Assembly: GCF_000429725.1 (NCBI RefSeq)
Contig: NZ_AUCK01000033.1
Coordinates: 1 to 44,362 of the forward strand
DNA from: Alkalicoccus chagannorensis DSM 18086
GTDB taxonomy: Bacteria; Bacillota; Bacilli; Bacillales; Salisediminibacteriaceae
Direction of reading: 5' to 3'
DNA: 44,362 nucleotides
Below the pieces are notes generated by a model, which did no database searches, had not been told where the DNA came from, and saw only the letters and a program-made list of their open reading frames with translations. A program made the translations under genes and the position numbers. Positions 1-44,362 of the stretch are shown here, piece after piece; the first letter of the stretch is position 1, and each line of letters starts with the position of its first letter.

Positions 1-183
1 ACGAAACTGGGTATTCCCGAAGGGAAAGCCTGGGAATGGGCAAACACCCGAAAGGGGTACTGGCGTATCGCAAAATCCTTTATTCTTCACCGCTCTATCA
101 CAAAAGAAGCCCTTTCCAAGAAAGGACTTCTCAACATAGAGGGGTTCTATAAGAAAATGCAGGAAACCCACTCAACTTATTGA
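1..183 (+). CDS. Group II intron reverse transcriptase/maturase, C-terminal fragment
   Basis: The frame is open from base 1 and ends at TGA 181-183, giving the last 60 residues. It begins TKLGIPEGKAWEWANTRKGY and continues with WRIAKSFILHRSIT, the highly conserved C-terminal block of bacterial LtrA-type intron-encoded proteins (downstream of the RT and X/maturase domains). The family protein helps the intron RNA fold and splice and makes cDNA at the insertion site. The upstream RT catalytic core lies outside the window, so I cannot say whether the gene is intact. The stop codon abuts the intron domain V described next, which is the usual arrangement for an ORF ending just before domain V. Confidence 0.9.
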   Translation, partial: TKLGIPEGKAWEWANTRKGYWRIAKSFILHRSITKEALSKKGLLNIEGFYKKMQETHSTY

Positions 184-253
184 ACCGCCGTGTACGGATC
201 CGTACGCACGGTGGTGTGAGAGGACGGAGGGGCGAACCCTCCTCCTACTCGAT
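1..253 (+). mobile_element. Group II intron, 3' end (domains V and VI)
   Basis: Bases 184-215 fold as a domain V. A 9-bp lower stem (ACCGCCGTG with CACGGTGGT) is followed by a two-base bulge (GC), a 4-bp upper stem TACG/CGTA and a GATC tetraloop. Bases about 222-250 form a second hairpin (GGAGGG with CCCTCC, loop GCGAA) with an unpaired A in TCCTACTC, as expected for domain VI and its branch-point A. The intron then ends with AT at about 253. The compact domains suggest a bacterial class (possibly IIC), but the 5' part needed for typing is missing. The exact 3' boundary is inferred. Confidence 0.85.
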
Positions 254-775
254 TGTCAATCGATATAACGCATCCGTCTCATGGCGGTGATTTTCTCTGT
301 GAATACCGCGATGAGTGACGATCCTGCCTGCTTTTTCTTCGTCATCATGGAATGATCAAGGCTGTATGGTCTCCACAGCTGGTTGTGGGGTACAGCGGGT
401 CTGCGCGGAATATTCTCGGTCGTTTTTCGTGCCCAGCTCAGCGGAAGTTTTCCTGCAGCTGGCGAGGCTCTCATGGACCAATCACCCTTGCAGATAAAGA
501 AGGCCCTCACCCAAAAGGGGAGAGGGCCTCTTTTATCATGATAAGAATGGATGCATTTTCATCTAAGAAGACGGCGTCGTGCGCATTGCTTGAAGGCGGG
601 AAAAAAGAAGACGCCTTTCTTCACTTAAGAAGCCTGCAGCCCTCACTCTTACGCCCGAATGGGGGCTGCGCGCTTGCTTTCTTTTGGTTATGTCCATCCA
701 CGTTTCCTGTCCATGAGACAGAAAGATATGCTGGTGGATGATCAACCTGTACCGCCCAGAGGGAGTCTCCGCCCA
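254..775. other. Gene-free stretch after the intron
   Basis: I see no convincing gene between the intron end and the stop of the MFS gene. Open frames on both strands here are short, lack ribosome binding sites and have protein sequences rich in Arg/Ser/Cys typical of shadows. The stretch holds one strong terminator hairpin (500-535). Around 600-760, read on the minus strand, there is CCAAAAG followed by GC-rich hairpin sequence, which resembles the dispersed repeat elements at 10.2, 17.0 and 28.0 kb. Confidence 0.6.
500..535 (+). terminator. Rho-independent terminator
   Basis: The stem AGGCCCTC..GAGGGCCT encloses an ACCCAAAAGGGG internal section and is followed by CTTTTAT. It may end transcription coming through the group II intron. 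The minus-strand reading also has a short T-rich stretch, so it could serve the MFS gene at 776-2173 as well. The same GGCCCTCACC stem recurs at 10056. Confidence 0.75.
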
Positions 776-2173
776 TCAGGCAGTCTCCTGACTGGAGGAA
801 GGAAGTCCAACACGCTTTCCGCGGAACTGTCGTGTGAAAATAAACAGAGCCGTGATGGCGGTCAGGCTGATGAAGAGGAATAAATTAGAATAGAGAAATA
901 CTGCTTCTGAGCGGGCCAGGGGATTCAGCTGCAGGTCTGTTCGCTCCAGATCCAGAAAAGCGCCGAATACCGCACTGGAAACTGCGCCGGACATGAAGTT
1001 CATCAAGTTGAACATCCCCATGCCGACGCCGTTTTTCCCACTCGGGATGATGTCTGATAAAAGGTTGGCAGTGGAACTTTGGATCAACGGAAAAGCCATA
1101 TACTGGATCATGATGCAGAATGCGACGAATACCGGCGGAAGGCCCGTAAATGTCGAGATGAGAAAGCTGCCTGAAACAGCCAGAATGAAGGCGCTTCGGA
1201 GCACGGGGTAGCTGCCGTGCTTTTCAACGAGCCGCCCCCCTTTCTGCCCAAGCAGAGCGGCCCCCATCGCCCCGGGGAAGAGGAGCAGTCCAATCTGCAT
1301 CGTATCCAGATCGTATAAGGCGCGGGCCATAATCGGTACGATGAAAATCATGCCGAACATGACGCTCGTTCCGAGAAAACTGGTCAGCACAGCAGTTGTG
1401 TAGTCCCGGTCCTTCAGCATCGAAGGATCAATGAATGGAGCTGGGTGACGTCGAATATGAAGCACAAAGAAACAGCCGGCAGCGACAGCAGCTGCCAACC
1501 CGGCAAAGCTGAACATCGTAATAAAAAAGAGCATTCCAGAGACGCCGGCAGCGATCAGCAGCGCCCCGACGATATCAATGGTCCCCGGCCTTGTTTCTTC
1601 ATCAGGCAGCCAGGCCCTCAGAAAGGGAATCGCTGCTAAGGAAATGACCGAAACGATAAAAAGCAGCCGCCAGTCAAACGCGCCACCGAGCAGACCGCCG
1701 ACAATCGGACCGACCCCCGAGGCAAAAGCGACGACAGCAGAAACAGTTCCGAAAACCCGTCCACGCTCTTTCGGCATGAAGCGGGCTGGAATGATAAAAG
1801 CGAGCGCAGGGATCGTCGCACCACCCGCTGCCTGAATAAACCTTGCTGCGAGCAGCATCGGATAGTTCTGAGCGAAAAGACCGATGGCCGCACCGGAGGC
1901 GAAAAGAATGATACCAATAGTCAGGAGTCGTTTAATTGGATACATGTCTGCGAGTTTGCCGTACATGAGGGCACCGACGGCGAAGATCAGGATGTATCCG
2001 GTCATCACCCACGTCACCTGGGATGGGATAAGGTCAAAATCTTCAGCGATGTCCGGAATAGCAACATTGAACATCGTGCCGTTCATGACGGTGAAAGTAA
2101 GTATAAGAGAGAGAACAAAGACGAGCTTTTTTTTCTGGCCCTTCGTTAATTCTGGTGTCTGTTGTTCATCCAT
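776..2173 (-). CDS. MFS multidrug efflux transporter (DHA2, EmrB/QacA type)
   Basis: A 465-residue hydrophobic protein with about 14 predicted membrane segments, the DHA2 family size. After a short cytoplasmic start (MDEQQTPELTKGQKKK), the first helix carries NGTMFNVAIPDIAEDF. Next come the antiporter-type loop LADMYPIKRLLTIG (motif A) and GPIVGGLLGGAFDWRLLF (motif C). These proteins expel cationic or amphipathic drugs across the cytoplasmic membrane in exchange for protons; the substrate cannot be told from sequence. The ATG at 2173 has the site GGGAGGAAACAA upstream. It is transcribed divergently from the FMN reductase at 2366, and the shared 190-bp region contains a perfect inverted repeat (2261-2277). 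Confidence 0.9.
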   Translation of the reverse strand: MDEQQTPELTKGQKKKLVFVLSLILTFTVMNGTMFNVAIPDIAEDFDLIPSQVTWVMTGYILIFAVGALMYGKLADMYPIKRLLTIGIILFASGAAIGLFAQNYPMLLAARFIQAAGGATIPALAFIIPARFMPKERGRVFGTVSAVVAFASGVGPIVGGLLGGAFDWRLLFIVSVISLAAIPFLRAWLPDEETRPGTIDIVGALLIAAGVSGMLFFITMFSFAGLAAAVAAGCFFVLHIRRHPAPFIDPSMLKDRDYTTAVLTSFLGTSVMFGMIFIVPIMARALYDLDTMQIGLLLFPGAMGAALLGQKGGRLVEKHGSYPVLRSAFILAVSGSFLISTFTGLPPVFVAFCIMIQYMAFPLIQSSTANLLSDIIPSGKNGVGMGMFNLMNFMSGAVSSAVFGAFLDLERTDLQLNPLARSEAVFLYSNLFLFISLTAITALFIFTRQFRGKRVGLPSSSQETA

Positions 2174-2260
2174 TTGTTTCCTCCCAAAGTGTGATGTCCG
2201 GTCAGCGGGATATGATCAGACGAAAAGTGTGTGAAACAAAAACAAACAGGGTATAGAAGC

Positions 2261-2277
2261 TGTACAAATATTGTACA
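2261..2277. promoter_or_regulatory. Inverted-repeat operator candidate between divergent genes
   Basis: TGTACAAATATTGTACA has perfect 7-bp arms around ATA. On the minus strand a possible promoter (TGTACA, 16 bp, TATACC) for the MFS gene overlaps the repeat, which would suit repression. A further half-site-like ATTGTACGAT lies near 2310. The regulator is not encoded next to it, so family assignment (TetR or MarR like) is only a guess. Confidence 0.6.
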
Positions 2278-2365
2278 TTTCGGGAATGGAAAGATGTAGG
2301 GCTTGCATTATTGTACGATGGCCCGCCTGAAGTGTCAAAATAACAAATTGTATGGAGGAATCATT

Positions 2366-2914
2366 GTGGCATATCATGTAGCAGCCGTGAGAGGCAGTCT
2401 TCGGAAAGAGTCATTGAATAAACGGGTATTGGAACATATCAAGACGATGTCGACCGAGGAGATACAGATCGAAGAAGCATCCATCGATGCCCTTCCTCTA
2501 TTTAATGCCGATCTGGAAGAGGGGGGAGATCCGCACGACGTGGCAAGCTTCAAACAGCAGCTCGCAGCTGCGGATGGCATTCTGATTGTGACGCCGGAAT
2601 ATTCGCACGGAATACCAGGCGTGTTAAAAAATGCGCTGGATTGGGCAGGAAGCATGAGTAATCAGAACGTGCTCAGCAAAAAACCGGTCATGCTGACGGG
2701 CGCTTCGCCGAGCGGGCTCGGTACGGCGTTCTCCCAGGGACAGCTGCGGCAGGTTTTGGATGCATGCGGAGCTTATCCGATGCCCCAGCCGGAAATTTTC
2801 ATCGGCGCAGCACATCAGAAACTGGGAGAGAATGGACTTCAGGATGAAGATACGATAAAATTACTCGAAGATGGACTGCAGGCGTTCCACGACTGGATCG
2901 ATCGGCTCTCCTGA
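2366..2914 (+). CDS. NADPH-dependent FMN reductase family protein
   Basis: Flavodoxin-fold oxidoreductase of 182 residues when started at GTG 2366. That start has the site TGGAGGA eight bases upstream; the frame extends upstream to ATG 2303 but without a site. Features are the phosphate-binding loop RGSLRKESLNK near the N-terminus, the motif TPEYSHGIPGVLKNALDW (typical PEYN/S..PG.LKNA.DW signature, residues about 75-92) and ASPSGLGTA. Family members reduce FMN, quinones, azo dyes or metals with NAD(P)H. Divergent pairing with an efflux pump suggests a common response to a toxic or quinone-like compound, which is inference. Confidence 0.9.
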   Translation: MAYHVAAVRGSLRKESLNKRVLEHIKTMSTEEIQIEEASIDALPLFNADLEEGGDPHDVASFKQQLAAADGILIVTPEYSHGIPGVLKNALDWAGSMSNQNVLSKKPVMLTGASPSGLGTAFSQGQLRQVLDACGAYPMPQPEIFIGAAHQKLGENGLQDEDTIKLLEDGLQAFHDWIDRLS

Positions 2915-3005
2915 TCAACAAGCATAAAGCAGATAAAGACGAGGGCCGGCGGAAGCCGTGATTATAGACATTTCTGCAGTCGACATTGTACTGTAGATGC
3001 TCTAA

Positions 3006-3042
3006 CGAAGCCCGTCAGAAGAGCTTCTTCTGACGGGCTTCG
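3006..3042 (+). terminator. Perfect 17-bp hairpin, probable terminator
   Basis: CGAAGCCCGTCAGAAGA pairs perfectly with TCTTCTGACGGGCTTCG around a 3-base loop. It is followed only by TCTCTGCT, so the U-tract is poor. It lies 90 bp after the FMN reductase and before the next gene. A hairpin with almost the same outer sequence occurs at 43984-44023. Confidence 0.55.
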
Positions 3043-3106
3043 TCTCTGCTGGGATGGTTTGTGCAGAGCAGGCAGGACATCGATGGTGAAAAGAGGTTGA
3101 TGAGTG

Positions 3107-3361
3107 ATGGAATTAAAGGACTGGGGGTACGGGAGAAAATACAACATTAAAGCAGTCTTCTCTAAGTTTCCTCACTCCACGGTGATTTTTCGATCCTTTC
3201 CGGACTACTATTTTATCTATACCGTGCGCTGGTCTGAACAGGATCCTGTTGTCAGCAGGGAGGATTTGATTCAGATGGAGAAAATCATGAACGAGCGGCT
3301 CGGTCTGCTGGAAAACTATGAGAAGCGGGTGGAGCGGCGCGGCAGGTGGAAGCGGCAGTAA
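3107..3361 (+). CDS. Hypothetical protein (84 aa)
   Basis: I do not recognise this family. The protein starts MELKDWGYGRKYNIKAVF, has a central aromatic stretch (FRSFPDYYFIYTVRW) and a charged C-terminal helix rich in Glu and Arg that ends RRGRWKRQ. No signal peptide or membrane segment is visible. An AAGAGG site at 3091-3096 could serve ATG 3107 or GTG 3104, giving a one-residue difference. It faces the small minus-strand gene at 3369-3494, and their stops lie only a few bases apart. Confidence 0.6.
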   Translation: MELKDWGYGRKYNIKAVFSKFPHSTVIFRSFPDYYFIYTVRWSEQDPVVSREDLIQMEKIMNERLGLLENYEKRVERRGRWKRQ

Positions 3362-3368
3362 GCGCGCG

Positions 3369-3494
3369 TTACGACATGAAGAATGTTCCGAAAAGCCATG
3401 CACCGCCGAAACTGAGGATGAATGCTCCGGCTCCGGCAGAGATGACCACTATTGTTTTACGGCGGTCGCTGAGCGCCGCGAACTTTTGTAACAT
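3369..3494 (-). CDS. Small single-pass membrane protein (41 aa)
   Basis: The start is chosen at ATG 3494 because AGGAGGGACG lies directly upstream; the longer frame to 3659 has no comparable site. The product begins MLQKFAALSDRRKT, a short basic N-terminus. One hydrophobic helix of about 22 residues follows (IVVISAGAGAFILSFGGAWLF), ending TFFMS. A protein of this size with one helix may be a regulator or stabiliser of a membrane complex, but nothing here shows which. No homologue is recognised. Confidence 0.55.
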   Translation of the reverse strand: MLQKFAALSDRRKTIVVISAGAGAFILSFGGAWLFGTFFMS

Positions 3495-3633
3495 GCATCG
3501 TCCCTCCTCTATAAGCATTGGTATCATGAGGGAGATGCTTTGTAAAGCTTTGTGAGCAGAATTTTTGAACATACACAGGAACTCGTATAACATGACCTTA
3601 TTGTCTCCATGTGTAAAATAAAGGAGAATGATG

Positions 3634-3921
3634 ATGGACAACAGAGAAGAAAAAATCATTCAATCGTTTCAGCAAGATGAACAAATGATGGCGATGGTGT
3701 TCGTCCAGTACTGCATAAATCAGGCGTTAGACCCTGTGGAAATATACAGGCGCGCCTACGGCAGTACCGACAGTACAGTGCTCCACCGGGCACTGGAGCT
3801 GGCTGTCTCTAAAGAGGAGGCAGGGCCGATCGAAAAAGAAACGCTGTACGCAGTGCTTTCCATGTACGGCAACGAAGCTCTAGCTGAAGAAATTGAAAAA
3901 ACAAACAGAAAAGAGGAGTAA
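3634..3921 (+). CDS. Hypothetical protein preceding the phn transporter (95 aa)
   Basis: Three ATG codons in a row occur at 3628, 3631 and 3634. AAGGAG at 3621-3626 is best spaced for 3634. The product is acidic, soluble and helical, with MDNREEKIIQSFQQDEQMM at the start and NEALAEEIEKTNRKEE at the end. Family unknown. Its stop TAA 3919-3921 is only three bases from the phnD start, and the phnD ribosome binding site (GAGGAG) lies inside its last codons. The two are therefore almost certainly cotranscribed and perhaps translationally coupled. A link to the transporter is contextual only. Confidence 0.7.
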   Translation: MDNREEKIIQSFQQDEQMMAMVFVQYCINQALDPVEIYRRAYGSTDSTVLHRALELAVSKEEAGPIEKETLYAVLSMYGNEALAEEIEKTNRKEE

Positions 3922-3924
3922 CAG

Positions 3925-4920
3925 ATGAAAAAATTTCTATTACCTGCAGCTGCGGCTGTCATTCTTGCTGCGTGCGGTGCCGAGAACAACAATGAAAATG
4001 AAAACGAAAATGAGAACGGAGCCGATAACACGTCCGGAAGTGAAGCAGAAGATGGGGAGGTGTTTGAAGTAGCGGTCATCCCATCCCAGTCTATCGGTGA
4101 AATGCAGGAAGGACTCGACCGCCTTGAGGAACATCTGGCCGATAGTCTGGAGATGGACGTCGAAGTTGAACATTATCCCGGTTATAATGCGGTAGTGGAA
4201 GCGATCAACTTCGGTCATGTGGACCTCGCATACTTCGGACCGGTAACGTACTTAATTGCCCAGGAATCCAGCGGAGCGGAAGCCGTCCTGACACAGACGG
4301 TGGACGGTGATCCTTACTATCACTCCTATATATTGACCCAGCCGGACGCGCCCTGGGAGGACCTGGATGAGCTGCTGGAAGAGGTAGAAGACGTCAGCTT
4401 TGCTTACGGCAGTCAGTCCTCCACTTCCGGGTTTACGATTCCAGCCTACGAACTGTATGACCGAGGTGTTTACGAAAGCGAAAGCACGTATGAATTCGAC
4501 AGTGTTCAGTTTACCGGCTCTCATGACATCACGGCGAATGCTATTGCGAGCGGGGATGTAGACGCTGGTGCCATCGACAGTGCCATCTTCCAGGCGCTGA
4601 TCGAAGCAGGGGATATTGAGGAAGACGACTTCAAACTGCTTTGGGAGTCAGAGCAGCTGTATCAATATCCGTGGGCAGTGCCCGAGGGAACCAGTGAAGA
4701 GAGAATCAACGATGTGCAGGATGCGTTCACATCGATAGAAGATGACGAGATTTTATCCATCTTCGGCGGTGCTGATGCTTTCATCGAAATTTCCCCGGAT
4801 GAGTATGACAATGTGATGGAGGCAGCGCGTCACTTTGATATGCTTGACCCGGAAACACTGGAAGATGATGATGACGAAGAAGAAGATAACGAAGAAAACA
4901 ATAATGAGGATGACGCATAA
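3925..4920 (+). CDS. phnD: Phosphonate/phosphite-type ABC transporter substrate-binding lipoprotein
   Basis: 331 residues. A lipoprotein signal ends VILAACGAE (lipid-anchored Cys17), followed by an Asn/Glu linker. The mature domain shows the PhnD family pattern: AVIPSQSIGEMQEGLDRLEEHL, then GYNAVVEAINFGHVDLAYFGPVTYL, a YGSQSSTSGFTIPAYEL segment with the Ser/Thr anion-binding loop, and ASGDVDAGAIDSAIF. The family captures phosphonate, phosphite or related oxyanions outside the membrane for the PhnE/PhnC pump. The exact ligand cannot be read here. An unusual C-terminal tail of about 20 residues is nearly all Asp, Glu and Asn, and the whole protein is very acidic, as in halophiles. It is followed by phnE and phnC. 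Confidence 0.92.
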   Translation: MKKFLLPAAAAVILAACGAENNNENENENENGADNTSGSEAEDGEVFEVAVIPSQSIGEMQEGLDRLEEHLADSLEMDVEVEHYPGYNAVVEAINFGHVDLAYFGPVTYLIAQESSGAEAVLTQTVDGDPYYHSYILTQPDAPWEDLDELLEEVEDVSFAYGSQSSTSGFTIPAYELYDRGVYESESTYEFDSVQFTGSHDITANAIASGDVDAGAIDSAIFQALIEAGDIEEDDFKLLWESEQLYQYPWAVPEGTSEERINDVQDAFTSIEDDEILSIFGGADAFIEISPDEYDNVMEAARHFDMLDPETLEDDDDEEEDNEENNNEDDA

Positions 4921-4932
4921 GAAGGGTTGTTG

Positions 4933-5697
4933 ATGATGGTCTGGTTCCAAAAGAAATTCTTTATTTATGCAGCCATCATAGCTGCCCTGCTGATCGTAAG
5001 TGCCCGTGGAGCTGATTTTTCATTCACGGCACTTATTGACCAGAGCAATACGTGGGAATTCATCCGGGATAATTTCTATCCCCTTCGGACGGATCTTCTG
5101 CCTTACCTGCTGGAGCAGTCGCTAATTACTCTGGCAGTGGCTTTTTTTGGGACCTTTACTGCCCTTCTCCTTGCACTGCCCATCAGCCTGCTGGCTGCCG
5201 AGAATACGGCTTCCGGCAGGTTCAGTTTCTACATCGTCCGATCGGTGTTGAGCCTGATCCGCTCGATACCGGAAATTGTCTTCGGCCTCATTTTCGTCGT
5301 CTCGCTGGGGCTCGGACCATTCGCCGCACTGATGGCGATCTTTCTTCACAACGTCTCCGTTTTGGGGAAGCTGATTGCTGAGCTGGTGGAGTCTTCAGAT
5401 AAAGGACCGCAGGAAGCGATGAGTTCAGCCGGTGCCGGCAGAAGGACCGGTCAGATTTTTTCGATTCTTCCACAAATCTGGCCGAATGTACTCTCCCACT
5501 ATTTTTACCGGCTGGAAGTAGCGATCCGTACTTCGCTCGTGCTCGGAATGATCGGCGGGGGCGGGCTCGGCCAGAGCCTTATGAATTATTACAACAGCCT
5601 CGCCTATGATTCCATGGCAACGGCCATCGTCGTCATTATGGGGCTTGTCATTATTGTCGATTTATTCGGCGGGATCGTGCGTAAACGCGTAATATAA
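4933..5697 (+). CDS. phnE: Phosphonate-type ABC transporter permease
   Basis: About 254 residues from ATG 4933. GAAGGG at 4921-4926 fits this start better than the TTG codons at 4927 and 4930. An N-terminal helix is followed by a periplasmic-side stretch and a binding-protein-dependent permease core with about five more helices. The coupling loop reads EAMSSAGAGRRTGQIFSILPQIWPNV (EAA motif in PhnE form), and the family signature RTSLVLGMIGGGGLGQSL lies near the C-terminus. It would form a homodimer with PhnC ATPases to import the ligand captured by PhnD. The operon has a single permease gene, whereas many have two (phnE1/phnE2). Confidence 0.92.
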   Translation: MMVWFQKKFFIYAAIIAALLIVSARGADFSFTALIDQSNTWEFIRDNFYPLRTDLLPYLLEQSLITLAVAFFGTFTALLLALPISLLAAENTASGRFSFYIVRSVLSLIRSIPEIVFGLIFVVSLGLGPFAALMAIFLHNVSVLGKLIAELVESSDKGPQEAMSSAGAGRRTGQIFSILPQIWPNVLSHYFYRLEVAIRTSLVLGMIGGGGLGQSLMNYYNSLAYDSMATAIVVIMGLVIIVDLFGGIVRKRVI

Positions 5698-5730
5698 TCA
5701 ATCTAAGCGGAAAACGATGGAGGAAGCACA

Positions 5731-6465
5731 ATGCTGGAGATGAAAGAGGTAGTCGTTCAATATGAATCCGGCGCTGACCCGGCTGTTCGGGACTTGACGC
5801 TGTCCTTCGAGCAGGGAGAATTCGTCTGTGTTCTCGGTAGAAGCGGGGCGGGAAAATCGACCTTTATCCGGACGATCAACGGGCTGCAGCCGCAGACGTC
5901 CGGGCAGATCACCGTGCTCGGCTGTGAACTGAAAAAAATGTCGCAGAAAAAGCAGCGTAGCATGCGCAGGGAAATCGGAATGATTTTCCAGCACTTTCAT
6001 TTAATCCCTCGATTAACGGTGGAACAGAACGTCTTTACCGGCCGGTTTGGGCATAAGCCGGCATGGAAAAACTTCCTGGGGTTATTCTCAGACGAAGAGA
6101 AATCACTGACGGATTATTACTTAAATGAAGTCGGACTTCTGGAATACAAGAACCGTCGCGTGGAGCGGTTGAGCGGCGGTCAGAAACAGCGTGTAGGCAT
6201 AGCAAGAGCCATGGTGCAGCGCCCCTCCATCCTGCTCGGCGATGAACCTGTTGCAAGTCTGGATCCGACAACGGCGGACTATATTTTCCAGATACTCCGC
6301 CAGCTGCACGAAGAAAAAGAGCTGCTGACAGTCATCAACGTTCACGACATAGAACTGGCCAGAAAGTATGCCACAAGAATTATTGGCTTGAAACAAGGCC
6401 ATCTCGTATTTGACGGGAGTCCCGGTCAGCTCTCCGATCATCATTTAAAGCAGATTTATGAATAA
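5731..6465 (+). CDS. phnC: Phosphonate-type ABC transporter ATP-binding protein
   Basis: 244 residues with a complete ABC ATPase: Walker A GRSGAGKST (residues about 36-44), Q-loop MIFQHFHLI, signature LSGGQKQRVGIARAM, Walker B SILLGDEPVASLDP and the H-loop VINVHDIELA. The PhnC family energises uptake of phosphonate or phosphite through PhnE. ATG 5731 has TGGAGGA seven bases upstream, 33 bp after the phnE stop. A good terminator at 6554-6595 closes the operon. Gene order D-E-C differs from the more frequent C-D-E order. Confidence 0.92.
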   Translation: MLEMKEVVVQYESGADPAVRDLTLSFEQGEFVCVLGRSGAGKSTFIRTINGLQPQTSGQITVLGCELKKMSQKKQRSMRREIGMIFQHFHLIPRLTVEQNVFTGRFGHKPAWKNFLGLFSDEEKSLTDYYLNEVGLLEYKNRRVERLSGGQKQRVGIARAMVQRPSILLGDEPVASLDPTTADYIFQILRQLHEEKELLTVINVHDIELARKYATRIIGLKQGHLVFDGSPGQLSDHHLKQIYE

Positions 6466-7105
6466 GAAATTGGATTCCGGTCTTTGGAGAGAGAGAACAG
6501 CATGATGTCTCTTTTACTCCATATCAACACCGGGCTGCAAGACGTGATATGTGCTGCCTGCTGTACTCTTACTCTACGGCCGGCAGTATTTTTTCTGTCG
6601 TTATTCGTGGGAGAAGTTTGGTTTCTCTACTAGCAGCAGCTGGTGGAAAGAGGCAGGCTGCTGCGTACGTATCCTGCAGCGTCGACGCGGGAAGAACCTC
6701 GTGCCGCGCAAAGCAGCCCACCGCTGTTCCTTTTGGTTCATGTTGTACTAGAGAGGCGATCCCGGCAGCCATGGTACAGACGAGAGAGATGACGCAGGAT
6801 CTTCACGACCAATGCTTTCTTTCATATACAGGAACCACCGCAGCATGCAGCTGGGTGGCCAACCGGCTTACACAGCTGTCAAGGTGTGCAAAAAAGGTGC
6901 ACGAATACACGGAAGAAGGCAGGATTTATTCTAGAAATGTCGAATTGGTTGTCAAGTAGGATCAGGCCGTTCTATTTTTCATACAAGAATCGAACCACTG
7001 TACCGTGAACCGCCGTGTGACGACCGGCGAGCAGTTCATCCTGAGAAGAATACGCGGATGGACGCGGTCAAGCCTGAAAATCTCAGCCAGGAAAGGAGGG
7101 TTTTT
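6466..7105. other. Gene-free stretch with terminator and repeat-like DNA
   Basis: A 136-codon open frame (6549-6959) has no ribosome binding site and a Ser/Cys/Arg-rich product that looks non-coding. After the terminator at 6554-6595, the minus strand near 6740-6640 reads ACATGAACCAAAAGGA followed by GC-rich inverted segments, similar in style to the CCGACCAAAAGG repeats elsewhere. The promoter of the downstream GGDEF/EAL gene must lie in the last part, but no consensus pair stands out. Confidence 0.5.
6554..6595 (+). terminator. Terminator of the phn operon
   Basis: CTGCCTGCTGTA pairs with TACGGCCGGCAG (one mismatch, one G-U) around a 9-base loop and is followed by TATTTTTTCTG. Confidence 0.8.
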
Positions 7106-9436
7106 TTGGATCATTCCCCTCCAGCACAGAAAGAAGAAGTTTCCATATCTGACATGCAGAGCAGGGTGCTGCACGTATCCTCGCTTGCTATTATCGTCAT
7201 CGGCCTTCTCCAGCTTTCCGTGCATCTCGCAAATGAGCTGTCTCTTGAGGCAGATCCGATGTCTCAGCTGGTGCTTCCGTTGTATCTGATTGTTACCGGC
7301 GTCTACTTGTTTCGACGCTATATTCCCTATGCTGTCCAGGCATGGGTGAATATTGGAGCAGTGGCTGGAACAGGAACCTTGAGTCTGCTCTATTATGGCA
7401 TGGTAGGACCCGGCATTATTTTTGTTATCGCAGCCTCGTTTCTGGCGGCGGTACTCGTGTCCAGAAGGCAGGCCGGTATCTTTATGGGAGCCTGTTTTCT
7501 TATCACGGCACTCATCGGTTACTTATGGACGGCAGAACTGCTCAGCTATTCCTTTTCGCTTCAAGTGTATGCGTTCTCCATGGATACGTATATCTCACGC
7601 ATCGTCAGTGTTGTTTTCTTCGGCCTGCTGATTCTCCTCAATCAGCGCATGATTGTCGATTTCTTAACGAAAGCCGTCCGTCGGCTGACGGAGACAACGG
7701 AAGTACTCGAAAATCAAGAAGAAGAACTGAAGGCGCAGAACGAAGCACTGCACGACCAGCGCCGGGAAGCTGTCCGAAGCGAGGCGAAATACCGGACGAT
7801 CATTGAGAATACGGAAGACTTCATCTTTACGATGAGTGAATCCGGTCGTATCCTGTCGGCAAATAAAGCACTGCAGCAGGCTGTGAACATGAATGAAAGG
7901 CAGCTGCAGGATCAGCTCGTATCAGAAGTGCTCGTCGTGCCTGAGGTGGACGATACGTGGCAGAACGTACTGCAGGAAGTGAAAGGAGTCACGGGGAGTG
8001 CTTCGCTGCTGATTGATGTCTCTCTTCCGGACGGTGCGTACGAGACGCTGCACCTGTCTCTCCGGCGGGTGGAGGGTTCGAATGAGGAGGATCACCTGAT
8101 CGTCGGACGGGCCAGCGATGTCTCTGATATATTAGTAAAAGAGCAGCAGATCTGGGATCTTGCCTACAAAGATCAGTTAACCGGGCTCTCGAACCGCCGG
8201 CATTTTGAGAAAACTGTCACCCGATTTATAGAAGAAGACAGCGACGGCACGATGCTGTTTCTGGATCTCGATGATTTCAAAAAAGTGAATGACATGATGG
8301 GGCATCACGCAGGAGATGAAGTCCTTCGGGTGATGACAGACCGTATCTCGGCTGTACTGGGCACCCATGCTTCCCTGGCAAGGCTGGGAGGAGATGAATT
8401 TGCTGTGTTCATCCGGCGGACGAGGAACACGGACGCAGTCCGGGAGATTGCCGGCAAGCTCATTGAAGAAATCCGCAGACCGGTGACTGTGGAAGACATG
8501 CCGTTCTACTTAGGTGCCAGTATCGGAATCTCGCTTTATCCGGAGCATGGAGAGGACTATGATACGTTGACCAAGCTTGCCGATACGGCGATGTACCGGG
8601 CAAAAGAAAAAGGGAAAAACCAGTACTTTTTCTATCGCGAAGGCATACAGCTATTGCAGCGGGAGACGATCCTTATGGAAGCTGCGCTGAGAGAAGCGGT
8701 ACTGCATGAGGACATCACCATTTACTTTCATCCACTTGTGCAGTCTTCCGATGAAAAAATTATTGGTGCTGAAGTGCTTATGCGCTGGAACTCAGCTGAA
8801 TTAGGCTCTATCCCGCCAGATACGTTCATCCCTTTGATGGAACAGACCGGTTTGATCGGTCCGTTTACAAAGCAGCTGCTTGACAGTGTATTTGAACTGC
8901 TGCAGTCATTGGAAGTGGAAGGGATGTCCAAGCTCACAGTCAATATTTCCCCGCTGCAGCTGCAGGACCCTGATTTTATTCAGCAGATCGAGCAGCAGCT
9001 GATGAAGACCGGAGTACCGGCATCGTGTCTGGAGCTGGAACTGACAGAGACCATGCTGATCGAACATGTGGAGGATGTGATCGAGCACGTGCATGCGCTT
9101 CGTCAGCTGGGCGTCCGCGTGGCTCTTGATGATTTCGGAACCGGCTTCTCATCGCTGAGTCATCTCCAGCGCATGCCAATCGATACGATTAAAATCGACA
9201 AAAGCTTTATCGCTGACATTCTCCACGGGCCGCACCAGCTTCATTTCATTCAGTCCCTGATCTTTATGTCCCACCATCTTTCCGCAAGTGTGACTGCCGA
9301 GGGTGTTGAGAATGAAGAGCAGGCCGCCATTTTGAGACAATCCGGTTGTGATATACTTCAAGGATACTGGATGTATCCGCCTATGTCAGAGCAAGCATTT
9401 CTGTCCATGTATCAGAAAGAACTAAAGGAGGATTAA
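7106..9436 (+). CDS. Membrane PAS-GGDEF-EAL protein (cyclic-di-GMP signalling)
   Basis: TTG 7106 is chosen as start because AAAGGAGGG ends six bases upstream; ATG 7058 is in frame but lacks a site. The product is about 776 residues. The first 200 residues contain about six membrane helices, followed by a coiled coil (EVLENQEEELKAQNEALHDQRREA, in part) and a PAS domain (KYRTIIENTEDFIF onward). A diguanylate cyclase domain has DQLTGLSNRRHFEK and intact GGDEF at 428-432. An EAL domain has ELTETMLI, DDFGTGFSSL (from residue 675) and IKIDKSFI. The EAL tripeptide itself is EVL (E556-V-L). No RxxD inhibitory site precedes GGDEF. It may both make and degrade c-di-GMP, or the EAL half may mainly bind it. 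Confidence 0.9.
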   Translation: MDHSPPAQKEEVSISDMQSRVLHVSSLAIIVIGLLQLSVHLANELSLEADPMSQLVLPLYLIVTGVYLFRRYIPYAVQAWVNIGAVAGTGTLSLLYYGMVGPGIIFVIAASFLAAVLVSRRQAGIFMGACFLITALIGYLWTAELLSYSFSLQVYAFSMDTYISRIVSVVFFGLLILLNQRMIVDFLTKAVRRLTETTEVLENQEEELKAQNEALHDQRREAVRSEAKYRTIIENTEDFIFTMSESGRILSANKALQQAVNMNERQLQDQLVSEVLVVPEVDDTWQNVLQEVKGVTGSASLLIDVSLPDGAYETLHLSLRRVEGSNEEDHLIVGRASDVSDILVKEQQIWDLAYKDQLTGLSNRRHFEKTVTRFIEEDSDGTMLFLDLDDFKKVNDMMGHHAGDEVLRVMTDRISAVLGTHASLARLGGDEFAVFIRRTRNTDAVREIAGKLIEEIRRPVTVEDMPFYLGASIGISLYPEHGEDYDTLTKLADTAMYRAKEKGKNQYFFYREGIQLLQRETILMEAALREAVLHEDITIYFHPLVQSSDEKIIGAEVLMRWNSAELGSIPPDTFIPLMEQTGLIGPFTKQLLDSVFELLQSLEVEGMSKLTVNISPLQLQDPDFIQQIEQQLMKTGVPASCLELELTETMLIEHVEDVIEHVHALRQLGVRVALDDFGTGFSSLSHLQRMPIDTIKIDKSFIADILHGPHQLHFIQSLIFMSHHLSASVTAEGVENEEQAAILRQSGCDILQGYWMYPPMSEQAFLSMYQKELKED

Positions 9437-9437
9437 T

Positions 9438-9917
9438 ATGTTCTGCAGAAGAGCTGTACCAGAAGATGCGAAGGAAATTCAGGATATTGCTGTGCAGTCC
9501 TGGCACGATACGTATGAAGACCTGATTCCAAGAGATGTACAGCAGGCCTATCTGGATAAAGTTTATCATGAAGAGAAAATCATCGAGCGGATGAAAGAGT
9601 CCAATTTATTCATCTGCGAAAAAGCCGGCAGAACGATCGGTTTTGCGGCCTTCTTTTACGAAACGCCTACCTCTGCCGAAGTAAGTGCTATTTATGTTCT
9701 CCCCGGAGCTCAGCGGGAAGGAGTCGGCTCCGCGCTCATGGAGCACCTGTGGAGTCACATGCAGAATGTGCGTGATGTTTACGTGGATGTGGAAGCCGGC
9801 AACGAGAAAGCTGAAACGTTTTATACTGCAAGGGGATTTAAAAAAGAAGCAGAATTTCAAGAAGACATAGAAGGATACCGGCTGCCGACAATCCGTCTGC
9901 GTCTGCGCATGCAGTAA
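9438..9917 (+). CDS. GNAT family N-acetyltransferase
   Basis: 159 residues. ATG 9438 starts one base after the stop of the GGDEF/EAL gene, with AAAGGAGG upstream, so the two are cotranscribed. The GNAT core is clear: an N-terminal RRAVPEDAKEIQDIAVQSWHDTYEDL block, then AIYVLPGAQREGVGSALMEHL (acetyl-CoA binding motif, Q/R-x-x-G-x-G/A) and DVEAGNEKAETFYTARGFKK. The substrate is unknown. The N-terminal region is similar in style to the GNAT protein at 38251-38784 (xxQAANWQDTYEGLLP there), suggesting the same subfamily. Confidence 0.88.
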   Translation: MFCRRAVPEDAKEIQDIAVQSWHDTYEDLIPRDVQQAYLDKVYHEEKIIERMKESNLFICEKAGRTIGFAAFFYETPTSAEVSAIYVLPGAQREGVGSALMEHLWSHMQNVRDVYVDVEAGNEKAETFYTARGFKKEAEFQEDIEGYRLPTIRLRLRMQ

Positions 9918-9936
9918 CTGCGCAGGAGGGCGGGGG

Positions 9937-10023
9937 ATGAGTTTATTCAAAGGAATGGCCCCTATTAAGAAAGAAGATCCTCTTGCAGCGGCTCGCTGCA
10001 TCTCTGTCCGCAGCCGGTGGTGA
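9937..10023 (+). CDS. Possible 28-aa small protein
   Basis: ATG 9937 is preceded by AGGAGG (9924-9929) at a seven-base spacing and opens a 28-codon frame (MSLFKGMAPIKKEDPLAAAR and eight more residues) ending at TGA 10021. It sits between the GNAT gene and the terminator at 10056, so it would be transcribed. Only the ribosome binding site supports it, and no family is recognised. Confidence 0.3.
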   Translation: MSLFKGMAPIKKEDPLAAARCISVRSRW

Positions 10024-10055
10024 TCTTGTGGACCGATCCGCCTTCTTGAACCTGA

Positions 10056-10090
10056 AGAGGCCCTCACCGTTTTTGGTGAGGGCCTCTTTA
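10056..10090 (+). terminator. Terminator after GGDEF/EAL-GNAT operon
   Basis: AGAGGCCCTCACC pairs perfectly with GGTGAGGGCCTCT around GTTTTT, then TTATG. The stem shares GGCCCTCACC with the hairpin at 500-535. Confidence 0.8.
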
Positions 10091-10120
10091 TGCCTTGCGA
10101 GAAGTAAGTAGAAAGTTAAC

Positions 10121-10245
10121 CGAAGGAGACAGCGGCTCCGCGCGCTGTAAGGGAAGAACGAAGACTCCGTTCTTCCCTTACAAACCTGAAGCGCATCCTG
10201 TTCCGACCAAAAGGCGCCCTGCGCTATTGGTCTGCAGCTGGACTA
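10121..10245 (+). repeat. Dispersed intergenic repeat, CCGACCAAAAGG family, copy 1
   Basis: Order of parts: GCGGCTCCGCGCGCTG, a perfect 13-bp hairpin (TAAGGGAAGAACG at 10148-10160 with its complement at 10168-10180), then CCGACCAAAAGGCG at 10203-10216 and CTGCGC..TTGGTCTGCAG. The same order of GC-rich lead, hairpin and CCGACCAAAAGG recurs at 16905-17040 and, more weakly, 27965-28080. It fills most of the gap between the terminator at 10056 and the convergent rarD-like gene. Confidence 0.55.
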
Positions 10246-10359
10246 CAGGTACTTTTTTCATCGATCGATGTAGGAGCCTTCCTTCTAGCAGTGCAGCTGC
10301 CGCGTCCTGTGCGCGGAGAACCCGCGGCTGAAGGGTTAAGTGCTTCTGCTCTTGAAACT

Positions 10360-11241
10360 TCACCCCTGTTCTCTGCTGCGGCGGGAATAAATGATGAGCG
10401 CTGTCCAGATACAGAGGAAAGCGGCGCCATCAATCCAGCTGAACGGTTCGCCGTAGACGAGGGTGCCGAGAACAAGCATCATCGTAGGCGCGATGAATTG
10501 AAGAAACCCAAGCACGGAGAGAGGGATTTTTTGGGCTGCGGAACCGAACAGCAGAAGTGGCACGGCAGTAGCAGCTCCGGTCCCGGCTAAGAGCATCATC
10601 GTCATCGGACTGCTTTCCATAAACGAAGTGCCGCCTCCGTAGACAGTAAAGTATAAAAGAGCAGGGGGAAGCAGGAGCATGGTTTCAATGGTGAGGCCTG
10701 TTAAAGACGCAATCTTGGTCTGTTTCTTCACAAGTCCGTAAAAGCCGAAGCTGAGCGCCAGCGCCAGAGCAATATAAGGAAAGACGCCAGAGGCTGCCGT
10801 CATGAGCAGCACGCCGAATGCGGCGAGGGCGACAGCGCTTTTCTGGCGCACACTCAACGACTCTTTAAACACGAGAACGCCAAGGACAACATTGATCAAT
10901 GGGTTGATGTAATACCCGAGGCTCACTTCGACAATCCGTTCAGCAGAGACGGCCCAGATAAACAGGAGCCAGTTACAGCTGATCAGGCCGGCCGAAAGAA
11001 AAATACCCGCGATGATTTTCGGATGCTCTCTCAAATACCGTAGATCTTCTCGAAAAGCGTCCATCTTTCTCCAGGCTGCAAGTAAGAGCAGCATAAACAG
11101 ACAGGACCAGACAATCCGATGGGCAAGAATATCCACAGCAGCAATGTGATCAAGAAGCTTCCAGTAGATCGGCAGGGTGCCCCAGACCACGTAAGCACCG
11201 ATGCCAAGAAAGATGCCTTGTCTATAGTAGTCGTTCTGCAC
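10360..11241 (-). CDS. rarD: RarD-type EamA/DMT superfamily permease
   Basis: About 293 residues with ten hydrophobic helices. GTG 11241 is the start because AAAAGGAGGGATACC precedes it; the frame runs on to 11334 with no site there. The N-terminus QGIFLGIGAYVVWGTLPIYWKLLDHIAAVDILAHRIVWS is the RarD signature (only part quoted exactly in order: GAYVVWGTLPIYWK and AHRIVWS). SLGYYINPLINVVLGVLVFKE also follows the family. RarD proteins are putative exporters, historically tied to chloramphenicol sensitivity in Gram-negatives; the true substrate is unknown. It is convergent with the c-di-GMP operon and divergent from the sulfur cluster. Confidence 0.88.
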   Translation of the reverse strand: MQNDYYRQGIFLGIGAYVVWGTLPIYWKLLDHIAAVDILAHRIVWSCLFMLLLLAAWRKMDAFREDLRYLREHPKIIAGIFLSAGLISCNWLLFIWAVSAERIVEVSLGYYINPLINVVLGVLVFKESLSVRQKSAVALAAFGVLLMTAASGVFPYIALALALSFGFYGLVKKQTKIASLTGLTIETMLLLPPALLYFTVYGGGTSFMESSPMTMMLLAGTGAATAVPLLLFGSAAQKIPLSVLGFLQFIAPTMMLVLGTLVYGEPFSWIDGAAFLCIWTALIIYSRRSREQG

Positions 11242-11553
11242 GGTATCCCTCCTTTTTCTGTGAATGATGGATGGTTTGATCAGGAGGACGTTCCACATGA
11301 TTTCGGGCATAGTTAAAATCCCACCAGAAAACATCTGACGGGATGGGTCATCCAGAATCCGAAAGGCTTTAGTCTAGCAGGCTTGTCGATAGGATCGTTA
11401 CGTTTTTGTGAGACTGGGCAGGAAGAAAGCAGGCCGGAAATAAAAATGCAGCAGGGGGACGGATAAAGAACGAAAAGTACTGAATATCAGCATCCCCCTG
11501 CTGGATTAATCATATTATAATCCTTCTCACCGAAAAAAGCCAGCTTTCTTTTA
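11242..11553. other. Intergenic region between rarD-like gene and sulP
   Basis: Gene-free. It holds an 11-bp perfect inverted repeat with a 33-base spacer (CAGCAGGGGGA at 11449-11459, TCCCCCTGCTG at 11493-11503). Its function is unclear; it might end convergent transcripts or insulate the CstR-controlled promoter that follows. Minus-strand promoter elements for the rarD-like gene are expected here but none is convincing. Confidence 0.5.
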
Positions 11554-11603
11554 TTGACAATACCCATTGGGGTATATATACTGAACGTATACCCCAATGG
11601 GTA
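11554..11603 (+). promoter_or_regulatory. SigmaA promoter with two inverted CstR-type operators (sulP unit)
   Basis: TTGACA (11554-11559) and TATACT (11577-11582) are separated by exactly 17 bp. The spacer is filled by ATACCCATTGGGGTAT (11560-11575). A second site, the exact reverse complement over 15 bp (ATACCCCAATGGGTA, 11589-11603), covers the likely transcription start. ATACCC..GGGTAT is the operator type of CsoR/CstR-family repressors, and a CstR gene lies 2.1 kb downstream in the same unit. Repression by promoter occlusion and release by persulfides is the expected mode. Confidence 0.85.
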
Positions 11604-11615
11604 AGGAGGATGAAC

Positions 11616-13268
11616 ATGCAGGTGGCAGACTGGTTGACAAGAAGCCCAAAAGAATATTGGAAAGGGGACGTTTCGGCGGGTATTCTCGTCGCGGTGATGC
11701 TGGTTCCTCAAGGGATGGCCTACGCTATGCTGGCTGGGATGCCCCCGGTAACAGGATTGTATGCAGCCGTTATTCCTATGCTGATCTATGCTATGTTCGG
11801 CTCATCCAGACAGCTGGCTGTGGGACCGGTAGCCGTCGTATCCCTGCTCGTTTATACAGGTGTTTCTCCTCTGGCGGAACCCGGATCTCCGGAATTCATT
11901 TCGCTGGCACTGCTTCTGATGTTGATGTCGGGAGGTATTCAGCTGATATTTGGTCTCTTGAAGCTTGGATTTATTGTGAAGTTTTTCTCCCATGCGGTGA
12001 TCAGCGGATTCATCTCGGCAGCTGCATTGATCATCGCCTTTAGTCAACTCGAACATGCCCTTGGTATTTCGCTTCAGGCAGACAGCATTCCCATGATGCT
12101 TGCAGAGCTTCCATCGCATACAGGAAATGTCCATCTGATCACGCTGATGATCAGTGCAGGTGCGGTATTCGTCCTCCTTTACGGAAAAAAATGGATGAAA
12201 TCGGTTCCGCCTGCGATCGTGGTGGTCGCCGCAAGCATTCTCCTTACAAGCCTGCTGTCATTGCAGCAGCAGGGCGTGCATATCGTCGGAGAGGTACCGG
12301 GTGGTCTTCCGCCGCTGACCCTTCCGGCAGTTGATTTTCAGGCAGTACAGCTGCTTCTGCCGGCTGCCCTGACAATATCGTTGATTGGATTTATTGAATC
12401 CTATGCGATGGCGAAAGTCATGGCGGAAAAAGACGGTATTCAGATCAGTGCAGATCGGGAACTCCGCAGTCTTGGACTCGCCAATGCAGGAGGATCGTTT
12501 TTCGGAGGTTTTCCAGTTACAGGGGGATTCTCAAGGTCGGCAGTGAATTACGATGCCGGCGCAACATCCCAGTTCTCCTCGGTGATTGCTGCACTGCTGC
12601 TGCTGTTGACGCTGCTGTTTTTCACCGATCTGTTTTACTTCCTTCCGCAGGCTGTTCTGGCTGCTGTCATTATTGCGGCTGTGATCAAGCTCGTAAACGT
12701 GAAAGAGGGCGTTCATTATTTCCGCGTTAACCGAACGGACGGGGCAGTCTGGCTGGTGACTTTTGCAGCAACGATCATCCTGGGGGTGGAAACGGGTATT
12801 CTTACCGGGATTCTCTTCTCTCTGGCAGCGCTGATCTGGCAGAGTGCCTACCCTCATATGGCGGAACTCGGCTATGTTAAAGAAAAAGACGTGCTGCGTA
12901 ATGTGAAGCGTTACCCAGATGCTGTTACGACGGAGAAAAACATCATTCTTCGTATCGATGCCCCGTTTTACTTTGCCAACGCTGCCTTTGTAACAGAAAG
13001 ACTGGAAAATGTGATTCGGGAACGAGAAAAGACAGAACGCATCATTCTTGATTGTTCGGGGGTCAACATGATGGATGCTGTCGCAGCAGAGGAAGCATTC
13101 AAGTGGAAGGCAATGGCAGATAGAGCAGGCAAAGAACTTTTGTTTGCAGAACTCCGTGGTCCAGTCAGAGATACGCTGCAGCGTGCCGGGTGGCCGGAGG
13201 AAGATCTGTACCTGACCTTGAAGGAAGTGGAAGCATATACATTGACGGACGCCCCTTCCATTCGTTAA
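11616..13268 (+). CDS. SulP family anion (sulfate-type) permease with STAS domain
   Basis: About 550 residues. ATG 11616 is preferred over 11610 because the latter touches the AAGGAGG site. The membrane part opens with the SulP signature (AGILVAVMLVPQGMAYAMLAGMPPVTGLYA, quoted in pieces: VMLVPQGMAYAML, GMPPVTGLYAA). It continues through 10-14 helices including GGFPVTGGFSRSAVNYDAGA and ends in a cytoplasmic STAS domain (about 430-545: IILRIDAPFYFANAAF, ILDCSGVNMMDAVA). SulP proteins move sulfate, bicarbonate or other anions. Its place as first gene of a CstR-regulated unit suggests transport of sulfur oxyanions (sulfite, thiosulfate or sulfate) produced during sulfide detoxification, which is inference. 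Confidence 0.9.
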   Translation: MQVADWLTRSPKEYWKGDVSAGILVAVMLVPQGMAYAMLAGMPPVTGLYAAVIPMLIYAMFGSSRQLAVGPVAVVSLLVYTGVSPLAEPGSPEFISLALLLMLMSGGIQLIFGLLKLGFIVKFFSHAVISGFISAAALIIAFSQLEHALGISLQADSIPMMLAELPSHTGNVHLITLMISAGAVFVLLYGKKWMKSVPPAIVVVAASILLTSLLSLQQQGVHIVGEVPGGLPPLTLPAVDFQAVQLLLPAALTISLIGFIESYAMAKVMAEKDGIQISADRELRSLGLANAGGSFFGGFPVTGGFSRSAVNYDAGATSQFSSVIAALLLLLTLLFFTDLFYFLPQAVLAAVIIAAVIKLVNVKEGVHYFRVNRTDGAVWLVTFAATIILGVETGILTGILFSLAALIWQSAYPHMAELGYVKEKDVLRNVKRYPDAVTTEKNIILRIDAPFYFANAAFVTERLENVIREREKTERIILDCSGVNMMDAVAAEEAFKWKAMADRAGKELLFAELRGPVRDTLQRAGWPEEDLYLTLKEVEAYTLTDAPSIR

Positions 13269-13269
13269 G

Positions 13270-13286
13270 ATATACCCAACCACGTA
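13270..13286 (+). repeat. Leader motif ATATACCCA..CACGTA, copy 1
   Basis: The sequence ATATACCCAACCACGTA lies just before the ribosome binding site of the DUF302 gene. A near-copy lies at 14075-14091, before dsrE. It includes an ATACCC operator half but no matching GGGTAT. Confidence 0.45.
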
Positions 13287-13304
13287 CTCAGGAGGACGAA
13301 TGAC

Positions 13305-13688
13305 ATGTTTAATGAAGTATATGATTACCCTTATACAGTTGACGAGACAGTGAATCGCTTAACAGAAGCTTTTCAAAACGAGTCGTTCGGCGTTCTCTGG
13401 GATTTCGATGTGAAAAATAAACTGGACGAAAAGGGTGTCGGACTTGAGAACCAATTCCGTATTCTGGAAGTCTGCGCACCGGATATTGCCAAAGACATGC
13501 TGAACATCAGCATGAAAACAGCTTATTTTCTGCCGTGTAAAGTCGTCGTCTATGAAGAAAATGGAACGACCAAAGCAGGAATGCCGCGGCCGGAAGTGCT
13601 GATGGAGCTTACAGAAGTGCCGGAAGCTGCTGAGAAAGCAAGAGACGTGGAAGAAAAAATGAACCGGGCCTTTAAAGCCGCCAAATAA
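13305..13688 (+). CDS. DUF302 family protein
   Basis: 127 residues beginning MFNEVYDYPYTVDETVNRLT, with the DUF302 core ESFGVLWDFDVKNKLDEKG, FRILEVCAPDIAKDML and FLPCKVVVYEENG. DUF302 proteins are small, often dimeric, and frequently encoded with sulfur or heme-oxidation genes; their biochemical role is not established. Cysteines occur in EVCAPD and LPCKV. AGGAGGACG precedes ATG 13305. It lies 36 bp after sulP and 19 bp before cstR, so it is part of the same unit and is expected to be induced with it. Confidence 0.88.
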   Translation: MFNEVYDYPYTVDETVNRLTEAFQNESFGVLWDFDVKNKLDEKGVGLENQFRILEVCAPDIAKDMLNISMKTAYFLPCKVVVYEENGTTKAGMPRPEVLMELTEVPEAAEKARDVEEKMNRAFKAAK

Positions 13689-13707
13689 AAAGAAGGAGGG
13701 GTGTATC

Positions 13708-13968
13708 ATGGAATATACTCCACAGATGAAAAACCGCGTCAAGCGTGTGGAAGGGCAGGTACGGGCCGTCCTGCGCATGATGGAAGAAGAGAAAGACTGC
13801 CGCGAAATTGTCGGCCAGATGTCCGCCGCGCGCAACGCTATGGACCGGGCGATAGGTGTCGTTGTCAGTTCCAATCTCGAACAGTGTGTGCGTGAACAGA
13901 TCGAACGCGGAGAAGACTCCGATGAGCTGATTCAGGAAGCTGTGCAGATGCTCGTGAAAACAAGATAA
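13708..13968 (+). CDS. cstR: CstR: persulfide-sensing CsoR-family repressor
   Basis: 86 residues, all-helical CsoR/RcnR fold. It has Cys31 (KDCREIVGQ) and Cys60 (NLEQCVREQ). The position four before Cys60 is Asn56, where copper-sensing CsoR proteins carry a His ligand. Two cysteines without that His is the pattern of CstR, which forms di- or trisulfide crosslinks with persulfides and then leaves the DNA. N-terminal TPQMKNRVKRVEGQVRAVLRMM is the typical DNA-facing helix. It probably represses its own unit (promoter 11554-11603) and the dsrE unit (promoter 14000-14028). GGAGGGG precedes ATG 13708, and a terminator follows at once. Confidence 0.93.
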   Translation: MEYTPQMKNRVKRVEGQVRAVLRMMEEEKDCREIVGQMSAARNAMDRAIGVVVSSNLEQCVREQIERGEDSDELIQEAVQMLVKTR

Positions 13969-13969
13969 C

Positions 13970-13996
13970 GAAAAGCTGAATTTATTTCAGCTTTTC
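13970..13996 (+). terminator. Terminator after cstR
   Basis: GAAAAGCTGAA and TTCAGCTTTTC pair perfectly (11 bp) around TTTAT, with the T-rich end within the stem and then CTATTG. It separates the sulP-DUF302-cstR unit from the promoter at 14000. Confidence 0.75.
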
Positions 13997-13999
13997 CTA

Positions 14000-14028
14000 T
14001 TGACTTCTAATACCCCTATGGGTATAAT
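14000..14028 (+). promoter_or_regulatory. SigmaA promoter with CstR-type operator (dsrE unit)
   Basis: TTGACT (14000-14005), 17 bp, then perfect TATAAT (14023-14028). The operator ATACCCCTATGGGTAT (14010-14025) fills the spacer and runs into the -10. Its placement matches the promoter at 11554, so one repressor should control both. Confidence 0.85.
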
Positions 14029-14074
14029 AAAGGATGTAGCAGGCGGTGCGGCCGCTAAAAAATTTTGATTTGTA

Positions 14075-14091
14075 ATATACCCATACACGTA
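14075..14091 (+). repeat. Leader motif ATATACCCA..CACGTA, copy 2
   Basis: ATATACCCATACACGTA matches the motif at 13270-13286 at most positions and also lies shortly before a ribosome binding site. It would be in the transcribed leader of the dsrE unit. Confidence 0.45.
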
Positions 14092-14111
14092 TTAGTATAG
14101 GAGGATGGAAG

Positions 14112-14591
14112 ATGGAAGAGAAAAAGAAAACGAATATCATTTTATTCAGCGGAGATTACGACAAGGCAATGGCTGCGTTTATCATTGCAAACGGGGCAGC
14201 TGCCTACGATCATGACGTCACGATTTTTGCTACATTCTGGGGATTGAATGCGTTCCGTAAAGAAGGCGGTGTGCACACTGATAAAGGCAGAATGGAAAAG
14301 ATGTTTGAAAAGATGATGCCGCGCGGAGCAGAAAAAATGGGTCTCTCGAAAATGAATTACGCAGGCTTCGGTCAGAAAATGATCAAGAACGTCATGAAGA
14401 AACATCAGGCAATGCCGCTGCGGGACCTCATCGCCATGGCACAGGAGCAGGAGATCAACCTCGTCGCCTGCACGATGACGATGGACCTGCTTGGATTGAA
14501 GGAAGAAGAGCTGCTCGATGATATTCAACTCGGCGGCGTAGCTGCCTACCTGGCCGAAGCAGAAGACGGTCAAGTGAATCTCTTTATTTAA
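14112..14591 (+). CDS. DsrE/DsrF/DrsH-like sulfur-carrier family protein
   Basis: 159 residues, DsrE2-like. It starts KTNIILFSGDYDKAMAAFII, has ATFWGLNAFRKEGG and carries a conserved cysteine in NLVACTMTMDLLGLKEEEL. Related DsrE2 proteins accept and pass on sulfane sulfur, often with TusA and rhodanese partners, and two TusA domains and two rhodanese domains follow here. AGGAGGATGGAAG precedes ATG 14112 (an out-of-frame ATG lies at 14105). The gene is first in a CstR-controlled unit; the sulfur-transfer role is inferred from family and neighbours. Confidence 0.88.
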   Translation: MEEKKKTNIILFSGDYDKAMAAFIIANGAAAYDHDVTIFATFWGLNAFRKEGGVHTDKGRMEKMFEKMMPRGAEKMGLSKMNYAGFGQKMIKNVMKKHQAMPLRDLIAMAQEQEINLVACTMTMDLLGLKEEELLDDIQLGGVAAYLAEAEDGQVNLFI

Positions 14592-14615
14592 TAAAATACC
14601 CAAGGAGGTATATTG

Positions 14616-15176
14616 ATGACCATTTACGTGAATGAAAAACTCGATGCAAAGGGTCTGGCATGTCCAATGCCGATTGTAAAAACAAAAAAACAGATGGAAA
14701 ACATGCAGCCAGGCGAAGTGATTGAAGTACAGGCGACTGACGAAGGATCTCTTGCGGACCTTCAGGCCTGGGCAGGTAAGTCGGGTCACCAGTACATTGG
14801 TACGAACAGGGAGAACGGCGTGCTCTTTCACTACCTTCGTAAATCCAGTGGGGAAGAAAATACCGAACACAGCTTCGAACCGATCGTGGATAACGAAGCT
14901 TTAAAGCAGAAGCTGCAGGAGGATATCCAGCTGGTGGATGTAAGAGAGGAAGCAGAATACGCATTTTCTCATATACCTGGAGCCGTATCAGCACCCTTGG
15001 GAGAACTCGATGCGAAGATGGAAGAGCTGGATAAGGACAAGCCGGTCTATGTCGTCTGCCGCACGGGGACACGCAGTGACCTTGCAGCACAGAAGCTGTC
15101 GGATGCTGCATTCAAAGAAGTATTCAACGTCGTTCCGGGCATGAGCAGCTGGGATGGAGAAACAGAGGGACGCTGA
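14616..15176 (+). CDS. TusA-rhodanese fusion sulfurtransferase
   Basis: 186 residues from ATG 14616 (AGGAGG at 14603-14608; the TTG at 14613 is too close). Residues 5-75 are a TusA domain with the CPMP motif (Cys16 in [14 protein letters not shown]). Residues about 90-180 are a rhodanese domain with the active loop VVCRTGTRS (Cys148). Such fusions take a persulfide on one cysteine and pass it to the other or to a partner. The architecture resembles part of staphylococcal CstA (which has TusA and rhodanese modules). It lies 24 bp after dsrE and 41 bp before the persulfide dioxygenase. Confidence 0.92.
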
Positions 15177-15217
15177 GCCCTCTCTGCACTCATTCGATAA
15201 AAACAGGAGGAGATTTG

Positions 15218-16345
15218 ATGGCAGTAACAGCATGGACACCAGCAGAGACAGCAGCGAAAGTGATGAACGAGGAAAAGGTTTTTATTCTCGACGTTCGTAA
15301 CGAAGATGCCTTTCAGGATTGGAAAATTGAATCAGAGCACTTTGAGTATTTAAATATTCCTTACTTTGACATGCTCGACGGAGTGGAAGATGTAGTAGAA
15401 CAGCTTCCGAAAGACAAAGATATACTCGTTGTGTGTGCCAAAGTCGGTTCTTCCGAGATGGTAGCAGACATGCTGTCGGATGAAGGGCTGGACGTTGCCT
15501 ATCTGGAAGGTGGGATGAAAGCCTGGAGCGAGCACCTGGAACCAGTAAAAGTAGGCGATATTCCGGGAGGCGCGCTTTATCAATTCCTCCGCCTCGGCAA
15601 AGGCTGCCTGTCGTATATGGCGGTTTCCAATGGGGAAGCCGTTGTCATTGATGCGGTTCGTATGACCGACACCTTCGAAGCGTTCGCTCAGAAGCAGGGA
15701 GCCGTCATCAAACACGTACTGGATACGCACCTTCACGCGGATCATATTTCCGGCGGAAGAATGCTGGCTGAAAACACCGGTGCTTCGTACTGGCTGCCCC
15801 CAAAAGATGCAGGTGAAGTAACCTTCCGCTATGAACCATTAGAAGATGAGCAGACCATCGCCTTTGGTGAAACGGAAGTTGCCGTGCATGCGGTATATTC
15901 ACCAGGGCACACGATTGGCTCGACCTCTTTCATCATGAATCAGCAGTATCTATTCAGCGGAGACATTCTGTTCGTGGATTCTATCGGCCGCCCCGACCTG
16001 GCAGGGAAAGCAGAAGACTGGGTCGCCGATCTTCGGAACACGCTCTATCAAACGTATGCTTCGCTTTCTAAAGACCTGATTGTGCTTCCGGCCCATTTCA
16101 TGAACATGTCGGAAATTGGAGACGATCATACGGTGAAAGCAGAGCTGGGTGAACTGTTCAAAAAAAACCACGGACTGAACATGGAAGACGAGGAAGCATT
16201 CCGCAGAACCGTCACGGAGAACCTGCCGCCGCAGCCGAATTCCCATGAGGAAATTCGTCAGACGAATATGGGAAAGATCACCCCGGAAGAAGAGAAGCAG
16301 CGTGAAATGGAAATCGGCCCGAACCGCTGTGCCGTTCAGCAGTAA
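15218..16345 (+). CDS. Rhodanese-persulfide dioxygenase fusion (CstB-like)
   Basis: 375 residues from ATG 15218. The N-terminal rhodanese domain (1-110) has its cysteine in VVCAKVGSS (Cys73). The C-terminal metallo-beta-lactamase domain (about 118-340) is of ETHE1/persulfide dioxygenase type: [13 protein letters not shown] (H171, H173, D175, H176), [25 protein letters not shown] and LPAHF. These bind one mononuclear Fe(II), which oxidises glutathione, bacillithiol or CoA persulfide to sulfite. S. aureus CstB has the dioxygenase first and rhodanese modules after; here the order is reversed, so I avoid the symbol. Third gene of the CstR-controlled unit. Confidence 0.92.
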
Positions 16346-16372
16346 TAAAAATAACGTTGAGGAGAGATAAAC

Positions 16373-16600
16373 ATGGAAGCAGCTCAAATGATAGACGCAA
16401 AAGGAATGGCATGCCCGATGCCGATTGTAAAGACGAAAAAAGCGATGGATAAACTCGATTCAGGTGACGTGCTCGAACTGCGGGCAACAGATCAAGGGGC
16501 CAAAGCAGACGTGGCGGCATGGAGCAAATCCACAGGCCACGAACTTTTGGAACAAAAAGAAGAAGGCGGCGTGCTTACTTTCTGGATTAAGAAAAAATAA
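16373..16600 (+). CDS. TusA-like sulfur carrier protein
   Basis: 75 residues, single TusA domain: [20 protein letters not shown] with the sulfur-carrying Cys14 and the C-terminal GGVLTFWIKKK. The N-terminal half is nearly identical to the TusA domain of the fusion at 14616, so one probably arose from a copy of the other. It likely shuttles persulfide between DsrE-like and rhodanese partners. GAGGAGAG precedes ATG 16373, and the terminator at 16618 closes the unit. Confidence 0.92.
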   Translation: MEAAQMIDAKGMACPMPIVKTKKAMDKLDSGDVLELRATDQGAKADVAAWSKSTGHELLEQKEEGGVLTFWIKKK

Positions 16601-16617
16601 AGGATGAACCCTTAAGT

Positions 16618-16652
16618 CGAACCGGGAGTGTCTGCCGGTTCGGCTTTTCTCT
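16618..16652 (+). terminator. Terminator of the dsrE-tusA unit
   Basis: CGAACCGG/CCGGTTCG stem around GAGTGTCTG, then GCTTTTCTCTTTT. Confidence 0.8.
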
Positions 16653-16695
16653 TTTGGTGATAAGAATGAATTCATTATGGTTCAAAATAAATGAA

Positions 16696-16755
16696 ATGTT
16701 GGGGAAGAGGTGCGTGTCCGTGACATCTTTTCATTTGTTTCAGGTGGACGCCTGC
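16696..16755 (+). repeat. 60-nt dispersed intergenic block, copy 1
   Basis: By eye, 49 of 60 positions match 24617-24676 without gaps; the shared core is GACATCTTTTC and GTTTCAGG.GGA.GCCTGC. Both copies start roughly 50 to 80 bp after an operon terminator and on the same strand as the preceding gene. Confidence 0.65.
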
Positions 16756-16904
16756 TTGGTCCCTCTGGCATCAACGCCCTTCCCTCCTGAAAAGGATTCG
16801 TTTTTGTTTTTTCAAAGAGAAGGCTACGTGCCTTTTGAAAAGCGTCTGAGTATGCCTAAGCCGATTCCCCCACCAGGATGTGAATGAGAACGTTCATTTT
16901 TCTC

Positions 16905-17040
16905 AAAAAAGACTGCGGAGCGCGCTGGGAAGAAAGAAAATCTCTTTCTTCCTGTCAAAAGATTTACGCGGCACCGCTCGCCGCTCCGACCAAAAGGCGT
17001 TCCGCAATGTTGTTCGGGAGAGAACCTGGGAAGTATTCTC
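16905..17040 (+). repeat. Dispersed intergenic repeat, CCGACCAAAAGG family, copy 2
   Basis: GCGGAGCGCGCTG is followed by a 10-bp hairpin (GGAAGAAAGA/TCTTTCTTCC), then CCGACCAAAAGGCG at 16986-16999. It has the same order of parts and similar spacing as the copy at 10121-10245. Confidence 0.55.
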
Positions 17041-17238
17041 CTGCAAACGGTGTGCACCTTCAGCCCATCCCCGGCTCCGGTGCGGGCGTGACAACAGGCG
17101 GCATGTTGAATAGAAAAAGATGTTTCCTCCTTCCATCTGCTCCCTCTTTACTAATTCTTTCGTAACAAAAAAGTTTTTCGATTCACCAATCAGGGAATGT
17201 GTGGTACAAAGACTTGAGTAGAAAGGAGTGGCAGTCTG

Positions 17239-17808
17239 ATGTCTTCTTTAATGATGATGACCCACCGGACGATGCAACCGGAAATGGAACAAGAGCCGCT
17301 GTTCTGGGGATTGAGCGAGAAAGGTCGGTGTGAAGCCGAAGAAATAAGGGAGGAGCTTCCTTCTTTTTCTTTTGTCTACAGTGGAGCGTATCGGAGTGCG
17401 GTAGAAACTGCCTACATTGTAGCGGCTGGCGCCGGGGTGAAGTGGGGCGGACTCCGCGAAACGTTAAAAGATCCTGAACTGCCTGTCAGTAAACCGGAAG
17501 AGGCATCGAAGTTTTTTAACTACCCTGCCTCGGTGGAAGCAGGAAGGCTACCTGCTGATATGTGGCTGGAAGAAGCACAAAGCATCGTGGCAGATAAAAT
17601 CGGCAGCGAGATTCGGGACAACCTGCTGCTCGTAGCCTCTCCGCAGCTTCTTGCTTTTATCGCGCACGTGTATACCGGGAAGGACCCGGAAGAACTATAC
17701 GAGCAGCTCTACCACGGCAGAATCCTTATCTGCAGAGAAGAAAGCATTTCTGTCCGCCATACGGATATAGCAGCAGAACACCGGGATGCAGCAAGGTGCA
17801 GAGAATGA
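17239..17808 (+). CDS. Degenerate histidine phosphatase (phosphoglycerate mutase-like) protein
   Basis: 189 residues laid out like a histidine phosphatase. MMTHRTMQPEM stands where the RHG catalytic motif belongs, then LSEKGRCEAEEIREEL (usual LTxxGxxQAxxL), FVYSGAYRSAVETAYIV (usual YSSPLxRAxQTA) and LLLVASPQLLAFIAHVYTG where VSHGG should be. The RHG arginine-histidine pair is altered to HRT and the second histidine is missing, so normal phosphatase chemistry is doubtful. It could be a pseudoenzyme or binding protein. AAAGGAG lies ten bases before ATG 17239. Its stop overlaps the next start (ATGA), so it is coupled to the phosphodiesterase gene. Confidence 0.7.
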   Translation: MSSLMMMTHRTMQPEMEQEPLFWGLSEKGRCEAEEIREELPSFSFVYSGAYRSAVETAYIVAAGAGVKWGGLRETLKDPELPVSKPEEASKFFNYPASVEAGRLPADMWLEEAQSIVADKIGSEIRDNLLLVASPQLLAFIAHVYTGKDPEELYEQLYHGRILICREESISVRHTDIAAEHRDAARCRE

Positions 17809-18308
17809 ACCTCCTTCTTGTTGGCGATACGCACCTGCCTAAAAAAAGGCGTTTTTTTGACGATGAGGTACAACAGGAGATTCTGGCAGCAGATCATGTG
17901 ATACATACGGGTGATTTTACGTCTCTGGAAGCATACCAGTGGTTTGAATCCCACACGTCCCTGTCCGCGGTTTACGGAAATGCGGATGAAGAGGAAGTGA
18001 AAAAACGTTTAAGGCCTTCACTGGAGATGCAGGCCGGCGCGTGGAAACTGGCTGTCATGCACGGACATGAAGGGAAGGGGAAAGGTGCGGAAGAACATGT
18101 CAGACGGGCCTGCAAGGAAACAGATGCAGATATCGTGATTTTCGGCCATTCCCATATACCGTACTGCAGATGGCATGGCAGCACCTTGTTCATCAACCCC
18201 GGTTCCTTGACCGACAGCAGAAAAGTACCGATGCGCTCCTGTGTGCACCTGGATTTGTCCGTACAGGCACCGGTCGTCGCTTTTCGGTATTTCTCTGGAC
18301 GTTTCTGA
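17805..18308 (+). CDS. YfcE/MJ0936-type metallophosphoesterase
   Basis: 167 residues from ATG 17805, which overlaps the previous stop. The metal-binding motifs of the calcineurin-like family are all there: VGDTHLP (GDxH), VIHTGDFTS (GDxxD-like, with F-T), VYGNADEEE (GNxD variant), VMHGH and IFGHSHIPY (GHTH-like). The ending is LFINPGSLTDSRK, the NPGS mark of the YfcE/MJ0936 branch. Such enzymes hydrolyse phosphodiesters in a Mn-dependent way; some act on 2',3'-cyclic nucleotides. The natural substrate is unknown. Confidence 0.9.
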   Translation: MNLLLVGDTHLPKKRRFFDDEVQQEILAADHVIHTGDFTSLEAYQWFESHTSLSAVYGNADEEEVKKRLRPSLEMQAGAWKLAVMHGHEGKGKGAEEHVRRACKETDADIVIFGHSHIPYCRWHGSTLFINPGSLTDSRKVPMRSCVHLDLSVQAPVVAFRYFSGRF

Positions 18309-18345
18309 TTCCTGCATGATATGATTGTGTGCGGAATAAATAGGG

Positions 18346-18383
18346 ATAGAGGTTCTAGCTCAACCCTCTATAAAAAACTAGGT
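18346..18383 (+). ncRNA. preQ1-I riboswitch aptamer
   Basis: The sequence AGAGGTTCTAGCT (18348-18360), then CAACCCTCTATAAAAAACTAGG, agrees with the preQ1 class I aptamer. It has the P1 stem AGAGG/CCTCT, the loop cytosine that reads preQ1, and the A-rich tail that forms the H-type pseudoknot. It sits 90 bp ahead of queC. preQ1 binding should lower expression of the queCDE genes. Confidence 0.93.
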
Positions 18384-18413
18384 CCCGCACATATGAACCC
18401 GTGTGCAGACTTT

Positions 18414-18449
18414 GCTGTGAGCTGATATTCAGCCGCAGCCTATTTTTTT
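18414..18449 (+). terminator. Riboswitch-controlled terminator before queC
   Basis: GCTG-TGA-GCTGA-TAT-TCAGC-CG-CAGC folds into a two-part stem followed by CTATTTTTTT. It lies between the preQ1 aptamer and the queC start, so it is the likely expression platform. The GCACA/TGTGC pairing at 18386-18405 could take part in an alternative fold. Confidence 0.75.
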
Positions 18450-18474
18450 GGACCTGAGGAAAAGGAGATACACC

Positions 18475-19128
18475 ATGTCTGAAAAAGCAGTAGTCGTTTT
18501 CAGCGGTGGACAGGACAGCACGACTTGCCTGTTCTGGGCGCTGGAACGTTTTGATGAAGTACACCTCGTGACATTCGATTATCAGCAGCGGCACAGCCAG
18601 GAGCTGGAGACAGCAGCGGCGATCGCCGACGAGCTTGGGCTGCATCATAAAGTGATGGACATGTCGCTGTTGAACCAGCTTGCACCGAATGCGCTCACAC
18701 GGGAAGATATCGATATTGAAACCGGAGAAGATGGTCTTCCGTCCACCTTTGTTCCCGGGAGAAATCATTTGTTCATGTCCTTTGCAGCCGTTTACGCCTA
18801 TCAGCTCGGAGCTCGCCATATTATTACAGGCGTGTGTGAGACAGATTTCAGCGGATACCCCGACTGCAGGGATATGTTTATCAAGTCGCTGAATGTGACC
18901 CTCAATCTCGGCATGAATGCTGATTTCATTCTTCATACGCCTCTGATGTGGCTGGATAAAGCCGAAACCTGGGAATTGGCGGATGAGCTGGACGCGCTGG
19001 ACTTTGTCCGGACGAAAACACTCACCTGCTATAACGGAATACCCGGCGACGGGTGCGGCAGCTGTCCAGCATGCGAACTGCGCAGTGCAGGGCTGCAGAA
19101 GTATTTGAAGCAGAAGGAGGCCCGATGA
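18475..19128 (+). CDS. queC: 7-cyano-7-deazaguanine synthase QueC
   Basis: 217 residues from ATG 18475 (AAAGGAGA upstream). It has the PP-loop ATPase motif [23 protein letters not shown], and the C-terminal zinc site [21 protein letters not shown] (four cysteines). QueC converts 7-carboxy-7-deazaguanine to preQ0 using ATP and ammonia in the queuosine pathway. First gene under the preQ1 riboswitch; its last base is shared with the queD start. Confidence 0.95.
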
Positions 19129-19613
19129 TGTTTGGTTTCCGTATTGTAGAGAACCTGCAGAAGCTTGGTAAAGATATTCAGCGGTCTCAGCTGAAATACC
19201 ACCATAAACGGGTGATGGTTTCGAAAGAATTTACGTTCGATGCTGCGCACCATCTGCACGATTATGAGGGGAAGTGCAAAAATCTCCACGGCCATACGTA
19301 TACAGTAGTATTCGGTATCAGCGGGTATGTAGATGACCGTGGAATCATGATGGACTTCGGCGACATCAAAGACATCTGGAAAGAAGACATTGAGCCATAC
19401 CTGGATCACCGCTATCTCAATGAAATGCTGCCGCCAATGAACACGACGGCGGAAAACATGGTGGTCTGGATCTATGAAAAAATGGAGGAGTCGCTTCACC
19501 AGCAGCAGGCTTCCTCGTCCCAGCATTTCCGTACCGAGTTTGTCCGCCTCTTCGAAACCCCGACCAGCTATGCTGAAGTAAGAAGGGAGTGGATGGAACA
19601 TGGCAGCAGGTAA
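19128..19613 (+). CDS. queD: 6-carboxy-5,6,7,8-tetrahydropterin synthase QueD
   Basis: 161 residues from ATG 19128 (AAGGAGG seven bases upstream; ATG 19125 is also possible). The family core is FTFDAAHHLHDYEGKCKNLHGHTYTV, with the zinc histidines and catalytic cysteine (quoted in pieces: FDAAHHLHDY, GKCKNLHGHTY). MDFGDIK and LDHRYLNE follow. QueD turns 7,8-dihydroneopterin triphosphate into carboxytetrahydropterin. It has about 35 extra N-terminal residues before the core, as in many Bacillus homologues. Overlaps queE by 14 bases. Confidence 0.94.
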   Translation: MFGFRIVENLQKLGKDIQRSQLKYHHKRVMVSKEFTFDAAHHLHDYEGKCKNLHGHTYTVVFGISGYVDDRGIMMDFGDIKDIWKEDIEPYLDHRYLNEMLPPMNTTAENMVVWIYEKMEESLHQQQASSSQHFRTEFVRLFETPTSYAEVRREWMEHGSR

Positions 19614-20337
19614 GATCCCCGTACTTGAAATCTTTGGGCCGACCTTTCAAGGGGAAGGCATGGTTATCGGTCAAAAAACAATGTTCGTCCGTACGGCAGG
19701 GTGCGATTATTCCTGCTCCTGGTGCGATTCAGCGTTTACGTGGGATGGCAGCGCTGCCTCTGACATCCGGATGATGACTGCGGAGGAAGTACTGGAAAAA
19801 CTTCGTCTGAAAGCAGGAACGAACTTTTCTCATGTGACGATCTCAGGAGGAAACCCGGCTCTGTTGGAAGCCATTGGTCCGCTCGTGGATCTTCTGCATG
19901 AACATCACATCGATGCTGCGCTGGAAACCCAGGGGAGCCGCTGGCAGGACTGGTTTTATCAGATTGATGATCTGACCATTTCTCCGAAGCCGCCGAGTTC
20001 GAACATGACACCGGACATGGAACGGCTGGACACGATAGTGGAGAAACTGATCGAGGCAGGACGGGCTCCTAATACGAGCGTAAAAGTGGTTGTTTTTGAT
20101 GAGGCTGACTTTCAGTTTGCCAAAAAGATTCACCACCGCTATCCGTCTCTTGCTTTTTATCTGCAGACGGGCAATGACGTACTGGATGAAAAAGCACCAG
20201 TGGAAAACTTGTCTTCCCATCTGCTTCATCAATACGAGAAACTCGTGGATCGAACGATGGAGGATGAAGCGATGAACCGTGTCCGCGTGCTGCCGCAGCT
20301 GCATACGCTTGTCTGGGGAAACCAGCGGGGCGTCTGA
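19600..20337 (+). CDS. queE: 7-carboxy-7-deazaguanine synthase QueE (radical SAM)
   Basis: 245 residues. GPTFQGEGMVIGQ is followed by the CxxxCxxC iron-sulfur motif in TAGCDYSCSWCDSAF, the typical QueE motif, and by VTISGGNPAL and PKPPSSN. QueE rearranges carboxytetrahydropterin to 7-carboxy-7-deazaguanine using SAM. The start overlaps queD, so translation is coupled. queF, which usually follows in Bacillus and reduces preQ0 to preQ1, is not here; the next gene is trhO. Confidence 0.95.
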   Translation: MAAGKIPVLEIFGPTFQGEGMVIGQKTMFVRTAGCDYSCSWCDSAFTWDGSAASDIRMMTAEEVLEKLRLKAGTNFSHVTISGGNPALLEAIGPLVDLLHEHHIDAALETQGSRWQDWFYQIDDLTISPKPPSSNMTPDMERLDTIVEKLIEAGRAPNTSVKVVVFDEADFQFAKKIHHRYPSLAFYLQTGNDVLDEKAPVENLSSHLLHQYEKLVDRTMEDEAMNRVRVLPQLHTLVWGNQRGV

Positions 20338-20460
20338 ATACACAGGATCAGGCTTGGATACGGTGGACAGCATTTGGTATACTAACACCTGATTTCACAT
20401 ATTAAAAAAGGCACAGCATATCTGCTGTCACATCGATTAATCAAGGAGGAATCAGCAGTT

Positions 20461-21432
20461 ATGAGCAGTAATTATCAAGTTCTGCTTTACTATCTATACA
20501 CGGATATCAATAATCCGGAAGAAAAAACGCAGGAACATCTGGAGTATTGTAAAAGCCTCGGGCTCCGCGGCCGTATTTTAATTGCCGGGGAAGGCATCAA
20601 TGGAACAGTGTCCGGGACAGTCGAGCAGACAGAACAGTACATGGAAGACATGAAGGCGGATCCGCTTTTTCAAGATATTACGTTCAAAATCGATGAAGCG
20701 GACGAACACGCATTTAAAAAGATGCATGTCCGTCACCGTCCGGAGCTGGTGACACTCCGGCTGGAAGAAGAAGATGTGGATCCAAGACAGGTGACCGGCC
20801 GTTACCTGAAGCCAAAAGAGTGGCTGGAAAAGCTTCAGGATCCAGACACAGTGGTTCTCGACGCACGAAACAAATACGAATACGACCTTGGTCATTTTGA
20901 AGGTGCGATCCGACCGGACATCGATACGTTCCGCGAACTGCCGGAATGGGTGGATGAGAACCGCGGGCTGCTGGAAGGCAAAGAAATCATGACGTACTGC
21001 ACCGGTGGTATCCGCTGTGAGAAGTTCTCCGGGTGGCTGAAAGAAAAAGGATTCGATCAGGTGAATCACCTTGAAGGGGGCATCATCACGTACGGAAAGG
21101 ATCCAGAAGCGAAAGGACGGCTCTGGAAAGGCCAGTGCTACGTATTTGACGAGCGTATCAGTGTTCCGGTGAATCAGGAGGAGCACGTCGTTGTCGGTCG
21201 GGATCATTTCGACGGGGAGCCATGCGAGCGCTACATCAACTGCGCGAATCCGGATTGCAACGATCAGATTCTTGCTTCTGAAGAAAACGAAGTATTCTAC
21301 CTTGGCGGATGTTCGCACGAATGCCGCATCCATCCGAGAAACCGATTTATTGAAATGAACAGCATGAAAGCGGACGAGGTAGCTGAACAGCTGCAGCGTA
21401 TCGAAGCATACCTCGGTGAAACCGCCCGCTGA
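20461..21432 (+). CDS. trhO: tRNA uridine-34 hydroxylase TrhO (rhodanese family, UPF0176)
   Basis: 323 residues, full length. The N-terminal acylphosphatase-like domain includes [18 protein letters not shown] rhodanese domain (about 125-220) has [16 protein letters not shown] and active loop [17 protein letters not shown]-terminal zinc-binding region has cysteines in [13 protein letters not shown] and GGCSHECR. TrhO forms 5-hydroxyuridine at tRNA position 34, the first step to mo5U in Gram-positives. Neighbouring queuosine genes also modify position 34 of tRNAs, giving a local wobble-base theme. AAGGAGGAA precedes ATG 20461. Confidence 0.95.
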
Positions 21433-21498
21433 AGACGGCAACAGAGGAATCCCCTTCGTTTCGGTTGCCCGGTCCGGGTGCTTCCTCTTTCTTTCACG

Positions 21499-21527
21499 AA
21501 TTCGCCAGACTGTTTCTGGCGAATTTT
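21499..21527 (+). terminator. Terminator after trhO
   Basis: TTCGCCAGA/TCTGGCGAA stem, loop CTGTT, then TTTTG. Confidence 0.8.
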
Positions 21528-21701
21528 GTCTATTATGCGGGTGGTGAGGCAGGTGTGATCATCAATACGTTTGATAGATGAATCGAATGTTGGTTCCATA
21601 TACGCCTGTTAATGTCGAAAAATGTCGGTTGAATCACCTTTCCTTTTATGCCGGCCGCATCTACAATGAATCCAGATCTAATTTTACAAGGGGGGATCCC
21701 C

Positions 21702-22250
21702 ATGCTGGAAGCACTGATTATTTTTACAGCGCAGTTATTGTATGTTCCGATGCTGACGCTGCGTACCATCATGATGGTCAAGTCAGAGAAAACGAAAGCC
21801 GCCGGACTTGGTGTGATGGAGGGTGTGATTTACGTTGTGGCAGTCGGTCTAGTTTTAAGTGACTTGTCCAACTTTTACAATATGGCAGCGTACGCGCTCG
21901 GTTTCGGTGCTGGTTTGTATATCGGCGCCTATGTAGAAGAAAAGCTGGCTATAGGTTACGTCACCATCGAAGCAAATATTCCAAACAGCAATCCGGAACT
22001 GACCACCCATCTCCGGGAAGTAGGATTCAGTGTCTCTACCTCCACTGTCCAGGGGATTAATCACGAACGATACATGCTTTTCTGCACGGCAAGAAGAGAC
22101 AGAGAAAAAGAATTTTACCGTATCATCGAACAGCATGAAGAAAGTGCCTTTGTGGCCTCCTATGAACCGCGTTCGTTCAAAGGCGGCTATATTACAAAAG
22201 GCATGCGGCGGCGGAGAGAGAAGTATAAAAAGAAAGAGGAATCAGCATAA
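21702..22250 (+). CDS. UPF0316 / DUF2179 membrane protein
   Basis: 182 residues from ATG 21702, preceded by AAGGGGGGA; the longer frame from 21648 has no site. Three membrane helices come first ([59 protein letters not shown]). A cytoplasmic DUF2179-like domain follows ([35 protein letters not shown]) and the tail is very basic ([14 protein letters not shown]). The function of the family is unknown. Confidence 0.88.
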
Positions 22251-22402
22251 GTGGGAAGGGGTCTGCTCGGCCTGCACCTGAATGACTTTATTTTCTTCCT
22301 TTGTCGTACAGCTGCGTCCTTCCCATATAAGAGCGGACAGCTTCTTCCGCTGAGCGGGAAGACGGAGACGCTGTTATCCTGGCCCCGTCCACCTTGCCGA
22401 TA

Positions 22403-22437
22403 AGACCCTTACCCTAACATGGGAAGGGCCTTTTTCC
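22403..22437 (+). terminator. Terminator after the UPF0316 gene
   Basis: CCCTT-A-CCC pairs with GGG-AAGGG around TAACAT (one bulged base), then CCTTTTTCC. Confidence 0.7.
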
Positions 22438-22766
22438 TTTGCAGGAAAAGAGAAGATGTCAAAGCAGGATGAAGGCAGATCGGCTCGCTGAGCGGAAAGA
22501 ACGAAAACCTGTTTTTCTATCTATATACATACAGGGAGCTGCACGCAGCTCCAGCCGAAAATCGCGGTTCTCGGTTATGGACAGCGGCTGTTTTCTTTAT
22601 AATAATAATATTTACAAAAACCGGAAGAAATAGCATTTACTCATTTTACATGCGATATATAGGTATTCACTTAGTTCTTGGAAGTCATTATGGCTTGTAT
22701 TGGCAATTAATTAAATCATTAATAGAAAAAATATAATATTCAAAAAATATTATTTACTTCGACAAC

Positions 22767-22800
22767 AGGTTGTAGTACATTTAAACATGTAGTACAACCT
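22767..22800. promoter_or_regulatory. 14-bp inverted repeat before the peptide-binding lipoprotein gene
   Basis: AGGTTGTAGTACAT and ATGTAGTACAACCT are complementary at all but one central position and separated by TTAAAC. It lies 34 bp before the ATG in AT-rich DNA. It could be an operator for a dimeric regulator or a leader hairpin; there is no U-tract, so a terminator is unlikely. Confidence 0.55.
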
Positions 22801-22833
22801 ATTTCGGATTACATATTATTAGGGGGATGAAGC

Positions 22834-24504
22834 ATGAAAAAAAGCAAGATGTTAAAGACAGCAGGTATGGCAGCTGCTGCAGTGATGTTCACGGCAGCCT
22901 GCGCAAGTGAGCCGGAAAATGACGGCGGCGGCAACAACACAGCGGCACCGGATAATAACACGAACAACGAAGCAGGTAATGAACCAGAAGAAGAGAACGC
23001 AGAAGAAGGAGACGGAGAAGCAGGAGATCTGGTAGACGGAAACGATTTAATCGTCGGTGTTCAATCGGATATTTCCTCACTGGATCCGCATACTACGAGC
23101 GATGTTCCATCCGGGAATATTCAAATCAATATTTTTGAATCCTTGACTACCATTGACGAAGAGAATGAACTGCAGCCGAACCTCGCTGAAAGCTGGGAAG
23201 ACGTGGAAGACGATGTTTGGGAATTCGAACTTCGCGACGATGTGGAATTTCATGATGGTTCTTCCTTTAATGCGGAAGTCGTTCAAATGAACATCGACCG
23301 TATTCAGGACGAAGAAATCGCGTCCCCAAGAGCGGGTCTATTCGAAGTTATTGAGGAAGTCGAAGTAGTGGACGACTATACAGTCCGCTTCCACACCGAT
23401 GCGCCTTTCTCTGCTCTTCCCTTCCACATGTCCACCTATGCGTCCAACATGATCTCTCCAGAGGTAATTGAAGCAGATTACGAGAACATCGAAGACGGTA
23501 ATCAGCCGGGGGACTATGTGAATGAAAACCCTGTAGGTACGGGCATGTTTACATTTAATAACTGGGAGCCGGGCAGTGAAGTTGTGCTCGACCGTCATGA
23601 TGATTACTGGAATGGCGAAGTAGCTGTTGATTCGGTCACGTTCAGTGTCATCCCGGAAGACTTGACACGTGTCGGGGAACTTGAAGATGGCGGCGCTCAT
23701 ATTATTGATCCGGTAACACCGTCCGACATGGACCGGGTAGAAGAAACGGATGGCACGAACATCTTCCAAACCGATGCAGCAAGCATTACGTACATGGGTT
23801 TTAACGCTGATAAAGAGCCGTTTGATGACCCACTGGTTCGCCGTGCAGTATCTCTTGCGGTAAACAAAGAGAACATGCTGGAAGGAGTGCTGGAAGGCAC
23901 AGGTACTCCGGCGCTTGGACCAATCAACGAAACGCAGTTCGGCTATTCTGACAATGTAGATACGGTCGAGCAGGATATCGAAGAAGCACAGGCACTTCTG
24001 GAAGAAGCCGGACACGGTGACGGCTTCGAAACAACACTCTGGACGAATGATTCCCGAGAACGTATGGATGTTGCAGAGCTTGTTCAGGCGGACCTGGCAC
24101 AGATTGGCATTGATATTGAAATCGAAGTCGTCGAGTGGGGTGCCTACCTCGATGCAACGGAACAAGGCGAGCATGACATGTACATCCTCGGTCTGTCGCT
24201 GCCTACGATGGATGCAGACTATCCAATGCATGAGCTTTTCCATACGGACAGCATTCCTACCGGAAACAGAACGTTCTGGTCCAATGAGACACACGATGAT
24301 CTCGTACAGGAAGCGCGTGTAGAGCTCGATGAAGAGCGAAGGGTGGAATTGTACGAAGACGTAGTGAACAACCTCCTTGAAGAAAGCCCGATGTCCTTCC
24401 TGTATCATCCGGATCACATCATGGGGTACCGTGATGAAATCTCCGGATTCTGGGCAGATGCATCCGGTCTATATCAGCTTCATGATGTAGAAATCAACGA
24501 GTAA
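22834..24504 (+). CDS. Peptide/nickel-type ABC transporter substrate-binding lipoprotein
   Basis: 556 residues, SBP family 5 (OppA/DppA/NikA). A lipoprotein signal ends VMFTAACASEP (Cys23), followed by an Asn/Glu/Gly-rich linker of about 50 residues. The mature domain has the family features: DISSLDPHTTSDVPSGNI, LAESWEDVEDDVWEFELRDD, FHDGSSFNAEVVQMNIDRI, YVNENPVGTGMFTFNNWEPG and FDDPLVRRAVSLAVNKENM. It would bind peptides or similar ligands outside the membrane. No permease or ATPase gene is beside it and a terminator follows, so it must work with a transporter encoded elsewhere. Very acidic throughout. Start has AGGGGGATG site. Confidence 0.9.
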   Translation: MKKSKMLKTAGMAAAAVMFTAACASEPENDGGGNNTAAPDNNTNNEAGNEPEEENAEEGDGEAGDLVDGNDLIVGVQSDISSLDPHTTSDVPSGNIQINIFESLTTIDEENELQPNLAESWEDVEDDVWEFELRDDVEFHDGSSFNAEVVQMNIDRIQDEEIASPRAGLFEVIEEVEVVDDYTVRFHTDAPFSALPFHMSTYASNMISPEVIEADYENIEDGNQPGDYVNENPVGTGMFTFNNWEPGSEVVLDRHDDYWNGEVAVDSVTFSVIPEDLTRVGELEDGGAHIIDPVTPSDMDRVEETDGTNIFQTDAASITYMGFNADKEPFDDPLVRRAVSLAVNKENMLEGVLEGTGTPALGPINETQFGYSDNVDTVEQDIEEAQALLEEAGHGDGFETTLWTNDSRERMDVAELVQADLAQIGIDIEIEVVEWGAYLDATEQGEHDMYILGLSLPTMDADYPMHELFHTDSIPTGNRTFWSNETHDDLVQEARVELDEERRVELYEDVVNNLLEESPMSFLYHPDHIMGYRDEISGFWADASGLYQLHDVEINE

Positions 24505-24527
24505 ACTTCATATTGGACTTTGACTTG

Positions 24528-24569
24528 ATCCCGCCTGGAAGCCTCGCCTTCCAGGCGGGATGTTTTTTT
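24528..24569 (+). terminator. Strong terminator after the peptide-binding lipoprotein
   Basis: ATCCCGCCTGGAAG/CTTCCAGGCGGGAT (14 bp), loop CCTCGC region, then GTTTTTTT. Confidence 0.9.
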
Positions 24570-24616
24570 GCAGCGCAAGAAGAAAGAAGTATACATTCAA
24601 AAGAGTTCTAAAATTA

Positions 24617-24676
24617 ATGTTGGAGTAGAGGTTCATGTTCGCGACATCTTTTCTTCCGTTTCAGGCGGATGCCTGC
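24617..24676 (+). repeat. 60-nt dispersed intergenic block, copy 2
   Basis: Partner of 16696-16755 (49 of 60 positions by eye). The adjoining sequence (CAAGGGGCGCTGCCCG) differs from copy 1. Confidence 0.65.
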
Positions 24677-24941
24677 CAAGGGGCGCTGCCCGCAATGCTC
24701 CTCACGCTGGGTGGAGTTTCGGACGGTGCTTCATTAAACCGGCGTCTCTCCCGGAAGGCACGACAGCAGTTGACGACCTGTATCCTGTGACAGGCATGCG
24801 ATGCCCTCATGACCCTCCGACACACCGGATGCGAATGCTCAAGGCGCTTCGATCGCTGCGGCAGGTTTGCAAGAGGACTGCACTGCTTTTCCTCCAGGGT
24901 GTTTGCTTTCATTGGCCGGAGGGAATAAGAATAAAAAATCT

Positions 24942-24970
24942 TTTTTTCAAGGTGTTTCACAGCGTATAAT
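24942..24970 (+). promoter_or_regulatory. Possible msrA promoter
   Basis: Perfect TATAAT at 24965-24970, with only a poor T-run (TTTTTT at 24942-24947) at 17-bp distance as -35. It lies 10 bases before the AAGGAGGTG site of msrA, so the leader would be very short. Confidence 0.4.
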
Positions 24971-24996
24971 AGACGTATGAAGGAGGTGTCGCTTCT

Positions 24997-25584
24997 ATGG
25001 CAGTGAAAACAATAACGATGGGACTTGGTTGATTCTGGGGACCTGACGGCCGGTACGGCCGTGAAAAAGGAGTCATCCGAACGACAGCCGGGTACGCAGG
25101 AGGAACAACCTCCAATCCGGTCTACAAGCGTATGGGGGACCACACCGAGTGTCTGGAAGTAGAATACGAGTCCGAGATCATCCGTCTGGAAGCATTGCTT
25201 GACTTGTTCTGGGAGCAGCACAGCGGAAAGAATCACCCGATCCGGGGAAATCAGTATGCGTCCCTGCTTTTGTACAGCGATGAAATGGAAAAGCAGATCA
25301 TGGAAGAGAAAAAAAGCGAATGGGAAGAGAAAAAAGGGCATCCGATTGATACGAGAATCGAACCTTTTTCCGGCTTTACAACCGCCGAAGATTATCATCA
25401 GAAATATATGCTGAAGCGGCACAAACGTGCAATGAAGCCGATATATCTGGAAATGAATGAGAGCGACGTTCGAGATTCCACGCTTTGTGCACGGCTGAAT
25501 GCTCTGGCAGGGGGCTGGATGTCAATGCAGGAGATCAAAGAAGAATTTCCGTCTGAAAAACTGCTGGGGCAGATCAGGTGGTAG
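24997..25584 (+). CDS. msrA: Peptide-methionine (S)-S-oxide reductase with in-frame TGA at the catalytic Cys: predicted selenoprotein MsrA
   Basis: ATG 24997, with AAGGAGGTG upstream, opens MAVKTITMGLG, then TGA at 25030-25032, then FWGPDGRYGREKGVIRTTAG in the same frame. The frame runs on uninterrupted to TAG 25582-25584. MsrA enzymes have GCFWG at this spot, and its Cys attacks methionine sulfoxide; TGA replaces exactly that codon (residue 12). The rest of the family pattern is complete: TAGYAGGTTSNPVYKRMGDH, LLDLFWEQH, GNQYASLLLY and TAEDYHQKYML. I therefore read TGA as selenocysteine, giving 195 residues. A stem-loop follows the TGA (next entry). Two ordinary cysteines (ECLEVEY, STLCARL) could help recycling. 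The alternative is a nonsense mutation of a dead gene. selA/B/C/D are not in the window. Confidence 0.8.
25030..25075 (+). promoter_or_regulatory. Candidate bacterial SECIS downstream of the msrA TGA
   Basis: ACGGCC (25046-25051) and GGCCGT (25057-25062) form a perfect 6-bp stem capped by GGUAC. The loop starts 20 bases after the TGA (25032), inside the usual 16-37 base distance for bacterial selenocysteine insertion elements, and begins with G-G-U as SelB-binding loops usually do. CCT (25042-25044) and AGG (25068-25070) could extend it below an internal loop. The hairpin also encodes conserved protein, so its sequence is under double constraint. Confidence 0.6.
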
Positions 25585-25604
25585 GTTGAAGGAGGAGCAG
25601 GTTC

Positions 25605-27854
25605 ATGACGGATCAGGAAACGGAACACGAACTGCCGCAGGTGAAGCGGCGGCCGCTGCAGCAGTTCGCAGCTTGGTGGCAGGAACGTTTTATAAAAATT
25701 CCTGCATGGGATAGAGGTCTGGAAGGTGTTGCTGCGGCCATGATACTCGCTGGCTTTGCCGCAGCATGGATTGGAGCTCTCTCCAATCCGACAGGTCTCG
25801 GGACTTTTCTGGATGTCCTTATTTATATGACCGCGAACGCGGGCATTTCCGCAGCGTTCATTTTTACCGCATCCTACTTACTGTCGTTACTCTATATACC
25901 GCTGCCACGCATCATTCTGAGCGCTTCGGCCTATACGGCTCTGCTCGTTTTTTACATACAGGATGAAGCGGGTTTCGGGGTGTTTTTTACGACGGTCATG
26001 ACGGGCGTGTTTATCATCAGCGCCTATATGCTGGGAGCGGTATTTCATCTGGCGGTCAGTCGGATGGTGTTGTGGAAACGGCTGGCTGCCGCAGCTATTC
26101 CCGTTTTCTGGTTCATTCTGCTTTTTGCTTATCATCCGACGATTGCAGAGCATAACAGCGGACATGAGCTGAACGAAGACGACTACATTACTCCGCTTTC
26201 GGCGGAAGATCCCGGTGCGACAGGTCCTTATGAAGTAGAAACAGTCTATTATGGCAGCGGAGAAGACCTGCACCGTGATCACTTCGCTGACGAAACCGAT
26301 ATTACTTCCACCTCCGTCAACGCGTCCCATCTTTTTGGAGAGGGAGAGTGGGAAGGATGGCGTACCGAGTATTGGGGTTTTACGGATGAAAACCTGCCTT
26401 TGAACGGAGAAATGTGGCTTCCTGAGACAGAAGGTCCCTTCCCCGTCGTTCTGATAACACACGGGAATCACCGAATGGAGAGCTTTTCAGACGATGGCTA
26501 TGCCTATCTCGGAGAGCACCTGGCCTCGCACGGGTACGCGGCCGTGTCGATTGATCAGAATTTCATCAACTATTCCAACTGGACCGGCAGTCCAAATGAG
26601 AACATGAAACTGCGGGCGTGGCTCTTTATGCAGCATCTCCTTGAACTGGAACGCTACAGCGAAGATGAGAACCATCCGCTTGCAGGCAGTTTAGATTTAA
26701 CGAGTGCTGCACTTATCGGCCACTCGAGGGGCGGTCAGGCGGCAGCGATGGTACCGGACTATGAACGGTTCTTCCAGGACGATCCTACGCTGGAAGGGAT
26801 GGAGAACATCGATGCGAGCCGTGTCATCGGCCTGGCACCGACGGACCAGGAAGTCGATGATATGCGACCGGCACCAGAGAACATTGATTATCTGACCCTT
26901 CACGGAGCAAGGGATGGAGACGTCCACAACTTCCGTGGTGACCGGCAGTTCAGCCGCATTTCCCTGGAGCCGGACAGCGGACGCCTTCTCTCTTCTATTT
27001 ACATTGCCGATGCGAATCACAGTCAGTTCAATACTTCTTGGGGGCGTGCAGATATGAGTATGCCCGGTGATATGTTTTTGAGCCGGGAGCAGATGATGGC
27101 ACCGGAAGACCAGCAGCGGTTGACGAATGTGCTGGTGACAGCATTTCTGGAGACGACGCTGCGAGGAGAAACGGCGTATCTGCCTCTTTTTGAAGATATC
27201 AGACATGGAGAAGAGTGGCTTCCTTCATCCACCTATGTGCATCGGTTCAAAACGAGCAGCTACAGTCCGCTCGTGACGTTTAACCGCTCGAATGAAAAAG
27301 AAACGTTTCCGGAAGGGGTAACTGCTGAAGGAGAAGGGTTTACCGAATGGGAAAAAGCGTCTACGGTCGACAGGGCCGGGAATCGAAAGGCGCCGGATGG
27401 TGTGCTGATGGAATGGGAGGACGAAGGCACCTATACGCTGCAGCTTCCTGAGAATTATGCGTCTTCCTACTTTGAGGAAGACGTAGAGGCCTTTTCGTTT
27501 ACTCTGGCCCAGCTGGATCATCTTCTTCCCGAACCGGCACAAGGAGATACGACCCCTTCTCTGGAACTTGAATTTACGTTTCGGGACGGTGGATCCGAGC
27601 AGGTGGATATCAACAGCATGTATGAAATACCTGAAGCAGTATGGACCCAGTTTACACGGTATCCGCAGCTGGAAGCAGAATTCCGGGAAGGGAAGTACGA
27701 GAACCCGGTGGAACAAATCTACCAGACGATGCTGGTCCCCGTATCTCTCTTTGACGACGAAGTGGATATGCAGAACCTGGAGTCCATTTCGTGGAACTGG
27801 GGCAGCGGCCCCGGCAGGATTATGATGGACGATATTGGTTTTGAGCGGCCTTAG
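25605..27854 (+). CDS. Membrane-anchored alpha/beta hydrolase (749 aa)
   Basis: N-terminal part (about 40-185) has five to six membrane helices, with LEGVAAAMILAGFAAAWIGA first. A large extracytoplasmic region follows with an alpha/beta hydrolase fold: LNGEMWLPETEGPFPVVLITHGNHR, SHGYAAVSIDQNF, and the nucleophile elbow IGHSRGGQAA (Ser374), then LTLHGARDGDV and IADANHSQFN, which carry plausible Asp and His partners. About 200 acidic residues after the hydrolase domain look like a beta-rich accessory domain. It resembles PET-hydrolase/dienelactone-type esterases in order of motifs, but the substrate is unknown. It begins 21 bp after msrA (GAAGGAGGAG site), so the two are probably cotranscribed. 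Confidence 0.8.
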   Translation: MTDQETEHELPQVKRRPLQQFAAWWQERFIKIPAWDRGLEGVAAAMILAGFAAAWIGALSNPTGLGTFLDVLIYMTANAGISAAFIFTASYLLSLLYIPLPRIILSASAYTALLVFYIQDEAGFGVFFTTVMTGVFIISAYMLGAVFHLAVSRMVLWKRLAAAAIPVFWFILLFAYHPTIAEHNSGHELNEDDYITPLSAEDPGATGPYEVETVYYGSGEDLHRDHFADETDITSTSVNASHLFGEGEWEGWRTEYWGFTDENLPLNGEMWLPETEGPFPVVLITHGNHRMESFSDDGYAYLGEHLASHGYAAVSIDQNFINYSNWTGSPNENMKLRAWLFMQHLLELERYSEDENHPLAGSLDLTSAALIGHSRGGQAAAMVPDYERFFQDDPTLEGMENIDASRVIGLAPTDQEVDDMRPAPENIDYLTLHGARDGDVHNFRGDRQFSRISLEPDSGRLLSSIYIADANHSQFNTSWGRADMSMPGDMFLSREQMMAPEDQQRLTNVLVTAFLETTLRGETAYLPLFEDIRHGEEWLPSSTYVHRFKTSSYSPLVTFNRSNEKETFPEGVTAEGEGFTEWEKASTVDRAGNRKAPDGVLMEWEDEGTYTLQLPENYASSYFEEDVEAFSFTLAQLDHLLPEPAQGDTTPSLELEFTFRDGGSEQVDINSMYEIPEAVWTQFTRYPQLEAEFREGKYENPVEQIYQTMLVPVSLFDDEVDMQNLESISWNWGSGPGRIMMDDIGFERP

Positions 27855-27908
27855 CCGTCCGGTTCTGCACTCGAAGCATGCAGGGCACCGACCAAAGAAA
27901 GATAAACG

Positions 27909-27946
27909 AAAGCAGACCGGCCGCATGCGGCCGGTCTGCTTTTCCG
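27909..27946. terminator. Palindromic terminator after the hydrolase
   Basis: A 34-bp perfect palindrome (27909-27942, arms of 17) with AAAG at one end and CTTTTCC at the other. It can work in both directions; the plus-strand hydrolase and the minus-strand gene ending at 28246 converge on this gap. Confidence 0.8.
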
Positions 27947-27964
27947 TTGGGTGACAAGCATGTA

Positions 27965-28080
27965 TACGTTCTAACGCTGCGCGGGAAGTAAAAAGATCCT
28001 TCTTCGTCTCAACAAGCCTGCGGCATACGTCGTCCCGACCAAAAGGTGCTGCGCGCTTTTGTTCATGGATGAAGGAGCAA
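27965..28080 (+). repeat. Dispersed intergenic repeat, CCGACCAAAAGG family, copy 3
   Basis: AACGCTGCGCGGGAAG, a weak hairpin (GAAGTAAAAAGATCCTTC), AAGCCTGCGGCATACGTCGT, then CCGACCAAAAGGTG at 28035-28048 and CTGCGCGCTTTTG. A more distant relative at 43850-43925 shares AAGCC.G.GGCA..CGTCGT. Confidence 0.5.
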
Positions 28081-28245
28081 AGCGGTAAATGCCTTCTCCT
28101 TCTCGACCGCTTTGCGCTGCGTCCTCTGGCCTCCATCATTGTAAACGATCTTCAGGCTCTGCTGAATACCCTGCTGTCCCGATGCGGACGTCCGCTATGA
28201 ACGGGCCGGCAGGTGTAGTCCGACTTCGTCCACTGGCATGTTGAT

Positions 28246-28959
28246 TTAGTCTTCTTCGGAAATATCCCCATAGATGGCATTCATCTCTTTTATGAAAGTG
28301 CCGTTGTATTGGCTGACAATCGTCATACGGGCTCTGGCAAGTTCGACTTCCGTCTTGCAGCTTTTCCCCCGGCATCTCACCGTGTTCTGCCCGGGATGAA
28401 TGACGTAGGGATGACGTTTTCTGCAGGATGGACACGTAGCCCGGATCATTTGAATCACCGGACTTCGGCTGTACGCGGTCTCTTGATGGCCTTTCGACAG
28501 CTTGTTCTCTTCCTGAAACAAATGCGCATTGGTCGCCGCCCGGGAAGTTCTCCGCACCAGCGTATCGAGTTTCAGCGCCGGTTTTTTGTTTCTGGTCGGA
28601 TTTTTAACGATCGTAATCTTTCCGTATTCGTCCGCTTCCATGACCCCGTAGCCGGCAGGGAGCTCCTCTTTTTTGAGCATCCCTGCCGGCGTGAGGATAT
28701 AAGCATAATCTGCTACGGCGGCATACCCCGAGGGAGAAGCGATGACGTCGTCCCGGAAATAATCCTGGCGGGAGGTTTTCACTTCAATGATCCGTGCTTC
28801 TCTTCTGCGGAAGCTGATCCCGACGGCGTCCGCCGTCCGTTTTTTTCTTCTGCACGAGTATTTCACTTCCACCGCGCAGAGATCTGTCATCTTATGCTTC
28901 AGCCAGTGAAGGGCCTGCATTTTTAAAAACTGGTGCTGGTGCTGTTCCATGGCCGGCAA
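28246..28959 (-). CDS. MmcB-like PD-(D/E)XK nuclease-fold protein with zinc ribbon
   Basis: About 237 residues. The first half has a restriction-endonuclease-like pattern as in the MmcB DNA repair family: TADAVGISFRRREARIIEVKTSRQDYFRDD (quoted in pieces: TADAVGISF, IIEVKTSRQDYFRDD), then YAYILTPAGMLKKEELPAGYG. The Asp of TADAV and the E-x-K of EVK fit the nuclease core. The second half has CPSC and CRGKSCK, a probable zinc ribbon, and ends GDISEED. TTG 28959 (AAAGGA four bases upstream) or ATG 28950 may start it. Role in DNA repair or uptake is a family-level guess. First residues overlap no neighbour; it follows DUF456 by 26 bp. Confidence 0.75.
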   Translation of the reverse strand: MPAMEQHQHQFLKMQALHWLKHKMTDLCAVEVKYSCRRKKRTADAVGISFRRREARIIEVKTSRQDYFRDDVIASPSGYAAVADYAYILTPAGMLKKEELPAGYGVMEADEYGKITIVKNPTRNKKPALKLDTLVRRTSRAATNAHLFQEENKLSKGHQETAYSRSPVIQMIRATCPSCRKRHPYVIHPGQNTVRCRGKSCKTEVELARARMTIVSQYNGTFIKEMNAIYGDISEED

Positions 28960-28985
28960 TCGGTCCTTTCCTTATTGGAGATCGG

Positions 28986-29477
28986 TTACGTAAAGAAAAA
29001 TACATCCACGAGAAAAATACCGATGAGAAGCGCTTGGATTAAGGCTTTAGCAAAGGTTCCGGCGAGAAACCCGAGGATAGAGCCGAATGCGGTTTTCGCT
29101 GCCTCCCGGGGTGTACGCTGCTGGACAAGTTCTGTCAGAAAGACAAGTAGAAACGGAAGGACGAGAATCCCGAACGGCGGGATGATAAAGGCACCGAAAA
29201 TGAGTCCCACCGTAGCAGCTGTCATTCCATGCTTTGTGGAGCCGTACTTCTTGACGAAAAACATCCCGGCGATATAATCAGCCACGAAAAGGACAATGGT
29301 GAGTACAGCAAAAGACAGCCATGTCCACCAGCTGACAGCACCGCCGTCAATCAGCAGCGCGTAGAGAATGACACCGCCCCAGATGACGAGGACAGATGGA
29401 ATAATTGGATAGAGCAGGCCGATAAAGCTCAGAACGAATAAGACAGATATGATGGCCCATACAAGAATATCAAGCAT
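28986..29477 (-). CDS. DUF456 family membrane protein
   Basis: 163 residues, five hydrophobic helices. It has the DUF456 signature LLYPIIPSVLVIWGGVILYAL and glycine-rich helices GFLAGTFAKALIQALLIGIF; the loop VKKYGSTKHGMTAATVG is also typical. Function unknown. GAAAGGAGGTCTG precedes ATG 29477. Its start overlaps the stop of the gene upstream (29470-29775) by eight bases, so the two are translationally coupled. Confidence 0.9.
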   Translation of the reverse strand: MLDILVWAIISVLFVLSFIGLLYPIIPSVLVIWGGVILYALLIDGGAVSWWTWLSFAVLTIVLFVADYIAGMFFVKKYGSTKHGMTAATVGLIFGAFIIPPFGILVLPFLLVFLTELVQQRTPREAAKTAFGSILGFLAGTFAKALIQALLIGIFLVDVFFFT

Positions 29478-29775
29478 CGGACAGACCTCCTTTCTTTTGC
29501 GCAGATGCGTGCAGTTTTTTCATTAGATGAGGAGCATTTCGCAACACATAATAGCTGTAGGTCCCGCGGTTCTGGTAAGCCGTATTTCTCGAGATCAGCC
29601 CTGCGTCCTCGAGTCTCGTAATACCCGGCGTGATCTGTTTAATTGTACAGACATGATCCTTATTTGTATGAAGGAGCAGCTGCCACAACAACTGTTTATC
29701 CCCGGAAGGAAGCCGTTGCAGCTGCAGCAGTGTTGCCCGCTCCTGGGAAGGAAGCTGTTCAGGACGGAGCAGCAT
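29470..29775 (-). CDS. Predicted winged-helix protein (101 aa)
   Basis: ATG 29775 is used since AAGGGAGAGACGCAC precedes it; a GTG at 29793 is possible. It reads MLLRPEQLPSQERATLLQLQ, then a helix-turn-helix-like stretch ICTIKQITPGITRLEDAGLI (TIKQITPGITRLEDAGLIS) and a beta wing NRGTYSYYVLRN. It could be a small DNA-binding regulator of its own operon (with DUF456 and the MmcB-like gene), divergent from the MDR gene at 29883. Family not recognised. Confidence 0.6.
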   Translation of the reverse strand: MLLRPEQLPSQERATLLQLQRLPSGDKQLLWQLLLHTNKDHVCTIKQITPGITRLEDAGLISRNTAYQNRGTYSYYVLRNAPHLMKKLHASAQKKGGLSDA

Positions 29776-29882
29776 GTGCGTCTCTCCCTTCACAATATGA
29801 TAAGAGCCATGAGTATAGTATAATGGAAATCACGTCCATAATCCTAACAATACAACTGATTTTTCGAAAGGAGGAACATTTC

Positions 29883-30884
29883 ATGAAAGCGCTTGTAGAT
29901 CGAGGCGGTGGAAGTCTTGACGCATTGGAACTGTCAGACATGCCTGTCCCTGAGCCCGAAGACAATGAAATCAGGATCAAGGTGGTTCAGGCTGGGCTCA
30001 ATCATAGAGATTTATTCATTCCCCATAGGAATAAAGGAAACAAAGAACCCGTCATCCCAGGTTCCGACGGTGCAGGCATCGTGGACGCCTGCGGAGGTGA
30101 TGTCGAGGCATTCCAGCCGGGAGATGAAGTAATTATCAACCCGGGACTCGGGTGGGAGGAGAATACTCCGGCACCGCCTGATTCCTTTCATCTGCTCGGT
30201 TATCCGGGCCACGGCACTTTTGCTGAATATGTCACCGTGCCGGCCGCTCATGTTGAATTAAAACCTCCCCATCTCAGCTGGGAGGAGGCAGGCGTTCTGT
30301 CTCTTGCCGCATTAACGGCGTTTCGAGCCCTTTTCACGAAAGGCCGCCTGCAATCATCCGATACCGTCTTCATTCCTGGAGCCGGCAGTGGAACGGCAGG
30401 TTTTTTAATTCCTTTTGCGAAAAAGACGGGCGCGGAAGTGTTCACATCGTCGCGTTCAAAAGAAAAACGGCGCAGAGCGCTTGCATTGGGGGCGGATGCT
30501 GCTGTCGATTCTTCCGGAAACTGGCAGGACGAACTGGAGGGCAGGCAGGCTGACCTCATTATTGATGCCGTCGGCGCTGCGACGTTTCAAAAATCCATGG
30601 ATCTGCTGAAGAAGGGTGGCAGAATGGTGATCTTCGGTTCTTCTACAGGAGACACGGTGGATTTTCATCTGCGGTCGTTTTTTTACGGACAGTATGAACT
30701 GATTGGCAGCACCATGGGAAGCCACGAAGAATTTCATCAGATGCTTGCTTTCGTCAGTAAACACAATATCCGGCCGGGTCTCGACAGTACCGTGCCGCTT
30801 GAACAGATTAAAGAAGCCCTGCAGCGTCTGGAAGACGGGCTTCAGTTTGGTAAAATCAGCATAACCGTCTCAGAGGAGGTTTGA
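29883..30884 (+). CDS. Zinc-type alcohol dehydrogenase / quinone oxidoreductase-like (MDR) protein
   Basis: 333 residues from ATG 29883 (AAAGGAGGAAC upstream). The GroES-like domain has GLNHRDLFIPH, PVIPGSDGAGIVDACGGDVEAFQPGDEV and GHGTFAEYVTVPA. The Rossmann domain has FIPGAGSGTAGFLIPFAKKTGAEVF, a GAGSGTAG nucleotide-binding turn, followed by ADLIIDAVGAATF. Structural-zinc cysteines are absent, as in the quinone-oxidoreductase branch. It resembles Bacillus YogA in layout. Likely NAD(P)H-dependent reduction of an aldehyde, quinone or enone; substrate unknown. One base separates it from the S9 peptidase gene. Confidence 0.88.
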   Translation: MKALVDRGGGSLDALELSDMPVPEPEDNEIRIKVVQAGLNHRDLFIPHRNKGNKEPVIPGSDGAGIVDACGGDVEAFQPGDEVIINPGLGWEENTPAPPDSFHLLGYPGHGTFAEYVTVPAAHVELKPPHLSWEEAGVLSLAALTAFRALFTKGRLQSSDTVFIPGAGSGTAGFLIPFAKKTGAEVFTSSRSKEKRRRALALGADAAVDSSGNWQDELEGRQADLIIDAVGAATFQKSMDLLKKGGRMVIFGSSTGDTVDFHLRSFFYGQYELIGSTMGSHEEFHQMLAFVSKHNIRPGLDSTVPLEQIKEALQRLEDGLQFGKISITVSEEV

Positions 30885-30885
30885 C

Positions 30886-32676
30886 ATGCAGTTCCCACCG
30901 GCATCCGTCAATCAATTTTTCCGCACGTACCAGATTACGCAGTTTGCCGTTTCAGACGATGAAACCCGGCTGTACTTCAACACCAACATGAATGGGACCA
31001 TGAACATCTGGGCTCTCGATCTCCCGGATGGGTTTCCTTATTTATACGGCGCCACCGGTCAGTCTGCTTCGTTTATTCAGCCGGATCCAGAAGGGCGCTT
31101 CACGGCGGCAGCATTGGATGATGATGGTGATGAGAATTATCAGCTCTATGCACTGCCGCCGGAAGGCGGATCGCCTTCCCTTCTTTTTGACACGGAGGAA
31201 GGGGAAAAACATTTCGTTCATGAAATCCGCAGCAGTGGCGATGTGTATTTCGCCTCCAACAAGGAACAAGCAGCCGTCCTGTCGGGTTTCAGAAAAAATA
31301 TCTTCACCGGCGAAACAGAGAAGCTGTTTGAAGGTGCAGAGGGTGCGACGTTTATCAAAGCTGTCAGCCCCGACGGTCAAAAAACCGCTGTGACCGAACT
31401 CCGGTCCAATTCGCATCTGCCTGCCTACGTCGTGCATGGCGATGTGAGAAAGCCGCTCAGCATGAATCCGGAGGGTGTTCACAGTACGGGGGATGCTGTC
31501 TTTGTATCAAACGATGCCCTCTACATGACGTCCAACGAAGGAGGAGAGTTCCATGACCTCTGGTACATTGATCTTCATCAAGGGACTAGGAAAAGAGTCA
31601 TGCAGCTTTCTGGAGAAAATGTAGAACAGTTGAAATGGCACGAGGAATCCGGCAGCCTGCTCATTCAAACATCCAAAGGTGTGCGGGATTATCTGTATCT
31701 TCGGAGCCGGGATGGCTCAGTGGAACAGCTGGAAGCCCCGGTGGATGTCATCGAACAGATCAGTCTCGCGAAAAGCGGCGCTGTTTATGTGCTCGGGATG
31801 AAAGCAGTCGACCCGGTGAATATCTATAAATATGAACGAGGCACATGGAAGAAAATCACTAAAAATGAAGTGCCGGGAATGAAAGAAGAGCAGCTGACCG
31901 CACCGAAAACGGTGCAGTACGAAAGTTTTGACGGACGGAAGATAGAGGCACTCTGGTTTCAGGCGCCTGCCGATGCGGACAACGGCCATGTCATTTTCTG
32001 GCCGCACGGCGGCCCGCAGGCAGCGGAACGCAGCCAGTACCGTGCGGTTTTCCAGTGTTTTTTAAACGAAGGGTACTCGATTTTTGCCCCGAACTTCCGA
32101 GGCAGTACGGGATATGGGGCATCCTTTATGAAGCTGGTGGAACAGGACTGGGGAGGCGGCCCGAGAAAAGACTGTGTTGCAGGGATTGAATGGCTTTTCG
32201 ACCAAGGTTACTGCGATCCGGGGCGCCTGTTTTTAATCGGCGGATCTTACGGAGGCTATATGGCACTGCTGCTTGCAGGGCGTCACAGCGGCTATTTCCG
32301 GGCTGTCGTGGATATTTTCGGCGTATCCAATCTCTTTACGTTCATCGAATCCGTCCCAGACCATTGGAAGCCTGTCATGGCGAGCTGGCTCGGTGACCCT
32401 GTCAAAGATGAAGCGCGGCTGCAGCGTGATTCCCCCGTGACGTACCTGTCGTCGATGCAGCAGCCGATGCTCATTATTCAAGGAGCTAATGATCCAAGAG
32501 TGGTTAAAGAAGAGTCCGATCAGATCGCGGACGCATTGAAAAGACAAGGAACGAAAGTAGACTATCTCGTTCTCGACGATGAGGGCCACGGTTTCTCGAA
32601 AAAAGAAAACGAAGTGAAGGTCTACAAGCGCATACTTGGCTTTCTGCGTGAACATCAGCAGTCTTCCGAAGAATGA
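30886..32676 (+). CDS. S9 family peptidase (prolyl oligopeptidase/acylaminoacyl peptidase type)
   Basis: 596 residues without a signal peptide. The N-terminal half (about 1-340) is a beta-propeller-like domain with repeating short beta blades (RLYFNTNMNGTMNIWALDL and similar). The C-terminal catalytic domain has VIFWPHGGPQAAERSQYRAVF, FAPNFRGSTGYGASFM, the nucleophile elbow FLIGGSYGGYMALLLAG (Ser454), IQGANDPRVVKEESDQI (Asp) and LDDEGHGFSKKENE (His). It should cleave short peptides or acyl-peptides in the cytoplasm. ATG 30886 follows AGAGGAGGTTTGAC and lies one base after the MDR gene. Confidence 0.92.
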   Translation: MQFPPASVNQFFRTYQITQFAVSDDETRLYFNTNMNGTMNIWALDLPDGFPYLYGATGQSASFIQPDPEGRFTAAALDDDGDENYQLYALPPEGGSPSLLFDTEEGEKHFVHEIRSSGDVYFASNKEQAAVLSGFRKNIFTGETEKLFEGAEGATFIKAVSPDGQKTAVTELRSNSHLPAYVVHGDVRKPLSMNPEGVHSTGDAVFVSNDALYMTSNEGGEFHDLWYIDLHQGTRKRVMQLSGENVEQLKWHEESGSLLIQTSKGVRDYLYLRSRDGSVEQLEAPVDVIEQISLAKSGAVYVLGMKAVDPVNIYKYERGTWKKITKNEVPGMKEEQLTAPKTVQYESFDGRKIEALWFQAPADADNGHVIFWPHGGPQAAERSQYRAVFQCFLNEGYSIFAPNFRGSTGYGASFMKLVEQDWGGGPRKDCVAGIEWLFDQGYCDPGRLFLIGGSYGGYMALLLAGRHSGYFRAVVDIFGVSNLFTFIESVPDHWKPVMASWLGDPVKDEARLQRDSPVTYLSSMQQPMLIIQGANDPRVVKEESDQIADALKRQGTKVDYLVLDDEGHGFSKKENEVKVYKRILGFLREHQQSSEE

Positions 32677-32677
32677 T

Positions 32678-32860
32678 TCAGCTGCGTTCCTGTTCTTCGG
32701 CTAATTTTTTTCGAATGGCTTCTCTAGGTTCCCAGCAGTTGAATTTGTATTCCGGTCTGGTTTCATATCCGAGCCGGATGCAGTGATATACCATCCCCGC
32801 GTCTCCTTTTGCTGCATGAAAATGTTCGCACGTTGCACAGCAGTGGTAGCGGTTCTCCAT
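32678..32860 (-). CDS. Small cysteine-rich protein (60 aa)
   Basis: MENRYHCCATCEHFHAAKGD, then MVYHCIRLGYETRPEYKFNC and WEPREAIRKKLAEEQERS. Five cysteines (CC..C...C....C) and three histidines suggest a bound zinc or other metal. The pattern HCxxCxHF..C..L...T.P.Y.FNCW is typical of short conserved Bacillus proteins with no known role. CAGGGAGGGATGATT precedes ATG 32860. It ends two bases from the converging S9 gene. Confidence 0.75.
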   Translation of the reverse strand: MENRYHCCATCEHFHAAKGDAGMVYHCIRLGYETRPEYKFNCWEPREAIRKKLAEEQERS

Positions 32861-33125
32861 GAATCATCCCTCCCTGTTCAGCTTTCCGGCTATTGTACCA
32901 TGGAGAGGGGGGGCGCGGGTTCTCCTTTTCGTCAAGGAGCAGCAGCCCATCAGACGAAAGAGAGGCAGCTACATAACAAGCAGTGCAGAAGCGGAGGACG
33001 TCGGAAGACCTCTGTTTCCTGAGCAGCCTGCGCTGGAAATTTACTGATGCTGGAATGCAGCGAACCAACATCGTCGACTGTCCTGCAGGCCGATCAAACA
33101 AATCACGATACAAGGAGAGATTCAC

Positions 33126-34043
33126 ATGGAGAAATGGACGGTACCTTATTCCGGTCTGGAGGCCGGGCCCGTCGCGCTCGGATGCATGAGAATGAGCAGC
33201 CTGGATACCACTGAAGCGGAACGAGTCATCAAAACGAGCCTCGAAGCCGGTATCAATGTTTTTGACCACGCTGATATTTATGGAGGCGGGGAGGCAGAGC
33301 GCGTTTTCGGCAGAGCCGTGCCGCTTCACGGGAGTCAGCGTGAAAACATGATCATCCAGTCCAAATGCGGCATTAGAGAAGGGTTTTTCGACTTTTCAGA
33401 GGAACATATTTTGTCTTCCGTTGACGCAGTGCTGCAGCGGCTCGGAACAGACTACCTTGATGTTCTTCTTCTTCACCGCCCGGATGTGCTCATGGAACCG
33501 GAGGAAACAGGGCGTGCATTCGATCAGCTGTTTCAAAGCGGGAAGGTACGCAATGTAGGGGTCAGCAACATGAACCCAGGACAGATCCGCCTCCTGCAGA
33601 GCGGGATGGATCGGCCGATCGCCGTCAATCAAATGCAGCTCAGCCTTCTTCACACACCGATGATCGACGCCGGCCTTCAAGTGAACATGCACTGGGATGG
33701 AGCCGTTCAGCGGGATGGGGGAACGCTGGAATACATGAGGGAGCAGGACATGACGCTTCAGGCGTGGTCTCCGTTCCAGCATGGCATGATCGAAGGGCCA
33801 TTTATTGATCAGCCTGCATTTCCGGAGATAAACAAAGCACTGTCCGACATGGCCGAGAAGTATAATACTTCCAAGGAGGCAGTCGCTGCAGCATGGATTC
33901 TCCGGCTTCCGATGAAAGCACAGACCGTCATCGGATCGATGAACACGAGCCGTATTCAGAGAACGGCGGAAGCAGCACAGATAACATTAACGAGAAAAGA
34001 CTGGTACATGCTTTACCAGGCAGCCGGAAATAAACTCCCATAA
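33126..34043 (+). CDS. Aldo/keto reductase family oxidoreductase
   Basis: 305 residues, YdhF-like branch. The family order is clear: PVALGCMRMSSLDTTEAERV, then GINVFDHADIYGGGEAERVFG (catalytic Asp and Tyr), QSKCGIREGFFDFSEEHI (catalytic Lys in SKCG), YLDVLLLHRPDVLMEP (His), VGVSNMNPGQIRLL and IGSMNTSRIQRTAEA near the end for NADPH binding. Reduces aldehydes or ketones with NADPH; physiological substrate unknown. ACAAGGAGAGATTCAC precedes ATG 33126. It lies 34 bp before the EamA permease start. Confidence 0.92.
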   Translation: MEKWTVPYSGLEAGPVALGCMRMSSLDTTEAERVIKTSLEAGINVFDHADIYGGGEAERVFGRAVPLHGSQRENMIIQSKCGIREGFFDFSEEHILSSVDAVLQRLGTDYLDVLLLHRPDVLMEPEETGRAFDQLFQSGKVRNVGVSNMNPGQIRLLQSGMDRPIAVNQMQLSLLHTPMIDAGLQVNMHWDGAVQRDGGTLEYMREQDMTLQAWSPFQHGMIEGPFIDQPAFPEINKALSDMAEKYNTSKEAVAAAWILRLPMKAQTVIGSMNTSRIQRTAEAAQITLTRKDWYMLYQAAGNKLP

Positions 34044-34077
34044 TGAACATGGTTGAATGGAAAGGAGGAAGGGATGC

Positions 34078-34959
34078 ATGCTGAAAGGCAGCTTCTTCAT
34101 GATTCTGGTGACCATGTTCTACGCAGGCAATATTCTTGTCGGCAGAGCGCTCAATGAACTGCCGCCCTTTACGATTGCCTACACAAGACTCCTGCTTGCT
34201 TTTCTGCTCCTGCTTCCTTTCGCCCCGGCTGCCTGGAGGCACCGAGGGTTATTCTGGACGTACAGGTGGCCGTTTTTCTGGATGACCGCAGCAGGGGTTA
34301 CTTTTTTTAATACGTTCATTTACGGATCTCTTCAATATACAACAGCGGCAAACGTCGCTGTATTGGAAACGTTGATTCCAGCAGTCACGGTCATCGCAGC
34401 TTTTCTATTGTTACATGAACCTTTGAAAGCGAGGCAGTGGACAGGAGCGTCGATCTCTTTTTTTGGCGCCCTGTTTGTGATCACAGAGGGACGCATAGAT
34501 ACACTGTTGACGATGGAATGGAATCCGGGAGATATCCTCATGTCTGGTGCCGTCATCTGCTGGACCGCCTATTCCCTTCTCGTAAGAAAATACATGCATC
34601 TGTTTCCCTCGCTTGCAGCGCTTTTTTTGATGAACTTTTTATCTATTCTTATGCTGCTGCCGTTTATCGCTGTAGAATGGTCGCTCGGGGGTGTACCCGT
34701 GCCATTTACGCTGAATGAAATAAGCGGGCTGCTGTATCTCGGCATTTTTCCCTCTGTGGTGGCGCTGTTTTTGTTTAATAAGGCGGTTGCCGCACTCGGC
34801 GCAGGCAGGTCCTCGATCTTTTTGAATCTGCTTCCCGTCTTCACGATTGCCGGCTCGGTCCTTCTGCTCCAGGAACCGGTTTCTTCTCCTCAAATTATTG
34901 GGGCGGGAGTGTTAATTGCTGGTGTCATGATGTCGACACTTCATTCAGGAAAAGGGTAG
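34078..34959 (+). CDS. EamA/DMT superfamily permease
   Basis: 293 residues with ten hydrophobic helices in two EamA repeats (LKGSFFMILVTMFYAGNILVGRAL and DILMSGAVICWTAYSLLVRKYMH mark the repeat starts in part). The motif LLHEPLKARQWTGASISFFGALFV and the paired LLQEPVSSPQIIGAGVLIAGVMM are typical ends of each repeat. ATG 34078 is chosen because AAAGGAGG lies at 34061-34068. Substrate unknown; family members export amino acids, nucleobases or other metabolites. Distinct from the RarD-like permease at 10360. Confidence 0.88.
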   Translation: MLKGSFFMILVTMFYAGNILVGRALNELPPFTIAYTRLLLAFLLLLPFAPAAWRHRGLFWTYRWPFFWMTAAGVTFFNTFIYGSLQYTTAANVAVLETLIPAVTVIAAFLLLHEPLKARQWTGASISFFGALFVITEGRIDTLLTMEWNPGDILMSGAVICWTAYSLLVRKYMHLFPSLAALFLMNFLSILMLLPFIAVEWSLGGVPVPFTLNEISGLLYLGIFPSVVALFLFNKAVAALGAGRSSIFLNLLPVFTIAGSVLLLQEPVSSPQIIGAGVLIAGVMMSTLHSGKG

Positions 34960-35022
34960 ACAGAATCAGAAAAAAGTGCAGTTGATTTCGAAAAAGGGGT
35001 AGCATTTTTTAATTTGCTGTAC

Positions 35023-35161
35023 TATACTAAGAATTAGCTTATTGAGGTCCGGAAATGAAAGTAAGAAGGCGAACTTGAGAAAGTTCCTCTTGCACGATTT
35101 GAAGAAAGACTCTCAACAAGTAATATTTAGCGGTATGTAATTCCGCGCAGGAGGATTATGC
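35023..35161 (+). promoter_or_regulatory. Cold-shock gene leader
   Basis: A TATACT -10 at 35023-35028 (weak -35) would give a leader of about 130 bases. It contains a GAACTT-GAGA-AAGTTC hairpin (35071-35086) and AGGAGG just before the ATG at 35162. Long structured leaders are usual for csp genes and control translation by temperature; the thermosensor role here is inferred. Confidence 0.5.
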
Positions 35162-35362
35162 ATGACTGAAGGTACAGTAAAGTGGTTCAACGCAGAAAAA
35201 GGTTTCGGTTTCATCGAGGTTGAAGGACAGGACGACGTATTCGTTCACTTCTCCGCTATTCAGGAAGAAGGCTTCAAGACTCTCGAAGAAGGACAAACTG
35301 TCTCTTTTGAAATCGAGCAGGGTCAGCGTGGACCCCAGGCTGCTAACGTACAGAAGCAGTAA
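35162..35362 (+). CDS. Cold shock protein, CspA/CspB family
   Basis: 66 residues, the usual length. It has the RNP1 motif KGFGFIEV and RNP2 motif VFVHFSAI, and opens [19 protein letters not shown]. It is a single OB-fold that binds single-stranded RNA and keeps mRNAs open. Many Asp/Glu residues, as is normal for Bacillus Csp proteins. GCAGGAGGATTATGC precedes the ATG. Confidence 0.96.
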
Positions 35363-35372
35363 TTGTACTTGT

Positions 35373-35406
35373 AAAAGCTCCCGGCTTACCGCCCGGGAGC
35401 TTTTTC
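35373..35406 (+). terminator. Terminator after the cold shock gene
   Basis: AAAAGCTCCCGG/CCGGGAGCTTTT stem, loop CTTACCGC, then TTTCG. Confidence 0.88.
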
Positions 35407-35499
35407 GTGCGTGAAAGAGGGGCTTGGCGGCCGCTGTCCGTTTCGTTCGACTCGGGACTGCGGCCGCGGTCCTGTATAGAACCGGCGGAGGTGGAGAAG

Positions 35500-36504
35500 A
35501 TGAGAGTTCTGGTTACAGGCGGTGCGGGGTTTATCGGCAGTCATACAGCAGCCGCTCTTGTGGAAAAAGGCTTTGCGCCTATTGTGGCGGATAACTTCAG
35601 CACGTCCAGTACAGAGATACCGGAACGGATAGCTGCTGCATCCGGCGGGGAAGTAAAATCCGTGCAGGTGGATTTTCGTTACCAGCAGGACGTCGAACGT
35701 ATGCTGGAAGAGGAACGACCAGAGGCGGTCATTCATTTTGCCGGCAGAAAATCAGTAGAGGAATCGTTAGAACAGCCCTTGGCGTATTATGAGCATAATA
35801 TGGCTGCATCGATTCATCTGATTCGTGCCATGAAAAAGACTGGCGTAAACCGCTTGATTTTTAGTTCATCCGCCACGATTTACGGGACAGAGGCACCCGT
35901 ACCAGCTGCTGAGACAGCACCAGCTGTTCCGTTCAACCCTTATGGTCGATCCAAGCTGATGGTCGAGCAGGTGCTGCAGGATGAGGCGGCAGCGGATCCA
36001 GATTGGCGTATAGCGGTGCTCCGCTATTTTAATCCGGTCGGGGCACATCCCAGCCGGTTGATCGGCGAGAATCCGAGAACAAAACCTGGAAACCTGGCAC
36101 CAGTGCTGATGCAGGTGCTGCGCGGAGACCTTCCATATCTGCGCATTTTCGGAAACGACTATGATACGCATGACGGGACGGCGGTACGGGATTATGTCCA
36201 TGTGTGCGACGTGGCGGAAGGCCATACGGCAGCGCTGCAGTACCTGGAGGATCATCCCGGCTGTCACTTATTCAACATCGGGACTGGGACCGGTGCGAGC
36301 GTCCTTGATATGAAAACGATGATGGAAAAAGTCTCCGGCCGGACAATTCCATTCCGCTTTGAGCCGCGGCGCAGAGGTGACGCAGCAGTCAGCGTGGCCG
36401 ACGTGAGCCGCGCCGAACAACACATGAACTGGCGCGCAGCACGCAGTCTAGAGGATATGTGCAGAGATTTATGGCAATGGAAAAAATCAATCGGGGAAGT
36501 ATAG
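35500..36504 (+). CDS. galE: UDP-glucose 4-epimerase
   Basis: 334 residues from ATG 35500 (GGAGGTGGAG upstream). It is an extended short-chain dehydrogenase: the NAD-binding VLVTGGAGFIGSHTAAALVE opens the protein, then VDFRYQQD, VIHFAGRKSVEES, SSSATIYGTE and the catalytic PYGRSKLMVEQ (Tyr-x-x-x-Lys). The GalE-specific RYFNPVGAHPSRLIGE and RDYVHVCDVAEGH follow. It interconverts UDP-glucose and UDP-galactose for surface polysaccharide or galactose use. No other gal gene is adjacent. Confidence 0.93.
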   Translation: MRVLVTGGAGFIGSHTAAALVEKGFAPIVADNFSTSSTEIPERIAAASGGEVKSVQVDFRYQQDVERMLEEERPEAVIHFAGRKSVEESLEQPLAYYEHNMAASIHLIRAMKKTGVNRLIFSSSATIYGTEAPVPAAETAPAVPFNPYGRSKLMVEQVLQDEAAADPDWRIAVLRYFNPVGAHPSRLIGENPRTKPGNLAPVLMQVLRGDLPYLRIFGNDYDTHDGTAVRDYVHVCDVAEGHTAALQYLEDHPGCHLFNIGTGTGASVLDMKTMMEKVSGRTIPFRFEPRRRGDAAVSVADVSRAEQHMNWRAARSLEDMCRDLWQWKKSIGEV

Positions 36505-36563
36505 GCGCTGAAAGCGTTTTATTTGCGCACAACGGGTATAATGGTAGTAAGGAGGTGTTGATC

Positions 36564-36698
36564 GTGAAACGACGGAATGTTCTGCTTCCTGAGGAAAGAG
36601 AGAATGCAGCATCGGACGACATGATTTACGAAGGCGCACCTGTTTATTACCCGGATCCAGATGAAGAAACCGAGGATGCGCGGGAGCCGCTCCACTGA
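36564..36698 (+). CDS. Small acidic hypothetical protein (44 aa)
   Basis: GTG 36564 lies eight bases after AAGGAGG, and a TATAAT occurs at 36537-36542, only a few bases before that site. The product begins MKRRNVLLPEERENAASDDM and ends DPDEETEDAREPLH. A basic start is followed by a strongly acidic tail. No family recognised. Confidence 0.55.
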   Translation: MKRRNVLLPEERENAASDDMIYEGAPVYYPDPDEETEDAREPLH

Positions 36699-37120
36699 CG
36701 ATGACCCCATAGACGGAACGAGCAGGTCTCACCGTCGGCAGCCTTCTGCTCGTCATGCGGGAGCTGGATGCGCTGTCTTCCGGTTAAAAAGAAAATAGCC
36801 GGATCATGCTGAGGCTGAGGAGAAGTCCGTGGAGCACGCGGGCGGACACGAGTATCGGTACATGATTTGGCACTGGACGTAGCGCTGGCGGTAATGTACT
36901 GTCCTGACGGCGGAATGTCCGAGTGGAGGAGCTGTGAAGGCAGTTCCTTTTTTCATGTTGTCGACATAGATAACGTGTTATCAACAAGAATGGGCAGGCC
37001 GCACTTTTTACGTGAGGCTTTTGCCAAAAGGACCAATAAGATACAATGAAAACATAACGTTTGTTTCAAGAAGGGGGGCAGACAGAGAAGGCAGCCAACA
37101 CGTCGTCTCTGTCATTATAG
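36699..37120. other. Gene-free stretch before the DEAD-box helicase
   Basis: No gene with a ribosome binding site is seen. A 67-codon minus-strand frame (36784-36987) is basic and Ser/Arg/Leu-rich and is judged a chance frame. TTTTGC (37019-37024) and TACAAT (37042-37047), 17 bp apart, might be a weak promoter for the helicase. Confidence 0.5.
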
Positions 37121-38254
37121 ATGAACAGTATCATAGAAACGCTGCCTGCATTTTTGCAGACAGCTTGGGAGAAACATGAATTTACAGACTGGACGAGGGT
37201 CCAGAAAGAAGTGCTGCCCGAAGCTTTTGAAGGCCGGCAGCTGATCGTGGAGGCACCAACCGGATCCGGGAAGACGCTTGCCTATCTCCTGCCGGCACTC
37301 AAAGATGCAGATCCGGCGTTAAAGCAGACGCAGGTAGTGATAGCCGTCTCGACGAGAGAGCTCGCGATGCAGGTACTGCAGGAAGTTCAGGCATGGTCTG
37401 CAGACAGCACCCTGACAAGCGCAGCCATGATTGGGGGAGCCAACGTCAAACGACAGCAGGAAAAATTGAAGAAAAAACCGGCTGTCATTGTGGGAACGCC
37501 TGGTCGTCTCATGGAACACATCAGCAGCCGGAAATTAAAAATGCATCAAGTACAGTCCCTCATTCTGGATGAGGCGGACCAGCTGTTTGCTCCTGAGCAT
37601 ATCGAGAGTACCGAAAACTTGATGAAGTCCGTCCAGCGGGACTGCAGGAAGATGATTGTATCCGCGACGATTCCGCCTAGGGTGGAAAAGCTGGCGGCAG
37701 AAAAGCTCGATGATCCGAAAATCATCCGCATTGAGCCCGATCAGGCATTTCTTGAATCCATGACCCATGTCTATATCGAAGCGCCGCTGCGGGAAAAAGG
37801 AAATATGCTGCTTCGTCTCACCGCAGTGGAAGGATTCCGTGGTATTGTATTCAGCAATGACCGGTTCGAATTGGAAAAACTCGCAGGGAGACAGGAAGGC
37901 AAAAAACGTGCAGCCGCAGTGCTTCATGCAGAGACATCCCGTGAAGACAGGGAGAAGGCAATCAAATCCGTACGAAGCGGGGAGGTGTCCGTCCTGCTCG
38001 CGACCGATGTGGCCTCACGCGGCCTCGATCTGCCGGATCTCTCGTTCGTCGTGCAGATGGATACGGCAAACGATCTCAAGCAGTATATCCACCGTGCGGG
38101 ACGCACCGCACGTGCCGGTAATACAGGGACAGTGGTCTCCATCGTGACGGAGGGAGAAAAAGAGCGCCTGGAGCAGATGACGACATCGCTTCATATTCCT
38201 CTGCAGAAGGGAATATTAAAGCAGGGAGCACTTGTACTGGAGGGAAAACCATGA
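37121..38254 (+). CDS. DEAD-box ATP-dependent RNA helicase (YfmL-like)
   Basis: 377 residues, the length of Bacillus YfmL. Helicase motifs in order: Q-motif WTRVQKEVLPEAFEG, I APTGSGKT, Ia STRELAMQV, Ib TPGRLMEH, II LDEADQLF (DEAD), III VSATIPP, V ATDVASRGLDLPDL and VI QYIHRAGRTARAG. There is no C-terminal RNA-binding extension. YfmL-type helicases take part in ribosome assembly and growth in the cold, and a cold-shock gene lies 2 kb upstream. No clear Shine-Dalgarno precedes ATG 37121, which is unusual here. The stop overlaps the next start (ATGA). Confidence 0.92.
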   Translation: MNSIIETLPAFLQTAWEKHEFTDWTRVQKEVLPEAFEGRQLIVEAPTGSGKTLAYLLPALKDADPALKQTQVVIAVSTRELAMQVLQEVQAWSADSTLTSAAMIGGANVKRQQEKLKKKPAVIVGTPGRLMEHISSRKLKMHQVQSLILDEADQLFAPEHIESTENLMKSVQRDCRKMIVSATIPPRVEKLAAEKLDDPKIIRIEPDQAFLESMTHVYIEAPLREKGNMLLRLTAVEGFRGIVFSNDRFELEKLAGRQEGKKRAAAVLHAETSREDREKAIKSVRSGEVSVLLATDVASRGLDLPDLSFVVQMDTANDLKQYIHRAGRTARAGNTGTVVSIVTEGEKERLEQMTTSLHIPLQKGILKQGALVLEGKP

Positions 38255-38784
38255 TCCGACAGGCGGTGATTGAAGACGCAGAGGCCATTGCGGCGGTGCA
38301 GGCAGCAAACTGGCAGGACACATATGAAGGCCTACTGCCTCCTGCAACAGCCGCGTCCTGGACCACAGAGGAGCGTACTGTCCGATGGAAAAAGCAGATG
38401 GAGCAGGCGGTCTCCGGTGGTACGAATCTGTTTGTCTATGAGGCAGGAAATCAGATTGCCGGTTTTGTTCTCGCTGGAACGACCAAAGATGCAAGGCTCC
38501 GCATGCGTTATTCCGGGGAGATTTATGGAATCTACGTGCATCCGGACTGGAAGAAACAGGGGATCGGCAGGGTGCTGCTCGAGGCTGGTTTCTCTCATCT
38601 CCGTGATAAACAGCACCGACGAGCCGGCTTGTGGGTACTTTCTGATCAGCGGGAACGACACTTCTTTGAACGAATGGAAGGCGATCCGGTCTATGAAGCA
38701 CCTATTACCATTGCAGGGCGGTCCTATCAGCAGACAGCGTATGGATGGGAAGACCTCACAAGGCTGATTCCGACTTCTCACTGA
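38251..38784 (+). CDS. GNAT family N-acetyltransferase
   Basis: 177 residues. It begins MIRQAVIEDAEAIAAVQAAN, has WQDTYEGLLPPATAASW, the acetyl-CoA motif IYGIYVHPDWKKQGIGRVLL and a later GLWVLSDQRERHFFERM. ATG overlaps the helicase stop, so the two are coupled. Target unknown. The start of the protein resembles the GNAT at 9438, pointing to the same subfamily. Confidence 0.88.
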   Translation: MIRQAVIEDAEAIAAVQAANWQDTYEGLLPPATAASWTTEERTVRWKKQMEQAVSGGTNLFVYEAGNQIAGFVLAGTTKDARLRMRYSGEIYGIYVHPDWKKQGIGRVLLEAGFSHLRDKQHRRAGLWVLSDQRERHFFERMEGDPVYEAPITIAGRSYQQTAYGWEDLTRLIPTSH

Positions 38785-38969
38785 CAAGGACGCAGAGGAG
38801 TCGTATCGGAAAGCAGCTCCTGGCCGCAGTCGGAGCTGGGCCGCTTTCTGCGCCCGCGGACAGATCGGTTAGAAACGGCACGGGACAGGCGCAGCAGCTT
38901 CCCGTCGTGGACGAAGTATAAGAAGAGAATCAGGAGGGATGCCGCAGGAATAGCAGCGGGCCAGGCACA

Positions 38970-39239
38970 TCAGCGCCGCTTCCAGCGGCTGCCCTCCCGC
39001 TGCCGCAGCCGCTTCATGGCTGCGGCATTTTGGTGCTTTTTGAGGCTGGATGCTTCAGGGTCTGGCCTGATCGAAGTGATTTGTCCATCCTCAAGCGTGA
39101 TCCATACCTGCGAACCGGTCAGCTCGGCAGGTAATGCTGTCTCCGGCACGAGCCATTCCTCCCCATGTTCGTGCGATAGAATGACCGCCATTCCTTCTTC
39201 AAACCGGTCAATTTCGGCCTGCACATCCTTATTCGACAC
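38970..39239 (-). CDS. DUF3006 family protein
   Basis: 89 residues from GTG 39239, which has GAAGAAGG eight bases upstream inside the end of the lipoprotein gene; the frame overlaps that gene's stop by eleven bases. The core reads AEIDRFEEGMAVILSHEHGE, then EWLVPETALPAELTGSQVWI and SIRPDPEASSLKKH, followed by a basic tail (MKRLRQREGSRWKRR). DUF3006 genes commonly follow ComEC-like metallo-beta-lactamase genes, as here. The N-terminal DRFEG-like motif defines the family; the function is unknown. Confidence 0.8.
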   Translation of the reverse strand: MSNKDVQAEIDRFEEGMAVILSHEHGEEWLVPETALPAELTGSQVWITLEDGQITSIRPDPEASSLKKHQNAAAMKRLRQREGSRWKRR

Positions 39240-40497
39240 AGGCGGCACCTTCTTCCAGGATCTCCTCGATGGTCTGATCACCAATACCGTCAATCTTTGT
39301 CAGCTGCTCGACAGCATCCCAGCCGCGACCAGCGATGATCTCTTCTGCACGGGCAGGACCGATATGAAGAATATCCTCCAGTTCGTCCGCATCTGCATCA
39401 TTCAAGGAGATGCATCCTTCTGCGTGGCGGCCGTCTCCGCCGGCCTGACTGTCTCCTTGGGCAGCCTTCCATGCGTCGCCGCTGCGCTCCGTTTCAACAT
39501 CCAGTACATCACCGTCTGAGCGCATGACGATGGTGCCGTGGCTGTAGGTTCCGTAGACATCGACGCGATGCTCCTGCAAAAGGTCTAGCACCTCCTCATG
39601 CGGATGGCCATACTGATTGTCGACACCCGCTGATGCGACAGCGGCAGCAGGATCGACTGCTTCCAGAAAAGACGGGATCGTGGAAGTAGAGGAGCCGTGG
39701 TGCCCAAGCTGAAGCACATCTGCCTCCAGATCGAGATCCGCCTCCAGCATGTCTACTTCCGATGGTGCTTCTGCATCACCAGTAAACAGCAGCGTATGAT
39801 TTCCAAAAGTGAAAGATGCGGCAAGAGACCCCTCGTGAAAATCACCAGTGACCCGTTCTGGATGAAGGATATTGACAGTAAGCGGTCCTAAATCAAACAC
39901 ATCTCCTCGTCTCGGCTCCTCATACCGGACTCCGGAAGCTTCCACCGCATCTACGGTCTTCGCAAATGTCTGTGTGTCATGTTCATCCCCGGACATCCAA
40001 ACTTCGCCCACGTCTATCGATCCAAGGATACTATCCATTTGACCGATGTGATCGGCGTGCGGGTGGGTGGAAGCCAGTACATCCAGATGCTCAATCCCAA
40101 GGCCGTCGAGGTATTCCACAACAAGAAGGTCCTGCCAGTGACCGGCATCCAGGAGAAGGTGAAGAGGATCTCCGGTGCCGTCCTCCATGATAAACAGCGT
40201 AGCATCGGCCTGACCGGCATCGATAAAGTGCACTTCCAGAGACGCGTGTGCATCTGCAGGGTCATCCGCTTCGGAAGGATCGGCGTTTCCCTGATCTCCG
40301 TCCTGTTGATCGGCATTGTCGTTCGTATCCGGCAGATTTCCTTCGCTGACGGCTTCCTCGTCGTCCTCATTGTCGTCATCGGTATTTTGCTGCGGCGTTT
40401 CCTCCACCTTCTGGCTGCCTGGAGATTCCCCGTTCTCTTCCGCTGATCCGCAGGCTGCCATCATCAGCACCAGGCAGAGCGTTGTCTCTTTTCTCAT
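39229..40497 (-). CDS. Lipoprotein with ComEC-like metallo-beta-lactamase domain and ComEA-like HhH tail
   Basis: 422 residues. The signal ends LVLMMAACGSAE (lipid Cys16), followed by about 70 residues of Gln/Asp/Glu-rich linker. The metallo-beta-lactamase domain (about 88-345) starts LEVHFIDAGQADATLFIM and has STHPHADHIGQMDSIL (metal motif), LLFTGDAEAPSE and LQLGHHGSSTSTIPSFLEAV, as in the C-terminal domain of ComEC and related phosphodiesterases/nucleases. The last 60 residues (CISLNDADADELEDILHIGP, then GDQTIEEILEEG) form a helix-hairpin-helix pair as in ComEA. A surface DNase or DNA-processing role is possible. No competence genes are close. Confidence 0.87.
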   Translation of the reverse strand: MRKETTLCLVLMMAACGSAEENGESPGSQKVEETPQQNTDDDNEDDEEAVSEGNLPDTNDNADQQDGDQGNADPSEADDPADAHASLEVHFIDAGQADATLFIMEDGTGDPLHLLLDAGHWQDLLVVEYLDGLGIEHLDVLASTHPHADHIGQMDSILGSIDVGEVWMSGDEHDTQTFAKTVDAVEASGVRYEEPRRGDVFDLGPLTVNILHPERVTGDFHEGSLAASFTFGNHTLLFTGDAEAPSEVDMLEADLDLEADVLQLGHHGSSTSTIPSFLEAVDPAAAVASAGVDNQYGHPHEEVLDLLQEHRVDVYGTYSHGTIVMRSDGDVLDVETERSGDAWKAAQGDSQAGGDGRHAEGCISLNDADADELEDILHIGPARAEEIIAGRGWDAVEQLTKIDGIGDQTIEEILEEGAACVE

Positions 40498-40599
40498 TGC
40501 GATCCCCCGTTCTATCGGTTTCGGCCATTGTTCTTGTTATATGAAAATTGTATCATAGGCAAGAGAGCACCAGGTGCTGAAAAAAAGGGAGGGACCCTC

Positions 40600-40941
40600 G
40601 TGTGGTTATATGATCTATTTCTCGTTCTGTTCGGGGTCGGGCTTGGGGTCTTTGCAGCAGACCCGATCAAAAACCTCTTTACGGGCAGATGGAAAGAGCA
40701 GAAGAAGCAGCAGCATCGAGTCGCTCTGCTGAGTTATTTACGTGAACAGGAAGGAAAAACATTCAGCAGAGAAGAGCTGAACGAGAAGGTATTCCGCGGA
40801 AAAAAAGCCGAAGCAGAAGTCGAAAAACTTTTGCAAGAGACGGCCGAATCAACACTGATTTATGCCGTGGAAAAAAGGGGAGAGAGGCTCTGGACGTTCG
40901 ACCGGAGCGCTTACGACAAAAACAAACACAAATTCCAGTAA
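40600..40941 (+). CDS. Hypothetical protein with N-terminal membrane helix (113 aa)
   Basis: GTG 40600 follows AAGGGAGGGACC. The product has one hydrophobic helix (LYDLFLVLFGVGLGVFAADP), then a basic stretch (GRWKEQKKQQHR) and an acidic domain that looks helical, with REQEGKTFSREELNEKVFRG and LWTFDRSAYDKNKHKFQ. The middle (ALLSYLREQEGKTFSREELNEKVF) has the look of a winged-helix start. Family not recognised. It is divergent from the MBL lipoprotein. Confidence 0.6.
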   Translation: MWLYDLFLVLFGVGLGVFAADPIKNLFTGRWKEQKKQQHRVALLSYLREQEGKTFSREELNEKVFRGKKAEAEVEKLLQETAESTLIYAVEKRGERLWTFDRSAYDKNKHKFQ

Positions 40942-41042
40942 CAGTCTCCATGCATACGGTACCGGCAACAGAGGAAAAGGCCTTCCCTGTTCCCTTCGGC
41001 AGGGGTGGGATCCACCGATTGGAGCGCTTCCGCCTGCCGGCA

Positions 41043-41073
41043 TAAAAAAATCACGCCTGACTTCAGGCGTGAT
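41043..41073 (-). terminator. Terminator of the minus-strand gene at 41121
   Basis: ATCACGCCTGA/TCAGGCGTGAT, 11 bp. On the minus strand it is followed by seven T residues. Confidence 0.82.
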
Positions 41074-41120
41074 CCTCCGTGTACGTGCGTCTAGGCTGCG
41101 GCTGAAGCCGGCAGCCTGCG

Positions 41121-41354
41121 TTATACTTTCTTTACCTGAATCGGTTCATCCCACTCACAGGCATCTACCTCATCGACAGCTTCTGGGTCTGCAACTGCCC
41201 ACTCGACATAATACTTATTATCTTCCTGATCGAGCGCATGTGCTTCATACGTGTCACCGGTCGAGGAGACCTTTGGCTTTTCGATCGTGCGGTATTCAAT
41301 GCCTTCCACTTCTACAATCGTGCTGTTTGACGCGTTCAGTTCATCAAATTTCAT
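41121..41354 (-). CDS. Acidic hypothetical protein (77 aa)
   Basis: ATG 41354 follows AGGAGGCAGGTACAAG. The product starts MKFDELNASNSTIVEVEGIE and includes THE-like beta segments YRTIEKPKVSSTGDTYEAHA and KYYVEWAVADPEAVDEVDAC. It ends EWDEPIQVKKV. Strongly acidic, no signal. Repeating short beta strands suggest a small beta-barrel-like fold, but I do not recognise a family. Confidence 0.7.
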   Translation of the reverse strand: MKFDELNASNSTIVEVEGIEYRTIEKPKVSSTGDTYEAHALDQEDNKYYVEWAVADPEAVDEVDACEWDEPIQVKKV

Positions 41355-41489
41355 CTTGTACCTGCCTCCTTTTCGATTCTGCTCATTCTTTACCCGGTGC
41401 AGTAGCTGCTTAATCATCCAAATACCGCTGCTTGCAGATTTTCTTTCCTAGTGATATTGTATATAAAGTCATTCTTTTGAGGTGAAATT

Positions 41490-41666
41490 ATGAGAACGCC
41501 ACGATGGATTTACTTTAAACAAATCTTCTCGTCGAAATTCCAGGCGAGCTGCACGAAAGCAAAAATAGAGGATAACTGGGGAGGCGGCTATGAGGTCGGG
41601 CCATCTGTCGAAATTCGAAGGCTGAAAAATGACCGCTACGTCGTCCGCTACACGTATGATGAATAA
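41490..41666 (+). CDS. Small hypothetical protein (58 aa)
   Basis: ATG 41490 has TGAGGTG six bases upstream. The protein opens MRTPRWIYFKQIFSSKFQAS and ends RYVVRYTYDE. It is basic at the start, with WGGGYEVGPSVEIRRL in the middle. No signal or membrane helix. Good codon texture and a site support it, but no family is recognised. It sits just ahead of the tRNA-Val promoter. Confidence 0.6.
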   Translation: MRTPRWIYFKQIFSSKFQASCTKAKIEDNWGGGYEVGPSVEIRRLKNDRYVVRYTYDE

Positions 41667-41681
41667 ATATCATGGATACTG

Positions 41682-41710
41682 TTGACACATGAACAGTATT
41701 CAGGTATATT
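41682..41710 (+). promoter_or_regulatory. Promoter of tRNA-Val
   Basis: TTGACA (41682-41687) and TATATT (41705-41710) with a 17-bp spacer, 28 bases before the tRNA. Confidence 0.8.
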
Positions 41711-41738
41711 AATAATTGTCGTTCCGATACGTTTATAA

Positions 41739-41813
41739 GATCCGTTAGCTCAGCGGGAGAGCACTTGCTTGACAGGCAAGGGGTCACTGGTTCAAATCCA
41801 GTACGGATCACCA
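41739..41813 (+). tRNA. tRNA-Val (anticodon GAC)
   Basis: 75 bases with all arms: acceptor GATCCGT/ACGGATC, D arm GCTC..GAGC, anticodon stem CTTGC/GCAAG with loop TTGACAG (anticodon GAC, reads GUC and GUU), T arm ACTGG-TTCAAAT-CCAGT and an encoded ACCA end. A single tRNA gene with its own promoter and terminator. Confidence 0.96.
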
Positions 41814-41829
41814 TATAATGACATTGTTA

Positions 41830-41857
41830 CCGTTGCGCTCTGCCGCAGCGGTTTTTT
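41830..41857 (+). terminator. Terminator after tRNA-Val
   Basis: CCGTTGCG/CGCAGCGG (one G-U), loop CTCTGC, then TTTTTT. Confidence 0.85.
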
Positions 41858-42160
41858 AGGCACACGCGCGCATTCAGAGAAGCAGTCGGATCCGTTTTCT
41901 GCGGAAAAAACGGAAACGTGCCGTGCTCCTGCGGGCAGGTGGAATCCCTGTACTGGTCGGCCGTCGGCGTTCGTACGAAGCACGAAGCTGCTGTACAAAT
42001 GAATACATAAAAAGGCCGTCCCCTTGAAGGGAGGGCCTTTGTTGATTGGTGAGGAGGGCCGAACGATCGCGTTACCCGGGAGGTCCGGGCAAGGCGCGTG
42101 CGGCTTCATCCGGTCGTTGTATTGAACCGGCCGCAGCCTGCAGGTGAGCAAGCCCGCGTA
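41858..42160. other. Gene-free stretch between tRNA-Val and pgpA
   Basis: About 300 bases with no gene seen. It holds the terminator at 42011-42040. The sequence around 41880-41990 is GC-rich with short inverted pieces and no ribosome binding site. Confidence 0.5.
42011..42040 (-). terminator. Terminator of the pgpA-like gene
   Basis: AAAGGCC-GT-CCC and GGG-AG-GGCCTTT pair around CTTGAA. On the minus strand GGCC is followed by TTTTT, so it most likely ends the pgpA transcript, though it can act both ways. Confidence 0.7.
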
Positions 42161-42721
42161 TCAGGCCATCCGCTCTTCGTGATCGCGGTGCTCAATTTCT
42201 TTCTCATCGAGTTCTTCAGCGCGGTCGCGCAGACGATGAGCAAGGCGGCTCGATGCATTGGCTGCGATGCTGCAGACGAGATCATCCAGGAAAGTATGGA
42301 CCTCATCTCCGTCTTTAGAGTCCAACTTCCGTATAATACCAATTTTTTCTTTGTCGAGATAACCAAACGTTGTAACGGCAATACTTCCGTAGCCAAACAC
42401 TGATCCGAGAGCAATGGTTTCGTCTACGCCGAACAGGCCTTCATCGGAATCGACGATGGATTGCAGCGGTTCGGAAAGCTCTTTTTTCTCAGCAAGTTTA
42501 TCCAGTTCGATGCCGACAAGGACAGCGTGCTGGATTTCTCTTTTTTCCAGTACCGCATTGATACTGTCCACACAGTCTTCTTTCGTGAGGGAATCGTTAT
42601 ATTCCGACTGCATTTCGTAAACAATATCTGCGATTGCAGAGATGGCCACACCCCGTTCTTCAAGAAGGTCCCGGGCTGCTTTTTCCACTACGTGTGAATG
42701 AATAGGTTCTTTTTGTGTCAA
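42161..42721 (-). CDS. Phosphatidylglycerophosphatase A-like protein (PgpA/YutG)
   Basis: 186 residues from TTG 42721, which lies eight bases after AAGGAG; a GTG at 42730 sits on the site itself. The protein runs MTQKEPIHSHVVEKAARDLL, then RGVAISAIADIVYEMQSEYN, and has the PgpA family core GLFGVDETIALGSVFGYGSI and GKIGIIRKLDSKDGDEVHTFLDDL (as IGIIRKLDSK, HTFLDDLVCSIAAN). It is soluble, like Bacillus YutG, unlike enterobacterial membrane-bound PgpA. It probably removes phosphate from phosphatidylglycerophosphate or a related substrate. Confidence 0.85.
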   Translation of the reverse strand: MTQKEPIHSHVVEKAARDLLEERGVAISAIADIVYEMQSEYNDSLTKEDCVDSINAVLEKREIQHAVLVGIELDKLAEKKELSEPLQSIVDSDEGLFGVDETIALGSVFGYGSIAVTTFGYLDKEKIGIIRKLDSKDGDEVHTFLDDLVCSIAANASSRLAHRLRDRAEELDEKEIEHRDHEERMA

Positions 42722-42865
42722 GATGATCACTCCTTATTAGTCCATATTAACATAATCAGGGGCTTGAGTCCCGGAAGCAAGCTGATTCTAAGAGGAGCTT
42801 TGTATTCTTAGAGAAAGTATATTATGATGAAATCAATCAATGATGAATGCAGGAGGCAGATAATG

Positions 42866-43384
42866 ATGAAGTATGGCATTGCAGTTTTCCCTTCCAAAAA
42901 ACTTCAGGACCTGGCAAATTCCTACCGGAAACGCTATGATACAAAATATTCGATGGTTCCCCCGCATTTAACGCTGAAAGAACCTTTTGCGGCGGACGAC
43001 CAGGAACTTGAGCAGATGATTAACCATATACGTCAGGCAGCAGAAACGTGTCGTCCGTTTAAACTGGAAGTATTGAAATACAGCAGTTTTTATCCTGTAA
43101 CGAATACCCTGTACATGAAAGTTGCTGAGACGAAAGAACTGCTGGATCTCCAGCAGTCCTTGAATGAAGGGCCTTTGGAACAAAAGAAGGAGCATCCGTT
43201 TGTTCCTCATATTACCATCGGACAGGAAATGAACTATGATGAACTCTCGGACGTGTTCGGTCGTCTGAAGCTGGAATCGATTCATCATGAAGAGATGATT
43301 GACCGATTTTCGCTCCTGTATCAGCTCGATAACGGCACCTGGACGGTGTATCAAACGTTTCTTCTGAGTGGGTCTTCTGAATGA
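42866..43384 (+). CDS. yjcG: 2'-5' RNA ligase superfamily protein, YjcG-like
   Basis: 172 residues from ATG 42866 (AGGAGG at 42851-42856; ATG 42863 is equally possible). It opens MKYGIAVFPSKKLQDLANSY and carries both HxT motifs of 2H phosphoesterases: PPHLTLKEPF and VPHITIGQEM. The layout matches Bacillus YjcG. Such proteins bind or cleave 2',3'-cyclic RNA-type phosphodiesters; the true role is unknown. The stop overlaps the start of the next gene (ATGA), as in the Bacillus yjcG-yjcF pair. Confidence 0.9.
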   Translation: MKYGIAVFPSKKLQDLANSYRKRYDTKYSMVPPHLTLKEPFAADDQELEQMINHIRQAAETCRPFKLEVLKYSSFYPVTNTLYMKVAETKELLDLQQSLNEGPLEQKKEHPFVPHITIGQEMNYDELSDVFGRLKLESIHHEEMIDRFSLLYQLDNGTWTVYQTFLLSGSSE

Positions 43385-43812
43385 TTGAGGTAAAAAAGGC
43401 CGTCACACCAGTAGAACACGAGGATGTATACCGGATGAGAAAGACGGTGTTTGTCGATGAGCAGCAGGTGCCGGAGCATATTGAAATTGATGACAAAGAA
43501 GAAGAAGCCTCGCACTTTATCGCATATAGTGAAGGGCATGCCGTCGGTGCCGCCAGGATGAGATTGGATCACAAGCTGGCGAAGGCGGAACGAGTCTGTA
43601 TTCTTCCATCTCATCGCGGCAGAGGGATCGGCAGGCTGTTAATGAAAGAAATCGAAAGGGAAGCGGTGCGTCAGGGAGCTGCTGTCATGGCATTGAATGC
43701 CCAGACACATGCTGCAGACTTTTATACAGCTCTCGGCTACCGTATCGTTTCTGAAGAGCCTTTTCTCGACGCGGGGATTCCCCACGTCTCGATGGAGCTT
43801 GCTCTTTCTTAG
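43381..43812 (+). CDS. yjcF: GNAT family N-acetyltransferase, YjcF-like
   Basis: 143 residues, ATG 43381 overlapping the yjcG stop. The YjcF/ElaA-like start VEHEDVYRMRKTVFVDEQQV is followed by GAARMRLDHKLAKAERVCIL and the acetyl-CoA site PSHRGRGIGRLLMKEIE. The end has LNAQTHAADFYTALGYRIVS. Acceptor unknown. Confidence 0.9.
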   Translation: MIEVKKAVTPVEHEDVYRMRKTVFVDEQQVPEHIEIDDKEEEASHFIAYSEGHAVGAARMRLDHKLAKAERVCILPSHRGRGIGRLLMKEIEREAVRQGAAVMALNAQTHAADFYTALGYRIVSEEPFLDAGIPHVSMELALS

Positions 43813-43983
43813 TTCATAAGAAAGTTGTCATGTTAGAAAAGGGCGTTGCGCGATGCGCAGGAGGAAAGAGGTACGTTTTTTCCTTCAGGAAGCCCGTGGC
43901 ACCCGTCGTTCTAATCCGACCGGGCCCTGTGATACTGGCCGCAGATGTCAGGCGCGTCGCGGAGAAAAAAAGTCGTGCATACA

Positions 43984-44023
43984 ACGAAGCCTGTCAGGCA
44001 GATCACTGCCTGGCAGGCTTCGT
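43984..44023. terminator. Hairpin, possible terminator of yjcG-yjcF
   Basis: ACGAAGCCTG-T-CAGGCAG pairs with CTGCCTG-G-CAGGCTTCGT around ATCA. No T-run follows. Outer sequence matches the hairpin at 3006-3042. Confidence 0.55.
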
Positions 44024-44050
44024 ATGTCCTGACTTTTGCAGTTTTATCGA

Positions 44051-44100
44051 AATAAATAAGCGGTAACCCTTGAGACAGTAAGGGTTACCGCTTATTTATT
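44051..44100. repeat. 21-bp perfect inverted repeat, hairpin ahead of the transposase
   Basis: Arms 44051-44071 and 44080-44100 (AATAAATAAGCGGTAACCC and its complement) are perfectly complementary over 21 bp around an 8-base loop, with A/T-rich outer ends. Followed by ATTTTTATTATTG. It might mark the IS left region, block read-through into the transposase, or end the yjcF transcript. Confidence 0.65.
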
Positions 44101-44162
44101 ATTTTTATTATTGTATTATGAATGTATATATGTTATGGTTGTTATAAGGAGGCGAGCATCTT

Positions 44163-44362
44163 ATGAACATGCAGGTTTATCAATCAAGAGGCAAAGAATA
44201 CGTCCGGATTATTGAATCCTTTCGTGATCCTCAGACGAAGAAACCGAAGGTGCGCGTCCTCGAAAATTTCGGTAATAAAGAGGAACTGCTTGCCTCTAAC
44301 CCTCATGCACTTGAAGAGATTGAAGCAAAAGTCCAGCGCATGAGAGCAGAAAAGCAGGATTA
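44163..44362 (+). CDS. IS1634-family transposase, N-terminal part (window ends inside)
   Basis: AAGGAGG at 44146-44152 precedes ATG 44163 (a second ATG is at 44169). 66 complete codons are visible. The protein begins MNMQVYQSRGKEYVRIIESF and continues RDPQTKKPKVRVLENFGNKE, matching the N-terminal domain of IS1634-like (IS4-superfamily, DDE) transposases, which open with a KEYVRIxESYRD..K.K.RVLxNxG pattern. The DDE catalytic domain lies outside the window, so activity cannot be judged. Confidence 0.8.
   Translation, partial: MNMQVYQSRGKEYVRIIESFRDPQTKKPKVRVLENFGNKEELLASNPHALEEIEAKVQRMRAEKQD

Follow-up and report, generated by a model that had tools for sequence, protein, structure and literature searches.

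The window analysed here, a stretch of 44,362 nucleotides from Alkalicoccus chagannorensis DSM 18086, carries an msrA gene whose product, judged from the sequence, is very probably a methionine-S-sulfoxide reductase containing selenocysteine, of the same 1-Cys, helical-domain type as the Clostridium oremlandii enzyme. A first-pass annotation had read the single in-frame TGA of this gene as selenocysteine (Sec), and this reading is supported by the sel genes of the genome, the conservation of the codon, a covarying hairpin behind it and an exchange of Sec with Cys among relatives. The frame, the position and conservation of the TGA, the covariation of the hairpin, the sel genes and the Sec/Cys exchange were all computed directly. 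Papers are cited by PMC identifier. The features of the locus are as follows.

24981..24986, + strand: ribosome-binding site AGGAGG, from the sequence.
24997..25584, + strand: msrA frame encoding 195 residues when codon 12 is taken as Sec, with TAG as the stop codon (PF01625, TIGR00401).
25030..25032, + strand: in-frame TGA in the catalytic position (G-U-FWG), predicted to encode Sec12; the same codon is TGA in 56 other distinct members at the DNA level.
25045..25063, + strand: SECIS-like mRNA hairpin with the loop GGUAC at 25052-25056 and the conserved G at 25053, from folding and covariation.
25147..25149, + strand: codon of Glu51, the counterpart by alignment of Glu55 in the C. oremlandii enzyme.
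25420..25581, + strand: predicted C-terminal helical domain, residues 142-195, with an approximate boundary placed by alignment from residue 145 of the C. oremlandii enzyme.
25605..27854, + strand: next gene, 749 amino acids, 20 nt past the msrA stop; a homologue adjoins the TGA-containing msrA in relatives.

The frame begins with ATG at 24997, ends with TAG at 25582-25584 on the + strand and contains exactly one internal stop on translation, the TGA at codon 12 (25030-25032). The coordinates, start codon, ribosome-binding site and single TGA at the catalytic codon given in the first-pass annotation were all exact, and its expectation that a conventional gene caller would start the gene late agrees with the plain list of open reading frames, which begins the gene at 25132 and gives it 150 amino acids. 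With the TGA read through, the frame matches Pfam PMSR (PF01625) over residues 5-144 (4e-36) and, narrowly, NCBIfam msrA (TIGR00401; 109.6 bits, cut-off 108.1), and the in-frame UGA stands at the redox-active Cys position of a known family, as is expected of a bacterial selenoprotein. The further claim that all later family motifs are intact holds for the C. oremlandii subfamily; it fails for canonical MsrA, from which the protein differs ahead of the conserved QY, where its sequence is both shorter and dissimilar.

A homologue of the 749-residue gene lies directly downstream of the TGA-containing msrA at 7/7 other loci of the genus and beside it at three of 19 further loci of the family (L093, L109, and L110), where the flanks cover only ∼1.5 kb. 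The protein matches Pfam Chlorophyllase at 34.8 bits (cut-off 26) and has no NCBIfam match, and its gene is probably co-transcribed with msrA. Elsewhere in the window, an Rfam group II intron match was found at 183-253 on the + strand (46.1 bits, cut-off 40).

The closest solved relative of the protein is CoMsrA, the MsrA of Clostridium (Alkaliphilus) oremlandii (PDB codes 4LWJ, 4LWK, 4LWL, 4LWM, 4U66, and 4W8C), to which it aligns at 138 bits over residues 7-185 with a 4-residue offset (U12/U16 and Glu51/Glu55). The predicted model has a mean pLDDT of 75.3, being weak in residues 131-160, and its best match in a Foldseek search was 4lwl (E 1.4e-15, TM-score 0.80 by query length, 36% identity over 201 columns); the nearest solved chains are all MsrA entries titled C. 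oremlandii, with the exception of 7c13, titled after a glutaredoxin. The C-terminal region is helical in the model, with modest confidence (pLDDT 51-82 by block). The protein is probably of the CoMsrA type, having a PMSR domain with the catalytic Glu (HxE) followed by a C-terminal helical domain. Glu51 is invariant in 26 aligned rows, and mutants of the C. oremlandii enzyme at the equivalent position (U16C/E55A and U16C/E55D) appear in PDB titles.

CoMsrA is described as a 1-Cys type enzyme whose helical domain is needed for activity, whose Sec form is 20 times faster than the Cys form and whose reductant is glutaredoxin, not thioredoxin; the other known MsrA structures are stated in the same source to be without the C-terminal helical domain (PMC4333827). 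The two proteins share the GUFWG motif, the catalytic Glu and the C-terminal helical domain and differ in host lineage and in cysteine content. Canonical Cys-containing MsrAs, comprising those of E. coli and cattle as well as the four paralogues in this genome (27-38% identity to the window protein), have the PMSR fold and GC(F/L)W in common with it but possess a catalytic Cys, another stretch before QY, and no C-terminal helical domain in known structures. Other bacterial Sec-containing MsrAs are described with Sec at the same residue, namely those with a GUFWG/H motif (PMC13188914) and the Syntrophobacter MsrA (PMC1794560).

Sec insertion, catalysis and the nature of the reductant are what we infer from these comparisons. 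SelB carrying Sec-tRNA(UCA) would bind the hairpin ∼12 nt past the UGA, and Sec12 would be inserted in place of a stop. The selenolate of Sec12 would then attack protein methionine sulfoxide and reduce it, with help from the nearby Glu51, and the resulting selenenic acid would probably be reduced by an outside glutaredoxin-like protein, by analogy with the C. oremlandii enzyme; four glutaredoxin-family frames exceed the cut-off in the genome, a count that does not bear on the choice of partner. An unlikely variant of this scheme is a Sec-containing MsrA with internal recycling, in which Cys52 forms a selenenylsulfide that thioredoxin reduces. It draws on the presence of Cys52 and Cys164 in the window protein, whereas CoMsrA is without any Cys (PMC4333827). 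A Cys right after the HxE (window 25150-25152) is present in 11 of the 54 Sec-containing members of the tree described below and in none of its seven Cys-containing members. The remaining 43 Sec-containing members lack it, however, and neither Cys52 nor Cys164 is widely conserved. Moreover, neighbouring residues on a strand usually point opposite ways, which argues against a partnership of this kind. Reduction by an outside glutaredoxin-like protein is the scheme expected here.

The genome assembly (3.52 Mb in 38 contigs, 99.92% complete) was searched for selA, selB, selD and tRNA-Sec (selC), the absence of which the first-pass annotation had named as grounds for rejecting selenocysteine, and all were present. 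SelA scored above cut-off at 401.5 bits (Pfam) and 462 bits (NCBIfam), SelB at 336.8 bits against a cut-off of 242.25 and SelD at 400.7 bits against a cut-off of 125 (both NCBIfam), and a tRNA-Sec with the anticodon TCA at 58.2 bits against a cut-off of 47. The genes selA, selB, selD and mnmH (MnmH, selenouridine) are clustered with the tRNA-Sec within one 20-kb stretch. The selD frame (L010:10747-11823, − strand) itself has one in-frame TGA, at residue 21 in the motif AGUGCK, and SelD is therefore likely to be a selenoprotein. Four of the 12 AhpC-TSA matches in the genome also contain one TGA each, in the motifs RGSWUPAC, ASWURC, GVDUTVC, and HPGUPIC (L166, L169, L170, and L171 on contigs C6, C6, C18, and C14, respectively), at what looks like a redox-active position, and these frames are probable further selenoproteins. 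MsrA, SelD and the four AhpC-TSA frames bring the probable selenoproteins of the genome to at least six. Formate dehydrogenase was considered as another and rejected, as its single match over the cut-off is without a TGA.

In the genus, the gene was found with TGA at the catalytic codon in 8/8 genomes, own included, the other seven proteins being 45-53% identical to the window protein. Across the family it is present in 27 of 35 genomes, own included (E 1e-25 or better), and all 27 have TGA at that codon, in line with the first-pass argument that the placement of the TGA is no coincidence. SelB exceeds its cut-off in 29 of the 35 family genomes, such that 26 have both MsrA and selB, three have selB only (G014, G027, and G032), one has MsrA only and five have neither (Fisher p 0.0009 for the co-occurrence of TGA-containing MsrA with selB, kinship ignored). 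The one genome with the TGA gene and without selB over the cut-off (G017) is 76% complete. In a scan of named genomes, which gave 50 loci, the best ten (L043-L052) all had TGA and the other 40 were canonical MsrAs with TGT or TGC. The ten TGA loci span five phyla, with Desulfofustis, Desulfobacterales, Planctomycetota, Anaerolineae, Gemmataceae, Verrucomicrobiales, and Acidobacteriota represented.

The mRNA hairpin occupies UGA+15 to +33, beginning ∼12 nt after the UGA, and has the loop G-GUA-C in the single-gene fold; the window gene does not form the pair that is outermost in the family (25045 with 25063). A model of bacterial SECIS elements specifies a loop of 3-9 nt, a stem of 4-16 bp, a G in the first two loop positions, a distance of 16-37 nt from the UGA and a minimum free energy (MFE) of at most -7.5 (PMC13188914). 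The window hairpin, judged by hand, conforms to this model with its 6-bp stem, 19 nt between UGA and loop, a GGUAC loop whose ends pair (N1-G-U-N-N2), and, over the 48 nt that follow the UGA, an MFE of -16.9 kcal/mol. As to the SECIS check suggested in the first-pass annotation, a SECIS-like, covarying hairpin follows the UGA.

Covariation was counted in 37 TGA-containing members, own included, placed in register without gaps and compared with 500 shuffles. Paired cells made up 89.5% of the total as compared with 77.6% in the shuffles, cells changed on both sides numbered 40 as compared with 14.6, and the covariation score was 0.410 as compared with 0.196, with 0/500 shuffles as high in each case; when the register was slid by 1-3, the covariation score reached at most 0.164. 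Two further counts in the same 37 members were no higher than in the shuffles, these being doubly changed pairs (4 against 3.6, 295/500 as high) and additional pair types (10 against 9.4, 222/500 as high). Among the 37 sequences, pair 20/30 fails in 11, 16/34 in seven, 23/27 in six, and 17/33 in five. The codon at +7, which bears the loop G, reads CAG 19 times and CGG 18 times among the 37 members, whereas elsewhere in the same genes CGG accounts for 17% of the codons for Arg and CAG for 55% of those for Gln. Since the hairpin was first spotted in single folds of the very sequences used for the count, the count is biased towards it, and 20 further TGA-containing members serve as a partly independent check. 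All 20 form 6-8 of the 8 pairs, and 19 have CAG or CGG at codon +7, the other (G135) having CAT and no loop G; in total, 56 of 57 TGA-containing members retain the loop G.

As a control for specificity, all 1635 TGAs of the window, from either strand, were examined, of which ten reach 7 pairs; five reach at least 6 pairs together with a loop GU and, of those five, only the msrA TGA has 7. The folding energy of the window gene lies only 1.6 s.d. below shuffles, with 16/200 as low. Shuffling synonymous codons over the 16 codons after the UGA gave a mean z of -1.06 (37 members), and five other sites in the genes gave values from -0.54 to +0.25 (36 or 37 members). This folding-energy signal after the UGA is weak and is absent from many single genes. 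An RNAalifold consensus of the 37 sequences, in which the UGA was paired with the loop and no pair was compensatory, was set aside in favour of the hairpin with its 40 double-changed cells.

A wider sample of the order, comprising 397 genomes in 135 genera with members counted at E 1e-60 or better, revealed the subfamily in 54 genomes and 21 genera, with 47 rows containing the TGA and seven without a stop. Read at the DNA level, the catalytic codon is TGT or TGC in the seven stop-free members, which belong to two genera of two other families and so provide, within the same subfamily, the Cys-codon relatives that the first-pass annotation had suggested looking for. SelA exceeded its cut-off in 0/7 genomes of the Cys type and in 23/23 of the TGA type that were tested (23 of 47; p 4.9e-7, Fisher, kinship ignored), three of the Cys-type genomes having a SelA match of ∼24 bits, far under the cut-off of 267.9, and selB was likewise found over its cut-off in 0/7 and 8/8 tested, respectively. 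The Cys members retain 4, 4, 7, 3, 3, 3, and 2 of the 8 hairpin pairs, and two of the seven keep the loop G. In the member with 7 pairs left (L141, G364), CGA replaces the loop-G codon, and from its sequence this hairpin is a probable SECIS remnant.

A tree was built from 61 rows (54 Sec and seven Cys), excluding three interrupted members, and the Cys rows formed one group with a support of 99/94. When nine canonical MsrAs were added as an outgroup, the outgroup branched with Sec-containing members from other phyla, whereas those of the order enclosed the Cys group (94/92, a single group in 94% of 200 bootstrap trees); the forks beside it are weak (86/53 and 80/87). Because the Cys group lies inside the Sec forms in the outgroup-rooted tree, the direction of change was likely from Sec to Cys, once in this sample, as the Sec machinery was lost and the hairpin decayed. 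Transfer could be another cause of the Cys form being common to two families. Collectively, there is a good probability that the CoMsrA-type MsrA, which occurs in many genera of the order, contained Sec ancestrally and that one lineage reverted to Cys on losing the Sec machinery, its SECIS element decaying stepwise.

These results also bear on the remaining explanations of the TGA. That it is read as Trp or Cys, by suppression or in a reassigned code, would fit a frame that is intact past the TGA and is nevertheless very improbable, since TGA terminates six of the 13 window genes checked and is therefore still a stop, tRNA-Sec and SelB are present, and the subfamily members in genomes without selA and selB carry TGC or TGT at that very codon. 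A nonsense pseudogene, in which a chance mutation to TGA fell on the catalytic codon and the remainder is decaying, can be all but discounted. There is an in-frame stop, and further stops, which the first-pass annotation had named as counter-evidence if found in decayed homologues of sister strains, were seen in three of the 57 TGA-containing members, one of them in the same genus (G004, L023; G011, L111; and G338, L146, which has a TAA besides the catalytic TGA). These early extra stops may stem from sequencing error or from decay. Against a pseudogene stand the retention of the catalytic TGA at ∼36-53% identity within the order and five other named phyla, the conserved protein downstream of it, the covarying hairpin and the coupling to selA and selB. 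A start at the in-frame ATG at 25132, as in the plain list of open reading frames, would give a 150-residue protein without the catalytic motif and is extremely improbable, as GUFWG and the first 45 residues with many invariant columns would be lost and the AGGAGG precedes 24997 instead.

The gene, read as a Sec-containing MsrA, adds another member to an enzyme type already known. Sec-containing MsrA is an established bacterial selenoprotein family (PMC9312934, PMC13188914), a Firmicute member has already been assayed (PMC4333827), structures of its Cys and Ser versions exist according to PDB titles, and a 2006 survey listed three selenoproteins in Firmicutes/Bacillales (PMC1794560). The suggestion that the gene extends the known range is weakened by that assay and by that listing. 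Among the titles listed in a literature search, no paper was seen on Sec-containing MsrA in Bacillales or as a common trait of the order. Since a plain open reading frame call starts the gene late, other genomes of the order probably contain misannotated genes of this type.

The more surprising part of the finding is the reversion. Changes from Sec to Cys in bacteria are documented mainly for FdhA and SelD (PMC13188914), which together account for two thirds of the cases surveyed in PMC1794560, where remnant SECIS-like hairpins are described in Cys homologues of FdhA and a HesB-like protein. No paper on a Sec-to-Cys reversion in MsrA was seen among the titles listed in the same literature search, and the present one is perhaps a new case, resolved unusually well. 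It amounts to a natural experiment, in which the same enzyme occurs with Sec where selA and selB are present and with Cys where they are not, and the RNA signal is present or decaying to match. These relatives provide material for testing SECIS predictors and allow one to ask what it costs an organism to swap Sec for Cys in one enzyme.
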